Positions 1 through 64,000 of a stretch of 64,000 nt of DNA are shown here, in pieces. Numbering within the stretch: the first letter of the stretch is position 1; each line of letters starts with the position of its first letter. The DNA comes from Anaerostipes sp. (lineage in GTDB: Bacteria > Bacillota > Clostridia > Lachnospirales > Lachnospiraceae), in NCBI GenBank assembly GCA_028697725.1, contig JAQVEG010000006.1, positions 1-64,000 on the forward strand, read 5' to 3'. The translations under genes were made by a program, and so were the position numbers. The notes beneath the pieces were generated by a model. The model was given only the letters and a program-made list of their open reading frames with translations, was not told the origin of the DNA and did no database searches.

Positions 1-125
1 ACTTTGCTATGCGCTTCCTTCATCTATGTCATTACTGACACCAACTTGCGCTCCGCTACACTTGGCGGTAAATACCCGTGATTAGACTTTCACTGACTAG
101 ATTAGTGCCATGCTTGGCACACTTA

Positions 126-164
126 TAAAAAGCCGTATATACATATTGTATACACAGCTTTTTT
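126..164 (-). terminator. Rho-independent terminator downstream of ilvN
   Basis: Inverted repeat on minus strand AAAAGCtGTGTATAC-aatat-GTATATACgGCTTTTT, ending in a T tract just after the ilvN stop. Confidence 0.75.
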
Positions 165-165
165 G

Positions 166-663
166 TCATCGATCCTGCATACTGATGGAGTCAATTGCAA
201 CACTTCCACCACGTACAACTTCAATATTAGTAAAACGGCTTTTAAATACATTCAAAATTGAATTATTCTTTGCTTCTGTACGAATTGCTTCAATTAGAAC
301 GCTGTCCTTCCCCATATCTTTTACTAAGAATCGGAAAACTTCTGCCATTTGAAAAATTTCATTTTTATCTCGCTGAGTACAGCTTTTAACCTTGATGAAC
401 ATAATTTCTTTCATGCGAATTGACATGGTTGTATAATCAATTACTTTAATTACTTCTACGCTGCGGTTTAACTGCTTTTTAATCTGTTCAAAGGTTGCAT
501 CATCACTCTCAACTGCAATTGTCATTCTTGATACAGTCTCATCCTCTGTAGGCCCTACTGTTAAGCTTTGAAGATTGTATGATTTTCCTGAAAATAAACC
601 TGAAATTTTTGCTAATACACCAACTCGATTTTCTACATATAAAGATAACCATCTTTTTTCCAT
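166..663 (-). CDS. ilvN: Acetolactate synthase small (regulatory) subunit
   Basis: 165 aa; ACT-domain start KRWLSLYVENRVGVLAKISGLFSGKSYNLQSLTVG; directly follows ilvB. Confidence 0.95.
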   Translation of the reverse strand: MEKRWLSLYVENRVGVLAKISGLFSGKSYNLQSLTVGPTEDETVSRMTIAVESDDATFEQIKKQLNRSVEVIKVIDYTTMSIRMKEIMFIKVKSCTQRDKNEIFQMAEVFRFLVKDMGKDSVLIEAIRTEAKNNSILNVFKSRFTNIEVVRGGSVAIDSISMQDR

Positions 664-664
664 T

Positions 665-2419
665 TTATTTTCTCCTTTCTTCTCTGCTCATGATTAAATC
701 AGTAAGGGAACCGCCGCCTTTTACCATTGGCATAACAAGCTCTTCCCGGTCAATTATAAATTCAATTAATGTTGGACCATCTTTTTTTGCTTTTGCCTGG
801 TCAAATGCAGCCTTGATTTCTTCTTTCTTCGTTACTCGTATTCCCTGGGCTCCATAACTCTCTGCTAATTTTATAAAGTCAGGTGTATATGGTGGACAAG
901 TTATACGGTCTGCTTTCCCACAAAAATGTTCACATTCTTTTCTTCTCATCAAACAGGTTCCACCATATCTCTTTTGATAAAATAAATCCTGCCATTGACG
1001 AACCATTCCTAAATATCCATTATTCAAAACACACAAAACAACTGGCAATTCCTGAATGACTGCAGTTGCCATCTCCTGAATATTCATTTGCACTCCGCCA
1101 TCTCCACAGATTGCAACAACTTCGCGGTCAGGATTTCCTATTTGAGCTCCAAGTGCCGCTGGAAAACCATATCCCATGGTGCCTAGTCCCCCTGATGTTA
1201 AGAACTGGCTTTTCCCCCATAATTCAACGAACTGTGTTGCCCACATTTGATTTTGACCTACATCTGTCACAACAATTGATTCTTTGAAGTTCTCATTGAT
1301 AGCTTCGATAATTTCCTGTGGATTCAATTCATTTGTTTCTTCCATCTTGATTGGATGTTTTGCTTTCCAAGCATCCATCATGTCAAGCCATTTTGATGTA
1401 TCCACTGCTGGATGTTCTTCTGCCACTTTAATTAATTCAACAATCGCTTCCTTGGCATCTGCAACAATTGGAATATCAACCGTTACATTTTTAGAAATAG
1501 ATGCTGTATCAATATCAATATGTATAATCTTTGCATGAGGAGCAAAAGTTCCAAGTTTTCCAGTAATTCTGTCATTAAATCTTGTTCCAATTGAAAATAA
1601 TACATCACAATTTGTTACTGCTTCGTTGGCAGCGTAACTTCCATGCATCCCTATATTCCCATAGTATAAAGGATGATTTGTTGGAAGAACACCCCTTCCC
1701 ATAATCGTAGTAATCACTGGCACTCTTACAAGTTCCGCTAATTTTACCATCTCTTGATGTGCATTGGCAATCTTGGTACCACCACCGATTAAGAATAATG
1801 GTTTTTTTGCTTTTAATAGAGTCCGCATGGCTCTACGTACTTGCGGAATATGAACCTTAGTATTTGGTTTGTATCCTCGAATATTTACTTCTTCTGGATA
1901 AATATCACTTCCAAGCTCTCCCATTACATCTTTTGGAAGGTCAATTAATACAGGACCTGGACGTCCACTTTTCGCAATGTAAAAGGCTTCTTTTATAATA
2001 CGGTTTAAGTCGCTTCTCTTACGACAGACAATCACAAACTTGGCAATATTACGTGTTACACCAACAATATCAATCTCTTGAAAACTGTCATTTCCAATGG
2101 ATGTTAATGGTACTTGTCCTGTGAAACAAACAAGGGGAACACTATCATAATTTGCTGTTGCAATTCCTGTTACTAAATTTGTTGCTCCAGGACCACTTGT
2201 AGCAATACAAACACCCACTTTTCCCGTAGATCTGGCATACCCATCTGCTGCATGAACTAAAGCCTGTTCATGACGTGGTAATACTAACTCCATCTCTTCC
2301 TGTTTATATAATTCATCAAAAATATCAATAACACAAGCTCCAGGGTATCCAAAGATTTTCTCAACCCCTTCTTTCTGCAATGCTTTTACAAGCATTTGAT
2401 TTCCCGTAATTTTTCCCAT
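665..2419 (-). CDS. ilvB: Acetolactate synthase large subunit (ThDP-dependent)
   Basis: 584 aa; GYPGACVIDIFDEL, HEQALVHAADGYAR, GDGGVQMNIQE motifs. Confidence 0.96.
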   Translation of the reverse strand: MGKITGNQMLVKALQKEGVEKIFGYPGACVIDIFDELYKQEEMELVLPRHEQALVHAADGYARSTGKVGVCIATSGPGATNLVTGIATANYDSVPLVCFTGQVPLTSIGNDSFQEIDIVGVTRNIAKFVIVCRKRSDLNRIIKEAFYIAKSGRPGPVLIDLPKDVMGELGSDIYPEEVNIRGYKPNTKVHIPQVRRAMRTLLKAKKPLFLIGGGTKIANAHQEMVKLAELVRVPVITTIMGRGVLPTNHPLYYGNIGMHGSYAANEAVTNCDVLFSIGTRFNDRITGKLGTFAPHAKIIHIDIDTASISKNVTVDIPIVADAKEAIVELIKVAEEHPAVDTSKWLDMMDAWKAKHPIKMEETNELNPQEIIEAINENFKESIVVTDVGQNQMWATQFVELWGKSQFLTSGGLGTMGYGFPAALGAQIGNPDREVVAICGDGGVQMNIQEMATAVIQELPVVLCVLNNGYLGMVRQWQDLFYQKRYGGTCLMRRKECEHFCGKADRITCPPYTPDFIKLAESYGAQGIRVTKKEEIKAAFDQAKAKKDGPTLIEFIIDREELVMPMVKGGGSLTDLIMSREERRK

Positions 2420-2439
2420 ATAGTGCTTCCTTTCTATGT

Positions 2440-3012
2440 CTACTCTTCTTTTTCTTCCAAAGCGAATATAATTTCCTCCTGTGCCTCCTGTTTAAAATCT
2501 TCCACCTGTTCTTTTTCGATTTTAGGTAAATCTTTCATAGATTCCACCCCAAAGGATCGTAAAAATTCCTCTGTAGTTCGAAATAAAATTGGTCTTCCAA
2601 TTGCATCTAGACGCCCAGCCTCTCGGATTAAATTATAATCTAATAACTTATTAATTGCATGATCGCACTTCACTCCGCGAATCGCCTCTATCTCCTGCTT
2701 CGTTACTGGCTGCTTATACGCAATAATTGACAATGTCTCTAACATAACTTCTGTTAATTTTGGTTTTTGTGGATGATTCACAATGGAAATCAGATTCTCA
2801 TAACATGTTTCCTTTGTACATAATTGATAGGACCCATCCAGCTCTAACAACTTTATTCCACTATCTTTATTATTATATTTTATCTTCAATTGTTCTATTA
2901 AATAGAGAAACAGCTCTTCCGAAATATCAAGTGCCTCTATTAATTGCTTCTTTGATACACTTGTCCCCATAGAAAAGAGAATTCCCTCTATAATAGCCTG
3001 CTTTTCTTTCAT
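2440..3012 (-). CDS. scpB: Segregation and condensation protein B
   Basis: 190 aa; LETLSIIAYKQPVTKQEIEAIRGV signature; follows scpA. Confidence 0.95.
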   Translation of the reverse strand: MKEKQAIIEGILFSMGTSVSKKQLIEALDISEELFLYLIEQLKIKYNNKDSGIKLLELDGSYQLCTKETCYENLISIVNHPQKPKLTEVMLETLSIIAYKQPVTKQEIEAIRGVKCDHAINKLLDYNLIREAGRLDAIGRPILFRTTEEFLRSFGVESMKDLPKIEKEQVEDFKQEAQEEIIFALEEKEE

Positions 3013-3020
3013 ATTATTAA

Positions 3021-3767
3021 TTACTCCAATGCTTGAATTTGAATCTCCTGCCCGATTCCTTCTTGTATAACATTTACTTTTCCAACTTTAATTAACTCCA
3101 AAATAGATAAAAAAGTAACAACAACCATCTCTTTTGATTCTTGTCCCTCTAATAACTCCCTAAAAATCAATTGTCTTTTTTGGAAAATCAAATTCTCCAC
3201 TTCAACAAGCTTGTCCTCTAAACTAATTTCTTCTCTTTTAATTTCTCCAAATTTACTTCGGATAGGATCTAACTTATCCACACGCTTTCGCATAACAAAC
3301 TGAAATACTTTCTGAAGTTCAAGAAGTGTCAAATCTCCAATGACATCTTTGGGATTCACTTCTTCCCTATACATAAGAACCTCTTCTGGCAGTCTCTTTT
3401 GTTTAAAAAATACCTTTGCCGCCTCATATTCTCGGTCTTTTAACTGCATTGATGCATACTTATAAATCTTATATTCAATTAAACGACGAACCAATTCTTC
3501 TCTTGGATCATCTTCATCTTCCTCTTCTTCAAGTTTTGGAAGCAGCATCTTCGTCTTAATCTTAAGTAAGGTTGCAGCCATCACGAGGAATTCACTCATA
3601 ACATCTAAGTCTTCTTCCTCCATAGCCTTCACATATTCCAAATACTGCTCTGTAATCTGAGAAATCGGAATGTCATAAATATCTACTTTATTCTTCTCAA
3701 TCAAGTGGAGAAGCAAGTCCAAGGGACCTTCAAACGTATTTAACTTAACTTCAATCGCCATGTTCAT
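3021..3767 (-). CDS. scpA: Segregation and condensation protein A
   Basis: 248 aa; FEGPLDLLLHLIEKNKVDIYDIPISQITEQYL signature. Confidence 0.96.
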   Translation of the reverse strand: MNMAIEVKLNTFEGPLDLLLHLIEKNKVDIYDIPISQITEQYLEYVKAMEEEDLDVMSEFLVMAATLLKIKTKMLLPKLEEEEDEDDPREELVRRLIEYKIYKYASMQLKDREYEAAKVFFKQKRLPEEVLMYREEVNPKDVIGDLTLLELQKVFQFVMRKRVDKLDPIRSKFGEIKREEISLEDKLVEVENLIFQKRQLIFRELLEGQESKEMVVVTFLSILELIKVGKVNVIQEGIGQEIQIQALE

Positions 3768-4635
3768 CCTCTGCTTTTCTTAATGTAATCAAAGAAACTT
3801 CTGGTTTATTCCATAAGCGAATCTTAATCGAATGATTTCCCAATCCACGACTTAATATCATCGTTGATTTTCCAATTGTATATTTACCGCTGTCATACTT
3901 TGGGAATAGTTGAAATTGTGGAGATATTACACCACCAATCTTAGGAATTCTTACCATTCCACCATGGTAATGTCCACTTAACACTAAATCAGCTCCCCAA
4001 TTGGCATATTGCTTAAATCCATTGGGATTGTGTGCCAATAGAATCTGAAAAAAGTCTTCTTCTGGAACCCCAATTTTATCAATAATCTGTCGCACCTGAA
4101 TCGGTGTTGTCTTAAACTTTTTGTACTGTTCAAACTCTAAATCCAATCCTGTAATACGAATTGCATCAATTCCATTGTCTAGGAATGCTCCTTCATCACT
4201 TAAATGAATCACTCCTGCTTCTTTTAATCTTGAGACGTATTCTTTATACTTCACTCCGTAAACCTCTTCCATACGGCTTAACCGAAGCTCATGATTCCCA
4301 TCTCCACAATAAATACGATATTTCTTTGATAGTTTACTCATAAATTCTAGAGTAATCTTTAAATCTTCTTCTGGTCTTCCAACAATCATATCTCCACCAA
4401 CAACAATAACGTCTGGATGTGCATCATCAATCAATTGATGAAGTCGTTCATTCTCAAAACCAAATTCATTGCTATGAAGATCTGTTAAAAATATAATCTT
4501 AAATCCATCAAATGCTTCTGGCAGCTTGCTGGAAACAACATCATATGACTCTAGTTCCAAACTTTGATTCTCTCGAATGCTTAAAATAACAACCGCCAAA
4601 AGAATCAGTAGTAGTATTATAATTATATAAATCAT
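3751..4635 (-). CDS. Metallophosphoesterase (YkuE-like), N-terminal membrane anchor
   Basis: 294 aa; FLTDLHSNEFG, GGDMIVGR, GDGNHE, SGHYHGG metallophosphoesterase motifs; N-terminal hydrophobic helix. Confidence 0.9.
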   Translation of the reverse strand: MIYIIIILLLILLAVVILSIRENQSLELESYDVVSSKLPEAFDGFKIIFLTDLHSNEFGFENERLHQLIDDAHPDVIVVGGDMIVGRPEEDLKITLEFMSKLSKKYRIYCGDGNHELRLSRMEEVYGVKYKEYVSRLKEAGVIHLSDEGAFLDNGIDAIRITGLDLEFEQYKKFKTTPIQVRQIIDKIGVPEEDFFQILLAHNPNGFKQYANWGADLVLSGHYHGGMVRIPKIGGVISPQFQLFPKYDSGKYTIGKSTMILSRGLGNHSIKIRLWNKPEVSLITLRKAEDEHGD

Positions 4636-4687
4636 ATAAACTCGCTTTCTAATACATATATACTTATATATTCTACTAAAATTCTAT

Positions 4688-4731
4688 AAAAAAAGCAAGG
4701 ACTATGGTCTTACTTTGACCATGGTCCCTGC
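4688..4731 (-). terminator. Rho-independent terminator of the glucitol/sorbitol operon
   Basis: GCAGGGACCATGGTC-aaagtaa-GACCATAGTCCTTGC-TTTTTTT on minus strand. Confidence 0.9.
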
Positions 4732-4756
4732 TTCTAACTTGAAAGTAAAGAAAGAC

Positions 4757-5110
4757 TTATTCAACAATCTTGATTGTGCTTCCTACTTTAAGTTGTGGTA
4801 ATTCAGCTTTTTCTACACAAATTGATCCTGGCAGACATTCTCCACTTCCGTTGAAAGAATATGTAACATGTCCTAGATTATGTAGGTTTTCCTGTGCAAC
4901 GTCTCCAACTTGAACAATTTTATGTTCTTCTCCGTCGATTACAAGCTTGCATCCAGCCTTCAATTCTCCTTCTACTGGATTTAAATCTACAATGTAACAA
5001 AAATCCTTTAGTGTCTCTGGTGCTTGATTTCCAAATGATACAAAAATTCCTTCTCCAGCAAATGCATTGACATCTGCTCCCATTCCTTTTACTGTTGTTT
5101 GATAAATCAT
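4757..5110 (-). CDS. srlB: PTS glucitol/sorbitol transporter subunit IIA
   Basis: 117 aa; IIA-Gut fold residues (NLGHVTYSFNG); clustered with EIIBC, EIIC and GutM. Confidence 0.92.
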   Translation of the reverse strand: MIYQTTVKGMGADVNAFAGEGIFVSFGNQAPETLKDFCYIVDLNPVEGELKAGCKLVIDGEEHKIVQVGDVAQENLHNLGHVTYSFNGSGECLPGSICVEKAELPQLKVGSTIKIVE

Positions 5111-5135
5111 GTCTTTCTTTCCTTTCTTTCTTTAA

Positions 5136-6152
5136 CTATTTGCTATATAATCCTGCACTAGCAGCAAATGCAACTAATACTCGAGGGATAGCAATAATGA
5201 ATCGTGAGTATAATACAGATGGTACACCAACTTCTACCGTTTCTGGTTCTGCGTCTGCAAGTCCAAGTCCAACTGGGATAAAGTCACATGCACATTGAGC
5301 ATTGATTGCAAATAATGCAGGTAATGCTAAAGATGGTGCAATGTTTCCTTTTCCAATTTCAACACCGATTAATGTACCGATAATTTGAGCAATAACAGCT
5401 CCTGGTCCTAATAAACAAGATAATACTGGAATCGCACAGATAAACGATAAAATAACAAGTCCAATAATATTTCCACAAAGTGGTTTTAATAATGCTGCAA
5501 ACCAGTTACCAAATCCAGATCCTTGGATAATACCAATTAATAATGCTACGAATCCCATGAATGGTAAAATTGTGTGCAATACTGTGTTTACTGATTCTTT
5601 TGCAGCTGCGTTAAATGTAGCTACAACTTTACCAGCTCCCATACCAAATTTTTGAATAAAGCTTGACTTTGATGTTTCTCCTAATGTTTCAGAAACTTTC
5701 TTATCTGAGCTATATTTAAATTCTCTTTCTGGTTTTGCCTCTTCTTTTGCCTCAGAAGCAATTGGTGCTGTACTTCCATCAGCTGCTTCAATTTGGTTCA
5801 TTCCAACACCAGATACATAAATATCTTCTGTGATGTATTTTGCCATTGGTCCAGATTTTCCTACTGGATTTACATTGATTGTAGGAATTCTCTTTTGTGG
5901 ATAAATTCCACATCGAAGAGTTCCACCACAGTCAATAATTACCAAGAAGATTTCTTCTTCAGGTACTGCTGTTTTAAATCCATTGACAGCACGACATCCT
6001 GTTAAATCAACAATCTTCTGAACAATATCTGGCTCAGCTCCACCGCCTGTTATAAATAATAATACATCTTTTCCATCTTTTGGGCAAACTGTTAATGGTC
6101 CACCAAATCCGCCACTACCTTTTTTTATTGTAATTGAATTATATTCTGCCAT
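5136..6152 (-). CDS. srlE: PTS glucitol/sorbitol transporter subunit IIB
   Basis: 338 aa; [17 protein letters not shown]...[17 protein letters not shown] and the C-terminal membrane domain typical of SrlE. Confidence 0.93.
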
Positions 6153-6171
6153 TTTTTAATCCTCCTAATTC

Positions 6172-6714
6172 TTAGTCCAACTCATTACTTAGTTCGATTC
6201 CTTGTTGTTTCATAACCATCTTCGTTGTAAAGTCTGTAACCCATCCTGCGAAGAAGTTCATAACTAAACCAACTAATAAATAACGCATGGCTAAGTCTGT
6301 CTGATCTAATCCTAATGTTTGAATTCCTGCTGCAATTCCCATGTAAATAAAGATTTCACCTGGGTTAATATGTGGAAAAATACCACTATTTGTATGGCAA
6401 TGGAATGATGCTGACGCATAATAACTTGGTTTCATTCTTTCTGGTAAGAATTTACCCATTGAAAGCGCCATTGGATTTCCTAGCATAAATGCTGAAAGGA
6501 ATGGCAATAATCCATATGCTAAAATCACGTTTCCTGAGCATACTTTTGCAAATTTATCAATTCTTTCTTGTCCCACAAGGGCAATAATTGTGTTCATTAA
6601 AATAAGTAATAATAATACTTTTGGTACAATACTAGTAACCCAACCTGTAAATGTTGAAGCACCTGTATCAAATAATCCCATAAATCCTGATGCGAATTTT
6701 ACTATAATCTTCAT
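6172..6714 (-). CDS. srlA: PTS glucitol/sorbitol transporter subunit IIC
   Basis: 180 aa; integral membrane protein, ASFHCHTNSGIFPHINPGE motif of SrlA. Confidence 0.93.
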   Translation of the reverse strand: MKIIVKFASGFMGLFDTGASTFTGWVTSIVPKVLLLLILMNTIIALVGQERIDKFAKVCSGNVILAYGLLPFLSAFMLGNPMALSMGKFLPERMKPSYYASASFHCHTNSGIFPHINPGEIFIYMGIAAGIQTLGLDQTDLAMRYLLVGLVMNFFAGWVTDFTTKMVMKQQGIELSNELD

Positions 6715-6729
6715 ATATGTTCTCCTTTT

Positions 6730-7191
6730 CTAACTGCAAGTTTTCTTTGTGTTTCCTTTTCCATAAACCACATTTGCAATACGGGTTAACAGTCCTGGTT
6801 TTTCCACAATCTCTCCACCACTCATGGCGGTGTTGTAATTAGAGGATGCATTAACAACAGCTCTTTGTTTTGGCACTCCAATTCCTGCACAATCTTCTTT
6901 TGTAAGAGAACCAACAAATCTTCCATTAAATTGGTCAAACTCTTTGAATTTTGCTAGAAATGTCACACCTTCCATACAGCTTCCTGTTATGATTATTCCA
7001 TTTTCATCAACTGCAAACATAGCAATGCATCCAGCATAAATAATACCTTTGCTTTTTCCAATGGCAACTCGTCCCATTTTTCTAAGTTTTGTGTAGAATG
7101 CATTGAAACTTCTCATTTGATACATTGAAAATACAAATTGCAATAGGAAAGCTGCTAATAATGTTCCTGCAATTAATAAATAATATGTCAT
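6730..7191 (-). CDS. gutM: Glucitol operon activator GutM/SrlM family
   Basis: 153 aa; N-terminal TM, QMRSFNAFYTKLRKMGRVAIGKSKG. Confidence 0.88.
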   Translation of the reverse strand: MTYYLLIAGTLLAAFLLQFVFSMYQMRSFNAFYTKLRKMGRVAIGKSKGIIYAGCIAMFAVDENGIIITGSCMEGVTFLAKFKEFDQFNGRFVGSLTKEDCAGIGVPKQRAVVNASSNYNTAMSGGEIVEKPGLLTRIANVVYGKGNTKKTCS

Positions 7192-7208
7192 AATTTCCTC
7201 CTTTATAT

Positions 7209-9128
7209 TTATCTAAAAATATTATTTTCCTCTGAAAAATAAATCAACAAGTCTCGGTAACTATCAATATCTCTAAGCTTTTCAACCACGTCTGGTCGAT
7301 TGGCAATAGAAAGCACATCATCATACAATTGTACTAATATAGAATCATCTTGTAAGGATTCTGGAATTCCTAAAATGATAATCAGCTTAACCCCTTCGCC
7401 ATTACTGTTTTCTGTCTTCTTATATATTCCAAGTCCAAGGCAGAGGTTTTGTTTGGTAGTTGTTGTGTGAGGAAATGCAATATTTTCATCAAATATCATC
7501 GTTGACTCTTCTTCTCTTTTGAGAAGTCGATTTGTAAAATCTTGATCTAAATATCCTTTTTCCACCATGTCATCTGACATTACAATCATGTTCTCCTCAT
7601 ATGAAAGTTCTGAATCTAAAATATAGAATCTGTCTTCATCAATCATATTTAAAAACAATGAATCAAGGCCTTGGCGAACAGGAATATTCATTTCCTTTAG
7701 ATATTTCACACTTAAAATCTTACTTTTCAATAATTGTTTATCAAAAACCTCATCTGTATAAATTACAGGAATTGAAGTTTGAATCTTTGACTTATTTGTT
7801 GTGATGATAAAGTCAAATCGTTCATCATCGGGTACTTTAAAATGCTCGTCATAGTAATACTTTACAATTGGCTCTATTTCAAATATGTTTTTCACTTGAT
7901 TTGCAATCAAGCGGCCAATGATTTTACCTGATCCACAGACAATTGCAATTTTACAAGGTCTTTGCTCTTTGGTTTGTTCGATTAAGAACACTCCAAAATA
8001 TGCTGCCAAAAATCCCATCTCGTCTTTTGAAACCTGAATTTCACATGTCTTTTCAATCACTTCTTTTGCAATTTGAGCCATCTTATAGGCTAAGGAATAT
8101 TCATCTTTTATATCATCCACAATTTCATTCCGTATATGAATTCCATAGTTCAAACGATTAATCATAAAAAATACATGATATACAAAATCATCGAACAATT
8201 CATTTACAATCACATCGACTCCTAGTTCATCTTTGATTCGATTTAATATTTCAATAATCAAATCCGCTGCATCCTCAGAAATCGTTATATAATTTTCAAT
8301 TCCCTTAATATTTGCCGGTGTTCTCATACCCACTAACGGCAGACATAAATATATTTTTTCATATTTAGGAACCAAAATTCCTGTGAGATTTTCAATGTCT
8401 AATGATAATTTATATACAATTTTATAGATTGGATTGCCTTCAAGTCTTAGATATTTTTCTCCTAATTCCTTGATGTAATGTTTATTTTGCAGGCGGTCAA
8501 TCATAATAACAAACGACCGATAAAATAATCCAAAACCTAAGGCATCCAATGAATATTCTTCTTGCATTTTATAAAGCACTCTTCGTAACTTTGCACCAAG
8601 TGGAAAGTTTAAATAAATTTGTTCGTAGACGTTCTCAAGAAGATAAAATCTTATATTCAATTCATCTCCATCTAATGTCAATCCCGTATTCGCTCTTCCT
8701 ACGATATCCAAATCATATTTTCTAATGGACTCACGAAGTTTTTTCAAGTCACTGTTTGTTGTAGTTCTTCCAACTTTCATCTCTTCCGCTAAATCATCAA
8801 TCAAGTACGGATGTTTTGCATCCATAAGCTGCCAAAATATATAAGCCATACGCGTCTGAGGTGAGTTAAAATACTCCTCTTGCTGGTAAATTCTATCTCG
8901 TATTTCTTCGTAACCTGTTTGGTTAAAGACAATTAGTTTATAATCACTTTTTTTGTTACTAATCACAGCATAGCCACCCATTAAACAATTTAATTCTTTA
9001 ACATCATTACGAATGGTCTTAGAGGAAACATTGATCCGTTCCGCAATTTTTTCAACATCACAAATTCGCTGATTCTCAAGACTCCGCAGTATCATTGCCA
9101 TTCTGTTCTCTTCACTAAAAAGCTTCAT
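7209..9128 (-). CDS. BglG/GutR-type PRD transcriptional regulator with PTS EIIA-like domain
   Basis: 639 aa; N-terminal HTH domains, PRD segments, C-terminal DENIAFPHTTT EIIA-like motif. Confidence 0.9.
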   Translation of the reverse strand: MKLFSEENRMAMILRSLENQRICDVEKIAERINVSSKTIRNDVKELNCLMGGYAVISNKKSDYKLIVFNQTGYEEIRDRIYQQEEYFNSPQTRMAYIFWQLMDAKHPYLIDDLAEEMKVGRTTTNSDLKKLRESIRKYDLDIVGRANTGLTLDGDELNIRFYLLENVYEQIYLNFPLGAKLRRVLYKMQEEYSLDALGFGLFYRSFVIMIDRLQNKHYIKELGEKYLRLEGNPIYKIVYKLSLDIENLTGILVPKYEKIYLCLPLVGMRTPANIKGIENYITISEDAADLIIEILNRIKDELGVDVIVNELFDDFVYHVFFMINRLNYGIHIRNEIVDDIKDEYSLAYKMAQIAKEVIEKTCEIQVSKDEMGFLAAYFGVFLIEQTKEQRPCKIAIVCGSGKIIGRLIANQVKNIFEIEPIVKYYYDEHFKVPDDERFDFIITTNKSKIQTSIPVIYTDEVFDKQLLKSKILSVKYLKEMNIPVRQGLDSLFLNMIDEDRFYILDSELSYEENMIVMSDDMVEKGYLDQDFTNRLLKREEESTMIFDENIAFPHTTTTKQNLCLGLGIYKKTENSNGEGVKLIIILGIPESLQDDSILVQLYDDVLSIANRPDVVEKLRDIDSYRDLLIYFSEENNIFR

Positions 9129-9133
9129 ATATT

Positions 9134-9949
9134 CTATCCTCTTGTTTTACCACCAGCTACATTCACTGTAATTCCATGTACATAAGATGCTCTCTTACTT
9201 CCAAGGAATACACACATGTCTCCTACTTCTGATAATTTACCAGATCTTCCAAGTGGTGTGGTTGAAGTCTTGCTGTATCCAGCTCTTAGATCATCCACTG
9301 TAATTCCTCTTGTGTATGCTAAGGCTGATTCATATGCTAATGTTCTAAGTCCTGTTGCTTCCATAATTCCTGGTGCAACTCCTACAACTCTGACTCCTTG
9401 TTTTCCTAGTTCCTTTGCCCATGATCTTGTCAATGAATTCACTGCATTCTTTGTTGCAGCATATACACTTTGACCTTCTGATCCTTCTAATCCACTTTCA
9501 GATGACATGTTAATAATAACACCTTCACCTTTTTCTACTAGGACTCTTCCTACTGCCTGAGCAGCGAAGAACACTCCTTTTAAGTTTACATTGCAAACCT
9601 TATCCCATACTTGTTCATCAAGTTCGTATTGACCCTTTGGATCTTTCTTATCTACAAGTAATCTTGGAATGTTAATCCCTGCATTATTTACTAGTACATC
9701 TACGGTTCCAAATGTTGCAACGGTTTCTTGTACCATTGCCTCAACTTGTGCTGCATTTGTAACATCTGTCTTTACATAGTGAAATTTTCCGCATTCTTCG
9801 TTCATCTCTGGTGCTTCTGGTGCCATATCTGAAACAACTACGTTTGCTCCAGCATCCAAATACCCTTGGGCAACTGCCTTCCCGATTCCAGATGCTCCAC
9901 CTGTTACAATTACTGTTTTTCCTTCAAGTTCTAGCCATGAATTACTCAT
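9134..9949 (-). CDS. SDR-family sorbitol-6-phosphate 2-dehydrogenase
   Basis: 271 aa; TGGASGIGKAVA cofactor motif, YAATKNA catalytic motif; first gene of the sorbitol PTS operon. Confidence 0.9.
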   Translation of the reverse strand: MSNSWLELEGKTVIVTGGASGIGKAVAQGYLDAGANVVVSDMAPEAPEMNEECGKFHYVKTDVTNAAQVEAMVQETVATFGTVDVLVNNAGINIPRLLVDKKDPKGQYELDEQVWDKVCNVNLKGVFFAAQAVGRVLVEKGEGVIINMSSESGLEGSEGQSVYAATKNAVNSLTRSWAKELGKQGVRVVGVAPGIMEATGLRTLAYESALAYTRGITVDDLRAGYSKTSTTPLGRSGKLSEVGDMCVFLGSKRASYVHGITVNVAGGKTRG

Positions 9950-9974
9950 CTTAATTCCTCCTTAAATTTGCTTT

Positions 9975-9998
9975 CATGTTTAACATGTTTTTATTATA
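9975..9998 (-). promoter_or_regulatory. Candidate promoter -10 and operator upstream of the sorbitol operon
   Basis: TATAAT at 9993-9998 (minus) and perfect inverted repeat CATGTT-T-AACATG at 9975-9987; weak -35. Confidence 0.45.
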
Positions 9999-10100
9999 AG
10001 GGGGAAGTTATAAAAATTTAATTCTTTCTTTTTCTTCTTTTTAGAAATTCAATGTTTTAATACACTGTTTTTCTCTTCCTCGGAAAAACAGCGAATGAAT

Positions 10101-11288
10101 TTAAATATATTGATTTATAATTTTCTTTAAATAATCTAGGTAATATGCCTTGTCAACAGACTGTATCGCAAGAATTTTTTGTGTATGTATTATCTTGTTT
10201 TTCTGTTTAAAAATAATATAACCTATAACATCTCCTTTTTTTACTGGTGCTATTAGTGTTTTCTTTTTTATTATTTTTTTTAGGTCATTTGAATTTTCAG
10301 AGTGAAAGACTACAAAGTTAGAAACTAATTCAGGTTTACTTTGTATGAAATCTTCATTTCCTTTTTCTACTTTAAAGTTTCCAATCTCATTTGATTTGGT
10401 AACCCTTTTTATTTTCTGACAAATAGAAAAACCATAATCTAATAACTTACTTGTATCTTTTATTCTCTCTTTGGAAGAATCACTTCCCATAACAACAGCA
10501 ATTAATGAAATACCATTTCTCTTTGCTGTAGCACTTAGGCAAAATTTTGCTTTTCCAGTGCTTCCAGTTTTCAATCCATTGCAACCATTATATTGTCGAA
10601 TCATTTTGTTGGTGTTACTTAATCCAAACTCTTTCTTTCCTTTACTTGTAATGTGGGTAATCGTATCCATCCATATTTTCGTGTAATTTAAAACCTCTGG
10701 ATACTTTTGAATTAACGCTCTAGACATAAGCGCTATGTCATAAGATGAAGTATAATGCTGGTCTGTATCCAATCCACAACAGTTTTTAAACCTTGTATGT
10801 TTCATACCAAGTTGTTTTGCTTTCTGGTTCATCCGCTTTACAAAAGCAGTTTCACTTCCAGCAACTTTTTCAGCCATGGCTACAGTAGCATCATTTGCAC
10901 TTGATATTATCATACATTTTAGTAAATCGTCTACCTTTTGTTTTTCTCCTGTTTCTAAGAATACTTGTGAACCGCCCATAGATGCTGCATGTTCACTGAC
11001 AGAAACTATATCTGTTTTTTTTATCTGCCCCTGATCTAGTGCTTCAAAAATTAATAAAAGAGACATTACTTTTGTAACACTTGCAGGTGGAAGTTCTTCA
11101 TTTTTCTTCTGTTCAAATAATACTCTCCCAGAACTTTCTTCCATGACGATAGCAGATTTTGCTGTTAAATTCATATCTTTTGTTTCAGACGCATAAATAG
11201 ATATTGGAGTATATCCTTGTGAAAAAATAAGTGAAATAAGAATCGTACATACCATAACATATTGTTTCATATGAACTCTCTTAACCAT
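10101..11288 (-). CDS. D-alanyl-D-alanine carboxypeptidase (DacF-type, serine PBP)
   Basis: 395 aa; signal peptide, PASVTKVMSLLL (SxxK), SANDATVAMAE, KTGSTGKAKFC (KTG); start may be the internal ATG at 11270. Confidence 0.92.
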   Translation of the reverse strand: MVKRVHMKQYVMVCTILISLIFSQGYTPISIYASETKDMNLTAKSAIVMEESSGRVLFEQKKNEELPPASVTKVMSLLLIFEALDQGQIKKTDIVSVSEHAASMGGSQVFLETGEKQKVDDLLKCMIISSANDATVAMAEKVAGSETAFVKRMNQKAKQLGMKHTRFKNCCGLDTDQHYTSSYDIALMSRALIQKYPEVLNYTKIWMDTITHITSKGKKEFGLSNTNKMIRQYNGCNGLKTGSTGKAKFCLSATAKRNGISLIAVVMGSDSSKERIKDTSKLLDYGFSICQKIKRVTKSNEIGNFKVEKGNEDFIQSKPELVSNFVVFHSENSNDLKKIIKKKTLIAPVKKGDVIGYIIFKQKNKIIHTQKILAIQSVDKAYYLDYLKKIINQYI

Positions 11289-11367
11289 CTTTTTTATATT
11301 GTATTATGTTTTTAAAAGAATTATGTATTGTCACATGCTGTATCACAAGGAGTTGTTTTACAAGAGC

Positions 11368-11401
11368 AAAGAAGAACCATGCCTTAACATGATTCTTCTT
11401 T
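11368..11401 (-). terminator. Hairpin/terminator overlapping the 3' end of the NUDIX gene
   Basis: AAAGAAGAAtCATG-ttaagg-CATGgTTCTTCTTT; the hairpin includes the last codons of the CDS. Confidence 0.55.
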
Positions 11402-11869
11402 GTCTTTCTTTCCGTATTCTTTCCTTGAATGGTTTCCCCACTGATCCTTAGACTTTAATTGTTTATATTCATCATATGCCTTTTTTAAAATCTCTTTCTC
11501 ATTGGGAAACTTTAATAAGTGGTAAGCCTCGTGAAATTTGTAGTACCCAGAGTCGACGAAGAACTCTTCCTTTTGCGGTTTTGAATGATAACTATCAGAC
11601 TCCATCAAATACCAATGAACACTCTTTACAATCTGCTCATGAAATGAATAAAATGTATACTCGCTTTTCCCTACGTACTTGATAATTGTCCCATCAATAT
11701 CAGACTCTTCCTTTACCTCACGTAATGCTGTCTCTTCGTGAGTTTCACCTTCCTCTACTGTACCCTTTGGAAGCACCCATCCATCATATCGGTTCCTATA
11801 ACTCTTATATAATAGAAGAATCTTCCCTCTAAATATTACGACACCTCCACAGCTTGTTGCCTCCGTCAT
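11384..11869 (-). CDS. NUDIX hydrolase
   Basis: NUDIX box GTVEEGETHEETALREVKEESDI; ATG at 11867-11869 preceded by GGGAGG, so the track's 12025 start looks too long. Confidence 0.88.
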   Translation of the reverse strand: MTEATSCGGVVIFRGKILLLYKSYRNRYDGWVLPKGTVEEGETHEETALREVKEESDIDGTIIKYVGKSEYTFYSFHEQIVKSVHWYLMESDSYHSKPQKEEFFVDSGYYKFHEAYHLLKFPNEKEILKKAYDEYKQLKSKDQWGNHSRKEYGKKDKEESC

Positions 11870-11957
11870 ATAAGCCTCCCATCGTAGCTCCTTCGTGTCT
11901 TGTCGCTTCCTTGGTAATATTATAGCTCTATTAATATATGATTTCAAGAGAGGATTC

Positions 11958-13448
11958 TTATTGATTAAAATAAGCGTCAAAAATATCTTTTGCAATTGGT
12001 GCGGCAACTTTTCCTCCAGAGCCACCTCCTTCTACAATTACACTGACTACTAATTTTTTTCCATTATATTCTGCCCCTCCAATATACCACGCATGAGAAT
12101 CTTTATCTGAATTGTATTCTGCTGATCCTGTTTTCCCATAAGAATAGTATTTGGAAGAGTATGCTTTACTTCCAGTACCCTTAGTTACCACTTTTCGCAG
12201 CATTTTCTTTAATGCTGTACTCTCTGATTTTGTCATAGGACTACTCAGCTCTTTTGTTTTCGTTTCTTTGATAACACCATTATCTGAATTCTTCACCTGA
12301 GAAACAAGATATGGCTCCATCATAGTTCCTCCATTTGCAATGGCTGCAATCACCATGCAATTTTGCAATGGTGTTATTAATGTACTTCCCTGTCCAATTG
12401 CAATTTGAGGAATTGCACTATCCGCTGATTTTTTGTTAAATGAAAATCTGCTGGCATTTGCAGCAATATTAATTGGTATTTTTGAATCAAACATCAAGTC
12501 TGTTGCAAGGGATGCCAATTTCCCTTTATTTAATTGAGATGCCATATGAACAATTGCAGTGTTACAAGACTTCTCTATCGCTTCTTCCATATTGACAGTT
12601 CCATGGGCTTCTCCGCCATAGCAATGAATTTTAACGTTATTTATCTTGGTATACCCTGTACATTCGTATTTAAAATCATTATCTACTCCATACTCTCTCA
12701 TGTATTCTAACGCTGTAACCACCTTAAATGTAGAACCTGGTGGATATAATCCTTGTGTTGCACGATTTACAAGCATGGCATCACTGTCTGTATTCAATTC
12801 CTGCCAATTCTTTGCGACCTTACCAGGACGAAAATCTGGCTTTGAAACCATGGCAACCACTGCACCCGTTTGTGGATCCATAGCAACTACTGCACCCTTT
12901 TCTCCACTTAAGGCATTGTATGCCGCCTTTTGAACAGAAGTATCTAATGTAGTATAAACGTCATCTCCTAAATTCTTTCCTCCACTTAAATCTGTGGAAA
13001 TTTGTGTGAAAATATTAGAATTAGATGTTAATAGTTCAAAATTCCATTTGGATTCAATTCCAGACTTTCCTTTATCGTTATATCCAACTACATGTGCAAA
13101 CATTCTTCCATATGGATAATAACGTTCTTCATTTCCAGAATCATCTGACACCGTTTGAGCTAGCACTTTACCATCACTACTTATAATCTTTCCACGCACA
13201 ACATTTTTTTCTAATGCACTTAATCTTCGATTATGTGAATCTGTAATTACAGACCTGCTCTCCACTGCAACAAAATAAATTATATATCCCACAAGTGCCA
13301 AAAATAGAGCCACGAAAATATACGTAATCTGTAAGATTTGACGATTAGCGCGTTTTTTCTTCTTTAATGACTGGTTTTGTCCGAACTCTAGTGGTTGGTT
13401 GTTCTCCAGAGACTTCTTGTCCTTTTTTCTCTTGTTCCATACGCTCAT
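11958..13448 (-). CDS. pbpA: Class B penicillin-binding protein (PbpA-type transpeptidase)
   Basis: PGSTFKVVT (SxxK), KSCNTAIVHMA (SxN), YGKTGSAEY (KTG); ATG at 13448 with upstream GAGGAAG preferred over the GTG at 13463. Confidence 0.92.
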   Translation of the reverse strand: MSVWNKRKKDKKSLENNQPLEFGQNQSLKKKKRANRQILQITYIFVALFLALVGYIIYFVAVESRSVITDSHNRRLSALEKNVVRGKIISSDGKVLAQTVSDDSGNEERYYPYGRMFAHVVGYNDKGKSGIESKWNFELLTSNSNIFTQISTDLSGGKNLGDDVYTTLDTSVQKAAYNALSGEKGAVVAMDPQTGAVVAMVSKPDFRPGKVAKNWQELNTDSDAMLVNRATQGLYPPGSTFKVVTALEYMREYGVDNDFKYECTGYTKINNVKIHCYGGEAHGTVNMEEAIEKSCNTAIVHMASQLNKGKLASLATDLMFDSKIPINIAANASRFSFNKKSADSAIPQIAIGQGSTLITPLQNCMVIAAIANGGTMMEPYLVSQVKNSDNGVIKETKTKELSSPMTKSESTALKKMLRKVVTKGTGSKAYSSKYYSYGKTGSAEYNSDKDSHAWYIGGAEYNGKKLVVSVIVEGGGSGGKVAAPIAKDIFDAYFNQ

Positions 13449-14757
13449 TTTCTTCTTCCTCACTATCTACTAACATATATAATCCTTGGATTACACTAAT
13501 AAGTATCATGGTACTTGCAACAGATGTTCCTCCATAACTCACAAAGGGAATGGTAACTCCTGTGGATGGAATAAATTTTGTAACGCCGCCAACACTTAGG
13601 AATACTTGAGACAAAAAGCACACACCAAATCCAACACACAAAAGCTTATTAAATAGTCCTCTGCTTCTTGTCGCTGTATCCATAAATAAAATAAAGCAGC
13701 TGATTAAAATAAAGATAATACAAATTCCAAATACAACGCCAAACTCTTCACTGATAGCTGAGAAGATAAAATCTGATTCGCTAACTGGAACATCATATGG
13801 TCTTCCTTGTCCTAGTCCTAGTCCAAACCATCCTCCAGTTCCAATGGCAAAGAGTGATTGACAAACCTGAAGTCCTCTTCCCTCAATCATTGAAAAAGGA
13901 TCCTTCCACGCTGCAACACGCACTTGCACATGGCTAAACACATGATATGCAACAACGGCTGCAACTGAACCTCCCCCCATTCCTCCAAAAAGGTATTTTA
14001 CTTTTCCAGTGGCAACATACAACATCATAAGATATGTCATGAAATATAGAAGTGCTCCTCCTAAATCCTTTTCTGCAACTAAGACAAGTACATATAACCC
14101 TGCAATAATGGTTATCTTAACCAAGTCCTTAAATTCTTTTGCTTTGCTGAGCATGGCCGCTATAAAAAATATAAAAACAATTTTTACGAATTCTGACGGC
14201 TGAAATGATACTGGTCCAATCTTAACCCAGTTATATGCCCCATTTTTTTGAACTCCCACAATAAAAACAGATGCTAATAGTCCAAGTCCACCAAAGGCAT
14301 ACAGCCAACCTAACTTGTGCCAAAACTTTAATTTATGCATCATAAGTGGAATCAATCCAGTTGCTACTACACTCACTGCCACAATTCCAAACTGTCTCAT
14401 AGCAAGTTCAAATGACAACCTTGTTAAAATAACAAATCCAACACCTAATAGAAAACACATATTATTAATTAACAACCTTGAACATCTCTTATATATTTTA
14501 GGATATAAAATCATAACAATTTCAAAAAACACTACTTGAGCTGCAAAGAAAATCAAAATTTTAAAATCTAATGTGTGTAAAAATAAAACAAAATTACAAA
14601 GAAACAAAAAGATAAACATATAAATTACTTGATTGTCTAATAATGCTTCTCGCTTTTGTTTATTTCTCTTACGAAACATATTAAAACATGAAAATGTATA
14701 GATTAAACACATAATCAATATTAAATATTTCGCAATAATCGAGGCTAATTGTATCAT
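13345..14757 (-). CDS. FtsW/RodA/SpoVE family SEDS peptidoglycan polymerase
   Basis: 470 aa; polytopic; GVQKNGAYNWVKIGPVSFQPSEFVK, EKDLGGALLYF, SESDFIFSAISEEFG, PFVSYGGTS. Confidence 0.94.
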   Translation of the reverse strand: MIQLASIIAKYLILIMCLIYTFSCFNMFRKRNKQKREALLDNQVIYMFIFLFLCNFVLFLHTLDFKILIFFAAQVVFFEIVMILYPKIYKRCSRLLINNMCFLLGVGFVILTRLSFELAMRQFGIVAVSVVATGLIPLMMHKLKFWHKLGWLYAFGGLGLLASVFIVGVQKNGAYNWVKIGPVSFQPSEFVKIVFIFFIAAMLSKAKEFKDLVKITIIAGLYVLVLVAEKDLGGALLYFMTYLMMLYVATGKVKYLFGGMGGGSVAAVVAYHVFSHVQVRVAAWKDPFSMIEGRGLQVCQSLFAIGTGGWFGLGLGQGRPYDVPVSESDFIFSAISEEFGVVFGICIIFILISCFILFMDTATRSRGLFNKLLCVGFGVCFLSQVFLSVGGVTKFIPSTGVTIPFVSYGGTSVASTMILISVIQGLYMLVDSEEEENERMEQEKKGQEVSGEQPTTRVRTKPVIKEEKTR

Positions 14758-14765
14758 AATATCAC

Positions 14766-17138
14766 CTATAGTATTCCTCTCTTGAAATGTCCTTTCGTAT
14801 ATTCTCCCATGTCCACATGGTTTGTCTGTCCTGAAATAATTGCAGCGGTTTTATCAATGACTTCATTGATTTCCTCTACTGTTTCAATTGTAAAATGAAG
14901 TCTTACATACTCTGGATTTAGCTTCATAACATCCTGATTGTCATTCCCAAGCCATGTACAAACTCCGTTTAAGATTTCATTATAACAAAGTTTACAATGA
15001 TTTTTCACATAGAAATCTTGATTCTTTCTATCTTTTAACCTTAAGACCGTAGGTTTATGATCACATCCTAACATGTCCTTTTTTTGACACTGGACAGATA
15101 TCATCACTGGAAAATGTCCATAATAATAGATTTCTCCATTGTTAATTCCCAGATTCTCCATCTCCTCTAAGTTACATTCTGCTGGAAATGTAAAACTCAC
15201 TTGTTCTCCAAGAAGTTCTTGATAAAATCTTACACTTCTTTGATTATAATTATATACATTGTAATTGAGCATCATATGTTTGTCTATATGATGTCTCATG
15301 AGCCAGTGAATCTGATCCATACTTTGAACCAAAAATCCACGAACCCCATCTTGTTTCATAAGCTCTATATTTTCTTCAAACAACTTCAAAGTCTGTTCTC
15401 TTGTCACTTGTGGCAGTGTAAGAAAAACTTCTTTTGATACATGATCTAATTTCTTCCACATTTCTTTTCTTTGAATGAATTCTAAAAATGAAACATAAAT
15501 ACGAGAAACACTTTCCTTTTCCACAGCAAGATCAAAGTATTTCATTTCGTCTATGGCAACACTTATTTTCACTGCCGAATGCTCCTTGTTGCTTTTTTCA
15601 TCTTTCCCCTGAAATACATCCTGATATTCTCTGTGATACTTTTTAGCTGTAGCTTCTTCCAATGCATCAAATGCTTTTCGCCGTAAATCTTTTAACGCCT
15701 TTACTGGAAGAAAACCTGCCCCTTGAACTTCCACTTCTAAAGATTCAAAAACATAATCTGTTTCGCCTGTCTTCTTTAACTGCTTTGCAATCTGTGCTTT
15801 ATCCATAGGTCGGTTCTGTGCCACATCTACCATAGCACCTTCTACAAAAATATCTTCTTGTGTGGAGCATATCTCTAGGGTAACAGGTTTTCCAACTAAA
15901 AACTTGACTTTTCCCTTAAGTTTTTCTTTATTTTTAGTTTTCAAGTGTTCCTCTAGCTCACTGCGAAGCTTTTGATTTTTGGTACGATAAATAGGCATCC
16001 CAAGTTTCAGCTTGCGAAGCTTTTGACCATTTAAGGTAACCATATTCCCCTTTTTTTCTTCTAACGGAGAAGTTAATTCCACACAATCTGTATCATGAAT
16101 GGATATTTCAAGGATATCTCCCTTATGAAGATTCTCTTCTAGTTTAAAACTTAGAGTTCCACCTTTTAATTTTTCAATAACACCAATCTTAATCCCTTGA
16201 TGGTTGGGACGGTGCATTGCCATCATATCTTTCCCATTATGCTGCTTATAATAACCTTTGGTAAACCCACCACGATTAAATAATTCTAACAAAATTAATC
16301 GATCATTTTCATCCACCTTATAAGGCTTCTGACTCAAATATAAATCTGTATATTTCCGATAAATACGAGTAACTTCTCCCACATATTCTGGATTCTTCAT
16401 TCTTCCTTCAATTTTTAGAGAATCAACTCCTGCCTCTATGATCTCAGGTAAAATATCAATGGTGCATAAATCCTTCTGACTTAACAAATACTTCTGTCCT
16501 TGATTTTGAATTCTTTGATTCCCATCATAAATATCAAATGGTAATCTACAAGTTCCTGCACATCTTCCTCGGTTTCCACTTCTTCCACCAATCATACTAC
16601 TCATAAAACACTGGCCTGAATAACAGTAACAAAGGGCTCCATGTACAAAACACTCAACATCAAGATTCGTTTCATCTTTTATCTTTTTTATTTCATTCAA
16701 AGATAATTCTCTTGCTGGAACTACACGCTTCATTCCCAACTTTTTAAGTTCCATAGCACTTTCTACCGTAGTAACTGTCATCTGTGTACTTGCATGAAGT
16801 TCCAAATCTGGAAAATGCTCTTTCACTATCATCAACACACCTAAGTCTTGTATTAGTACCGCATCAAGTCCCGCTTCATAATAAGGTCTTAAATATGAAA
16901 CAACATCTTTTATTTCAGATTCTTTTACCAGTGTGTTTATAGTTAAATATATCTTCTTATGAAACTTGTGTGCATATTCAATTGCCTGAATTAATTCTTC
17001 TTGTGAAAAATTGTTGGCATAGGCTCTTGCTCCAAATAATTCTCCACCTAAGTATACCGCATCTGCTCCATTTAAAAAGGCTGCCTTTAAACTCTCCATA
17101 GATCCTGCAGGTGCTAATACTTCTATTTGTCTCGTCAT
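14766..17138 (-). CDS. Peptidase U32 family protein (YrrO/RlhA-like, with C-terminal extension)
   Basis: 790 aa; EVLAPAGSMESLKAAFLNGADAVYLGG, ECFVHGALCYCYSGQCFMSSMIGGRSGNRGRCAG signature. Confidence 0.93.
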   Translation of the reverse strand: MTRQIEVLAPAGSMESLKAAFLNGADAVYLGGELFGARAYANNFSQEELIQAIEYAHKFHKKIYLTINTLVKESEIKDVVSYLRPYYEAGLDAVLIQDLGVLMIVKEHFPDLELHASTQMTVTTVESAMELKKLGMKRVVPARELSLNEIKKIKDETNLDVECFVHGALCYCYSGQCFMSSMIGGRSGNRGRCAGTCRLPFDIYDGNQRIQNQGQKYLLSQKDLCTIDILPEIIEAGVDSLKIEGRMKNPEYVGEVTRIYRKYTDLYLSQKPYKVDENDRLILLELFNRGGFTKGYYKQHNGKDMMAMHRPNHQGIKIGVIEKLKGGTLSFKLEENLHKGDILEISIHDTDCVELTSPLEEKKGNMVTLNGQKLRKLKLGMPIYRTKNQKLRSELEEHLKTKNKEKLKGKVKFLVGKPVTLEICSTQEDIFVEGAMVDVAQNRPMDKAQIAKQLKKTGETDYVFESLEVEVQGAGFLPVKALKDLRRKAFDALEEATAKKYHREYQDVFQGKDEKSNKEHSAVKISVAIDEMKYFDLAVEKESVSRIYVSFLEFIQRKEMWKKLDHVSKEVFLTLPQVTREQTLKLFEENIELMKQDGVRGFLVQSMDQIHWLMRHHIDKHMMLNYNVYNYNQRSVRFYQELLGEQVSFTFPAECNLEEMENLGINNGEIYYYGHFPVMISVQCQKKDMLGCDHKPTVLRLKDRKNQDFYVKNHCKLCYNEILNGVCTWLGNDNQDVMKLNPEYVRLHFTIETVEEINEVIDKTAAIISGQTNHVDMGEYTKGHFKRGIL

Positions 17139-17509
17139 TAAATCTGATCCTTTTCTAATTCTTGTACTTTTTTACGATATTCATCCAACTGTTTTTCTAA
17201 AGATTCTCTTTTGATTTGAAGCTGCACCAATTGCTGTTTCATCTCATATAAAGAACTTTCTTTCTGTTCTAACTGCTGTTCTAATTCATCATTCTCTTGT
17301 GCCTGTCTCATGTAATCATCTGCAACACTAAGAGCCAAATGAAAACTCTGCATATCTGGCGGCAATTTACGATAATTGTCCGCAGATTTTAATTCTCTCG
17401 TTTTATGATTAAGATAGGAAGCAACTTTATGCATATATTCCTCAGATTCTTCTCCTCCAAGGTAAAATATCTTCCCATCTATAATCACTTCCACAATATC
17501 CCTTGCCAT
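17138..17509 (-). CDS. zapA: Cell division protein ZapA
   Basis: 123 aa; GKIFYLGGEESEEYMHKVASYLNHKTRELK then coiled coil. Confidence 0.85.
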   Translation of the reverse strand: MARDIVEVIIDGKIFYLGGEESEEYMHKVASYLNHKTRELKSADNYRKLPPDMQSFHLALSVADDYMRQAQENDELEQQLEQKESSLYEMKQQLVQLQIKRESLEKQLDEYRKKVQELEKDQI

Positions 17510-17520
17510 ATAATGTCCTC

Positions 17521-18531
17521 CTATTCTGACTGTGTTAAGCCAAAATGCCTATACGCCGCCTCTGTTGCCATTCTTCCTCTTGGTGTCCTTTGAATTAAGC
17601 CATTTTGAATTAAGAATGGTTCATACACTTCTTCTATGGTTCCTGAATCTTCGCCAATTGCTGCAGCTAATGTATCTAGTCCAACTGGTTTTCCCTGAAA
17701 TGTTTCCATCATAGTTTTTAAAATAGTACGATCTACGTTATCTAATCCAAGGGTATCTACTTCCAAGTGATTCAGTGCGTTCATGGCAACTTCTTTTGTA
17801 ATCTTCCCATCAAATTGAACCTGAGCAAAATCTCTAACCCTCTTTAGCAAACGGTTTGCAAGCCTTGGGGTTCCTCTAGAACGTCGTCCAATCTCCAAGG
17901 CTCCATCCTCATCAATCTCAATATCCAGCACGACTGCAGACTTCTCTACAATGGTCTGAAGTTCCCCATTGGTATAGAAATTCAATCGATTGACAACTCC
18001 AAATCGGTCACGAAGAGGTGCGGTCAGCATTCCTGCTCTTGTTGTTGCACCAATCAAAGTAAACTGTGGAAGTTCCAAGCGTATGGATCTTGCTGCTTGT
18101 CCTTTCCCAACTAGGATGTCAATGGCAAAATCCTCCATAGCCGGATACAAGACTTCTTCTACCTGTCGATTCAATCTATGAATCTCATCAATAAATAACA
18201 CATCGCCTTCTTGAAGATTATTTAACAACGCTGCTATCTCTCCTGGCTTCTCAATGGCTGGACCACTTGTAATCTTTAAATTAACACCCATCTCATTGGC
18301 AACAATACCGGCTAAGGTTGTCTTTCCAAGTCCTGGAGGTCCATACAATAAAACATGGTCTAAAGATTCATTTCTTCCCTTTGCGGCTTCAATAAAAATC
18401 TCCAAATTCCGTTTTACCTTCTCTTGTCCAATATAATCATCTAAAGTCTGTGGCCGTAAATGGTTCTCAATGGTCACATCCTCATCTATTAATTCTGTTG
18501 AAATCATTCTATCTAACATATCTGTCCCCAT
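17521..18531 (-). CDS. ruvB: Holliday junction branch migration helicase RuvB
   Basis: 336 aa; [59 protein letters not shown]. Confidence 0.98.
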
Positions 18532-19127
18532 TATATTAACTTGCGTAATGCTTGTTTTAACAGTTCTTCTGGAGTATAAGTATCTGCATTCTCCACTTTG
18601 CGAATTGCCCCAATTGCCTCTGCCTTTGAATATCCTAAACTTGTAAGTCCTGATGCTGTAAGAGAAATCACATCATCTGAAACATCCGAAACATCTCCAA
18701 TCTCACCTTCTCCACCAAGCATATCATCAAAATCGAACTTATCCTTTAACTCTAAGATTAGCTTTTTGGCACCTTTTGGTCCAAGCCCTGGTGTTGTTGC
18801 TATTGTTTTTGCATCATCACTTAAAATAGCCATCTTTAAATCTACAACCGATAATGTTGCAAGTAGTGAAAGAGCTACTTTAGGTCCAATTCCATTCACT
18901 CCAATTAGTAGTTCAAATATCTCTTTTTCATCCTGTGATGAAAATCCAAATAAGCTAATATCATCTTCTCTCACGTGCATATGTGTAAATACCTGGCGTG
19001 TTGTTCCGACCCACCTTGCCCATGTATCAATTGCTGGAACCATGATTCCATAACCCATTCCTTGATTTTCAACTATGATATGATTATGATCAATCCCTGT
19101 TATTATTCCTTTTATATATGAAATCAC
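18531..19127 (-). CDS. ruvA: Holliday junction branch migration protein RuvA
   Basis: 198 aa; [41 protein letters not shown]. Confidence 0.97.
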
Positions 19128-19252
19128 AATATCCTCCTAAAAATTATTTGGTACTAGTATATCATATAATCATTTTTCTTTAAAATAGATTGATTATATT
19201 TTTCATGGGAACTATAATAAAATTGAAATTATGAAAAGGAAGAGAGGATGTT

Positions 19253-20197
19253 ATGAACTCAAATACTATTTTTATTGATATAGAAACTACAGGACTTTCT
19301 CCCGAAACATCTGCTCTTACTATCTTAGGAGCTAAAACACTTCACGGAGACGTGAGACAATGGTTCAATGAAACTGGAAGAGAACAAAAAGAAATTTTAT
19401 CTGAATTTCTCACTTTTATTTCTTCTTATGATGAGATTGTCACTTTTAATGGAACTACTTTTGACCTTCCATATTTAGCTCATAAATGCAGTGACTACAA
19501 TCTTTCTCCTGTTTGGAAAGAAAAGAAACATGTTGATTTGTATCAAAAACTTAAAAAAATAAAACACCTATTCCCATGGAAAAACTTAAAACAAAAAACA
19601 TTAGAATCCTATCTAAACATTTCACGAAAGGATAAACTTTCCAGCCGGGCAATGATAAAAACCTATCAGGATTTCCTTGACTCCAAAGATGATTTCATGA
19701 AAGAGAAACTGCTCCTTCATAATCAAGAAGATTTAATTGGATTGGAGGCTATCTATTCTTTGTTATCCTTTCAGGCTCTTCTGGATGGGAATTTTAAGAT
19801 TATCTCATCTTCTTTTGCTGACAGTCTGGATATACATTTTAAATTAGATACTTGTGTTCCAATCAATTTATCTGTTAGAAAAGACAATATGACTCTATGT
19901 ATTACACATGAAACTGGCATTTTTTCCTGTCCTGTATTAAATGGACAAGTATATCATTACTATCCTGACACAAAGGACTATTATTATTTAGACGATGGGA
20001 ATGTACTCCTTCCAAAAGCAATGGGACACACGATTCCAAGGTCACAGAGACATCATCCCACCCCAGATCAGTGCCGCACATACTTTTGCCCTACAACAGA
20101 ATTTTTATCCCAAACTCAACAGCTTTATACCCTTTGTGCTCATAATATTACATATATTTTGCGAAAGGATACAACGAAAGAAATAGAGATATTATAA
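19253..20197 (+). CDS. RNase H-like / YprB-type exonuclease domain protein
   Basis: 314 aa; IFIDIETTGLSPETSALTILGA, VTFNGTTFDLPYL, HNQEDLIGLEAIYSLL; RBS GAGAGGA. Confidence 0.85.
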   Translation: MNSNTIFIDIETTGLSPETSALTILGAKTLHGDVRQWFNETGREQKEILSEFLTFISSYDEIVTFNGTTFDLPYLAHKCSDYNLSPVWKEKKHVDLYQKLKKIKHLFPWKNLKQKTLESYLNISRKDKLSSRAMIKTYQDFLDSKDDFMKEKLLLHNQEDLIGLEAIYSLLSFQALLDGNFKIISSSFADSLDIHFKLDTCVPINLSVRKDNMTLCITHETGIFSCPVLNGQVYHYYPDTKDYYYLDDGNVLLPKAMGHTIPRSQRHHPTPDQCRTYFCPTTEFLSQTQQLYTLCAHNITYILRKDTTKEIEIL

Positions 20198-20270
20198 AAG
20201 GACAAGCCATGACGGTGGATACGACAAAGATATAACTGTACTCAACTGAAATACATTTTCTCTATCCTTG

Positions 20271-20909
20271 TCAAAAGTTGGAATCATTAAAGTATAAAAA
20301 TCCACCACCTTTTGTAGTTGTCTGTAACCACAAAGAAAGATTGATTTTTTTAGCTTCTCCCTCATCACAGATATATGCCCAAGCTTCACTCTTATTTTCA
20401 TTATATTCCAATGAATAAATGGTTACCCAATGCCATCGTTCCAAATTCCATACCTCTCCATTACACAAATTTAAGAATGCAATTGGTTTGTCCTGTCCAA
20501 TCCCACTGACAATAAAATCTATAACTTCTGATATGTTTTTTCGTCGTTCTTTATTTTCACAAATATTAATACTAAAATACCGATAAACTCTATCCTGTTT
20601 TTTTGCATACACTTCCATTCCAGCTATAAACATATTTGTACTTGGAATCCCATCTTCTTTTGGTGTAACAAACCTCCAGATTTCTTCCATTAAAGACAAA
20701 AGGCATTTCTTATCACATTCCTCTCCACTCATATCCTGTTTTCTATTATCATAAAGCAGTAGATTAGCTGCTGTAGATGGTCCACAACCAGTTAATCTCT
20801 GCCTCCTGGCAGAATACCATTCCTGATCACTACCACAATAAATCATTCCTGATAAATGATCCTGTACCTTAAAAAGATTTATATTTGATAAAGAAACGCT
20901 ATGATCCAT
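20271..20909 (-). CDS. Papain-like / C39-like cysteine peptidase domain protein, no evident signal peptide
   Basis: 212 aa; GCGPSTAANLLL (Cys) and ERWHWVTIYSLEYNENKSEAWAYICDEGE (His and following strand); RBS GAGGAGA. Confidence 0.6.
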   Translation of the reverse strand: MDHSVSLSNINLFKVQDHLSGMIYCGSDQEWYSARRQRLTGCGPSTAANLLLYDNRKQDMSGEECDKKCLLSLMEEIWRFVTPKEDGIPSTNMFIAGMEVYAKKQDRVYRYFSINICENKERRKNISEVIDFIVSGIGQDKPIAFLNLCNGEVWNLERWHWVTIYSLEYNENKSEAWAYICDEGEAKKINLSLWLQTTTKGGGFLYFNDSNF

Positions 20910-20984
20910 ATGAATATCTCCTCTTTTCCCATTTCATTTTAATGGGTTTTATTTTTCTTGTTTATCTCTGTGTTTTTCGCTATT

Positions 20985-21122
20985 TTATATACTCTCACAA
21001 ACCTTTGGAATACTATTTGCATCTTTTTCAAAGATTTTACAAATCTCCGGTGCAATTGCCAAAATAAAATACTCTTTTTCTTTATTACTGAGTGCAACAA
21101 ACTCATTAATCAAGTTTTCCAT
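20985..21122 (-). CDS. Small ORF (45 aa) coupled to the upstream desulfidase gene; absent from the supplied ORF track
   Basis: ATG at 21120-21122, product MENLINEFVALSNKEKEYFILAIAPEICKIFEKDANSIPKVCESI; strong SD AAGGGGG overlaps the TAA of the 21133 gene (TAAGGGGGAAAAGATG). Confidence 0.65.
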   Translation of the reverse strand: MENLINEFVALSNKEKEYFILAIAPEICKIFEKDANSIPKVCESI

Positions 21123-21132
21123 CTTTTCCCCC

Positions 21133-22431
21133 TTAATCTACACAGGTCATGATACATAGAATTTCTTTATCTGTATCTCGCATCCCATTTTTTCCAAGAC
21201 GTCCAATATTTTTAATAGTATTCTCGACACTATCTGAAACAACACCTTCTCCACTATAAAATTGCTGACCTTGCAAATACATCTCATAACCAAATATTCC
21301 GGCATCAACTGCTGTCGCAATTTTAGCTGCACAGGATGCTTTTGCACCATCACAGATGATTCCTGAAGTAATGGCAAGTGCATTTATAATAGTGTGTGCT
21401 ATTTCCCCATATTCTCCACCTCTAAGATATGCAATTCCTGCTCCGGCTGCTGCACCTGCACTGACTGCTCCACAATAAGCAGACAGATAACCAATTCCTG
21501 TTTTCTGGTGAATCGCCGTCAAATTTGAAATAATTAAAGCTCTATAAAGTTTATCCTTCCCTATATCAAGTTCTTTCGCATATTCTATTACAGGTAATGA
21601 CACCGCCATCCCTTGATTTCCACTACCCGAATTTATGACAACTGGACATTCACATCCATTCATTCTGGCATCCGAACCAGCCGCCGCCTTAGCTTTTGCA
21701 CGTGTTCTCACTTCATTGTCATATACACTTAATATTACTGATCCTATGTTAGCTCCATAGTCTTCTTTCAACCCTTCTTCGGAGATTATTGAATTATATT
21801 GAATTTGCCTTTCTATTACATCGCTTATTTCATCTAGATTTACCATCTGTGCAAACTCATAGATTCCCATCACAGATAATAACTGATAATTAAGAAGCTC
21901 TGTCTGATTTTGTGTTTCAACTTCTTTATTTAAAATAACTTGCCCATTTTTTTCAATATATACAACATTTGCATGAGCATTGGCAATTCGAACAACTGCA
22001 CTCTCATCCTCACTATATACCCTCACAATAATGTCCAAAAGCAAATCACTTTCTGCCTGTTTTACATAAAATTCTGTGTTATCTAAATATTGCACAAATT
22101 CCTGCTTCTGCTTCTTTGTAACATTTTGTAAGACTTCTAAACCTAACTTTTCATTGCCTGCAACAATTCCAATGGCCGCTGCTGCTTCCATTCCTTTTTT
22201 TCCATTTGTATTTGGTACAATTACACTCTTGACATTTTTAATAATATTTCCGCTGGCTTCTATTTCAACTTTCTGGGGTAATTTTCCCAATACACTTCTT
22301 GCTGTAGCTGCACATAGTGCAAGGGATGTCGGCTCCGTACATCCCATTGATGGAACAAGTTCCTTTTTTAATATGTCTACATATGTTTGATACTGCTTAT
22401 CATGTCTTTTCAAATTTATCCACCTTTCCAT
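21133..22431 (-). CDS. L-cysteine desulfidase / L-serine dehydratase alpha-like (CyuA/YhaM, UPF0597 family)
   Basis: ELVPSMGCTEPTSLALCAA, NSGSGNQGMAVSLPV, GIICDGAKASCAAKIA; SD AGGTGG spaced for a TTG start at 22413 (LKRHDKQYQTY). Confidence 0.85.
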   Translation of the reverse strand: MERWINLKRHDKQYQTYVDILKKELVPSMGCTEPTSLALCAATARSVLGKLPQKVEIEASGNIIKNVKSVIVPNTNGKKGMEAAAAIGIVAGNEKLGLEVLQNVTKKQKQEFVQYLDNTEFYVKQAESDLLLDIIVRVYSEDESAVVRIANAHANVVYIEKNGQVILNKEVETQNQTELLNYQLLSVMGIYEFAQMVNLDEISDVIERQIQYNSIISEEGLKEDYGANIGSVILSVYDNEVRTRAKAKAAAGSDARMNGCECPVVINSGSGNQGMAVSLPVIEYAKELDIGKDKLYRALIISNLTAIHQKTGIGYLSAYCGAVSAGAAAGAGIAYLRGGEYGEIAHTIINALAITSGIICDGAKASCAAKIATAVDAGIFGYEMYLQGQQFYSGEGVVSDSVENTIKNIGRLGKNGMRDTDKEILCIMTCVD

Positions 22432-22484
22432 ACACTTCTTTATTTAGGTGGCAAACAGTTAGATACCGCTTACCACCTTATTTC

Positions 22485-23567
22485 TTAGTCTAATATAATT
22501 TCATTTTTTTCACTGGTTGTCTCCTTTGGAAACCAATATGTTGTTTTATTTGCTATTTTCACCATAGTAAGCATTACAGGCACTTCAACCAATACTCCTA
22601 CCGTTACAGCAAGAACAACTGGAGAAGATGCTCCAAACAATGCAATCGCAACTGCAACCGCAAATTCAAAAAAGTTCGAAGCGCCAACTAACCCTGCAGG
22701 TGCCGCAATATTGTGTGACAACTTTAACATTTTTGCTGCAAAATACGAAACAAAAAATATGAAGAAAGATTGAAGAACCATAGGTATTGCCAAGAGCAGA
22801 ATATGTATTGGATTTTCAATAATCATATGACCTTGGTATGAAAAAATAATAACCAGCATCAGTAAAAGTCCAATAAAAATCAACTTATTAAATTTAGGAA
22901 CAAATTTTTCTTCAAAGTATTCCTTCCCTTTATTTTTAGTCATAAAAATTCTTGTTAAGATACCTGCAACAAGTGGAATAACCACAAACAAAACAATTGA
23001 AAGAATCAAGGTGTCCCAAGGGACAGAAAAACCGCCTGTACCAAGTAGAAATACCATGGTAGGTGCATACGCAACTAAAAGAATAAGATCATTACTTGCC
23101 ACCTGAACCAATGTATGCGCAGCATCACCCTTTGTTAAATGACTCCATACAAATACCATTGCTGTACAAGGTGCTCCTCCCAGCAATACTGCACCTGCGA
23201 GATAATTTTTTGCTAAATCAGCAGGAATAATTCCTTTAAATAAAACATAAAGGAAAAAAGCCATTATGCCATACATGGTGAATGGTTTAATTAACCAGTT
23301 TGCTACCCATGTAACAATCAATCCCTTAGGATGCTTTCCAACATTTTTTACACTGGCAAAGTCAATCTTAATCATCATGGGATAAACCATAACCCAAATC
23401 AGTATCGCTATGGGCAGAGATATCTGTGCATATTGCAGTTTGCCCAAAAATTCAGGTATTGCAGGCACATATTTCGAAATCAGAACACCTACTATCATAC
23501 AAAGGACAACCCAAACACTAAGATATTTTTCAAGGATTCCTAAGCTTTGTGTATTATTTTTTTCCAT
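22485..23567 (-). CDS. acr3: ACR3 family arsenite efflux transporter
   Basis: 360 aa; polytopic; AVLLGGAPCTAMVFVWSHLT (conserved Cys) and ars context. Confidence 0.93.
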   Translation of the reverse strand: MEKNNTQSLGILEKYLSVWVVLCMIVGVLISKYVPAIPEFLGKLQYAQISLPIAILIWVMVYPMMIKIDFASVKNVGKHPKGLIVTWVANWLIKPFTMYGIMAFFLYVLFKGIIPADLAKNYLAGAVLLGGAPCTAMVFVWSHLTKGDAAHTLVQVASNDLILLVAYAPTMVFLLGTGGFSVPWDTLILSIVLFVVIPLVAGILTRIFMTKNKGKEYFEEKFVPKFNKLIFIGLLLMLVIIFSYQGHMIIENPIHILLLAIPMVLQSFFIFFVSYFAAKMLKLSHNIAAPAGLVGASNFFEFAVAVAIALFGASSPVVLAVTVGVLVEVPVMLTMVKIANKTTYWFPKETTSEKNEIILD

Positions 23568-23835
23568 GTTTCATTACTCCATTCTTTTTAATCGTTAAGC
23601 GACCTCTTTCTACATCAAATATCTTATTTTTTGTCCATCTTTCTGCCTCTTTGTCCATAGATACTTGAATACCATCCACCATCATAGTCTGAATGCCATC
23701 TTTTACATTTACCATATCAATCTGTAATGCAGTGCCACAGCAGGATTTATGCAGAAACATTTTTAAAGTATCACACTTCTCTGAAACTAATGAATCTTGT
23801 ATTAACTTTTTTGCACTTTCTGTAAACTGTACCAT
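23554..23835 (-). CDS. IscA/HesB-like CC-motif family protein
   Basis: MVQFTESAKKLIQDSLVSEKCDTLKMFLHKSCCGTALQIDMV; SD AAAGGAG before ATG at 23835. Confidence 0.75.
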   Translation of the reverse strand: MVQFTESAKKLIQDSLVSEKCDTLKMFLHKSCCGTALQIDMVNVKDGIQTMMVDGIQVSMDKEAERWTKNKIFDVERGRLTIKKNGVMKHGKK

Positions 23836-23851
23836 TTTGCAACTCCTTTCT

Positions 23852-25594
23852 TTAATCAATTAATTCCTTTAATTTTTCACCTTTAATCTCATCGGCTTGC
23901 CATTTAACCGCCACAAAATTTCCCTTGGAAATTTCGTCTACTTTATTAATCCACTCAACTTCGTGATTAGCTTTTGCTTTCAAAGTAGCATTTGATGGTT
24001 CGGTGGCATAAAGTGAAGAATTGATAATCCACCATTTTGTACGGATACCAGCACGCTTTAAATCCTGCTCTAATCTCATCGCTTCATAAACTGGAGTAGT
24101 TTCAGCAAGCGTAACTATAATAACTTCTGTTTCCTCACCATTATGTAGCCTTGGCAATAATTGTTTTACTGACTCTGGAATATCTCCCGCTGTATGTGCA
24201 ATTTCACGATGATAACTCTCAGATGAATCTAACAGTAATAGTGTATGTCCCGTCGGTGCAGTATCAATTACAACAACCTGTTCCTCTGCCTTTTCCACAA
24301 TATCTGCAAAGGCACGAAATACTGCGATTTCCTGCGTACATGGAGAACGCAGATCCTCTTCCACATATGCGATATCTTCCTTGGACATATTTTTTCTTGC
24401 TTTTGTCAGAACTTCCTCTTTGTACTTTTCTAGTTCTGCCTTTTCGTCAATGTGACTCATAGTGATCCGATCTGTATCCTGAATGACGTATTTCAAATGA
24501 GCAGCCGGATCAGTTGTAGTCAAATGTACTTTTTCCCCTTTTTCTGCAAGTCCCAATGCAATAGCTGCTGCCATAGTTGTCTTTCCTACTCCACCTTTGC
24601 CCATGGTGAAAATAACTTTCTTATTGCTTGTATACAACTCATCAATCATATTTTTCAAACTTGGCACTTCATTTGCATGAAGAATTGCCTTCTCATAGTT
24701 CTGATTGTCCGTCACTAAAAGATTTCTTACATTATCAAGACCTGTTACATTGTAAGAACGCAGTGGAATCATATACTGGTCAAAATCCTTCAAACTTTCT
24801 GGTGTATTTTCCAGTGCCTTCTGCTGTTTCTGGTACAGACTTTCTGAAATCTTATCATCATGACTTGTGAGAACACCATTAATAACTAATGCCTGATTTT
24901 TTAATCCCATTTCAGAAAGTTCTTTGGACGCCCTCTCTACTTCACGTAATGGTGCACCCTCTGGTCTTGAAACCAAAATTAAAGTGGTTTTACTTGCATC
25001 AGAAAGTGTATCTACCGCTTTCTGATAAATATCTTTTCTCGCCGCCATACCGGAAAGCTGCCCTACCTTTGCAGTTCCACCATCCTGCTCCTCAATAAAA
25101 TCATTCCAAGCTGATGGAAGTGAAAGAAATCGAAGCGTATGTCCCGTAGGTGCAGTGTCAAAGATAATATAGTCATATTCCTTTTCATCTTTTTCGTCCG
25201 TTAAAAAATTTGCAAACTGATTAAATGCTGCAATTTCTACAGTGCATGAACCAGAGAGTTGTTCCTCCATATTAGCAATCACTGTATCTGGAAGTTTCCC
25301 CCGATATGGTGCGATAATGCTCTCTTTATACTCTTCCATTGCCTGCATTGGATCAAGATTTGCCACTACAAGTCCAGGTACTTCCTCAATTGGAACCCCC
25401 TGATTCGTCAACTCTTTTTTAAACACATCCTGCAAATTTGATGCAGGATCTGTGCTTATCAGCAATACCGTTTTGCCCTGATCTGCTAAGGTAACTGCGG
25501 TAGCACATGCAGTTGATGTTTTTCCAACCCCTCCTTTTCCTGTAAAAAATAAATATTTTGTTAATTCAATTTCTCTTGGATTAAATGTTTGCAT
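23852..25594 (-). CDS. arsA: Arsenical pump-driving ATPase (tandem P-loop)
   Basis: 580 aa; two Walker A motifs (FTGKGGVGKTSTA, FTMGKGGVGKTTMA), two signature segments VIFDTAPTGHTLR / VVIDTAPTGHTLL. Confidence 0.96.
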   Translation of the reverse strand: MQTFNPREIELTKYLFFTGKGGVGKTSTACATAVTLADQGKTVLLISTDPASNLQDVFKKELTNQGVPIEEVPGLVVANLDPMQAMEEYKESIIAPYRGKLPDTVIANMEEQLSGSCTVEIAAFNQFANFLTDEKDEKEYDYIIFDTAPTGHTLRFLSLPSAWNDFIEEQDGGTAKVGQLSGMAARKDIYQKAVDTLSDASKTTLILVSRPEGAPLREVERASKELSEMGLKNQALVINGVLTSHDDKISESLYQKQQKALENTPESLKDFDQYMIPLRSYNVTGLDNVRNLLVTDNQNYEKAILHANEVPSLKNMIDELYTSNKKVIFTMGKGGVGKTTMAAAIALGLAEKGEKVHLTTTDPAAHLKYVIQDTDRITMSHIDEKAELEKYKEEVLTKARKNMSKEDIAYVEEDLRSPCTQEIAVFRAFADIVEKAEEQVVVIDTAPTGHTLLLLDSSESYHREIAHTAGDIPESVKQLLPRLHNGEETEVIIVTLAETTPVYEAMRLEQDLKRAGIRTKWWIINSSLYATEPSNATLKAKANHEVEWINKVDEISKGNFVAVKWQADEIKGEKLKELID

Positions 25595-25618
25595 ATTGTT
25601 TTCCTCCTGTTTTTTTAA

Positions 25619-25975
25619 TTAGCTTTCAATTGATACACCCAAAATCTTTGGTTTTTCACCTAATGCTTCGATTGGTAATTCCAGATACTCCGCAATTTCC
25701 TCGTTGCTTGGATATCTACCTTCTAAAACGATTTTCCCATCCAATGTAGTAACTGGAAGTTTGTCTATTCCAACCGTATTTACATATTTGTTTACTTCTG
25801 CATTGTTGATAAATTCCTGTGGTTCTTTGGATAAATTAAACCGATCCAGTTTGACCTCTTTTTTTGCAAGTGCTTTTATTACTGCTGAGATACGAATTAA
25901 TTCTGTATCTACTCCCACACCACTAAATCCTGTGTTGCAACACATAGCAGGTTCAAAAATCTGTAATTTTTTCAT
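25619..25975 (-). CDS. arsD: ArsD-family arsenite metallochaperone/repressor (C18 replaced by Ser)
   Basis: 118 aa; FEPAMCCNTGFSGVGVDTELIRISAVIKAL...RFNLSKEPQEFINN; SD AAGGAGG. Confidence 0.92.
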   Translation of the reverse strand: MKKLQIFEPAMCCNTGFSGVGVDTELIRISAVIKALAKKEVKLDRFNLSKEPQEFINNAEVNKYVNTVGIDKLPVTTLDGKIVLEGRYPSNEEIAEYLELPIEALGEKPKILGVSIES

Positions 25976-26043
25976 TGTCCAATAGCCTCCTTGTATTTTT
26001 CTACGTTCTTGTTTGTCTTACTTCTATAGCCTATCATTGCCGC

Positions 26044-26085
26044 TTATACAGAACGACAATGATACATTCTCTTGCAAAAACACAT
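26044..26085 (-). CDS. Candidate 13-aa leader peptide MCFCKRMYHCRSV upstream of arsD
   Basis: ATG-TGT-TTT-TGC-AAG-AGA-ATG-TAT-CAT-TGT-CGT-TCT-GTA-TAA with SD GGGAGG seven nt upstream. Confidence 0.35.
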   Translation of the reverse strand: MCFCKRMYHCRSV

Positions 26086-26104
26086 ACCTGTTCCTCCCTA
26101 TCTA

Positions 26105-26136
26105 TTACATAGAAATATAGAAATATTTCTATGTAA
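26105..26136. promoter_or_regulatory. Candidate internal ArsR operator between arsR and arsD
   Basis: Perfect 13-nt inverted repeat TTACATAGAAATA-tagaaa-TATTTCTATGTAA; shares ACATAGAAA with the arsR promoter site. Confidence 0.7.
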
Positions 26137-26174
26137 ACTTTATTTTTTTACCGATGCTCTTCACATCGGTATTT

Positions 26175-26462
26175 TTATCTACTCTGTCCTGTTAGAATTC
26201 TTCCTATCTCCGCATTAAAACTCAATAACATTTCTTGATTTGCAGAATAATAACTCCACTTTCCTTCTTTTCTAACATTTACAATCCCTATATCACATAA
26301 TAATTTCATGTCATGGGAAAGTGTTGGTTGTGTTATTTTGAACTCCTCTAGGATGTCACAAGCACATAATTCTTTATCCGCCAGCATGGCAACTATTTTA
26401 AGTCTCTTTGAGTCAGCAAGCACTTTTAAAACTTTAGCATATCTGATATAGTCTTCTTCCAT
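26175..26462 (-). CDS. arsR: ArsR/SmtB family transcriptional repressor
   Basis: 95 aa; ELCACDILEEFKITQPTLSHDMKLL (CxC metal-binding and HTH). Confidence 0.93.
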   Translation of the reverse strand: MEEDYIRYAKVLKVLADSKRLKIVAMLADKELCACDILEEFKITQPTLSHDMKLLCDIGIVNVRKEGKWSYYSANQEMLLSFNAEIGRILTGQSR

Positions 26463-26485
26463 CTTCTTACCTCACATTGATTTAT

Positions 26486-26526
26486 TTCTATGTGTTATTA
26501 TATTCCTTACATAGAAAAAAGTCAAT
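26486..26526 (-). promoter_or_regulatory. arsR promoter with overlapping ArsR operator
   Basis: Minus strand TTGACT (26521-26526), 17-nt spacer, TATAAT (26498-26503); inverted arms TTTCTATGT (26486-26494, + strand) and ACATAGAAA (26510-26518, + strand). Confidence 0.8.
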
Positions 26527-26611
26527 GTGTATTTAAAAATTTTTTCAAAAAATAATATACAGATTTATATGAATCCAGTAAGAGGCTAATCATTCGTTGA
26601 TTAGCCCACCT

Positions 26612-27337
26612 CTATTCTCCACGAATTTCTTTTAATTGTTTTAAGAAAACATGGGTGGAACGATTTGCAACCAGTTCCATTGGAAAACTCATTTCTTTTA
26701 ATATTTGCGCAACCTGATCAAATTTTCCAACAGCACTTGGATCATGAGCATCGGACCCTGCTATTATCATAACTTCATATTCTTTGCAAAGTTTTAACAT
26801 TTTAATATAGTTTTCTCTTGGATTCACTCGGCTATTCTCAGGGCTAAAGGATGAATTGTTTATCTCCAGCATAGTTCCTGTTTCCTTTGCGGCTTTTACA
26901 ATTGGCTCATAATGTACAGGAATTCTACCATCATCTGGGTGTGTAATAATATCTACAAGAGGATTATGAATCGCATTCACATATGCCCTTGTATTTTCAT
27001 CTGCAGAACCTATTTTATAACATAAATCATGGATTCCGGCTAATCGTATATCAAAACAACTTTTTATAATGTGTTCTTTTTCGCTCAAGGTACCCTTATA
27101 ATCAACAATGTTCATCTCACATCCAAGCATTAACCGTAGTCCATTCCAATCTCTTGGCACTACAGACATGTTACGAAAATAAATCTCATTACAAGTTCCC
27201 GGTATTCCCTTTCCATGTTCTGTAATTCCTAAGATTTCCAGTCCCTGATTCTGGGCTGCTTCTACAGATTCACGAATACTTCCATATGCATGTCCACTAG
27301 CCAATGTATGGGTGTGCATATCTAATAAATAACTCAT
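26612..27337 (-). CDS. PHP domain phosphoesterase (YcdX-like)
   Basis: 241 aa; DMHTHTLASGHAYGSIRE, GITEHGKGIPGT, ITHPDDG, IIAGSDAHDPSAVG. Confidence 0.9.
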   Translation of the reverse strand: MSYLLDMHTHTLASGHAYGSIRESVEAAQNQGLEILGITEHGKGIPGTCNEIYFRNMSVVPRDWNGLRLMLGCEMNIVDYKGTLSEKEHIIKSCFDIRLAGIHDLCYKIGSADENTRAYVNAIHNPLVDIITHPDDGRIPVHYEPIVKAAKETGTMLEINNSSFSPENSRVNPRENYIKMLKLCKEYEVMIIAGSDAHDPSAVGKFDQVAQILKEMSFPMELVANRSTHVFLKQLKEIRGE

Positions 27338-27354
27338 CTCATATCCTCTTTCCT

Positions 27355-27858
27355 TTATACAAACTTTCTCAAACGATATCTAAGTGGCAATGGTTGATTT
27401 AAAATATCAACAGCCTTTTTTATATGCTCCTTTAACAAACCACCTTTTTGAAAATCTGTTTTTACAACATAACTTTCTAAATGCTTTTTCTTCCATTCAA
27501 ATGGACCATCATCTAATATAACAATTCCATCAATTGGTTCTTGGCATTTTTTAATCCACTGAAATATCTCCATCTCTCTTCGACATGTTTCATCACATCC
27601 AGTACGTGAAAATACTTCTAAATCAAACTTATGAAACACAAGAAGCATTTCCTGCATCTCATCGGTACAATCTTCAAACTTAGGTCTCCATCCACGTCTC
27701 CATGACGACGTCAACACAATCTTTGCATTTGTCTGATTTACAATTTCTTTTAAAACTTTTAGATTGTCTGCATCTATTAAATCTGTGTATCTTTGAGTAT
27801 TCTCATAATAATCATATGAATTTAAAACACCATCAATATCTAAAAATATAACTTTCAA
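27355..27858 (-). CDS. HAD domain protein resembling the Swiss Army Knife RNA-repair HAD family
   Basis: 167 aa; MKVIFLDIDGVLNS, KIVLTSSWR, VILDDGP. Confidence 0.8.
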   Translation of the reverse strand: MKVIFLDIDGVLNSYDYYENTQRYTDLIDADNLKVLKEIVNQTNAKIVLTSSWRRGWRPKFEDCTDEMQEMLLVFHKFDLEVFSRTGCDETCRREMEIFQWIKKCQEPIDGIVILDDGPFEWKKKHLESYVVKTDFQKGGLLKEHIKKAVDILNQPLPLRYRLRKFV

Positions 27859-27879
27859 TTGGACTCCTTTAACTTTTTT

Positions 27880-29151
27880 CTAACACTGGATTTTGTAGTG
27901 ATTTAAGAGGATTTTTTCTGCCTCCGGATTCCAAAACCCTTTATGACTATCGCAACTGTCTGCAAGCTTTTGAAACAGTGGCTTCTTTTTACCCAGATTC
28001 CGAAATTCTTTAATCTCAATCAACGGAAAATCAAGCTGATTATATATAATCTTCTTTTCTCCCTGCATTTTTTTTAAATCTAAGATTCCATCTACAGTAG
28101 CTGACAGTCCTCCAATATGTGTAATATTCAACGCTGGATTTATCTGCCCTCTTGCTATTAATTTTAAGGCTTCCTTCATATCACTATACAAGCCGCCAGA
28201 AGATCCAATTAACTTTGTTTTTAAATAATGACTTCCGTATATGTTCATTCCTGCTTCGTATTTTTTATCTGCTGTGGATGCATATATATTCATACATCCG
28301 TCCATAGCCATAATCCGATTGCCAATCTCTGCAACATTTTTAGGAGGTGCATATACAAATACGTCATCATATCCTTTTTCCTCTGTCAATGCCATTAATG
28401 CTGGAACTGGATCTGTAAGCATTCCAGGATTGATATAGTAAAGTTCAATTCCATTTCTTCTAGCTTCTTCCATAGAAATCAACTTTCTAGCTTTCTCAAG
28501 TCGTTCTCGATTGGTATCTGTCACTACAAGCCGCCTTGGTTTTGTATCCATCTGCATTACATAATGAATGGCAAGCACTCCCATAGGTCCACATCCACCT
28601 AAAATAATTGTGTTTCCACCTGGCTTAATTCCAGAAATATGTTGATGGGTTCCTGGAACACTATGATAGTTGGAATAAAAACTACTTACAATACTATATA
28701 AGGCTTGTGCCATGGCTCCTTCATAAAAACTTTTTGTCTGGCATTGTATTAAACAGCCTTTGTCAATAACATGTCCTGGAACAATACAATATGTACAAGC
28801 CCCTCCAAAGTATGGATAAGAATAACCTGGGGATTCAATCTGTCCTGGAATCTCAGGAATCACTACAACTCGTTCTCCTATATAGTATTCTGATTTCCAC
28901 TTCCCACCGATGTCTTCAATCACTCCAGTAAATTCATGTCCTATAATAATTGGATTCTTCCTTATATCCTTTGGAACTCTTAGATGCCGCTGTGCCAAGG
29001 TGACTTCCTTTAGCGTAGACATTGCAAGCCCACTACATATAATCTTAACAAGAACTTCGTCCTCTTCTAGCTTTGGAAGTTCAAATTCTTCTAATTTCAT
29101 ATTCTTTGAACTGTATAATCTCACACCTTTTGCCTTCATACGCATCCACAC
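27880..29151 (-). CDS. Zinc-type MDR alcohol/sugar-phosphate dehydrogenase homolog, zinc ligands altered
   Basis: ~421 aa; IIGHEFTG, IILGGCGPMGVLAIHYV Rossmann motif; paralog of 39087..40349; exact start uncertain (ATG at 29145 has good SD). Confidence 0.85.
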   Translation of the reverse strand: MWMRMKAKGVRLYSSKNMKLEEFELPKLEEDEVLVKIICSGLAMSTLKEVTLAQRHLRVPKDIRKNPIIIGHEFTGVIEDIGGKWKSEYYIGERVVVIPEIPGQIESPGYSYPYFGGACTYCIVPGHVIDKGCLIQCQTKSFYEGAMAQALYSIVSSFYSNYHSVPGTHQHISGIKPGGNTIILGGCGPMGVLAIHYVMQMDTKPRRLVVTDTNRERLEKARKLISMEEARRNGIELYYINPGMLTDPVPALMALTEEKGYDDVFVYAPPKNVAEIGNRIMAMDGCMNIYASTADKKYEAGMNIYGSHYLKTKLIGSSGGLYSDMKEALKLIARGQINPALNITHIGGLSATVDGILDLKKMQGEKKIIYNQLDFPLIEIKEFRNLGKKKPLFQKLADSCDSHKGFWNPEAEKILLNHYKIQC

Positions 29152-29155
29152 TCCT

Positions 29156-29806
29156 TTACATATCCAAGCACAACTCCGTAGTTATTTTGTGAATCGAATT
29201 CACTTCTATGTCTGCTTCTGGAAGACTTGGTAGACCAAATTCCGGATTGCAATATCCAATGGCCTTCATCCCTGCTTTCTTCGCCGCAATCACTCCATTT
29301 CTGGAATCCTCTATTACAAGACACTCTTTAGGATTCTTCTTTAATCCTTTCGCCGTATATAAAAATATATCAGGATGTGGTTTAGATTCAACACAATCTT
29401 CTCCACTCATAAGCATATCAAAATACGGTTCAATCTCAAATAATTTTACAACTCTCTTGATTTCATCCTTAGGAGAAGATGATGCCACTGCCAGAGGAAC
29501 TTTATTTGCATGAAGTTTTTGAATCAACTCTATGGTTCCATCAATTGGATGAAGTCCTTCTTCTTCAATCATCTGCTCTCTAAATCTCCACATCTCATCC
29601 ATACAGTCTTCAATTGTTGTATTGATTTGAAAATGATTAATTACTGATGTCCACATTCTATTATTACTCACGCCAATAAATTTGTTATTTAATTCCTTTG
29701 ATATGCTCTTTCCATGTAATCCAAGCACATGGTTGATACATCGAAAATATCCTGGTTCTGTATCAACAATAACTCCATCCATATCAAATATTACTGCCTT
29801 TGCCAT
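29156..29806 (-). CDS. HAD-IA phosphatase / beta-phosphoglucomutase-like
   Basis: 216 aa; VIFDMDGVIVDTEPGYF, AVASSSPKDEIKRV, CLVIEDSRNGVIAAKKAGM. Confidence 0.88.
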   Translation of the reverse strand: MAKAVIFDMDGVIVDTEPGYFRCINHVLGLHGKSISKELNNKFIGVSNNRMWTSVINHFQINTTIEDCMDEMWRFREQMIEEEGLHPIDGTIELIQKLHANKVPLAVASSSPKDEIKRVVKLFEIEPYFDMLMSGEDCVESKPHPDIFLYTAKGLKKNPKECLVIEDSRNGVIAAKKAGMKAIGYCNPEFGLPSLPEADIEVNSIHKITTELCLDM

Positions 29807-29820
29807 ATCCTAATCTCCTT

Positions 29821-30630
29821 TTATTCTTTCTTGCACCAATACAGCTCTCCATCAAGCACTGCCTTTAACACTTTTAACACGCCATCTTCTTTGTTGGAAT
29901 CTGTGATAAAATTCGCAGCTTCTTTTACTTCTTCTCTTGCATTGGCTACTGCAAAGCTATGTGTTGCTCTTTTTAACATTTCAATGTCGTTATTATTATC
30001 ACCAAATGCCAACGTTTCATCTTTTGAAATATTGTATGCCTCCTGAAATCTCTTTACAGAAGTTCCCTTATTTACGCCAGTATTCATACAGTCAAGCCAT
30101 AACTCTCCTGCACTTGCAAGATAAATCGATGCTCCCCACTTTTTGAAGAATTCATCCCCTACTACTTTTTCTGGTCCATCTTGATGAAAAATAGAAACTT
30201 TACAAATATCCGCCTTTACTTTCATGATATCATGTACAAGTACAATCTCGTATCCATATTCATTTTTCATATATTCATATAAGCCCTTATTATCTGTATA
30301 ACTTTCATGAGCTGCACACAAAAGTGCATGGCATCTATTATGAGCTTCTGCATCTTCAATAATACTTTTCACAATAAAGGGATCCATCACATCCCTATGT
30401 TTAAATTCCTTTGATGTAATTACAGCACCATTTTCAGAAAGCATAATAATATCATCTTTAATTGGTTCAAAAACCGTTTCAATACTTTTCCTTTGTCGTC
30501 CACTTGCCGCAATAAATAACACACCTCTGCTTTGAAGTTCTCGAATCACGTCAAAATACTCTGGATTAAGCTCAAGTGTTCCATCCTCTAATAAAGTTCC
30601 ATCAATATCTGTTGCGATTAATTTAATCAT
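29821..30630 (-). CDS. Cof-type HAD-IIB hydrolase
   Basis: 269 aa; LIATDIDGTLLEDG, AASGRQRKSIE, LAFGDNNNDIEMLKRA. Confidence 0.92.
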   Translation of the reverse strand: MIKLIATDIDGTLLEDGTLELNPEYFDVIRELQSRGVLFIAASGRQRKSIETVFEPIKDDIIMLSENGAVITSKEFKHRDVMDPFIVKSIIEDAEAHNRCHALLCAAHESYTDNKGLYEYMKNEYGYEIVLVHDIMKVKADICKVSIFHQDGPEKVVGDEFFKKWGASIYLASAGELWLDCMNTGVNKGTSVKRFQEAYNISKDETLAFGDNNNDIEMLKRATHSFAVANAREEVKEAANFITDSNKEDGVLKVLKAVLDGELYWCKKE

Positions 30631-30820
30631 CGTTATCTTCCTTTCTACTGGTCAGAGTTTATCTCAATTTCCATAGTTTCATTATACTTGATTCCTCTGT
30701 TAATGACAAACTCATTTATTTATAGTAAATTTCAAAAATCCATAATATCAATACTTAGGTATTTTGTATGTGTACCTTGCATCCTTTAAAATATAAGAAA
30801 CATTGAAAAGGAGGTCTTCC

Positions 30821-31111
30821 ATGTTTGGACATCAATTAAAATTTCTACGAGAATCCCACAATTTAAGCCAAGTTGATTTAGCCAAAGCTCTATCTGTCAG
30901 CAAACAAACAGTAAGTAATTGGGAACATAATAATATTATGCCATCCGTAGATAAGCTTTGTTCTATTGCTCGTTATTTTTCATGCAGCACTGATTATCTC
31001 CTTGAAATGAACAATCGCCAATATTTAATAGAAACATCTAATATGACACCTAGACAGATCTCCCACATTCAACAACTTGTGAAAGATTTTCAGGAACTAA
31101 ACCATAAATAA
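30821..31111 (+). CDS. XRE-family HTH transcriptional regulator
   Basis: LKFLRESHNLSQVDLAKALSVSKQTVSNWE; SD AAAGGAGG before ATG at 30821 (track start 30803 is an upstream TTG). Confidence 0.88.
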   Translation: MFGHQLKFLRESHNLSQVDLAKALSVSKQTVSNWEHNNIMPSVDKLCSIARYFSCSTDYLLEMNNRQYLIETSNMTPRQISHIQQLVKDFQELNHK

Positions 31112-31155
31112 CAAAAAATCCAAAGACTCGCTATATATAGTCTTTGGATTTTTGT
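31111..31155. terminator. Bidirectional terminator between XRE gene and metA
   Basis: ACAAAAAATCCAAAGACT...AGTCTTTGGATTTTTGT convergent hairpin with A/T tracts. Confidence 0.9.
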
Positions 31156-31156
31156 T

Positions 31157-32080
31157 TTATTTATTCTCATCATCAGCCCAGTGATATGGTGTATTCTGAT
31201 ATACGTAATAATTAAGCCAATTATTATAAAGAGTATTTGCATGGCATCTCCATGATTTTACTGGTCCCTTTTCTGGATTATCATCTAAATAATAATTCTT
31301 TGGAACCTCTGGGTTCAATCCCTTCTTTACATCTCTTTGATATTCTGTATCAAGGGTCATCACATCATATTCTGGATGTCCTGTCACGAAAATCTGACTT
31401 CCTGTTTTATTTACAATTGCATAAGGACCAGTTTCTTCTGATTCAGCAACAATCATTAAGTCTTTATTTTTACGAACTGCCTCACCATCCACTGCTGTAT
31501 TTCTAGAATGTGGTGCATAAAAATAATCATCAAATCCACGAACTAATGGTGTCTTTTTATGTATTGTGTGGTGTCGATACACGCCTGATATCTTCTGATC
31601 TAAGGCTTCTTTTTTAATTCCATAATGATAATAAAGTCCCGCTTGTGCTGCCCAGCAAATATGAAGTGTAGACGTTACATTGGTCTTGCTCCATTCCATA
31701 ATTGCAGCAACTTCATCCCAGTAGTCCACTTCCTCAAATTCCTTTAACTCTACAGGGGCTCCTGTAATAATCATTCCATCAAACTTCTTTTCTTTGATTT
31801 TAGAAAATACAGTATAAAACTTCTCCATATGTGCTTCCGGCACATGGGTTGGTGTATATGATTCTGTCTGTAAAAATGTAATATCTAACTGTAATGGTGT
31901 ATTGGATAAACTGCGAAGTAAGTGCAATTCTGTCTCTAACTTTGTTGGCATTAGATTCAAAATAACAATCTTTAGAGGTCTAATATCCTGCGTACCCGCA
32001 CGATCCATGTCCATAACGAATACATTTTCTTTTTCTAGTATAGCCTTTGCTGGCAATGCTGCGTCGATTCTAATTGGCAT
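31157..32080 (-). CDS. metA: Homoserine O-acyltransferase (MetA)
   Basis: 307 aa; MPIRIDAALPAKAILEKENVFVM, LNLMPTKLETE, LHICWAAQAGLYYHYG, VTGHPEYD. Confidence 0.96.
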   Translation of the reverse strand: MPIRIDAALPAKAILEKENVFVMDMDRAGTQDIRPLKIVILNLMPTKLETELHLLRSLSNTPLQLDITFLQTESYTPTHVPEAHMEKFYTVFSKIKEKKFDGMIITGAPVELKEFEEVDYWDEVAAIMEWSKTNVTSTLHICWAAQAGLYYHYGIKKEALDQKISGVYRHHTIHKKTPLVRGFDDYFYAPHSRNTAVDGEAVRKNKDLMIVAESEETGPYAIVNKTGSQIFVTGHPEYDVMTLDTEYQRDVKKGLNPEVPKNYYLDDNPEKGPVKSWRCHANTLYNNWLNYYVYQNTPYHWADDENK

Positions 32081-32113
32081 TTATGTCACTCCCTTTTTAT
32101 TTTTTGATGATTT

Positions 32114-34072
32114 TTATGCCTTAATCATCTCTATAAAATCTTTTTCACTAATAATTGGAACACTTAAATCTTTTGCTTTTTTATTCTTAGAAGATGTTGA
32201 TGTGGTATCATTGTTAATCAAGTAATCTGTCTTTCCCGTCACACTTCCTGTTGCTTTTCCACCAAGTTCTTCTATATGCTCTTTCAATGCTTTTCGATTT
32301 GTATATTCATTTAAAGAGCCTGTAATTACAAATACTTTTCCCTCTAATATCTTTTCTGCACTAGATTTCTCTCTCTTTTGAATATCTAAATATTCTAACA
32401 ATTTATCTACTGTGTTTTGATTGTTTGGCAATGCAAAATATCCTTTCATTGCCTGTCCAATCATAGGACCAATTCCATCAATGGCTATAAAATCATCTAC
32501 ATCCGCTTTTCGGATCGCATCAAAATCATCTTCAAAATGACTGCAGATTAACTTTGCATTAGACAAGCCGACATTTGCAATTCCAAGACTATAAATAAAG
32601 TTTGGAAGAAGCACTGTCTTTGCCCCATGGATTGCTGAGATTAAATTTTCATAAGATTTTTCTCCAAAGCCCTCCATATGAATAATGGTATCTTTATATT
32701 GCTCTAGTGTAAAAATGTCATAAAGCTCCTCTAAGATTCCACCTTGAATCATCTTGTCTAACGTTGCTTCTGAAAGTCCATCCACATTTAATGCATCTCT
32801 GGAAACAAAATGTGAAAATAATTTTAGCTTCTTGGCACTGCAAAATTCATTGGTACACACAAGAGTTTTAATTCCATTTTCACTTTCTACCTTGGTCTGT
32901 CCACCACAGGCTGGACAAGTTTTTGGAATATCAATATGATTTGATTTTGTAAAATTCTCTGCCAGTTGAGGAATAATCATATTTGCCTTGTAAACTGTAA
33001 TATCATCCCCAATTCCAAGTTCTAACTCTTCCATAACACTAAGATTGTGAAGACTCGCCCGACTTACTGTTGTTCCTTCTAATTCCACTGGATCAAAGAT
33101 TGCCACTGGATTAATCAGTCCAGTTCTTGAAGGACTCCACTCAATCTCAGTTAGCTTTGTCTTTGCTGTCTCATCTGCCCATTTAAATGCAATGGAATCT
33201 CTGGGAAACTTTGCCGTTCTTCCTAAACTTCTTCCATATGCAATATCGTCATACAATAGCACAAGTCCATCTGATGGTGCATCATGTTTCGGCATTTTGT
33301 CAGCGAAATCCTGTACTGCATCAGATATGGTATCACTTGTTACTGCCTTGTAATCCACCATGTCAAATCCAAGTTCTCTCGCCCAAGCAATCTTTTTTTC
33401 CATGGAATTATGAAAATCAACATCTCCCACATCCCCCACAGAAAATCCGTAAAAATGTACTTTTCTCTGTGCTGTAATCTCATTGTTTAACTGTCGTACA
33501 GAACCACTACATAGATTTCTTGGATTCTTATACTGGCTTTCTACATCTGGCATTTCCTCATTCATTTTCTTAAAATCAGAATATAAAATAACTGCTTCCC
33601 CACGAATCACCAATGTATTCTCATAGGCAATCTTTCTTGGAAGATTCACAAACACCTTTGCATTATTTGTGATAACTTCTCCTATCTCACCATTTCCACG
33701 AGTAACAGCCTTTGATAGTTCCCCGTTTTCATAGGTTAGCACAACTGTAAGCCCATCTAATTTCCAAGACAGAAGCCCTTTTTGATTTCCTAGCCATGAT
33801 GCTAAAGCATCTACTTCCTTTGTCTTGTCCAATGAAAGCATAGGTGATGGATGTGCCTCCTTTTCAAGGTTTGTTAAAAGCTCATATCCAACATGAACAG
33901 TAGGACTATTTGACAATACTGTCTTTGTATCCTTTTCAAGTTCACCTAGTTCATCATACAATTTATCATATTCAAAATTCGACATAATTTCTTGATTCTT
34001 CTGATAGTAAGCTTCACTTGCTTCATTTAAAATCTGAATCAATTCCTTCATTCGCTGAATTTTATTCACCAT
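32114..34072 (-). CDS. ligA: NAD-dependent DNA ligase
   Basis: 652 aa; LSWKLDGLTVVLTYENG, CPACGGQTKVESENGIKTLVCTNEFC zinc finger, C-terminal BRCT. Confidence 0.95.
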   Translation of the reverse strand: MVNKIQRMKELIQILNEASEAYYQKNQEIMSNFEYDKLYDELGELEKDTKTVLSNSPTVHVGYELLTNLEKEAHPSPMLSLDKTKEVDALASWLGNQKGLLSWKLDGLTVVLTYENGELSKAVTRGNGEIGEVITNNAKVFVNLPRKIAYENTLVIRGEAVILYSDFKKMNEEMPDVESQYKNPRNLCSGSVRQLNNEITAQRKVHFYGFSVGDVGDVDFHNSMEKKIAWARELGFDMVDYKAVTSDTISDAVQDFADKMPKHDAPSDGLVLLYDDIAYGRSLGRTAKFPRDSIAFKWADETAKTKLTEIEWSPSRTGLINPVAIFDPVELEGTTVSRASLHNLSVMEELELGIGDDITVYKANMIIPQLAENFTKSNHIDIPKTCPACGGQTKVESENGIKTLVCTNEFCSAKKLKLFSHFVSRDALNVDGLSEATLDKMIQGGILEELYDIFTLEQYKDTIIHMEGFGEKSYENLISAIHGAKTVLLPNFIYSLGIANVGLSNAKLICSHFEDDFDAIRKADVDDFIAIDGIGPMIGQAMKGYFALPNNQNTVDKLLEYLDIQKREKSSAEKILEGKVFVITGSLNEYTNRKALKEHIEELGGKATGSVTGKTDYLINNDTTSTSSKNKKAKDLSVPIISEKDFIEMIKA

Positions 34073-34793
34073 CTAACTCCTTCTTCAAACGTTCCCACTC
34101 ATCAGGACGCAGCTTTCGATAAGTTCCTTCTTTCAAGTGTCCAAGTTGAATACTCATCAAACGGACTCTCTTTAGTTTTACCACTCTATAACCAAAATAC
34201 TCGCACATTCGACGAATTTGGCGATTCAATCCCTGAGTCAAAACAATACGAAATGTATGTGCATTCTCCTTGATTACTTCACACTCTCTCGTTACAACAT
34301 CTAATTCTTCTAAGGGAACACCTTGTCGCATTCCCTGAATAAATGTACTTGTAATCTTTTTATCTACTGTGACTTCATATTCCTTCTCATGGTAATTCCT
34401 TGCTTTCATAATCTCATTGGCCATCTCACCATCATTGGTAAGCAAAATAAGCCCTTGAGAATCCTTATCAAGTCTTCCCACTGGATAAATTCTCGTTGGA
34501 TAATTGATAAAATCTATAATATTGTTCTTTTCTTTTTTACTTGAGGTACATACAACCCCAACAGGCTTATGAAATACCAGACAGACCAAATCATTCTCAA
34601 TTTCCACTGGTTTTCCATTAAACACAACCCTCTGACCCCTGGACACCTTTGTTCCCTTGGTCGCAGTTTCCCCGTCAACAAGAACCTTTCCCTGCTCCAC
34701 AAACACATCTGCCTGTCTTCTAGAACAGACTCCTGCCTGACTCAAATATTTATTAATTCGTACTGATTCTTCTATCTCACGCTTTTGCTTCAT
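34062..34793 (-). CDS. RsuA/RluF-type pseudouridine synthase
   Basis: 243 aa; S4 domain INKYLSQAGVCSRRQAD; PVGRLDKDSQGLILLTNDG; LTQGLNRQIRRMCEYFGY. Confidence 0.94.
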   Translation of the reverse strand: MKQKREIEESVRINKYLSQAGVCSRRQADVFVEQGKVLVDGETATKGTKVSRGQRVVFNGKPVEIENDLVCLVFHKPVGVVCTSSKKEKNNIIDFINYPTRIYPVGRLDKDSQGLILLTNDGEMANEIMKARNYHEKEYEVTVDKKITSTFIQGMRQGVPLEELDVVTRECEVIKENAHTFRIVLTQGLNRQIRRMCEYFGYRVVKLKRVRLMSIQLGHLKEGTYRKLRPDEWERLKKELDGE

Positions 34794-34861
34794 AATACAT
34801 CCTTTTTTTATTAGTGTTATTCATTTTCATACAGAGTCTATTGTAACATATAATTCGCAAT

Positions 34862-36466
34862 TTAGATTTTCTTTTCCCATTTATCGCACAATGCATTGAT
34901 TTGATCTGCAAACTTAGCCAAATCTTTATTTGCACCACCTTGGTTTCTTGCAATCACTTCAAGAAGTCTGTTTCCACAAGACTCTAGCCTTGTATAGACT
35001 GGAGATTCTCCTTGTCTCTTCTTGTACTCTGGAACTTTTTCTTTTCTTCCTTCACAAATCCACTCTCCCGTTCCCAAGTCAAACTCAGCACCACTAAAAG
35101 GAGCTTCCGCATCTAATTTATGTTCTAATTTTAAGGTTTCACAGTATTTGTCACACACTGAATCCTCTCCATGAACTACAAATACTTTTTTTGGTTTTTC
35201 CTTAAATTCCTCAATCCAACGAATCAATCCATTCTTATCTGCATGGCCACTGAGTCCTTCCAGCATAATAACTTTTGCCGCTACATGAATCTCCTCACCA
35301 AATAATTTAATATCCTTGCATCCTTCTACCAAAGAACGTCCCAAAGTACCATTTGCCTGATATCCTACAAATACAACGGTACACTCTGGACGCCATAAAT
35401 TATATTTTAAATGATGACGAACTCGCCCTGCCTCACACATCCCAGAAGCAGAAATAATTACCTTTGGTTCTTTGTCAAAGTTAATAGCTTTGGAATCTGC
35501 CGTAGAAATGGATAGCTTTAGGTTGCTGAAGGAAATTGGGTTAATTCCATTTTTAAGAAGTTCCATTGCCTCTTCATCAAAGGTTTCTGCTGTGTCTTTA
35601 TTAAAAATATTGGTTGCCTCAACTGCAAGAGGACTATCTACATATACAACAAAGTCTCCATGATTCTTCACCATACCCTCATCTTTAATCTGTCGAATAT
35701 AATAGAGAAGTTCCTGAGTTCTTCCAACTGCGAAAGACGGAATAATCACATTTCCACCTTTATCAAAAGTCTTTTGAATTACTTCAGCTAATTTTCCAAC
35801 ATAATCTGGCCGTTCCCCATGAAACCTGTCTCCATAGGTTGCCTCTGTCAAAGCATAATCTGCAGACTCAATATATCTGGGATCTTTGATTAATGGCTGA
35901 TCATAATTTCCAATATCACCTGAGAAAGCCAGCTTCTTTGAAATTCCATCCTCATCTAGCCATACTTCAACGCTTGATGAACCAAGCAAATGTCCCACAT
36001 CTGTAAATCTAACATGAATTCCATTTGTTACTGATATTTTTTGGTTATACTGACATGGTACAAACTGCTCCATTACACCAACTGCATCATCCATGGTATA
36101 AATAGGTTCTACTTCTGGTTTCCCAGATCTTCTTGCTTTCCGACTTTTCCATTCTGCCTCAAACTCTTGGATATGGGCACTGTCACGAAGCATAATATCA
36201 CACAAATCTCTCGTTGCCTGTGTTGTAAACACACTTCCACGAAATCCATTTGAATAAAGAAGAGGTATTAAACCTGAATGATCAATATGTGCATGGGTCA
36301 AAAATACATAATCAATTTGTGATGCTTTCACTGGCAGTGGTACATTGACATAGACATTCTGTCCCTGTTCCATTCCATAATCAACTAAAATATGTTTTCC
36401 ACATGCCTCAATATAATGACAGCTTCCTGTCACTTCATGGTCCGCTCCGATAAACATTAATTTCAT
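34862..36466 (-). CDS. MBL-fold/beta-CASP RNA metallohydrolase (YSH1-like)
   Basis: MKLMFIGADHEVTGSCHYIE, LTHAHIDHSGLIPLL, SGHADKNGL; SD GAGGAGG before ATG at 36466. Confidence 0.92.
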   Translation of the reverse strand: MKLMFIGADHEVTGSCHYIEACGKHILVDYGMEQGQNVYVNVPLPVKASQIDYVFLTHAHIDHSGLIPLLYSNGFRGSVFTTQATRDLCDIMLRDSAHIQEFEAEWKSRKARRSGKPEVEPIYTMDDAVGVMEQFVPCQYNQKISVTNGIHVRFTDVGHLLGSSSVEVWLDEDGISKKLAFSGDIGNYDQPLIKDPRYIESADYALTEATYGDRFHGERPDYVGKLAEVIQKTFDKGGNVIIPSFAVGRTQELLYYIRQIKDEGMVKNHGDFVVYVDSPLAVEATNIFNKDTAETFDEEAMELLKNGINPISFSNLKLSISTADSKAINFDKEPKVIISASGMCEAGRVRHHLKYNLWRPECTVVFVGYQANGTLGRSLVEGCKDIKLFGEEIHVAAKVIMLEGLSGHADKNGLIRWIEEFKEKPKKVFVVHGEDSVCDKYCETLKLEHKLDAEAPFSGAEFDLGTGEWICEGRKEKVPEYKKRQGESPVYTRLESCGNRLLEVIARNQGGANKDLAKFADQINALCDKWEKKI

Positions 36467-36470
36467 AGTA

Positions 36471-37520
36471 TCAAACCTCCTCTGTAATATATATACGCTC
36501 AAATGGTATTAAATCTTGAAATTCCCTTCTTGTCTGTATGCCAAATAGAATCTCTGTCAATTCCTTTATTGTGAGCTTCAGTTGTGGCTGCTTTTGTGTC
36601 CTCTTAATATGCCCTCCCTGTTTTGTAATATTTATTTGAAATGTTCCATTATTCTCTAAAATAATGGAATCTTTTATTTCTATATTCACACAGATAGACT
36701 TCTTTGCTTTTGCAAAACTCATCATTTCGCAAAGATTTGTTATTCTTACCATAATTGACGGAATCTGTTTGGATACACTTTTATCATTCCCAACAATTTC
36801 AATCACATATTCTGAAAAATAACCTTTTAACATCTCATAAAATTTGTCTTTCTTCTCACAAAATGCCTCTCTAATAAACACTGTATCTTCTTCTATTCCA
36901 TATACAAAGACTGCAGATAAATTCTCCTGCTCCCATAAAAGAATATCTCCCCCCTGACTCTTTGCTTCTTTCTGAATTCTGGCTAAATAATCTTTTGTTA
37001 CCTTTGTATGAATATCATATGACCTTAACTGGCTTTCTATGAAAAGAATTACCTTGTCTGCATCTTTCTTACATTCAAAACCTCGAAGAATTCCAGAAAA
37101 TTCTGTTTTATCTCCCTGAATTTTATCTTTACTCCAATCCATGGCAAACATAAAATCAAAAGGCTCGTAATAAGCTGGATTGGCTGGTTCTAGATAGGTG
37201 AATGCCTCTTTTGCTTCTGCCATATCATTTAAAACTTTGTGAAGCATTTCTCTCATAATTCCCTGTCTTCTACATTCTGCCTTAGTTGCAACTGCAACAA
37301 TGTAATGCATTGGGACTTCTTTTCCTCTAATATCTAATAAATATGGATTCAAGTGAATGGTTCCCACCAATTCTTCTTTTTTCTTTGCCATCAAAACTTG
37401 ATTCTTAGAATATACTTCCTCAAAATAATAATCTGCAAATTCTTTAGGATCTTCAAATATCTCCTGATATAAATTGTAAATTTCCTGTTTTTTTGTTTTA
37501 TCATCGTAGATAAAATCCAT
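36471..37520 (-). CDS. GNAT family N-acetyltransferase (Eis-like, two-domain)
   Basis: 349 aa; VPMHYIVAVATKAECRRQGIMREMLHKVL acetyl-CoA-binding motif. Confidence 0.85.
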   Translation of the reverse strand: MDFIYDDKTKKQEIYNLYQEIFEDPKEFADYYFEEVYSKNQVLMAKKKEELVGTIHLNPYLLDIRGKEVPMHYIVAVATKAECRRQGIMREMLHKVLNDMAEAKEAFTYLEPANPAYYEPFDFMFAMDWSKDKIQGDKTEFSGILRGFECKKDADKVILFIESQLRSYDIHTKVTKDYLARIQKEAKSQGGDILLWEQENLSAVFVYGIEEDTVFIREAFCEKKDKFYEMLKGYFSEYVIEIVGNDKSVSKQIPSIMVRITNLCEMMSFAKAKKSICVNIEIKDSIILENNGTFQINITKQGGHIKRTQKQPQLKLTIKELTEILFGIQTRREFQDLIPFERIYITEEV

Positions 37521-38087
37521 CTAGTCTTCTCCTTTTTTGCACCCTTTACAATTGGCACAACCAGTTCCTCTTGCTGTCTCTGGTTCTTTTAAAATATCTT
37601 GATAAATATAATTGTCAACGCCAGTTAGTAAGCACACCGCCTGAGAACTAATTCCCTCGCCTACGCCTGTAAATCCAAGCCCTTCTTCGGTGGTTGCCTT
37701 TACATTCACCTGATTCTTTTCAATCTTAAGTGCTTTTGCTATATTTTCTCTCATATCCTCAATATAGCCTGCAAGCTTTGGTCTTTGTGCAATTACAGTA
37801 CAGTCAATATTCTCAATGATATAGCACTCCTGATCTACAAGTTCTCCAACACGCTCTAACAATACAAGACTGTCTGCTCCTTTGTATTCAGGATCTGTAT
37901 CTGGAAAATGCTTCCCAATATCCCCTAATGCTGCAGCTCCTAACAATGCATCACAAACTGCATGAAGCAGTACATCCGCATCTGAATGTCCTAACAATCC
38001 TTTCTCATATGGAACCTTGACTCCACCTAAAATCAAATCTCTTCCTTCTACTAATTTATGCACATCATAGCCCATTCCAACTCGCAT
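37521..38087 (-). CDS. ispF: 2-C-methyl-D-erythritol 2,4-cyclodiphosphate synthase with Cys-rich C-terminal extension
   Basis: 188 aa; [56 protein letters not shown]. Confidence 0.96.
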
Positions 38088-38154
38088 GTTTATGGTCTCC
38101 TTTTTTCTTATTTTTTATATACTCTTATTATATTACAATTCCATAAGAAATACA

Positions 38155-38182
38155 AAAAATGCTGCCAGTTATGACAGCATTT
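38155..38182 (-). terminator. Terminator of the mannitol-type operon
   Basis: AAATGCTGtCA-taac-TGgCAGCATTTTTTG on minus strand. Confidence 0.85.
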
Positions 38183-38206
38183 CTAACAATCCCCTTTTCG
38201 TGCTTT

Positions 38207-39070
38207 CTACGCTTTCCCTTGAGAGCCAAAAAGTTTTATCTTTTCAATTACTTTCTCCTTTATTGCCTCTGTTCCATACGACAATAATTTTCTTGGATCA
38301 AATCCTTTCCCTTCTAGATCTTTTCCTTCTTCAATATATTCCCTAGTTCCTTCCGCAAATACAAGCTGACACTCTGTATTTACATTAATTTTTGCAACTC
38401 CAAGTGTAATTGCTTTTTGCACCATCTCATCTGGAATTCCTGTCCCACCATGAAGAACAAGTGGCATATCACCTGTCTGCTTTTGAATCTGATCCAATGT
38501 ATCAAAGCTTAAGCCTTCCCAGTTTTCTGGATATTTTCCATGAATATTTCCAATTCCTGCTGCCAGCATGGTAATTCCCAAGTCAGCTATCTGCTTACAT
38601 TCAGTTGGGTCGGCACACTCACCTCGCCCAATGACCCCGTCTTCTTCTCCACCAATGGAACCAACTTCAGCCTCTAATGAAATCCCCTTTTTCTTTGTAA
38701 TCTCTACAAGTTCTTTTGTTTTCCTAATATTATCTTCTAGTGCCTCATGGGAACCATCGTACATAATAGATGAAAAACCTGCGTCAATACACTTTTGGCA
38801 TGCTTCATATGAGCCATGGTCTAAATGAAGTGCAACTGGTACTGAAATATTCAACTCCTCCATCATTCCTTCTACCATATCAACGATTGTCTTATATCCA
38901 CACATATACTTGGCCGCTCCCTCAGATACCCCTAAAATAACAGGTGCTTTCATTTCCTGAGATGCTAATAAAATTGCTTTGATCCACTCTAAATTATTTA
39001 TGTTAAATTGTCCTACTGCATAATGTTCACTTTTTGCTTTTTTAAGCATTTTTTCTGCTGATACTAACAT
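38207..39070 (-). CDS. Class II fructose/tagatose-bisphosphate aldolase
   Basis: 287 aa; AVGQFNINNLEW, LHLDHGSYE, SIMYDGSHEALEDNI, LHGGTGIPDE. Confidence 0.94.
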   Translation of the reverse strand: MLVSAEKMLKKAKSEHYAVGQFNINNLEWIKAILLASQEMKAPVILGVSEGAAKYMCGYKTIVDMVEGMMEELNISVPVALHLDHGSYEACQKCIDAGFSSIMYDGSHEALEDNIRKTKELVEITKKKGISLEAEVGSIGGEEDGVIGRGECADPTECKQIADLGITMLAAGIGNIHGKYPENWEGLSFDTLDQIQKQTGDMPLVLHGGTGIPDEMVQKAITLGVAKINVNTECQLVFAEGTREYIEEGKDLEGKGFDPRKLLSYGTEAIKEKVIEKIKLFGSQGKA

Positions 39071-39086
39071 GTTCTTCCTCCATAAA

Positions 39087-40349
39087 TTATTTCATCATTT
39101 TTGCTTCTAACAATGCATCTTCTGCTTCCTTACACCATACATTTTGGTTTGCTTCACAAATATCAGCTAACTTTTTAAACAATGGGTCCGTTTTTCCAAG
39201 TTCTTTGAAATCTTCAATTGCTGTCAATTCCATTTCAATATGTGGGTAGATTAATTTTTTTCCTCCAGGTATATTTGGCAGATTTACAATCGTCTCTGGT
39301 GCCGCATTAATTCCTCCAATATGTGTAATCATATAAGATGGATTAATTTTATTTTCAAATGATAATTTTAATGACTCTAACATATCCCCAGTAGAACCTC
39401 CAGAAGTTCCACAGATATGAGTTCCCTCATAATGCACATTGTAAAAATTAAATGGAACTTTAAATCCATTATCAGTTGGTCCTGCAAAGAAATTTAGACA
39501 TCCATCATTTCCAAGAAGGTCATCTCCCATTTCAATCAATTGATTTACCGCTGCAAAGACAAATACTTCATCAAATCCTTTTCCGTCTGTTAATTTCTTT
39601 ATTTCACTTTTAGGATTTTCATAATTTGAAGGATTTAGGTATATTAATTCTTTTCCCACTTTTGCTGCATCTTCTGGCGTGATAAGACTCTTGGCTCTTT
39701 GAAGCCTATCTTCATCAATATCGGCAACTACAATTCTCTTTGATTTATATGGTCCATTCACTGCGTAATCAATGGCACCCATTCCCATTGGTCCTGCACA
39801 TCCTAATAATGCAAGGTTTCCATTTTCTTTTAACCCCATCTTGTGTTCATACACATAAGGAGTTGTGTGATAAGTTGCATGAAATGCCCCAATAATACAT
39901 GACATTGGCTCAGCTAAAGATGCATTTGCAAAATAATCCCCCTCATATGGTAAAACACACCCAAGATCGATGGATACTTTTGGAATGATGCAGTAAGTTG
40001 CATTTCCTCCATAGTATTCATAGCTGTATCCTGCAGAATAACCACTTTCAAGCCCCATTGCTGGCTGAAGAACAAACTTCTCACCTTCTGAGAATTGATT
40101 TTTCAACTTTTCTCCTACTTGGACAATATACCCTGCAAATTCATGTCCTGTAATCGTTGGATGATCAGCACTTACGTCATCTGGAACTCTTTTATGGTCC
40201 CCTCCTCTGATTGCAGCCTTATAAGTTGATAGACACACACTATTTGAAATAACTTTGACTAATAATTCCTCTTCCCCAATTTCAGGAAGCTCATACTCTT
40301 TTACAAATACATTTTTCTTTCCTGCTAATACTGCCGCCTTTGTCTGCAT
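39087..40349 (-). CDS. Zinc-binding MDR dehydrogenase (sorbose-1-phosphate reductase / YggP-like)
   Basis: 420 aa; NSVCLSTYKAA, GHEFAGY, ASLAEPMSCIIGA, LLGCAGPMGMGAIDYA. Confidence 0.88.
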   Translation of the reverse strand: MQTKAAVLAGKKNVFVKEYELPEIGEEELLVKVISNSVCLSTYKAAIRGGDHKRVPDDVSADHPTITGHEFAGYIVQVGEKLKNQFSEGEKFVLQPAMGLESGYSAGYSYEYYGGNATYCIIPKVSIDLGCVLPYEGDYFANASLAEPMSCIIGAFHATYHTTPYVYEHKMGLKENGNLALLGCAGPMGMGAIDYAVNGPYKSKRIVVADIDEDRLQRAKSLITPEDAAKVGKELIYLNPSNYENPKSEIKKLTDGKGFDEVFVFAAVNQLIEMGDDLLGNDGCLNFFAGPTDNGFKVPFNFYNVHYEGTHICGTSGGSTGDMLESLKLSFENKINPSYMITHIGGINAAPETIVNLPNIPGGKKLIYPHIEMELTAIEDFKELGKTDPLFKKLADICEANQNVWCKEAEDALLEAKMMK

Positions 40350-40360
40350 AATTTTTCTCC

Positions 40361-41764
40361 TTACTTTTGATTCTTTACTAGTTCTTCGAATAATTCTTCG
40401 ATATTTGGATCTTTCAAGAAATTCTTAATGGTTACAATCTGAATTCCTGGTTTTGCTGTTTTTGCCCGATCAAATAAGTTCTCATGTACCACCATAATAT
40501 CTGTATCTGCTGGAACTTTTTCAATGGCATAATTCTCAACGGTAATGTCCAGTCCTTCCTTTTGTATTCGTTTTCTAAAATTAGATGCTCCCATGGCACT
40601 GCTTCCAAGACCTGCATCACATGCAAATACAACAGATTTCACTTCTTTTATTGCAGTTTTTTCAGCCCCTTCTAAGATGTCTTTTCCTTCTTGTTTCATA
40701 GCTTTTGAACTTTCCATTGCCTCTTCTAGCTGCTCATCATCTGTTGCCTTTGATGTTTTTAGTAAGAATGAATTTACAAGGAAACTAACTCCCGTTGCAA
40801 CTAACACTCCTGCAATCACTCCAACAAAATTTCCTTTTGGTGTCAATGCAAGATAAGAGAAAATAGATCCTGGACTTGGTCCTGCAACTAACCCTGCATT
40901 AAACAATGAAAATGTAACGATTCCTGATGCTGAACCTGCAATCATTCCCAAAATAGTAATTGGCTTCATTAGTACATAAGGGAAATAAATCTCATGAATT
41001 CCACCTAGGAAATGGATAATAATTGCACCAGGTGCAGTTCTCTTTGCCTGACCTTTTCCAAAAAAGGAATATGCTAATAATAATCCTAATCCAGCTCCTG
41101 GATTTGATGCAAGCATAAAATAAACTGATTTCCCTGCACTTAATGCCTGCTGCATTCCTAATGGATAATAAATTCCCTGATCAATTACGTTATTTAAAAA
41201 TAATACTTTTGCTGGTTCATTTAAAACTGCTACCAATGGCAATGCTCCTGTTTTAACAATGGCCTGAATCACTACAGTTAAAAAGTGATTTGCCTGTAGA
41301 ATTGCTGGACCAATAAATGAATAAGAACACAAACATAAAAGCAATCCAATAATTCCTAATGAAAAATTACTTATAATCATCTCAAACCCAGTTGGAACTT
41401 TATCATCAATAAACCCATCAAACTTTTTAATTACCCATGCACTTAATGGTCCCATGACCATTGCTCCTAAGAACATAGGAATTTCTGCTCCAATAATAAG
41501 TCCAATAGTACCAATAGCTCCTGCCACTCCACCACGATCTCCATGGACTAGCTTTCCACCCATAAAGGCGATTAATAACGGCAGCATATAGGTTGACATT
41601 GGTCCTACTAGCTGGCTAAAATTCTTATTTGGCATCCACCCTGTATCAATAAATAATGCTGTAATAAATCCCCATGCAATAAATGCACCCATATTAGGGA
41701 TTACCATTGCTGTTAAAAAACCTCCAAACGCCTGCATTCTGGCGCGAAAACTCTTCTTCTCCAT
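40361..41764 (-). CDS. PTS mannitol-type transporter subunit IICB
   Basis: 467 aa; GAFIAWGFITALFIDTGWMPN, GGIHEIYFPYVLM, IIB active-site segment VFACDAGLGSSAMGAS. Confidence 0.94.
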   Translation of the reverse strand: MEKKSFRARMQAFGGFLTAMVIPNMGAFIAWGFITALFIDTGWMPNKNFSQLVGPMSTYMLPLLIAFMGGKLVHGDRGGVAGAIGTIGLIIGAEIPMFLGAMVMGPLSAWVIKKFDGFIDDKVPTGFEMIISNFSLGIIGLLLCLCSYSFIGPAILQANHFLTVVIQAIVKTGALPLVAVLNEPAKVLFLNNVIDQGIYYPLGMQQALSAGKSVYFMLASNPGAGLGLLLAYSFFGKGQAKRTAPGAIIIHFLGGIHEIYFPYVLMKPITILGMIAGSASGIVTFSLFNAGLVAGPSPGSIFSYLALTPKGNFVGVIAGVLVATGVSFLVNSFLLKTSKATDDEQLEEAMESSKAMKQEGKDILEGAEKTAIKEVKSVVFACDAGLGSSAMGASNFRKRIQKEGLDITVENYAIEKVPADTDIMVVHENLFDRAKTAKPGIQIVTIKNFLKDPNIEELFEELVKNQK

Positions 41765-41776
41765 ACTAAAATCCTC

Positions 41777-42517
41777 CTATTTGTAGTCATTATCTTCTGT
41801 CATAAATAATTCTAAATCTGCTGGTAAAGAATGAGAAAGTGCACGTTTCACATTCAAACAATCACTTGTTTCATAAAACTTTACTGCTTCCTGCCTAGAA
41901 AGTCCGCCTTGTATCTTTCGTTGAATCAAACGATCTTTCAGTACATGTTCTTCTCCTCGAATGAAAATAGAATAATCACATACTTTTTTTAAATCTTTCC
42001 ATTTTCCTTCATTAAGAAGCAGCCAGTTACCTTCAATTAAAACAATCTCTCCAGTCACATTCTCTGCGTCTTCCATGACATCATGAATATTCCTGTCATA
42101 TACTGGCCATGTAACATCTTCGTTTTTCATCGCTGCAAGTTTCACTGTTAATTTATCTATATCAAAGGTTTCCGGACAACCTTTAACATCTTTCATAGGG
42201 ACTTCTTTTCCATTAACTACTGCCGTATGCTCTGCAATATAATCAGCATGATAATGAAAGCCGTCTAATCCAATGGCTTGTATTTGAGTCACTCCATCTA
42301 TTTGTGTTGATAGATATTCTAAAAACTTACTTAATGTGGTTTTCCCAACAGCTGGTGCTGCCGCTATAAACACAATAATTCTATTCTTCTTTTTTCTTTG
42401 AATTTCTGATAGGGTATTTAAAAGTGGCAAAAATATAGTTTCAATTGCTTCCTTGCTGTACTCACATTCAATTTCAAATCCATTTACATCAAATTTATAC
42501 TTTTTCCATTCTTTCAT
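41777..42517 (-). CDS. P-loop nucleoside/sugar kinase family protein (YggC/FrcK-like)
   Basis: 246 aa; VFIAAAPAVGKTTLSKFLEYL Walker A, IGLDGFHYHADYI, VLIEGNWLLLNEGKW. Confidence 0.82.
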   Translation of the reverse strand: MKEWKKYKFDVNGFEIECEYSKEAIETIFLPLLNTLSEIQRKKKNRIIVFIAAAPAVGKTTLSKFLEYLSTQIDGVTQIQAIGLDGFHYHADYIAEHTAVVNGKEVPMKDVKGCPETFDIDKLTVKLAAMKNEDVTWPVYDRNIHDVMEDAENVTGEIVLIEGNWLLLNEGKWKDLKKVCDYSIFIRGEEHVLKDRLIQRKIQGGLSRQEAVKFYETSDCLNVKRALSHSLPADLELFMTEDNDYK

Positions 42518-42942
42518 TTTAAAATCTCCAATATTTCTTCTATGGTTTCGCTGTGAAATAATTGTTCCATTTTATCATCATCCATAACAATGTCCGTAAG
42601 TTCAGACAATGCTGCCAAATGTGCATTGGAATCATTCGCTGCCAACGATAAAATCAATTGCACTTCCATATCATCTGGAAAGACAACTGGTTCATTTAAT
42701 TTTAGAAAAGACATCCCTGTCTGTAATGCCCCACACTCAGGACGGGCATGTGGCATTGCAAATCCTGGAACTATAACAATATAAGGACCATTTTTCTTCA
42801 CATTTGAAATCATGGCGTCCACATATCCTTCTGTAATCCAATTCTTTTTTAACAATGGTTCTGCTGAAATTTGAATTGCTTCTTCCCAGCTTTGCACTTT
42901 ATCTTTGATTATAATATTTCCCTTGATTGTATCTAATAACAT
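42514..42942 (-). CDS. PTS mannitol/fructose-type subunit IIA
   Basis: 142 aa; IVPGFAMPHARPECG (phosphoryl His), EIIA-Fru/Mtl fold. Confidence 0.92.
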   Translation of the reverse strand: MLLDTIKGNIIIKDKVQSWEEAIQISAEPLLKKNWITEGYVDAMISNVKKNGPYIVIVPGFAMPHARPECGALQTGMSFLKLNEPVVFPDDMEVQLILSLAANDSNAHLAALSELTDIVMDDDKMEQLFHSETIEEILEILK

Positions 42943-42960
42943 TGGTTTCCTCCTTAAATA

Positions 42961-44964
42961 CTAATTGTTTACCTTTCCATAAGCGTCAATTAAAAATTGA
43001 TTAAAATAACTCTCCAGAGTCTCTTTCATTATCTCAAATACACCTTCGTCTCCCTTTTGAATCTTCTCCAAAAATTCATCATCATCAAACATTTTCCGGC
43101 TGATACTTGAAACCGCCAGCTTATCTCTCATATCATGTGCTGAAATCAGCATTACAATAATCGCCTTTACATTCTTAAAATACGGATTTCTAAAACAGCC
43201 TTCTTCTGGAAGCACTACAATAAATTTAGAACTTTCTACTGCTGTTGTTTTTGTATGTAAAAATGCAATTTCATACTCTTCAATTACTTGTGTGGACAGT
43301 GCTTCTCTCTCAAGAATTCCCTGTTCAATTTTCTCAGCCTCTTTCTGGTTTTCTGAACATATCTGTCCAATTTGAAAGACTGCCTCATGAAATGTAATGT
43401 TTGGATCTACACGATAAAATCCAAAATTCTTTATAATAGAATTAATCTCATTGGTAATTAATGTTGCTTCTTGAACATTTGTATTATGCTTCACTGCCTT
43501 TTTTTCCTGATACTCATATTTTTCTATCATATGCTCAATTCGCTCTAAGTCATCTTCTGTCAATAATAAATTTACCAGAACTTGTTCTTGCACTGATTGA
43601 ATTGGATATGTGGATACGATAAAGTCTAAATCACTAAACTTCCTAGAACTCAATCGGTCTCCTGCAATTGATTCCACTTTCACACGTTCTTCAAAATGGT
43701 GATATATTTCGGAAGAAAGAAGACTGGAAATACCAATTCCACTGCTGCACACAACCCCAATGTAAACAGTTCTTCTTAGTCTATGCCTTTGTTCTATTCT
43801 TAACATTGCACCTCCAAAATGCATTGCCAAAAATGCGATTTCATCCTCTGGCATATGAATATTTAACTTCTTTTCCAATACTCTTGATGCCTGAGTCGCT
43901 CTCTCATAAGCATCCTTATATGTACTCTTAATCTGTTCCAACATAGGATTTTTAATTGGAATCCCATGGGATAATCTTGTTATGGTTGGCTCTAAATGTG
44001 CAATAAGCCCTTCTACAAATTCGTCATCTGATTTTAATTCAAAGGACAGTTCTGTACTAAAGCTATTTGCCATTTCATAAACCATCTCTTTCATTGGTAT
44101 TAATTGATCTTCAACCTGAACGCTCTCTCCATCTCTTTGAACATGTTGAAGCTTACATCCCTTTAAAAAGAAGGTATAGTTCACTCGTTCCATTTTTGAG
44201 ATATGAAGTTCAAATATTCTGCCAAGTTCCTCCGCTAATAAATCAATCTGTTCCTCAATTTTTGCTTCTTTTTCTTTTTTATATATTCCCTTCCCCTGAA
44301 ATATCCTTTGAATGGATATGGTGAGATATAAAATAAAATTCTTATATGACTCATTTGTTAAATTGCTAATCTTTCCACTCTTTTGCTGGTCAACAACTCT
44401 TTTTATCTTTTCTCTAATCTCTGGTTTAATAAAAGAATCATCTTGATATTTTGTAATATATGCAACCATCACTCTTCGATAATCTGCCTCTTCATATGAA
44501 AGTCCAATTCCAAATCCACTTTTTCTTTGAATCTTAATTCTATACTTTTGAAACCACTGTTCTAATTGCTCTAAATCATGGCTTACTGTTGGCTCACTTA
44601 CCTGAAGCATATCTGAAAAGTAAAACAACTTTTGTAGTTCATCTTCCTTTAATAATGCCGAAATTAAAAGCTGATGTCTCTTCTCTTTGTTCCTTGGATC
44701 AAAATCATCACTTTTCTTTAAAAGCTCTACAAATGATTCTTTCTCCTTTGTATCCCCCACAATTTCTAGTCCTCGTTTTGTTTTTCTTTTTAAAGTCAGA
44801 TTAAATTTCATCAAGTCTCGTTCAAGGTCATCTAGTTCTCTGTAAATGGTCCTTTTACTAATATTTAATTTTTCTGCCAATTCACTTGTCTTAATTGGTT
44901 CTTTTGCCTTCAGCAACAAGAATAGTATCTGAACACTTCTTGGACTAAATTCCATGATTGACAC
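42961..44964 (-). CDS. BglG/MtlR-type PRD transcriptional regulator with EIIB- and EIIA-like domains
   Basis: 667 aa; HTH LNISKRTIYRELDDL, PRD segments, CSSGIGISSLL EIIB-like, IAFLHTKTTAVE EIIA-like. Confidence 0.92.
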   Translation of the reverse strand: MSIMEFSPRSVQILFLLLKAKEPIKTSELAEKLNISKRTIYRELDDLERDLMKFNLTLKRKTKRGLEIVGDTKEKESFVELLKKSDDFDPRNKEKRHQLLISALLKEDELQKLFYFSDMLQVSEPTVSHDLEQLEQWFQKYRIKIQRKSGFGIGLSYEEADYRRVMVAYITKYQDDSFIKPEIREKIKRVVDQQKSGKISNLTNESYKNFILYLTISIQRIFQGKGIYKKEKEAKIEEQIDLLAEELGRIFELHISKMERVNYTFFLKGCKLQHVQRDGESVQVEDQLIPMKEMVYEMANSFSTELSFELKSDDEFVEGLIAHLEPTITRLSHGIPIKNPMLEQIKSTYKDAYERATQASRVLEKKLNIHMPEDEIAFLAMHFGGAMLRIEQRHRLRRTVYIGVVCSSGIGISSLLSSEIYHHFEERVKVESIAGDRLSSRKFSDLDFIVSTYPIQSVQEQVLVNLLLTEDDLERIEHMIEKYEYQEKKAVKHNTNVQEATLITNEINSIIKNFGFYRVDPNITFHEAVFQIGQICSENQKEAEKIEQGILEREALSTQVIEEYEIAFLHTKTTAVESSKFIVVLPEEGCFRNPYFKNVKAIIVMLISAHDMRDKLAVSSISRKMFDDDEFLEKIQKGDEGVFEIMKETLESYFNQFLIDAYGKVNN

Positions 44965-44981
44965 CTCCTTAACTTATGTTT

Positions 44982-45011
44982 ATTATACGTCAGCATATAA
45001 TGGAAACTCAA
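44982..45011 (-). promoter_or_regulatory. Candidate promoter of the mannitol-type operon
   Basis: Minus strand TTGAGT-18 nt-TATAAT upstream of the regulator gene. Confidence 0.5.
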
Positions 45012-45036
45012 GACAATGAGATTTAATTTTGTCCAT

Positions 45037-45072
45037 AAAAAAAAGTGACAACTCTTCGTTATCACTTTCTTT
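45037..45072 (-). terminator. Second hairpin/terminator downstream of the tRNA pair
   Basis: AAAGTGAtAAC-gaaga-GTTGTCACTTTTTTTT on minus strand. Confidence 0.65.
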
Positions 45073-45114
45073 TGACATCATTTATCTCTGACACTTTTTA
45101 AATTTAAAAACAAG

Positions 45115-45150
45115 AAAAAACCTTGTAAATATAATATCTACAAGGTTTTC
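45115..45150 (-). terminator. Terminator of the tRNA-Val/tRNA-Met transcript
   Basis: AAAACCTTGTA-loop-TACAAGGTTTTTT on minus strand immediately after tRNA-Met. Confidence 0.85.
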
Positions 45151-45157
45151 TTTCAAG

Positions 45158-45231
45158 TAGCGATGAGCAGATTCGAACTGCTGACACTACGGGTATGAAC
45201 CGTATGCTCTAGCCAACTGAGCTACATCGCC
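45158..45231 (-). tRNA. tRNA-Met (CAT), elongator type; CCA not encoded
   Basis: GGCGATGTAGCTCAGTTGGCTAGAGCATACGGTTCATACCCGTAGTGTCAGCAGTTCGAATCTGCTCATCGCTA; anticodon loop TTCATAC. Confidence 0.95.
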
Positions 45232-45263
45232 ATATGTAATTATTCAGATGAAAATCATCCGAG

Positions 45264-45336
45264 TGGGACCAACAGGGCTCGAACCTGTGACCCCCTGCTT
45301 GTAAGGCAGGTGCTCTCCCAGCTGAGCTATGATCCC
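45264..45336 (-). tRNA. tRNA-Val (TAC); CCA not encoded
   Basis: GGGATCATAGCTCAGCTGGGAGAGCACCTGCCTTACAAGCAGGGGGTCACAGGTTCGAGCCCTGTTGGTCCCA; anticodon TAC. Confidence 0.95.
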
Positions 45337-45373
45337 ATGGTTGTTGTCTGTCTTATTCGCGACAACATAGACA

Positions 45374-45402
45374 ATTATATTATTTTGAGCATCAAAAGTC
45401 AA
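45374..45402 (-). promoter_or_regulatory. Promoter of the tRNA operon
   Basis: Minus strand TTGACT-17 nt-TATAAT. Confidence 0.85.
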
Positions 45403-45440
45403 GCACATTTTTTATTTTTTTGAAATTTTTTTTGACATTA

Positions 45441-45471
45441 AAAAAACCGCATAAATATGCGGTTTTTCATA
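45441..45471 (-). terminator. Terminator of the secreted C39-like protein gene
   Basis: AAAAACCGCATA-tt-TATGCGGTTTTTTTA on minus strand. Confidence 0.85.
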
Positions 45472-45473
45472 GT

Positions 45474-46772
45474 TTATTTCATAAGAAAATCTGACATTGT
45501 AGGTTTTTTATTCTGATGTAATGGATGCACCATCTCCCAGAATGTTCCCTTTATTGCTTTTTGATTCAATTCCTTGGCAACAGTGACTAATGAAGCCTTT
45601 TCATCTTGTCCCTGAATACTTACTTTATCATCTCCATCAATTCCTGTTAAAGTTACGAACCTTTGTGTATTGCTAATGGTTCCCTTTTTCATTGGAACTG
45701 CAAGTTCATATCCATACTGCAAAACAGACTTTAAGTCTTTACAACGATATTCTAACCGCTTATCAGCCTTAATTTCCTTCTTAATCTTTGCTTCTTTCTT
45801 CTGTTCTACTTTTGTCTTAGAAGAAATCTCCCAGAAAGGTCCTCCTGCAGATGCACTCTTAGATTGAGCAATCACATCCTTCAAGGTGTACTTATATGCA
45901 CTTCTCTCTCGGCTTGCTACGTCTGCAACTGTTACCTGGTCTTTGTCATCAATTCCTACTAATACAATAAAATGTCCACCCTTGGTAAAGTATCCTGGTC
46001 CCATCAATGCAACAACTGGATTCCCTGCTTTTAAAGCAGCTTTAATACTTGCATAATCAGTTCCAAGTCCATTACAATTCAAATCATATTGCTTTGCAAG
46101 TGCAGGAATCATAGCATGAGACGATCCAGCATTGGTATAATATCCATTGTTATATGCCCAGATTGTAGTATCAAGTGGTGTAACCCACTTTCCTGTCAAA
46201 GAACTAATACATACCGCCATAGCAGTTGGTCCACATCCTGAACTATGTATACAATAACCATTCTGATTCCATGCAGAATCTACTTGATTAAAGTAAATAA
46301 ACTTTCCAATGTATTCTTTTTGATTCTTCATGTTAAGTCTAGTATCGTTATATACCTTAGGAATAATATTATTAACTACTTTTTCTTCCTTAAGGTTCTC
46401 ATCTTTCTCTAGCTTCTTAACCTCGTCTTTTGTTTTAATCTTATTGCTTTTTTTATCTTTTTTATCTTTTTTCTTTTTTGTCGTATTTTTATGTTTAGTA
46501 GAGTTACTCGCTGTTGTCGATGTTTTCTCTGTCGTAGAAGTCTCTGGCTTAGCTGCTGTTGTTCCTTGTGTTGTTTCCTCTGTTGTACTTACTGTGTTTG
46601 TCGATGCTTCCGTCGTCTGTTTTATTCCTTCTGACGCTGTGGACACCGTCTTTGCTCCTTCCGTCGTTTGAGCATACACCGTATAATTACTATTCCCTAT
46701 TATGCCAGACATACTTGTTACTGTACAAATACTTAATGCACCTGCTAAAAACAATGCAGAATATTTTTTCAT
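45474..46772 (-). CDS. Secreted C39-like peptidase domain protein with Thr/Ser- and Lys-rich linker and degenerate second half-domain
   Basis: Signal peptide MKKYSALFLAGALSICTVTSMSG; SSGCGPTAMAVCISSLTG (Cys), KGGHFIVLVGIDDKDQVTVADV (His); start at 46772 preferred. Confidence 0.82.
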   Translation of the reverse strand: MKKYSALFLAGALSICTVTSMSGIIGNSNYTVYAQTTEGAKTVSTASEGIKQTTEASTNTVSTTEETTQGTTAAKPETSTTEKTSTTASNSTKHKNTTKKKKDKKDKKSNKIKTKDEVKKLEKDENLKEEKVVNNIIPKVYNDTRLNMKNQKEYIGKFIYFNQVDSAWNQNGYCIHSSGCGPTAMAVCISSLTGKWVTPLDTTIWAYNNGYYTNAGSSHAMIPALAKQYDLNCNGLGTDYASIKAALKAGNPVVALMGPGYFTKGGHFIVLVGIDDKDQVTVADVASRERSAYKYTLKDVIAQSKSASAGGPFWEISSKTKVEQKKEAKIKKEIKADKRLEYRCKDLKSVLQYGYELAVPMKKGTISNTQRFVTLTGIDGDDKVSIQGQDEKASLVTVAKELNQKAIKGTFWEMVHPLHQNKKPTMSDFLMK

Positions 46773-46819
46773 GAACTCACTCCCATCCATTTCTTCAATA
46801 ATTAATTATAACTCTTTTT

Positions 46820-49312
46820 TTACAATTCTTCAACTTTACTTCCTTTATTTTTTTTATTTATTTGAATTTGCTGGTCAATTCGGCTTTTTAATTCTGTTAC
46901 ATGAGAAATAATCCCTATTAACCTTTTTCCATCTGCAAGTTCCATTAAGACTTCAACTGCCTGGTCTAAAGATTCTTGATCCAAAGAACCAAATCCCTCG
47001 TCTACAAAAAGCACATCAATCTCAATACCTCCTACATTATTTTGAACAATATCAGATAATCCCAGTGCCAGACACAATGCTGCTTTAAAACTTTCTCCAC
47101 CTGATAATGTCTTTACTGGCCGTTTCTTGCCAGTATAATAATCAAGGACTTCAATCTCTAGATTATCTTTTCTTCTTCCATCCAGGATATTTTCCTGACG
47201 GTACATCTCATATCTTCCATTGGTCATCTTTAAAAGTCTCGTATTCGCAGCTTTTAATATGTCATTGAAATATGTAATTAATACATACTGCTCAAAAGTA
47301 AGTCTTAGACCATTATCTCCATTTAATAGTTTCTCTACGTCTCCCACAATTCCATATTTCTTTTCCAGCTCTTCTTTTCTTATTTCCTTTTCTTTCAGAG
47401 AACTAAGGGCTGTTTTCACTTCATGGAATTCTATTTGATTTTGTTCCTTCTTGCCTTCTAATACAGAGATTTTTTCTTTTCCAAGGTCAATTTGAATCTC
47501 CTTTTGATGGATTTCTTCTTCACTGATCTCATTGATTTGAATCTCTGATTTCTTCTTTTTCACTTCCTTCATTTGAACTTCTACATTAGAAAGTTGTATT
47601 TCATGTTCTTTTAGTGTCTTTTGATTTTCTTTTTGCTCGCTGTCAAACTTCTCAACAAAAGCAACTAATTCCTGATACTGGTGTTCCATTTCATTGATAT
47701 CTGGAATATCCTTTAATTGCTCTTTTACAGCATCTAGTTTTCCACCCATTGCCTGAAGTTCATTTTGAATTTTTTGAAGGCACTCCGTTTCTTCTGAAAC
47801 GCTTTTCGTCTTATACTGCACTGCTTCTTCAGGGGAAATTAAAGTAACTTCTGGCTTTTCGTCCATCTGCTCTTCTAACATTTGATCCCTTTGCATCCAC
47901 TCTAACAATTGATGATAGCATTCCTGATACTGTTGCTCTGCTTTTAGGGATTTATCTTCTTGAATCTTCACATCCTCTTTGGTAACTGTACTATTTTCAC
48001 TTTTTGCCTTATTTGGATGCTCTATGGAACCACAGACTGGACAAGGCTTTCCCTCTTCCAGACTATCTGCAATCATTCCAATATTAGCTGCAAAAAATTC
48101 TGACTGAAGCTTCATCCAAAGATTCTTTTCTTGTTTCCATACTATTTCTTTTCTTTGGTATTCTTCTTTTTTTCTTTCTGTCTGCTTTTTTTGTTGAATT
48201 CTTTGATTCTCTTCTTCCTTCCATTTTTGTAACTGTGCTGCTTGAATCCGAACTTCCTGTTGTAATTGGTCTTCTTTTCGCTCTTTTATTTCATTTTGCA
48301 ACTTTTTATATTGAAATACCAGTTTTTGAAGTTCTTCAAATCGAAGTCTTTGCTCATACTTTTCTTCTCTTTTCTCTGCCAGACTCTCTAGCTCCTGTTG
48401 TTTTTTTTGATCAAGAAGATACGCTGCCTTTAATTTTATATTTTTTTCTTCTAACTGATTTTCTTCCAACAGTAACTTTTCATAAACATCTTTCCCATTC
48501 TTTAATGTTTGAAGATAATTTATCTGTTCCATCTGCCTTTGACGCATTCCGACTAAGTTATCATTTATGATCTTATTTTCTTCTGCTAAAGTTTTTTGAT
48601 TCTTCTCCAAAATCTCTATCATTTTGTGAAAATCACCACGTTCCTTTGCGTCCATATACTCCTGTGAAGAAAGAGAAATATTCCCTGTCTCTTCCATTGT
48701 TGTCACTAATTCTTTCAAAGAAAGATATAACTGCCTTCCTTTTTCTCTCGCTATTTTTTGAATTTTTTGATATATCTGTGTTTGAAAAATAGAACGAAAG
48801 ATTTCCACTCTTTCACTGGATTTTGCAACTAGGAGCTGCTGGAATTCACCTTGTGCCAACATGGAAAGTCTTTTAAACTGATCATAATCAATGCCAAGAA
48901 TCCCTTGTATTTCTTGATTTACCTGAGAAAATCCCGTAACAATATCTCCATTTGGAAGATGCAGGGTCGCTTCTTCCTTTGTCACAGTCATTCCTTCCCC
49001 TCGCATTTTAGGACGTTCATAACGTGGTGTTCTTTCCACCATATACTCTTTCCCACGATGAGAAAAAGATAGTGTAATATATGTCTTTTTCTCTGGCACT
49101 GCAAAATCGCTTCTTAAATTTTCTTTGCTTCGCTCTTCCCCACTTACCTCTCCAAACAAACTGTAAGAAATGGCATCAAAAATTGTTGTTTTCCCTGATC
49201 CTGTTGGCCCACTAATTAAGAAAAGTCCTTCTTTTGCAAGCTTCTCAAAATCAATTTTATTTTCTGTTGGAAAAGGACCCAATCCACAGAATTCTAACAT
49301 CAATGGTCTCAT
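46820..49312 (-). CDS. sbcC: Exonuclease SbcC (SMC-like ATPase)
   Basis: 830 aa; FLISGPTGSGKTTIFDAISYSLFG, coiled coil with GKPCPVCGSIEHPN hook, TLSGGESFKAALCLALGLSD. Confidence 0.95.
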   Translation of the reverse strand: MRPLMLEFCGLGPFPTENKIDFEKLAKEGLFLISGPTGSGKTTIFDAISYSLFGEVSGEERSKENLRSDFAVPEKKTYITLSFSHRGKEYMVERTPRYERPKMRGEGMTVTKEEATLHLPNGDIVTGFSQVNQEIQGILGIDYDQFKRLSMLAQGEFQQLLVAKSSERVEIFRSIFQTQIYQKIQKIAREKGRQLYLSLKELVTTMEETGNISLSSQEYMDAKERGDFHKMIEILEKNQKTLAEENKIINDNLVGMRQRQMEQINYLQTLKNGKDVYEKLLLEENQLEEKNIKLKAAYLLDQKKQQELESLAEKREEKYEQRLRFEELQKLVFQYKKLQNEIKERKEDQLQQEVRIQAAQLQKWKEEENQRIQQKKQTERKKEEYQRKEIVWKQEKNLWMKLQSEFFAANIGMIADSLEEGKPCPVCGSIEHPNKAKSENSTVTKEDVKIQEDKSLKAEQQYQECYHQLLEWMQRDQMLEEQMDEKPEVTLISPEEAVQYKTKSVSEETECLQKIQNELQAMGGKLDAVKEQLKDIPDINEMEHQYQELVAFVEKFDSEQKENQKTLKEHEIQLSNVEVQMKEVKKKKSEIQINEISEEEIHQKEIQIDLGKEKISVLEGKKEQNQIEFHEVKTALSSLKEKEIRKEELEKKYGIVGDVEKLLNGDNGLRLTFEQYVLITYFNDILKAANTRLLKMTNGRYEMYRQENILDGRRKDNLEIEVLDYYTGKKRPVKTLSGGESFKAALCLALGLSDIVQNNVGGIEIDVLFVDEGFGSLDQESLDQAVEVLMELADGKRLIGIISHVTELKSRIDQQIQINKKNKGSKVEEL

Positions 49313-50433
49313 GACTTTTCCACCTCTTCTCCCAGCATCTCTTTCATATAATTGTGACGCTGTTCTTCTATCTCTCCTGTGGCAACCATAAGAAAATCAT
49401 CAAATAATTCCATAGGTGTTTTCTCTTTTATTTTGGAAACAGATAGTTCTCCCTGGTTCCCTCGCTGATTTTTCTCAAGGGATAATTCCATAATATTTGG
49501 ATAATAAGAACGAAGAGTCCCAATAGGGTCTAACAATTCTTCTTTATCTGTCAATGTAACTTTAAGGTAATCTTCTGCATTGGCACTTTCAACGATTTCC
49601 TTTTGAATTAAATCTTTTAATCTGCCTTTGATACATCTCATATCCCTTTGAGCTTTCATCTCTATTGTTTTCACTTCAATCTTCTTATCAATATCCAGCA
49701 TTGTTACAGATTTGTGATGAAACTCTTCTGAAAATGAATATTTCATCAACGATCCACTGTATCGAACGGTATCTCTCCCCACTCTCTGTGGTCCATGAAT
49801 ATGCCCAAGTGCCACATAATCGTAGTCCTCAAACACTTTATAGGAAATGGCATCTGTTCCTCCAATACTAAGTATCTGCTCAGAATCCGACTGTTCTACT
49901 GGATTGGTTCCAGTTACAAATTGATGTGTCACTAGAATATTCTTTTTCTTTTGATCCACAACGTGATGTGCTAAAACAACTTTCATCCCATCCTCAAAAG
50001 TTTCGATTTTCTCTTCTGGATATAATGCTCTTACATGTGCAGGTTTGAAAAATGGAAGAAGATGAATTACCACTTCCTCTCCTATCTCTATTGTTGTAAT
50101 CTCTTCTTTTAGTATTCCTTCTATATAAACACCTTGTTTTGCCAAAATTTCACCGCCAAAGGCTACTCTTTCTCCAGAATCATGATTTCCTGCTACCGCA
50201 TAAACCTTAATCCCCATTCTCGTTATTTCATTTAAAAAATCATCAAATAAAACAACAGCATCCTTTGTTGGAATACTTCGATCATAGATATCTCCTGCAA
50301 GGATGACTCCCTGTATCTTATGTTCCTCGACTACAGAAACTATTTTTTCAAGAAGTATCCTTTGGTCTTCTATTAAATTCATTTCATTCACAGTTTTACC
50401 TAAATGTAAATCTGCCATATGTAATAATCTCAT
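49309..50433 (-). CDS. sbcD: Exonuclease SbcD
   Basis: 374 aa; MADLHLGKTVNEMN, LAGDIYDRSIP, VAGNHDSGERVAFG, LGHIHGPQ. Confidence 0.95.
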   Translation of the reverse strand: MRLLHMADLHLGKTVNEMNLIEDQRILLEKIVSVVEEHKIQGVILAGDIYDRSIPTKDAVVLFDDFLNEITRMGIKVYAVAGNHDSGERVAFGGEILAKQGVYIEGILKEEITTIEIGEEVVIHLLPFFKPAHVRALYPEEKIETFEDGMKVVLAHHVVDQKKKNILVTHQFVTGTNPVEQSDSEQILSIGGTDAISYKVFEDYDYVALGHIHGPQRVGRDTVRYSGSLMKYSFSEEFHHKSVTMLDIDKKIEVKTIEMKAQRDMRCIKGRLKDLIQKEIVESANAEDYLKVTLTDKEELLDPIGTLRSYYPNIMELSLEKNQRGNQGELSVSKIKEKTPMELFDDFLMVATGEIEEQRHNYMKEMLGEEVEKS

Positions 50434-50453
50434 GGATTTCCTTTCTTGTACGT

Positions 50454-52214
50454 TTAGTTAAAGAAATAATTTTGTATGGTAATTTGTAAATTTTGATATC
50501 CTTGATATTCATTAATTGTAGGATAATAGGTACATGTCATATATTGATGTGTCCCTTTTTTCTCATTAAATATCTCTTGGGATTCAAATAGAATTCCCTG
50601 AATTTTATTTCCCTTTTCATTTAAAAAATCAATTCGGATTACATTTCTTTCTTTTCCAAAAACACGTATTTGATTTATGAATAATTTCCTCTGTGCAAAA
50701 ACGGGCTTTCGGTTCCCCATTCCAAATGGCTCAAGGAGTGACAATTGCTCCACAAGCTGAAATGTAACATAATCTACTGGCATATCTGCATCAATTACTA
50801 CTTTTCTTGTAAAATCATCTTCCGTCAACCTGCAGTTGTCGTTAATTCTTCTGCGAAATTCATCTAATCTATCCTCCGTTAAAGAACATCCTGCTGCCAT
50901 GGCGTGTCCTCCAAACTTGGTAAATACATCCTCAATCTTTATCATCTCTTCAAACATATGATATCCTTCTATGGATCTTCCAGAACCTTTTATTCCGTCT
51001 TTTCCCCGGGTCAACACAAATGTAGGCTTGTGATATGTATCTTTTATCCGTCCTGCAATGATTCCTGCAATACTTTCATGACAGTCTGGTATATAAATAA
51101 CAAGCACTGAATCTTCCGTGCAACCTTCTTTTTCTACAAGATTCAAAGCTTCCTCTACACCTTCACCTGTCATTTCCTTTCGAGTTTCATTTAATTCTTT
51201 TAAAACCTGTGCTTTTTCCTTTGCAACCTCATAGTCTTTTTCCGTAAATAACTCCATAACCATTTTCGCAGATTCAAGACGCCCACTGGCATTCATACAA
51301 GGTCCAATCACAAACCCAAAGTGATATGATGCAATTTCTTTGTCTAATAATTGATATACATCTAATAAGGCTCTAAGTCCAAGATTCTTTGTACTCTTTA
51401 TTGACTTTAAAGCTTCTTTGACAAAAATCCGATTCTCTTTTGTCAGTTCTACCACATCACAAACTGTTGCAATTCCTAAAAAGGGAATTAAATTCTTTAT
51501 AACTTCTATATCTCCATTCATTAAGTCATACAAAGCCCGCATCAACTGAAATGCCACCCCTGCTCCACACAAATGAGGATAAGAATATAGACAACCTTCC
51601 TGCTTTGGATTTACAATGACATCTGCTTTGGGAAGTTTTTCTACTCTCTCTCCTTCTATGATTTCAAAGGGTACTTCATGGTGATCTGTTACTATAATCT
51701 CCATTCCCAATTCTTTCCCATAGGCAATGGCATCGCTTGCAGCAATTCCATTGTCACAAGTTAGAATGCAATCTACCCCATCTTGTTTTGCTTTCATAAT
51801 AATATCTTCATTAATTCCATATCCATCTTTCATACGGTCTGGAATCTGATAATCTACTTTTGCACCTAGTTCTTTTAAAGATTTCCACAAAATATAATTA
51901 GAACTTACCCCATCCACATCATAGTCAGATACAATCCGAATATGCTGCTCTCCTTGTATCTTCCTCTTTAATAGTTCACTAGCTTCTTTCACTCCCTTCA
52001 TTGTAATTGGATTTGAAACTAAACTAATATTTCCATATAAATATTCTTCAATATTCTTATCCCCTACAATTTCACGATTGCGAAGAATTCTTGCTACCAC
52101 TTGATCTATCTTATATTTCTCACCAATCTCTTTGAAATCTGCTTTCTTCTTTAAAATAACCCATTTTTCTTTCATTGCAATTTCCTTTTCCAACATATTT
52201 CTTTGTTTTTTCAC
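50454..52214 (-). CDS. recJ: Single-stranded-DNA-specific exonuclease RecJ
   Basis: 586 aa; IVSDYDVDGVSSNYILWKSL, TDHHEVP, GRLESAKMVMELF, KFGGHAMAAGCSL; start uncertain. Confidence 0.94.
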   Translation of the reverse strand: MKKQRNMLEKEIAMKEKWVILKKKADFKEIGEKYKIDQVVARILRNREIVGDKNIEEYLYGNISLVSNPITMKGVKEASELLKRKIQGEQHIRIVSDYDVDGVSSNYILWKSLKELGAKVDYQIPDRMKDGYGINEDIIMKAKQDGVDCILTCDNGIAASDAIAYGKELGMEIIVTDHHEVPFEIIEGERVEKLPKADVIVNPKQEGCLYSYPHLCGAGVAFQLMRALYDLMNGDIEVIKNLIPFLGIATVCDVVELTKENRIFVKEALKSIKSTKNLGLRALLDVYQLLDKEIASYHFGFVIGPCMNASGRLESAKMVMELFTEKDYEVAKEKAQVLKELNETRKEMTGEGVEEALNLVEKEGCTEDSVLVIYIPDCHESIAGIIAGRIKDTYHKPTFVLTRGKDGIKGSGRSIEGYHMFEEMIKIEDVFTKFGGHAMAAGCSLTEDRLDEFRRRINDNCRLTEDDFTRKVVIDADMPVDYVTFQLVEQLSLLEPFGMGNRKPVFAQRKLFINQIRVFGKERNVIRIDFLNEKGNKIQGILFESQEIFNEKKGTHQYMTCTYYPTINEYQGYQNLQITIQNYFFN

Positions 52215-52234
52215 ATCTAATGCTATTATACTAG

Positions 52235-52271
52235 AAAAAAGAACGAGAATATAGAAATATTCCCGTTCTTT
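52235..52271 (-). terminator. Terminator downstream of secDF
   Basis: AAAAGAACGgGAATAT-ttc-TATATTCtCGTTCTTTTTT on minus strand. Confidence 0.8.
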
Positions 52272-52282
52272 TATTTAGAATC

Positions 52283-54568
52283 TTATCGGATTCCTTTTTT
52301 CTTTTTCTTTCTTTTTTTCTTATTACTTGGCCCAATCTTCGCAGATGCATCTTCATATACTACACTTGACTCAGCTCCTGCTGCCTCAATTTTTGCTTCT
52401 TTTGCCAAGAATCTTTGATACTCTTCTTTTCCTTTTCCAATTCGAGTTCTCATAAAGAACCAAAGTGGCCCTGTTAAAAAGACAGAAGAGAATGCTCCAC
52501 CAACAACACCAACCATCAATGTTAATGCAAATTCACGAAGAGATGATGATCCCATAAGGAATAACACAAACACCATGACAAAGGTTGTAAATGATGAGTT
52601 AATGGTTCTAGTAAATGTCTGGGTAATACTAGCATTTACAATATGCTTTAAGTTCCTTCCATCCGATTCTTTGATATTCTCACGAATTCGGTCAAAAATA
52701 ACAATGGTCGAGTTGATGGAATAACCAAGAATCGTAAGCATACATGCAATAAATGTACCACCTACAGACAACTTAAGGATAGAATATGCAGCAAATACAA
52801 CTAATAAGTCATTTAACAATGCAACAATTGCACTTGCACCAAACTTCACGTCCTTAAATCTAAATGCAATGTATACTAACATAAATGCAGAAGCTATCAC
52901 TACGGCAATTACTGCATCTTGCTGCATTTCATTACTAATAGTCGAACTAATATTCTCGGTTGCAACAGTTTTTACACCGTAACTTTTCTTTAATGATTTT
53001 TCAATGGCTTCTCTTTGCTTTAAGCTCAATTCTACAGACTTAATGACCATCTGATTGTTTGCCTGTACTTTTTGACTCTGTACAGAAGTAGATTTACTGA
53101 TTTTCTCATATGCTTTGACTACTTTCTTTTCTAAATCTGCATTAAGCTTTTTATTATCCTTAAAGGTAATTGTAGAAGCAGTACCTCCGGAAAACTCTAA
53201 ATCAAAATTTAAAACGGAACCTGTTGCGTTTTTGTTGACACCTAAGAAAGCTAATCCAGCCACAATAATAATTCCTGCAACTGCCACATATTTTTTACCT
53301 GTCTTTACAAAATCAAATTCCTTAATTGTTCTTGCTTTTCCATATAACTTAGGACTCTTCAATCCAAGATGATATGCTGCATAAACTAGGAATCTACTAA
53401 CTACAAGTGCTGTGAACATAGAAATCAGTACACTAATCCCCAACGTCTGAGCAAATCCTTTGACTGTTCCTGTTCCTCTCCACATCAAAACAGCAACTGC
53501 AATCAATGTTGTAACATTTCCATCAATAATGGCTGATGCTGCCTTTGAAAATCCAGACTTCAATGCAGTTCCAACACTCTTTCCTGCTGATATTTCTTCT
53601 TTGATACGAGAATAGATAATAACATTGGCATCGACTGCCATACCAATACCTAAAATAATACCCGCAAGTCCTGGTAGTGTTAATGTAATATTAAATCCAT
53701 TTAACGCAAGTACCATCATCAAAATATAAATGGCTAAAGCTAAGGATGCAACAACACCTGGCAACAAGTACAATGCAATCATAAACACTGCGATAATCCC
53801 AACTCCAACAATTCCTGCTTTGACCGTTGTATTAATAGCACCGTCTCCAAGCTTTGCAGAAACTACATTTGAGCGAAGCTCCTTAAGTTCTACCGGCAAG
53901 GCACCAATACGAATTGAAGATGCAAGATTTTCAGCTTCTTCATAGTTTGCCATTCCATCAATGCTACATTCACCCTTTGTGATTGCCTCTTTTACAGTTG
54001 GTGCACTTACAATCTGCTTGTCATAAACAATATAGATGGATTTTCCAACATTTGCTTTGGTTGCTTTTGCAAATGCTTTGGTTCCCTTTGCATCAAAGTT
54101 AAGGGCAACTACATATTCTTTTGTTCCATTATTGTCTATTGTCTTTGCTTCTGCAGACTTTACATTAGAACCTGTAAGTGCTGTTTTTCCATCTTGTGTC
54201 ATGAAAGATAACGTACCTGGCTGTCCAAGTTCATCTAAAATCTTATTGGCATCTGTAACACCTGGAATCTCAATGTTAATTCTATTGTCACCTTCACGAT
54301 ATACTTCTGCTTCTGTACTGTATGTCTCTACACGCTTTTGAAGCTTATAAACAGTATCTTTCATATCACTGTCTGAAATATTCTTTCCTTGTACTTCATA
54401 TGTGATACTGACTCCCCCGGCTAAATCAAGTCCCAAGTCAATATTGCTTGCACGTCCAATCTTTTGCTTTGTAATTCCATTACTTAAAATGTACCCACCA
54501 AATCCGCACAATCCAATAATCAAGATAAGACCAAGGACATATCGCCAGACTTTTTTCTTACTCTTCAT
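52283..54568 (-). CDS. secDF: Protein translocase subunit SecDF (fused)
   Basis: 761 aa; GLDLAGGVSITYEV, ILGIGMAVDANVIIYSRIKEE, SecF half FSGGTASTITF, ILGYSINSTIVIFDRIRE. Confidence 0.96.
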   Translation of the reverse strand: MKSKKKVWRYVLGLILIIGLCGFGGYILSNGITKQKIGRASNIDLGLDLAGGVSITYEVQGKNISDSDMKDTVYKLQKRVETYSTEAEVYREGDNRINIEIPGVTDANKILDELGQPGTLSFMTQDGKTALTGSNVKSAEAKTIDNNGTKEYVVALNFDAKGTKAFAKATKANVGKSIYIVYDKQIVSAPTVKEAITKGECSIDGMANYEEAENLASSIRIGALPVELKELRSNVVSAKLGDGAINTTVKAGIVGVGIIAVFMIALYLLPGVVASLALAIYILMMVLALNGFNITLTLPGLAGIILGIGMAVDANVIIYSRIKEEISAGKSVGTALKSGFSKAASAIIDGNVTTLIAVAVLMWRGTGTVKGFAQTLGISVLISMFTALVVSRFLVYAAYHLGLKSPKLYGKARTIKEFDFVKTGKKYVAVAGIIIVAGLAFLGVNKNATGSVLNFDLEFSGGTASTITFKDNKKLNADLEKKVVKAYEKISKSTSVQSQKVQANNQMVIKSVELSLKQREAIEKSLKKSYGVKTVATENISSTISNEMQQDAVIAVVIASAFMLVYIAFRFKDVKFGASAIVALLNDLLVVFAAYSILKLSVGGTFIACMLTILGYSINSTIVIFDRIRENIKESDGRNLKHIVNASITQTFTRTINSSFTTFVMVFVLFLMGSSSLREFALTLMVGVVGGAFSSVFLTGPLWFFMRTRIGKGKEEYQRFLAKEAKIEAAGAESSVVYEDASAKIGPSNKKKRKKKKKGIR

Positions 54569-55931
54569 TACTGCTCTCCTTTTCTGTCATCTGTGCAGCT
54601 TTAATCATTAGCGCACACTCTACTCGTTTTCTTTCTAGCTGACATCCAATATCATAAGTTCCATTGATTGTTCCGTTCAACTTGTATGAGTTGGCACTAC
54701 ATCCACCACTACAATAAAATCTTGCAAAACAATCTCTGCAGGCTTCTCTTGAATAGACACTGGTTGCTTTAAATTCTGAAACTATATCTTCTTTCTTGAT
54801 TCCATCATTCACATTCCCCATTAGAAATTCGTCTTCTCCTACAAACTGGTGGCATGGATATAAATCACCCCAAGGAGTTACTGCAAGATATTCTGTTCCT
54901 GAACCACATCCAGATAAACGCTTCGCCACACAAGGTCCGCCAGTTAAATCAATCATAAAATGGAAAAATGTAAATCCTTTTCCTTCTTTATTACGCTTTA
55001 CCATCTCACTTGCAAGCTTATCATATTCTTTCATTACTTGAGGAAGGTCTGCTTCCTTAATTGTATATTCTTCTGTATCTGGTCCTACTACTGGTTCCAC
55101 TGAAATCTGTTTAAATCCCTCATCTGCAAGATGAAATACATCTTGAGAAAAGTCAAGATTATGATGTGTAAAGGTTCCTCTTACGTAGTATTTTTCTTGA
55201 TGTCTTTGTTCTGCAAACTTCTTAAACTTATCAATAATAATATCGTAGCTTCCCTTTCCATTAGGAGTTGGGCGCATATAATCATGAACTTCCTTACGTC
55301 CATCCACGCTTAAAACTACATTATCCATCTCTTTATTCGCAAAATCCATAATATCATCATTTAACAACATTCCATTGGTTGTAAGTGTAAATCTGAAATT
55401 CTTATTATGTTCTTCTTCCAAACTTCTTCCATAAGCAACAATCTCTTTGACAACATCAAAGTTCATCAAAGGCTCCCCGCCAAAGAAATCCACTTCAAGA
55501 TTACGTCTGTTTCCTGAATTGGCAACTAAAAAGTCTAACGCTTTCTTACCAATTTCAGCACTCATTAAGGAACGATCTCCCTGATATTCTCCTTCTTCTG
55601 CAAAACAGTAACGGCAGGCAAGGTTACAATCATGGGCAATATGTAAACACAACGCTTTTACCACCGTTGGTCTTTTCTTAAATTCACAGATATAATCTTC
55701 ATAATCATCCTCTGAAAATAGAACTCCCATATCCTTTAATTCTGCTACTTCTTCATATGCCTCTTTGACATCTTTTGATTCATATTGACCCAGCTGGGAC
55801 TGAACTTCTTCAAGAGAATTTTTCTCAAAAAGAGCAATCACATCGTAAGTCAAATCATCTACAACATGGACAGATCCACTTTCTACATCTAATACCATAT
55901 TATATCCATTGTTTTTATATTGATGAACCAC
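54558..55931 (-). CDS. Radical SAM/SPASM thioether-forming SCIFF peptide maturase
   Basis: 457 aa; HDCNLACRYCFAEEG (CxxxCxxC), SPASM Cys-rich CRDCFARFYCSGGCSANSYKLNGTINGTYDIGC; adjacent to SCIFF peptide. Confidence 0.94.
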   Translation of the reverse strand: MVHQYKNNGYNMVLDVESGSVHVVDDLTYDVIALFEKNSLEEVQSQLGQYESKDVKEAYEEVAELKDMGVLFSEDDYEDYICEFKKRPTVVKALCLHIAHDCNLACRYCFAEEGEYQGDRSLMSAEIGKKALDFLVANSGNRRNLEVDFFGGEPLMNFDVVKEIVAYGRSLEEEHNKNFRFTLTTNGMLLNDDIMDFANKEMDNVVLSVDGRKEVHDYMRPTPNGKGSYDIIIDKFKKFAEQRHQEKYYVRGTFTHHNLDFSQDVFHLADEGFKQISVEPVVGPDTEEYTIKEADLPQVMKEYDKLASEMVKRNKEGKGFTFFHFMIDLTGGPCVAKRLSGCGSGTEYLAVTPWGDLYPCHQFVGEDEFLMGNVNDGIKKEDIVSEFKATSVYSREACRDCFARFYCSGGCSANSYKLNGTINGTYDIGCQLERKRVECALMIKAAQMTEKESSNEE

Positions 55932-55970
55932 TGGTTAATCTCCTTTTATTTTTATTTCTCAATCACTAAG

Positions 55971-55998
55971 AGAGGCGTGCCAAGATTGGTACGCCTCT
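55971..55998 (-). terminator. Strong hairpin between SCIFF gene and maturase gene (partial terminator or mRNA stabiliser)
   Basis: AGAGGCGTACC-aatctt-GGCACGCCTCT; no T tract follows. Confidence 0.55.
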
Positions 55999-56013
55999 GA
56001 ATCTTAACTCTTC

Positions 56014-56157
56014 TTATTTGTTGTTTTCACAAACTTGATTTCCTACTGTACAAGATGTCTTACATGCTGATTGGCAAGAAGTTTGACATTCTCCACATCC
56101 ACCTTTTTTTACAGTGCTCTTTAAAGTCTTGTTTGTAAGAGTCTTAATATGCTTCAT
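56014..56157 (-). CDS. SCIFF (six-cysteines-in-forty-five-residues) RiPP precursor; absent from the supplied ORF track
   Basis: MKHIKTLTNKTLKSTVKKGGCGECQTSCQSACKTSCTVGNQVCENNK, SD AAGGAGG; next to its maturase. Confidence 0.97.
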   Translation of the reverse strand: MKHIKTLTNKTLKSTVKKGGCGECQTSCQSACKTSCTVGNQVCENNK

Positions 56158-56207
56158 TATAAGTTCCTCCTTAAAAGTATTCGTACTACTCTTTTTTTAA
56201 CTTCCTT

Positions 56208-56236
56208 ATTGTACCATATTCAATTTTCAAATACAA
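56208..56236 (-). promoter_or_regulatory. Candidate SCIFF promoter
   Basis: Minus strand TTGTAT-17 nt-TACAAT overlapping the 3' end of the PHP gene. Confidence 0.6.
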
Positions 56237-57063
56237 CGGTTTTTCAGCACATCATACAGACTGTCGGGTACTTTCAAACCGCCATAACCAATCCCCATCT
56301 GAATTTGAGGTTTATTTGTACCATGATAATCAGATCCCCCAGTAGACATCAGGGCATATTTACAGCACCATTCTTTTAACCTGCTGCTTTGCCCAATATG
56401 ATGCGATGAATGATATACTTCAATCCCTTCTAGTCCATATTCCTTCCATTCACAAATTAAATCCTCCAATTGTTTATTAGAAAAGTTGTATTGGAACGGA
56501 TGTGCCAACACAGCCACCCCTCCTGCAGATTGAATCATAGAAATTGCTTCTTTTGGGTCGAAAAAAGGCTTTTTCAAATAATATTTGCAATCATCTCCCA
56601 GATATTTTTGGAAGGCTTCATCTTTGCTTTTACATATGCCTTCCTCTACAAGTACCCTTGCAAAATGAGCTCTTGTAATTACAGTATCTCCATTGCCATG
56701 TTTGAGTTTTTCCAGAGTAATTGGAAATCCATCTTTCTGAAACATATGAATCATATCTTCATTTCGATGACTTCTTCCCTCCCGAATATATTCTAATTTT
56801 TGATTAAATGCATCTTGATTTTCATCAATTCCATAACCTAGAATATGAATTTCTTTTTTTAGGGCTTCACAAGACATCTCAATTCCTGAGATAAAATGTA
56901 TCTTCTCAATATCTTTTGATTTTTTAATTTGTTTTACTCCATCTAATGTATCATGATCCGTTAGGGATATGGCATAAAGTTCTCTCTTTACAGCCTCATG
57001 TACAATCTCATCTGGAGACATAGTTCCATCGGAACAATCTGAATGTAGATGTAAATCTATCAT
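56227..57063 (-). CDS. PHP domain protein (RNase AM/YciV-like 3',5'-nucleotide phosphoesterase)
   Basis: MIDLHLHSDCSDGTMSPDEIVHEA, SLTDHDTLDGV, SGIEMSCE, STGGSDYHG; ATG at 57063 preferred over the track start. Confidence 0.9.
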   Translation of the reverse strand: MIDLHLHSDCSDGTMSPDEIVHEAVKRELYAISLTDHDTLDGVKQIKKSKDIEKIHFISGIEMSCEALKKEIHILGYGIDENQDAFNQKLEYIREGRSHRNEDMIHMFQKDGFPITLEKLKHGNGDTVITRAHFARVLVEEGICKSKDEAFQKYLGDDCKYYLKKPFFDPKEAISMIQSAGGVAVLAHPFQYNFSNKQLEDLICEWKEYGLEGIEVYHSSHHIGQSSRLKEWCCKYALMSTGGSDYHGTNKPQIQMGIGYGGLKVPDSLYDVLKNRCI

Positions 57064-57121
57064 AATTTTTTCCCTTTCTACATATATATTATTATCAGAT
57101 GAAAGTTCGGAGGTCATCCCA

Positions 57122-57484
57122 TTGAAACAAAAACACATTGGAATCACAATTATAGAAACCCTTACCCTTTCCTATCTACTTACCGGTATTTTGCTCTGTA
57201 CCTTAGCACTTCTAATGTATCGAACAGATATCAACCAATCTGCTGCAAATCTAGGGGTAACACTAATATATATTATTGCATCCTTACTTTGTGGTATCTT
57301 TGTTGGAAAGAAAATGAAGCATCGAAAATTCCTTTGGGGATTTCTTCTTGGGCTTCTCTATTTTTTAATTCTTTTTTGTATCTCTTGTCTTCTAAAACAA
57401 GATGCACAGCTTATCACAAAAGAACGTATTACTACCATGTTCCTCTGCATAGGAGGCGGCACTTTGGGAGGTATGTTAAGCTAA
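57122..57484 (+). CDS. TIGR04086-like small membrane protein
   Basis: 120 aa with four predicted TM segments, glycine-rich end CIGGGTLGGMLS; position beside the yajC/SCIFF locus. Confidence 0.75.
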   Translation: MKQKHIGITIIETLTLSYLLTGILLCTLALLMYRTDINQSAANLGVTLIYIIASLLCGIFVGKKMKHRKFLWGFLLGLLYFLILFCISCLLKQDAQLITKERITTMFLCIGGGTLGGMLS

Positions 57485-57499
57485 AACTGTCATAGTTTC

Positions 57500-57534
57500 A
57501 AAAACGGTCCCATATCAATATATGAGACCGTTTT
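57500..57534. terminator. Bidirectional terminator between the membrane protein gene and yajC
   Basis: AAAACGGTCcCATAT...ATATGaGACCGTTTT. Confidence 0.85.
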
Positions 57535-57545
57535 ATCATACCCTT

Positions 57546-57842
57546 TTATGCTTCTTTTGGTTGATTTGCTTTTTCCACCTTAGAAATGGCTGCCTTCTCC
57601 ATAGGGATTCGACAATGCTTATCATTCCCAAATTCTACGATAACTGTTGTTTCATCTACAACATCAACAATAACTCCATAGAATCCACTTGATGTTAAAA
57701 TGCTGTCCCCTGCTTCTATAGCACTTGTCATCGCTTTTTGTTCTTTGTCTCTTTTTTGTTGTGGACGAATCATAAGAATATACATTCCCCCAACGATGAT
57801 AATAAACCATAAAATTGTCATAATTAAACTATTGCTCTGCAT
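57546..57842 (-). CDS. yajC: Preprotein translocase subunit YajC
   Basis: 98 aa; N-terminal TM, YILMIRPQQKRDKEQKAM, GDSILTSSGFYGVIVDV. Confidence 0.94.
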   Translation of the reverse strand: MQSNSLIMTILWFIIIVGGMYILMIRPQQKRDKEQKAMTSAIEAGDSILTSSGFYGVIVDVVDETTVIVEFGNDKHCRIPMEKAAISKVEKANQPKEA

Positions 57843-57867
57843 GTTCTTCCTCCATTATCCTTTCACT

Positions 57868-58995
57868 TTATCGATTCTCCATACCTGATAACTTCTTTGC
57901 TTTATACTCTGCAAATCTGCCTTCATCAATGGCATCTCGAATCTCTTCCATCATTGTATTATAAAAATATAAGTTATGCAAGACACATAAACGCATTCCA
58001 AGCATCTCCTTCGCCTTTAGCAAATGTCTTATATAGGCTCTGCTATAACTGCGACATGCTGGACATTGACAACCTTCTTCAATTGGTCTGTCATCTAATT
58101 CAAACTTCTTATTGAACAAATTTAATTTCCCAAAATTGGTGTAAACATGTCCATGTCTTCCATTTCTTGTTGGGTACACACAGTCAAAGAAATCAACACC
58201 TCGGTCAACACTCTCTAAAATATTAGCCGGTGTTCCAACTCCCATTAAGTAAGTTGGCTTATTCTCTGGTAAATATGGTACCGTCTCATCTAATATGCGA
58301 TACATCTCTTCATGGGATTCTCCCACTGCAAGACCACCAAGTGCATAACCATCTAAATTCATCTTTGAGATTGTCTTTGCATGCTCAACTCTAATATCTT
58401 CAAACGTACCACCTTGATTGATTCCAAACAGCATCTGCTTTGGATTTACTGTATCCTCTAAGGAATTTAGTCGATCCATCTCAACTCTACAACGTTCCAA
58501 CCATCTTGTCGTCCGATCCACAGAATCCTGCATATATTCTCTTGTTGCCGGATGTGGCGGACATTCGTCAAAAGCCATAGCAATCGTTGAACCTAGATTA
58601 GATTGAATCTGCATACTCTCCTCAGGACCCATAAATATCTTGTGTCCATCAATATGAGATGCAAAGGAAACTCCCTCTTCCTTAATTTTCCGAAGTTTTG
58701 CTAATGAAAACACCTGAAATCCTCCAGAATCGGTTAAAATCGGTTTATCCCAATGCATAAACTTATGAAGTCCTCCAAATTGTTTAATTAGCTTATCTCC
58801 TGTTCGCACATGTAGATGGTAGGTATTCGATAATTCTACCTGTGTTTTAATCTCACGAAGATCGTCTGTACTTACGGCACCTTTAATTGCTGCCACCGTT
58901 CCCACATTCATAAAGACTGGAGTTTCTATGGTTCCATGAACCGTATGTAATCTCCCTCTTTTTGCTCTTCCGTCTTTCTTTAATAACTCATACAT
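57868..58995 (-). CDS. tgt: tRNA-guanine transglycosylase
   Basis: 375 aa; LTDSGGFQVFSLAKLRKI, GINQGGTFEDIRVE, YLMGVGTPANILESVDRGVDFFDCVYPTRNGRHG. Confidence 0.97.
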   Translation of the reverse strand: MYELLKKDGRAKRGRLHTVHGTIETPVFMNVGTVAAIKGAVSTDDLREIKTQVELSNTYHLHVRTGDKLIKQFGGLHKFMHWDKPILTDSGGFQVFSLAKLRKIKEEGVSFASHIDGHKIFMGPEESMQIQSNLGSTIAMAFDECPPHPATREYMQDSVDRTTRWLERCRVEMDRLNSLEDTVNPKQMLFGINQGGTFEDIRVEHAKTISKMNLDGYALGGLAVGESHEEMYRILDETVPYLPENKPTYLMGVGTPANILESVDRGVDFFDCVYPTRNGRHGHVYTNFGKLNLFNKKFELDDRPIEEGCQCPACRSYSRAYIRHLLKAKEMLGMRLCVLHNLYFYNTMMEEIRDAIDEGRFAEYKAKKLSGMENR

Positions 58996-59010
58996 TAATT
59001 CTATCCACCA

Positions 59011-60102
59011 TTATTCGTATATTTTTTTGATTTTATCCACCGTTGAACTTAAATCCTTTAGAATTCCATCCAAAATTGTAATTGCTGCCATAGATTCTAC
59101 CACAACAACGGCTCTTGGAACAATCATAGGATCATGTCGTCCATGAATTGATAAATCTATTGGATTACCCTCTTGATCCACTGTCTTTTGAATCTTTGCG
59201 ATAGACGGTGTAGGTTTTACCGCTGCTCTAAAAACAATAGGGCTTCCATCACTCATTCCGCCTAATACTCCACCAGAATGATTCGTAGCCTTTTGAATCT
59301 TCCCATCACAACATGTAAAAACATCATTATTGGCAGATCCCTTGGCCCTTGCAGCTTCAAATCCATCACCTATTTCAAATCCTTTGACTGCACCAATGGA
59401 TAAAATCGCCTTTCCAAGACTGGCGCTTAGCTTATCAAATACTGGATCTCCAACCCCTGGTTTTACACCAGTTGCCACACACTCAATAATACCACCTAAA
59501 GAATCCTGCTCTTTTATCATCTGGTTTGCGATTTCTTCTACCTGCTTTGCCGCAGCTGCATCTGGCATATAAAAAGGATTCTCATTGATTGCATCCTTGT
59601 TATATTCGCTAATCTCTATCCCAGCAATCTCTTTTGAATAGGCTTCGACTGTGACTCCAAGCTCTAATAACAACTTGCTTGCAATGGCTCCAGCCGCTAC
59701 TCTGCCAATGGTCTCTCTCCCTGAAGATCTTCCACCTCCACGATAATCCCTGAATCCATACTTGGCATCAAAAGTAAAATCTGCATGTCCCGGACGGAAA
59801 ATATCCTTAATCTTTCCATAGTCCTTGGAGCGCTGATTGTTGTTATGTACCACTAAAGAAATAGAAGTTCCTGTGGTCTTTCCTTCAAATACCCCAGACA
59901 TGATTTCTACCTTGTCACCTTCTTTTCTTTGTGTTGTATACTTGGATTGTCCTGGCTTTCTTCGATCCAAAAACACTTGAATATCTTCTTCACAAAGCGA
60001 TAATCCTGCTGGACACCCGTCTACAACAACCCCGACTCCTGCACCATGAGTTTCCCCCCATGTAGTAATCCGAAATAATGTTCCAAAACTTGAACCTGCC
60101 AT
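59011..60102 (-). CDS. aroC: Chorismate synthase
   Basis: 363 aa; SFGTLFRITTWGETHGAGVGVVVDG, RPGHADFTFDAKYGFRDYRGGGRSSGRETIGRVAAGA. Confidence 0.97.
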   Translation of the reverse strand: MAGSSFGTLFRITTWGETHGAGVGVVVDGCPAGLSLCEEDIQVFLDRRKPGQSKYTTQRKEGDKVEIMSGVFEGKTTGTSISLVVHNNNQRSKDYGKIKDIFRPGHADFTFDAKYGFRDYRGGGRSSGRETIGRVAAGAIASKLLLELGVTVEAYSKEIAGIEISEYNKDAINENPFYMPDAAAAKQVEEIANQMIKEQDSLGGIIECVATGVKPGVGDPVFDKLSASLGKAILSIGAVKGFEIGDGFEAARAKGSANNDVFTCCDGKIQKATNHSGGVLGGMSDGSPIVFRAAVKPTPSIAKIQKTVDQEGNPIDLSIHGRHDPMIVPRAVVVVESMAAITILDGILKDLSSTVDKIKKIYE

Positions 60103-60111
60103 TCCATTCTC

Positions 60112-60810
60112 CTATAACTGAATCTTAGATAGTAAATCTCCTAAACTAGTTTCTGCCTTTTCTTCTTCTTTGTATTCTACGCCTCTTCCAAAAGATTCGT
60201 CTTCTTCAGATGGTTCTTCCAAAGCTTTCATACTCAAACTAATCTTTCCATCTGCAACCTTAATTACTTTTACTTGAACTTCTTGTCCTTGTTCTACAAC
60301 TTCATTTGGTGATTTAATTCTCTTTTGACTAAATTGAGAAATATGAATTAATCCACTAATTCCATCTTCCAATTGCACAAATGCACCATATGGCATAATG
60401 TTCTCAACTTTACCAGTTAAAACAGCACCAGTTTTGATGGATTCCACTTTTTCCTTTTGAGCTTCTCTTTGTTTTGCCTGCTCTACTGCCTTTGCTGATA
60501 AAACAAGACGATTATCTGCTGGCTCAACTGTAATAATCTTAGCTTCTACTTCTTTTTCAAGCCAAGTATTCAAATCTTCTACATACTGTGTTGACAATAA
60601 AGATGCTGGAATAAATCCTCGAATTCCTTCCACATAAACAATAACTCCACCATTGACAACTCCACCAATTACCAATGACAAAACAGTTCCTGCCTCTTTC
60701 ATCTCGTTTACTTTATTCCAAGCAAGTGCTTCTGTTGAATCCGCTTTTTCTAAAGACGCTTCAATCTCAGCATTGTATTGTTCCATTGTTTCTTTTACTT
60801 CTTCTGACAT
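60112..60810 (-). CDS. S1 RNA-binding domain protein
   Basis: 232 aa; GAVLTGKVENIMPYGAFVQLEDGISGLIHISQFSQKRI S1 motif plus a divergent N-terminal S1-like region. Confidence 0.9.
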   Translation of the reverse strand: MSEEVKETMEQYNAEIEASLEKADSTEALAWNKVNEMKEAGTVLSLVIGGVVNGGVIVYVEGIRGFIPASLLSTQYVEDLNTWLEKEVEAKIITVEPADNRLVLSAKAVEQAKQREAQKEKVESIKTGAVLTGKVENIMPYGAFVQLEDGISGLIHISQFSQKRIKSPNEVVEQGQEVQVKVIKVADGKISLSMKALEEPSEEDESFGRGVEYKEEEKAETSLGDLLSKIQL

Positions 60811-60873
60811 AATAATTCTCCTTTACTTTTATACATAAGGTTTATTATATCATATAATCGTTTCTTTTTTAAC

Positions 60874-62982
60874 TTATTTCTTTCGTTGTTCCTTGACAAA
60901 TACAAACAGAGTTCCTAAGACACTAAGAATAATCAAAGACAAAATGAAAAATGACGTTCTTTTTGTCCCATCTTTTATTTCCTTTGGTATGATTTGCATT
61001 TTTTTCATTTGTTCCTCTACCGATGAGAATACATTTTTTTCAATAATTTCAAATGAGATTTCTTTTGATGCCACATTCCCCACTTGATCTTCTCCTTCTA
61101 CCTTTATTCGATACTTTCCTTTTTTAAACATCATTTTCTGATGATTGCTATGATCCTTTTCTTCTTTTCCATTTACAAAAATACGAGTAATTTTATCATC
61201 ATCGCGCTGAGTTTTAATTTGTATCTTTCTTTTCCCTTCATACACTTTTCCATCCTTGACTCCAAGAATCAAAATCTCTGGCGGTGTTCCATCATAATAA
61301 AATTCATTTTCCTTGTTATATTCATCCTTATTTCCAGACATATCCTTTACAGCAAATCTAATTTTATAGTTTCCATCTTCCTTCAATGGTTCTGTCATTG
61401 TAACGATATTCTTTTTTTGAACATAATCTACTTCTTTATCATTTAGCTGAAACTTTTCTACTAAATAAGGATCAATATTATCCACCTGAAATTGCAGCTG
61501 TATTCTCCTTTGATTGATTTTTTTACCAATTAAATTTTTCGTAAGCAGCCGAATGGAAGAACCTTTCTGATTCACAGTAAATGCTATCTTACTCTTTACT
61601 GTATTTCCTGCATAATCTTCAGCAAAAGCCTCTAATATATGATGTCCATCCTTCTTAATTTCTATTTTTAACTTGTGGTCACTGGTTATATTTTCATGAA
61701 TTCCTTTCCCATCTATCCATGCAGTACACTTTTTAGTGTCAAGATTTATATCATTCCATGAAATAACAGGAGCCACTTTTGTTCGATATGAATGAAATGC
61801 ATCTACCTGTGCAATCTGAATATTAGGAGCTGACTTGTCTAATACAAACTCTGAAATCTTTTCTGTCACTTGATTTCCAGCTTGATCTACTGCTGTAATT
61901 TCACAGCTTTGTCTCCCATCTTCTTCAAACAAGACTTGAATCTTGTCCCCCATCTTTCCTTGTTTTCCAGTTGTCTTTATATCTGATTTTTCTATATCTA
62001 TATATTTATCCAGCATTTGAATTTGAAGGTTCTGTTTCTTATTTCGATATTTACTTCCCTGCACATCTCCAAAAACTTTAATCTCAGGTTTTGTCTGATC
62101 AATACAAATGCCCTCTTTTACTTCTTTTTTTGATTTATGTCCTAACTCATCTTGTGTCCACCAAGTCAGCGTGTATTTTCCATCTTTAGAGAACTCCGGA
62201 ATTTGATTTTTATAAACTTTTGTTTCCTTCTCTTCTTCTGAAAACACTTCATAGTTTGCTGTTATTTCTGGTCCCTTTGAATCTTTTTCTAATTCTATGG
62301 TTATTTTAGGTGGCTTAGTATACCATCCATTTTGATTTTCCTGATTTATTTTTAATGTAATATTTTTAGGATTTTCTTTCCATAGCTTTATATCATATAT
62401 TACATTCTCGCTTTTTAATCCTGCATTGGATACACTGCGAATTTGAATCTTTCCAACATAGCTTTTTGATAAGATAACATGGTTTTCTTTCATTTTCTTC
62501 CACTGTGATTCTTCTGTTCTATATTCATATTCTAAAATATCTGAAACCGCTGTGGAACCACTTGCTCTGATTTTAATATCATTCTTGCTCCACTCCCCAG
62601 GTGTATAGGAGTCAAATGTCACTTCTGGCTTTGTTGGTCTGCTTTTATCAATACAGAATTCAGGAAACACAATTTCCTCTTCATGATAGGTAAGTTTTAC
62701 CTTATACCACCCATCTTCTTCAAATACAATTTTCCCTTTTTCCTCATCCTCCCAGTCAATAAAAACTTCCTCTCCATTTACATTACATATTACATCTTCA
62801 CTTATTTCTCCCTCCATAAGGGTAATGTCTAACTGTCTTGAATTAGTGAAATACATTTCTTCTGAATGATCTTGAAATGTAGCTGAAATGATATGCTCCT
62901 CTCCCTGCACCTGAAACATCCAACCCATAAAAAGAAATAAGACAAGACTTAAACATCCTAAGATCCATTTAACTCGGTTCAT
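60874..62982 (-). CDS. Surface protein with repeated Ig-like modules and C-terminal TM anchor
   Basis: 702 aa; signal/TM N-terminus, repeated module starts IDKSRPTKPEV, IDQTKPEIKV, LDKSAPNIQI, YDGTPPEILI, and C-terminal FFILSLIILSVLGTLFVFVKEQRKK. Confidence 0.75.
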   Translation of the reverse strand: MNRVKWILGCLSLVLFLFMGWMFQVQGEEHIISATFQDHSEEMYFTNSRQLDITLMEGEISEDVICNVNGEEVFIDWEDEEKGKIVFEEDGWYKVKLTYHEEEIVFPEFCIDKSRPTKPEVTFDSYTPGEWSKNDIKIRASGSTAVSDILEYEYRTEESQWKKMKENHVILSKSYVGKIQIRSVSNAGLKSENVIYDIKLWKENPKNITLKINQENQNGWYTKPPKITIELEKDSKGPEITANYEVFSEEEKETKVYKNQIPEFSKDGKYTLTWWTQDELGHKSKKEVKEGICIDQTKPEIKVFGDVQGSKYRNKKQNLQIQMLDKYIDIEKSDIKTTGKQGKMGDKIQVLFEEDGRQSCEITAVDQAGNQVTEKISEFVLDKSAPNIQIAQVDAFHSYRTKVAPVISWNDINLDTKKCTAWIDGKGIHENITSDHKLKIEIKKDGHHILEAFAEDYAGNTVKSKIAFTVNQKGSSIRLLTKNLIGKKINQRRIQLQFQVDNIDPYLVEKFQLNDKEVDYVQKKNIVTMTEPLKEDGNYKIRFAVKDMSGNKDEYNKENEFYYDGTPPEILILGVKDGKVYEGKRKIQIKTQRDDDKITRIFVNGKEEKDHSNHQKMMFKKGKYRIKVEGEDQVGNVASKEISFEIIEKNVFSSVEEQMKKMQIIPKEIKDGTKRTSFFILSLIILSVLGTLFVFVKEQRKK

Positions 62983-63994
62983 AGATACCTCCTAGCTTTT
63001 GCTCAAGTATTTTATAATCATACTGCTGATTTCCTCCTAGTTTTTTTACTTTTTGATACATGGTTCTTGCTCCTTTAATGTCCCCTTCCTGATATAAAAA
63101 CAGACCATAATAGATATACCCATCCTTCTCTTTTGGATATGCTTCAATTAACATATGATAGATTCGCTTGGCATCTTTTAATTTCTCTTTCTCCTCATAA
63201 TACTGAGCAGCCTTTAGCCACACTTCTTGTTTCTTTGTGTTAGTATCCAACACTTTTACATACTCTTTTATATAGTCTTCCCATTTTGGACGTCCTTGAT
63301 AAATCTGCATTTTTTGTTTTTTTATTATGATTTCTTGATAGATTCTTTCATGAATATTTAGACTTTGGTATTGCTCCATATGTTGAATCAGTTTTTCTTT
63401 GATTCCATCTGATATTTGATATGATTTTAGATTGTCTTCTTGTATCTCATACACTTTAAGTACCGCAAGGAGCGTATGAAAATCCTTTGATATTTTCTCT
63501 AATTGATTTAGTATCTTTGAGACACTTGCCCAATCAATCTGATTTGTTTCCTTGGTTAATTCTTCCACTAATTCACAACACAACTTTCCTTCCTTATTAG
63601 GGTTCTTCTGCATAGAAAAATACTTCTTTGCCAATATATAATCTGACTGAAAAGAATCCTCCTGAACATCCCCCTGTAAATACAACTGTCCCACTCGATA
63701 CAACACTTCATCACACTGTGCTGCCCCATATTGATCTGACTCCACATATTGAACTAAAGCACTTAACCCCTCTTTGGTTCGATTCATATTCTGATAATAA
63801 TCCATCAAATGAAGATAAGCTAAAGCCTTAGAACTGTTACTTTCAATTGCTTTTTCATAAGCTCTTACCACTTTGGATTGAAATTTATGTTCATTCCTAA
63901 ATTCTGCTTCTAATCGAATTCCCTGTTTTAAATATGTATCATAAGATTTGTTAATACTTTCTTTTTTCCAGTGGATACTCATGGCAATCATCAA
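62969..63994 (-). CDS. TPR-repeat protein, probably truncated at the window edge
   Basis: 341 aa; helical TPR-like repeats (LKAAQYYEEKEKLKDAKRIYHMLIEAYP); frame appears open to the window end. Confidence 0.75.
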   Translation of the reverse strand: MMIAMSIHWKKESINKSYDTYLKQGIRLEAEFRNEHKFQSKVVRAYEKAIESNSSKALAYLHLMDYYQNMNRTKEGLSALVQYVESDQYGAAQCDEVLYRVGQLYLQGDVQEDSFQSDYILAKKYFSMQKNPNKEGKLCCELVEELTKETNQIDWASVSKILNQLEKISKDFHTLLAVLKVYEIQEDNLKSYQISDGIKEKLIQHMEQYQSLNIHERIYQEIIIKKQKMQIYQGRPKWEDYIKEYVKVLDTNTKKQEVWLKAAQYYEEKEKLKDAKRIYHMLIEAYPKEKDGYIYYGLFLYQEGDIKGARTMYQKVKKLGGNQQYDYKILEQKLGGIYEPS

Positions 63995-64000
63995 ACCTGT

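Follow-up and report, generated by a model that had tools for sequence, protein, structure and literature searches.

The gene at positions 45477–46772 on the minus strand of the window (a 64,000-nucleotide stretch of Anaerostipes sp. DNA) was predicted, from its open reading frame and translation, to encode a 432-aa secreted C39-type peptidase. The C-terminal segment of this protein (hereafter, pseudo-half or tail) is, judging from sequence and profile comparisons, a degenerate repeat of the C39 domain's second half and is predicted to be non-catalytic. This would add a half-domain pseudoenzyme, lying in cis with its active-type parent, to the papain-like peptidases. No description of a half-domain pseudoenzyme for Peptidase_C39_2 was found in the literature searched. 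Anaerostipes is a common gut butyrate producer.

Catalytic domain and its degenerate repeat

The Peptidase_C39_2 catalytic domain occupied residues 156–318 (45819–46307, minus strand). Its match to PF13529 spanned residues 158–285 (E 2.9e-21; 77 bits vs. the Pfam curated cut-off of 24), and the four active-site residues Q163, C180, H267 and D284 were all present and invariant across 29 C39 domains. The protein contains one intact domain of this kind. The peptidase stands alone with a putative signal peptide and without fusion to an ABC exporter, which sets it apart from the bacteriocin-processing peptidases of PF03412.

The earlier note had proposed that the motif GGPFWEIS is echoed near the C-terminus by KGTFWEMV. 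Both motifs were located (residues 310 and 408, respectively), as were GGHFIVL at 265 and TQRFVTL at 369, and the similarity between the repeats was far above that expected by chance: the local alignment score was 69, whereas shuffled sequences scored 26.8 ± 4.1 and none of 5000 reached an equal or higher value. The repeat extended beyond both quoted motifs and covered the entire second half of the domain (ca. 73–80 aligned residues). In the profile alignment, residues ca. 344–416 were paired with residues 237–318, i.e., the second (beta) half of the catalytic domain (45819–46064, minus strand). On the minus strand, the C-terminal part of the protein thus comprises a charged inter-domain linker with 36% Lys (residues 319–343, 45744–45818), the pseudo-half (residues 344–416, 45525–45743) and a short conserved end (residues 417–432, 45477–45524) recognised by alignment and modelled with low pLDDT, which carries PTMSDFLMK here and PTLSDFLK in orthologues.

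The profile comparison of the two halves, suggested in the earlier note, also indicated homology. Alignment of 12 tails with 29 C39 domains using hhalign gave a probability of 98.1 and an E-value of 6.4e-14 across the whole half. The score of 78.3 exceeded those of all 200 column-shuffled profiles (maximum 19.7) and that of the reversed profile (11.2). The probability was similarly high for the eight tails from the genus (97.1), for the four distant tails (97.6) and for tails aligned with the C39 domains of repeat-free proteins (97.6). Moreover, when 299 genomes of the family were searched with the tail profile, ordinary C39 domains were also retrieved through their second halves. Chance similarity was therefore ruled out by the residue shuffles, column shuffles, reversed profile and alignment subsets. 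The homology was visible only by profile–profile and fold comparison: the PF13529 model matched none of the 12 tails, the C-terminal segment matched no Pfam or NCBIfam family, NCBIfam matches being at the level of noise, and no notable hit was obtained when the PDB was searched by sequence with only the tail profile.

The substitution of the catalytic His by Arg described in the earlier note was also confirmed. In this Anaerostipes protein, His267 was aligned with Arg371 and Asp284 with Gly388. Among the 12 homologues, the His position was occupied by R, K, S, Q or E and never by His, and the Asp position retained D in seven and had G, L or I in the other five. The hydrophobic core positions (F, L and F-W) were conserved in the tails while His, and often Asp, was lost. 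A second Cys motif was absent from the repeat, again in agreement with the earlier reading; only ca. 20–25 charged residues lie between the end of the domain (318) and the start of the repeat (344), and a complete second C39 domain was ruled out by the lack of a Cys half in this interval. Because both the Cys half and the His are missing, the tail cannot serve as a further active site.

Distribution, selection and origin

The named relatives found in a genome-collection scan were mostly Anaerostipes, one being 88% identical. Of the 11 Anaerostipes genomes, 8 encoded the tail, which also occurred in four further sequences within Lachnospiraceae (Anaerostipes sp. 992a, Candidatus Fimousia and two Lachnospiraceae MAGs). 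Orthologues of Anaerobutyricum and related MAGs, as well as a second paralogue in A. hominis, had other tails in which similarity to the pseudo-half was undetectable. Since relatives carry unrelated tails, the catalytic domain does not require the pseudo-half. In Anaerobutyricum, the C-termini of two proteins (L044 and L045) shared a conserved tail (YVIHVKEDGQ...LGDQVSYHG...) that matched no Pfam family. For the second long C39 paralogue of A. hominis (L042; 3386–4909 and 7459–8592 noted), an ORF that looked caspase-like by eye was located ca. 2.5 kb downstream.

The tail is under purifying selection. Between this protein and L003, NG86 estimates were dN 0.035 and dS 0.262 for the tail and dN 0.019 and dS 0.236 for the catalytic domain; in more distant pairs, dS was saturated. 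The constraint on the tail was intermediate between those on the linker and the catalytic domain. The faster evolution of the tail relative to the catalytic domain, together with its absence or replacement in relatives, would fit a non-functional remnant of a tandem duplication that is drifting neutrally or decaying. This explanation is nevertheless improbable: the dN/dS was well below 1 in the closest pairs, which weakens it, and an open frame and core residues were kept in all 12 homologues despite only 12%–22% identity between the tails of the two lineages.

The two halves within a protein shared only 15%–34% identity, which rules out a recent duplication. On the tree of halves, the 12 tails formed one group (97/92) with long branches, and two independent duplications were not rejected (p-AU 0.12 to 0.13). 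In the catalytic-domain tree, the repeat-bearing proteins appeared in two places, and their placement in a single group was likewise not rejected (p-AU 0.085). One duplication followed by losses is the simplest scenario, and two gains are possible. It is doubtful that the second half of a secreted C39 peptidase was duplicated independently in two gut lineages of Lachnospiraceae and became the same kind of non-catalytic module in both; if so, this would represent a recurrent route by which papain-like enzymes obtain a pseudo-half-domain as regulator or holder. A phage origin was set aside: a viral-contig scan, which used this protein alone, detected no close relative, and PHROG matches were weak.

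Predicted structure and possible role of the pseudo-half

The protein starts with a putative signal peptide (residues 1–34, VYA|QT; 46671–46772, minus strand), called by eye from a KK motif, a hydrophobic core and an AxA-like site. As noted earlier, this is followed by a Thr/Ser-rich and then a Lys-rich stretch, an arrangement conserved in orthologues. The former (residues 36–93, 46494–46667, minus strand) consists of 50% Ser and Thr with a net charge of −2, and the latter (residues 94–135, 46368–46493, minus strand) of 40% Lys with a net charge of +8 and a pI of 9.8. In a full-length AlphaFold model based on nine sequences, confidence was very low for the N-terminal 147 residues, whereas residues 321–410 had block mean pLDDT values of 71–91.

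When modelled alone with AlphaFold, the tail was predicted to form a helix, three strands and a helical end (pLDDT 83.5, pTM 0.73). Its top PDB matches in Foldseek were papain-like (maximum probability 0.99, no E-value below 0.03) and included CdiA-CT toxin domains, a papain-like toxin, GtgE, and the peptidase domains of ComA and PCAT1. The tail is thus predicted to adopt the C39 half-domain fold. The earlier note had held that a tail structure unrelated to this half-domain would speak against its reading; with papain-like and C39 folds as the top matches, albeit with weak E-values and for a predicted model, its proposal of a catalytic C39 domain plus a homologous pseudo-half was upheld by sequence, profile and predicted fold.

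Several roles could be assigned to such a half-domain. In the papain-like fold, a half without its partner would leave a hydrophobic face to bury, and the face normally packed on the Cys-bearing half might instead meet, or swap with, the same face of a second molecule. The conserved core residues are consistent with a dimerisation element of this type; however, the half was predicted to fold alone, such that a partner is neither needed nor excluded, and we consider this role unlikely. Many secreted cysteine peptidases are produced as zymogens, and the pseudo-half might similarly cover the active-site cleft until the linker at residues 319–343 is cut. This linker is charged and Lys-rich and could be protease-sensitive, and a degenerate half copy could mimic a packing partner. 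Nevertheless, AlphaFold predicted that the linker runs into the pseudo-half's first helix to give a single long helix (residues 321–352) rather than an exposed loop, no Pfam relation to known propeptides or inhibitors was found, and repeat-free orthologues retain an intact catalytic domain for which inhibition would be unnecessary. An autoinhibitory cap is therefore quite unlikely.

The pseudo-half is catalytically dead yet kept by evolution, and therefore it probably holds or shields something rather than cuts. A binding or packing module was favoured over a dimer element, an inhibitor and a leftover, in this order. Taken as a whole, the protein might tentatively be regarded as a wall-retained cysteine peptidase with a non-catalytic binding or packing pseudo-half. 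Our inferences on secretion, enzyme activity, location at the wall and an accessory role are as follows. The Thr/Ser- and Lys-rich extension would keep the secreted papain-like (C39_2) peptidase or isopeptidase in or near the cell wall, where it would cleave peptide bonds via Cys180-His267-Asp284 with Gln163 in the oxyanion hole. Through an ancient partial duplication, the beta half-domain would have come to be repeated at the C-terminus, and this copy, without the nucleophile half and His, would most likely serve as a non-catalytic accessory module, packed against the catalytic domain and assisting in the retention of the substrate or the wall. The net charge of the pseudo-half ranged from +4 to −6 among orthologues, which counts against simple electrostatic binding to the wall. 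If the pseudo-half regulates or aims the enzyme, truncating it would offer an easy way to examine how a catalytically dead half-domain acquires a function.

A peptide of the cell wall or cell surface is a reasonable candidate for the substrate, because of the likeness to PeiR, the viral fold matches, the secretion signal and the Lys-rich extension. Among solved structures, the one closest to the catalytic domain was PeiR (PDB 8z4h), both in the profile search (E 1.2e-7 over 121 positions) and in the fold comparison (E 1.2e-5, ca. 19% identity). This archaeal-virus lytic enzyme is a pseudomurein endoisopeptidase, a type that cleaves the Ala-epsilon-Lys isopeptide bond; it acts on methanogen cell walls and is of the same kind as PeiW and PeiP, which use a Cys-His-Asp triad (PMC4592898); the pseudo-half had no counterpart in the match. 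Several of the best viral fold matches were annotated as phage peptidases, lysozymes or wall hydrolases. In Enterococcus faecalis, a transposon mutant of a C39_2 gene showed an early biofilm defect (PMC6753144), which would fit a surface role by analogy with this distant relative.

Peptidase_C39_2 has been described as single-domain (PMC10318531), whereas the Anaerostipes protein adds a degenerate second half-domain. The same genome also encodes L002, a small C39 paralogue with which this protein shares the catalytic domain, the four active-site residues and the secretion signal. The C39 domains of ComA, PCAT1 and LahT share the fold and the catalytic Cys-His-Asp; however, they occur as fusions to ABC exporters and act specifically on double-glycine leaders, while the present protein has no transporter. 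A possible precedent for a dead C39 domain acting as a substrate holder is the C39-like domain (CLD) of HlyB, which has lost catalysis and tethers unfolded substrate (PMC8277102). The likeness, a C39 fold without catalysis, is one of analogy and not of membership: the HlyB CLD is a whole domain that has lost its Cys and is fused to an ABC transporter (RTX exporter), whereas the pseudo-half is a second half only, has lost its His and lies in a secreted protein without a transporter, downstream of an active-type copy.

Gene boundaries and genomic surroundings

The peptidase gene starts with ATG at 46772 and ends with a stop codon at 45474–45476 (minus strand). A longer reading from ATG 46790 is possible; ATG 46772 was preferred because a ribosome-binding-like GGGAG motif immediately precedes it. 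The genes sbcC and sbcD (46820–50433, minus strand) lie directly upstream in the same direction, with a gap of ca. 47 nt. The sbcD–sbcC pair was upstream in most Anaerostipes orthologues, with different neighbours in other lineages. Given this variation, no functional partner was inferred, and the neighbouring genes offered no functional hint. A 113-aa ORF on the plus strand (46330–46671) overlies the Lys/Thr-rich region and was regarded as a by-product of composition, not as a gene candidate. Directly past the stop codon, there is a terminator-like stem-loop (AAAAAAACCGCATAAATATGCGGTTTTT, 45442–45467), listed here on the minus strand and reported by the scan on the plus strand; it is near-palindromic and can be read on both strands. 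Genes for tRNA-Met and tRNA-Val (45157–45336, minus strand) are located just downstream of the peptidase gene.
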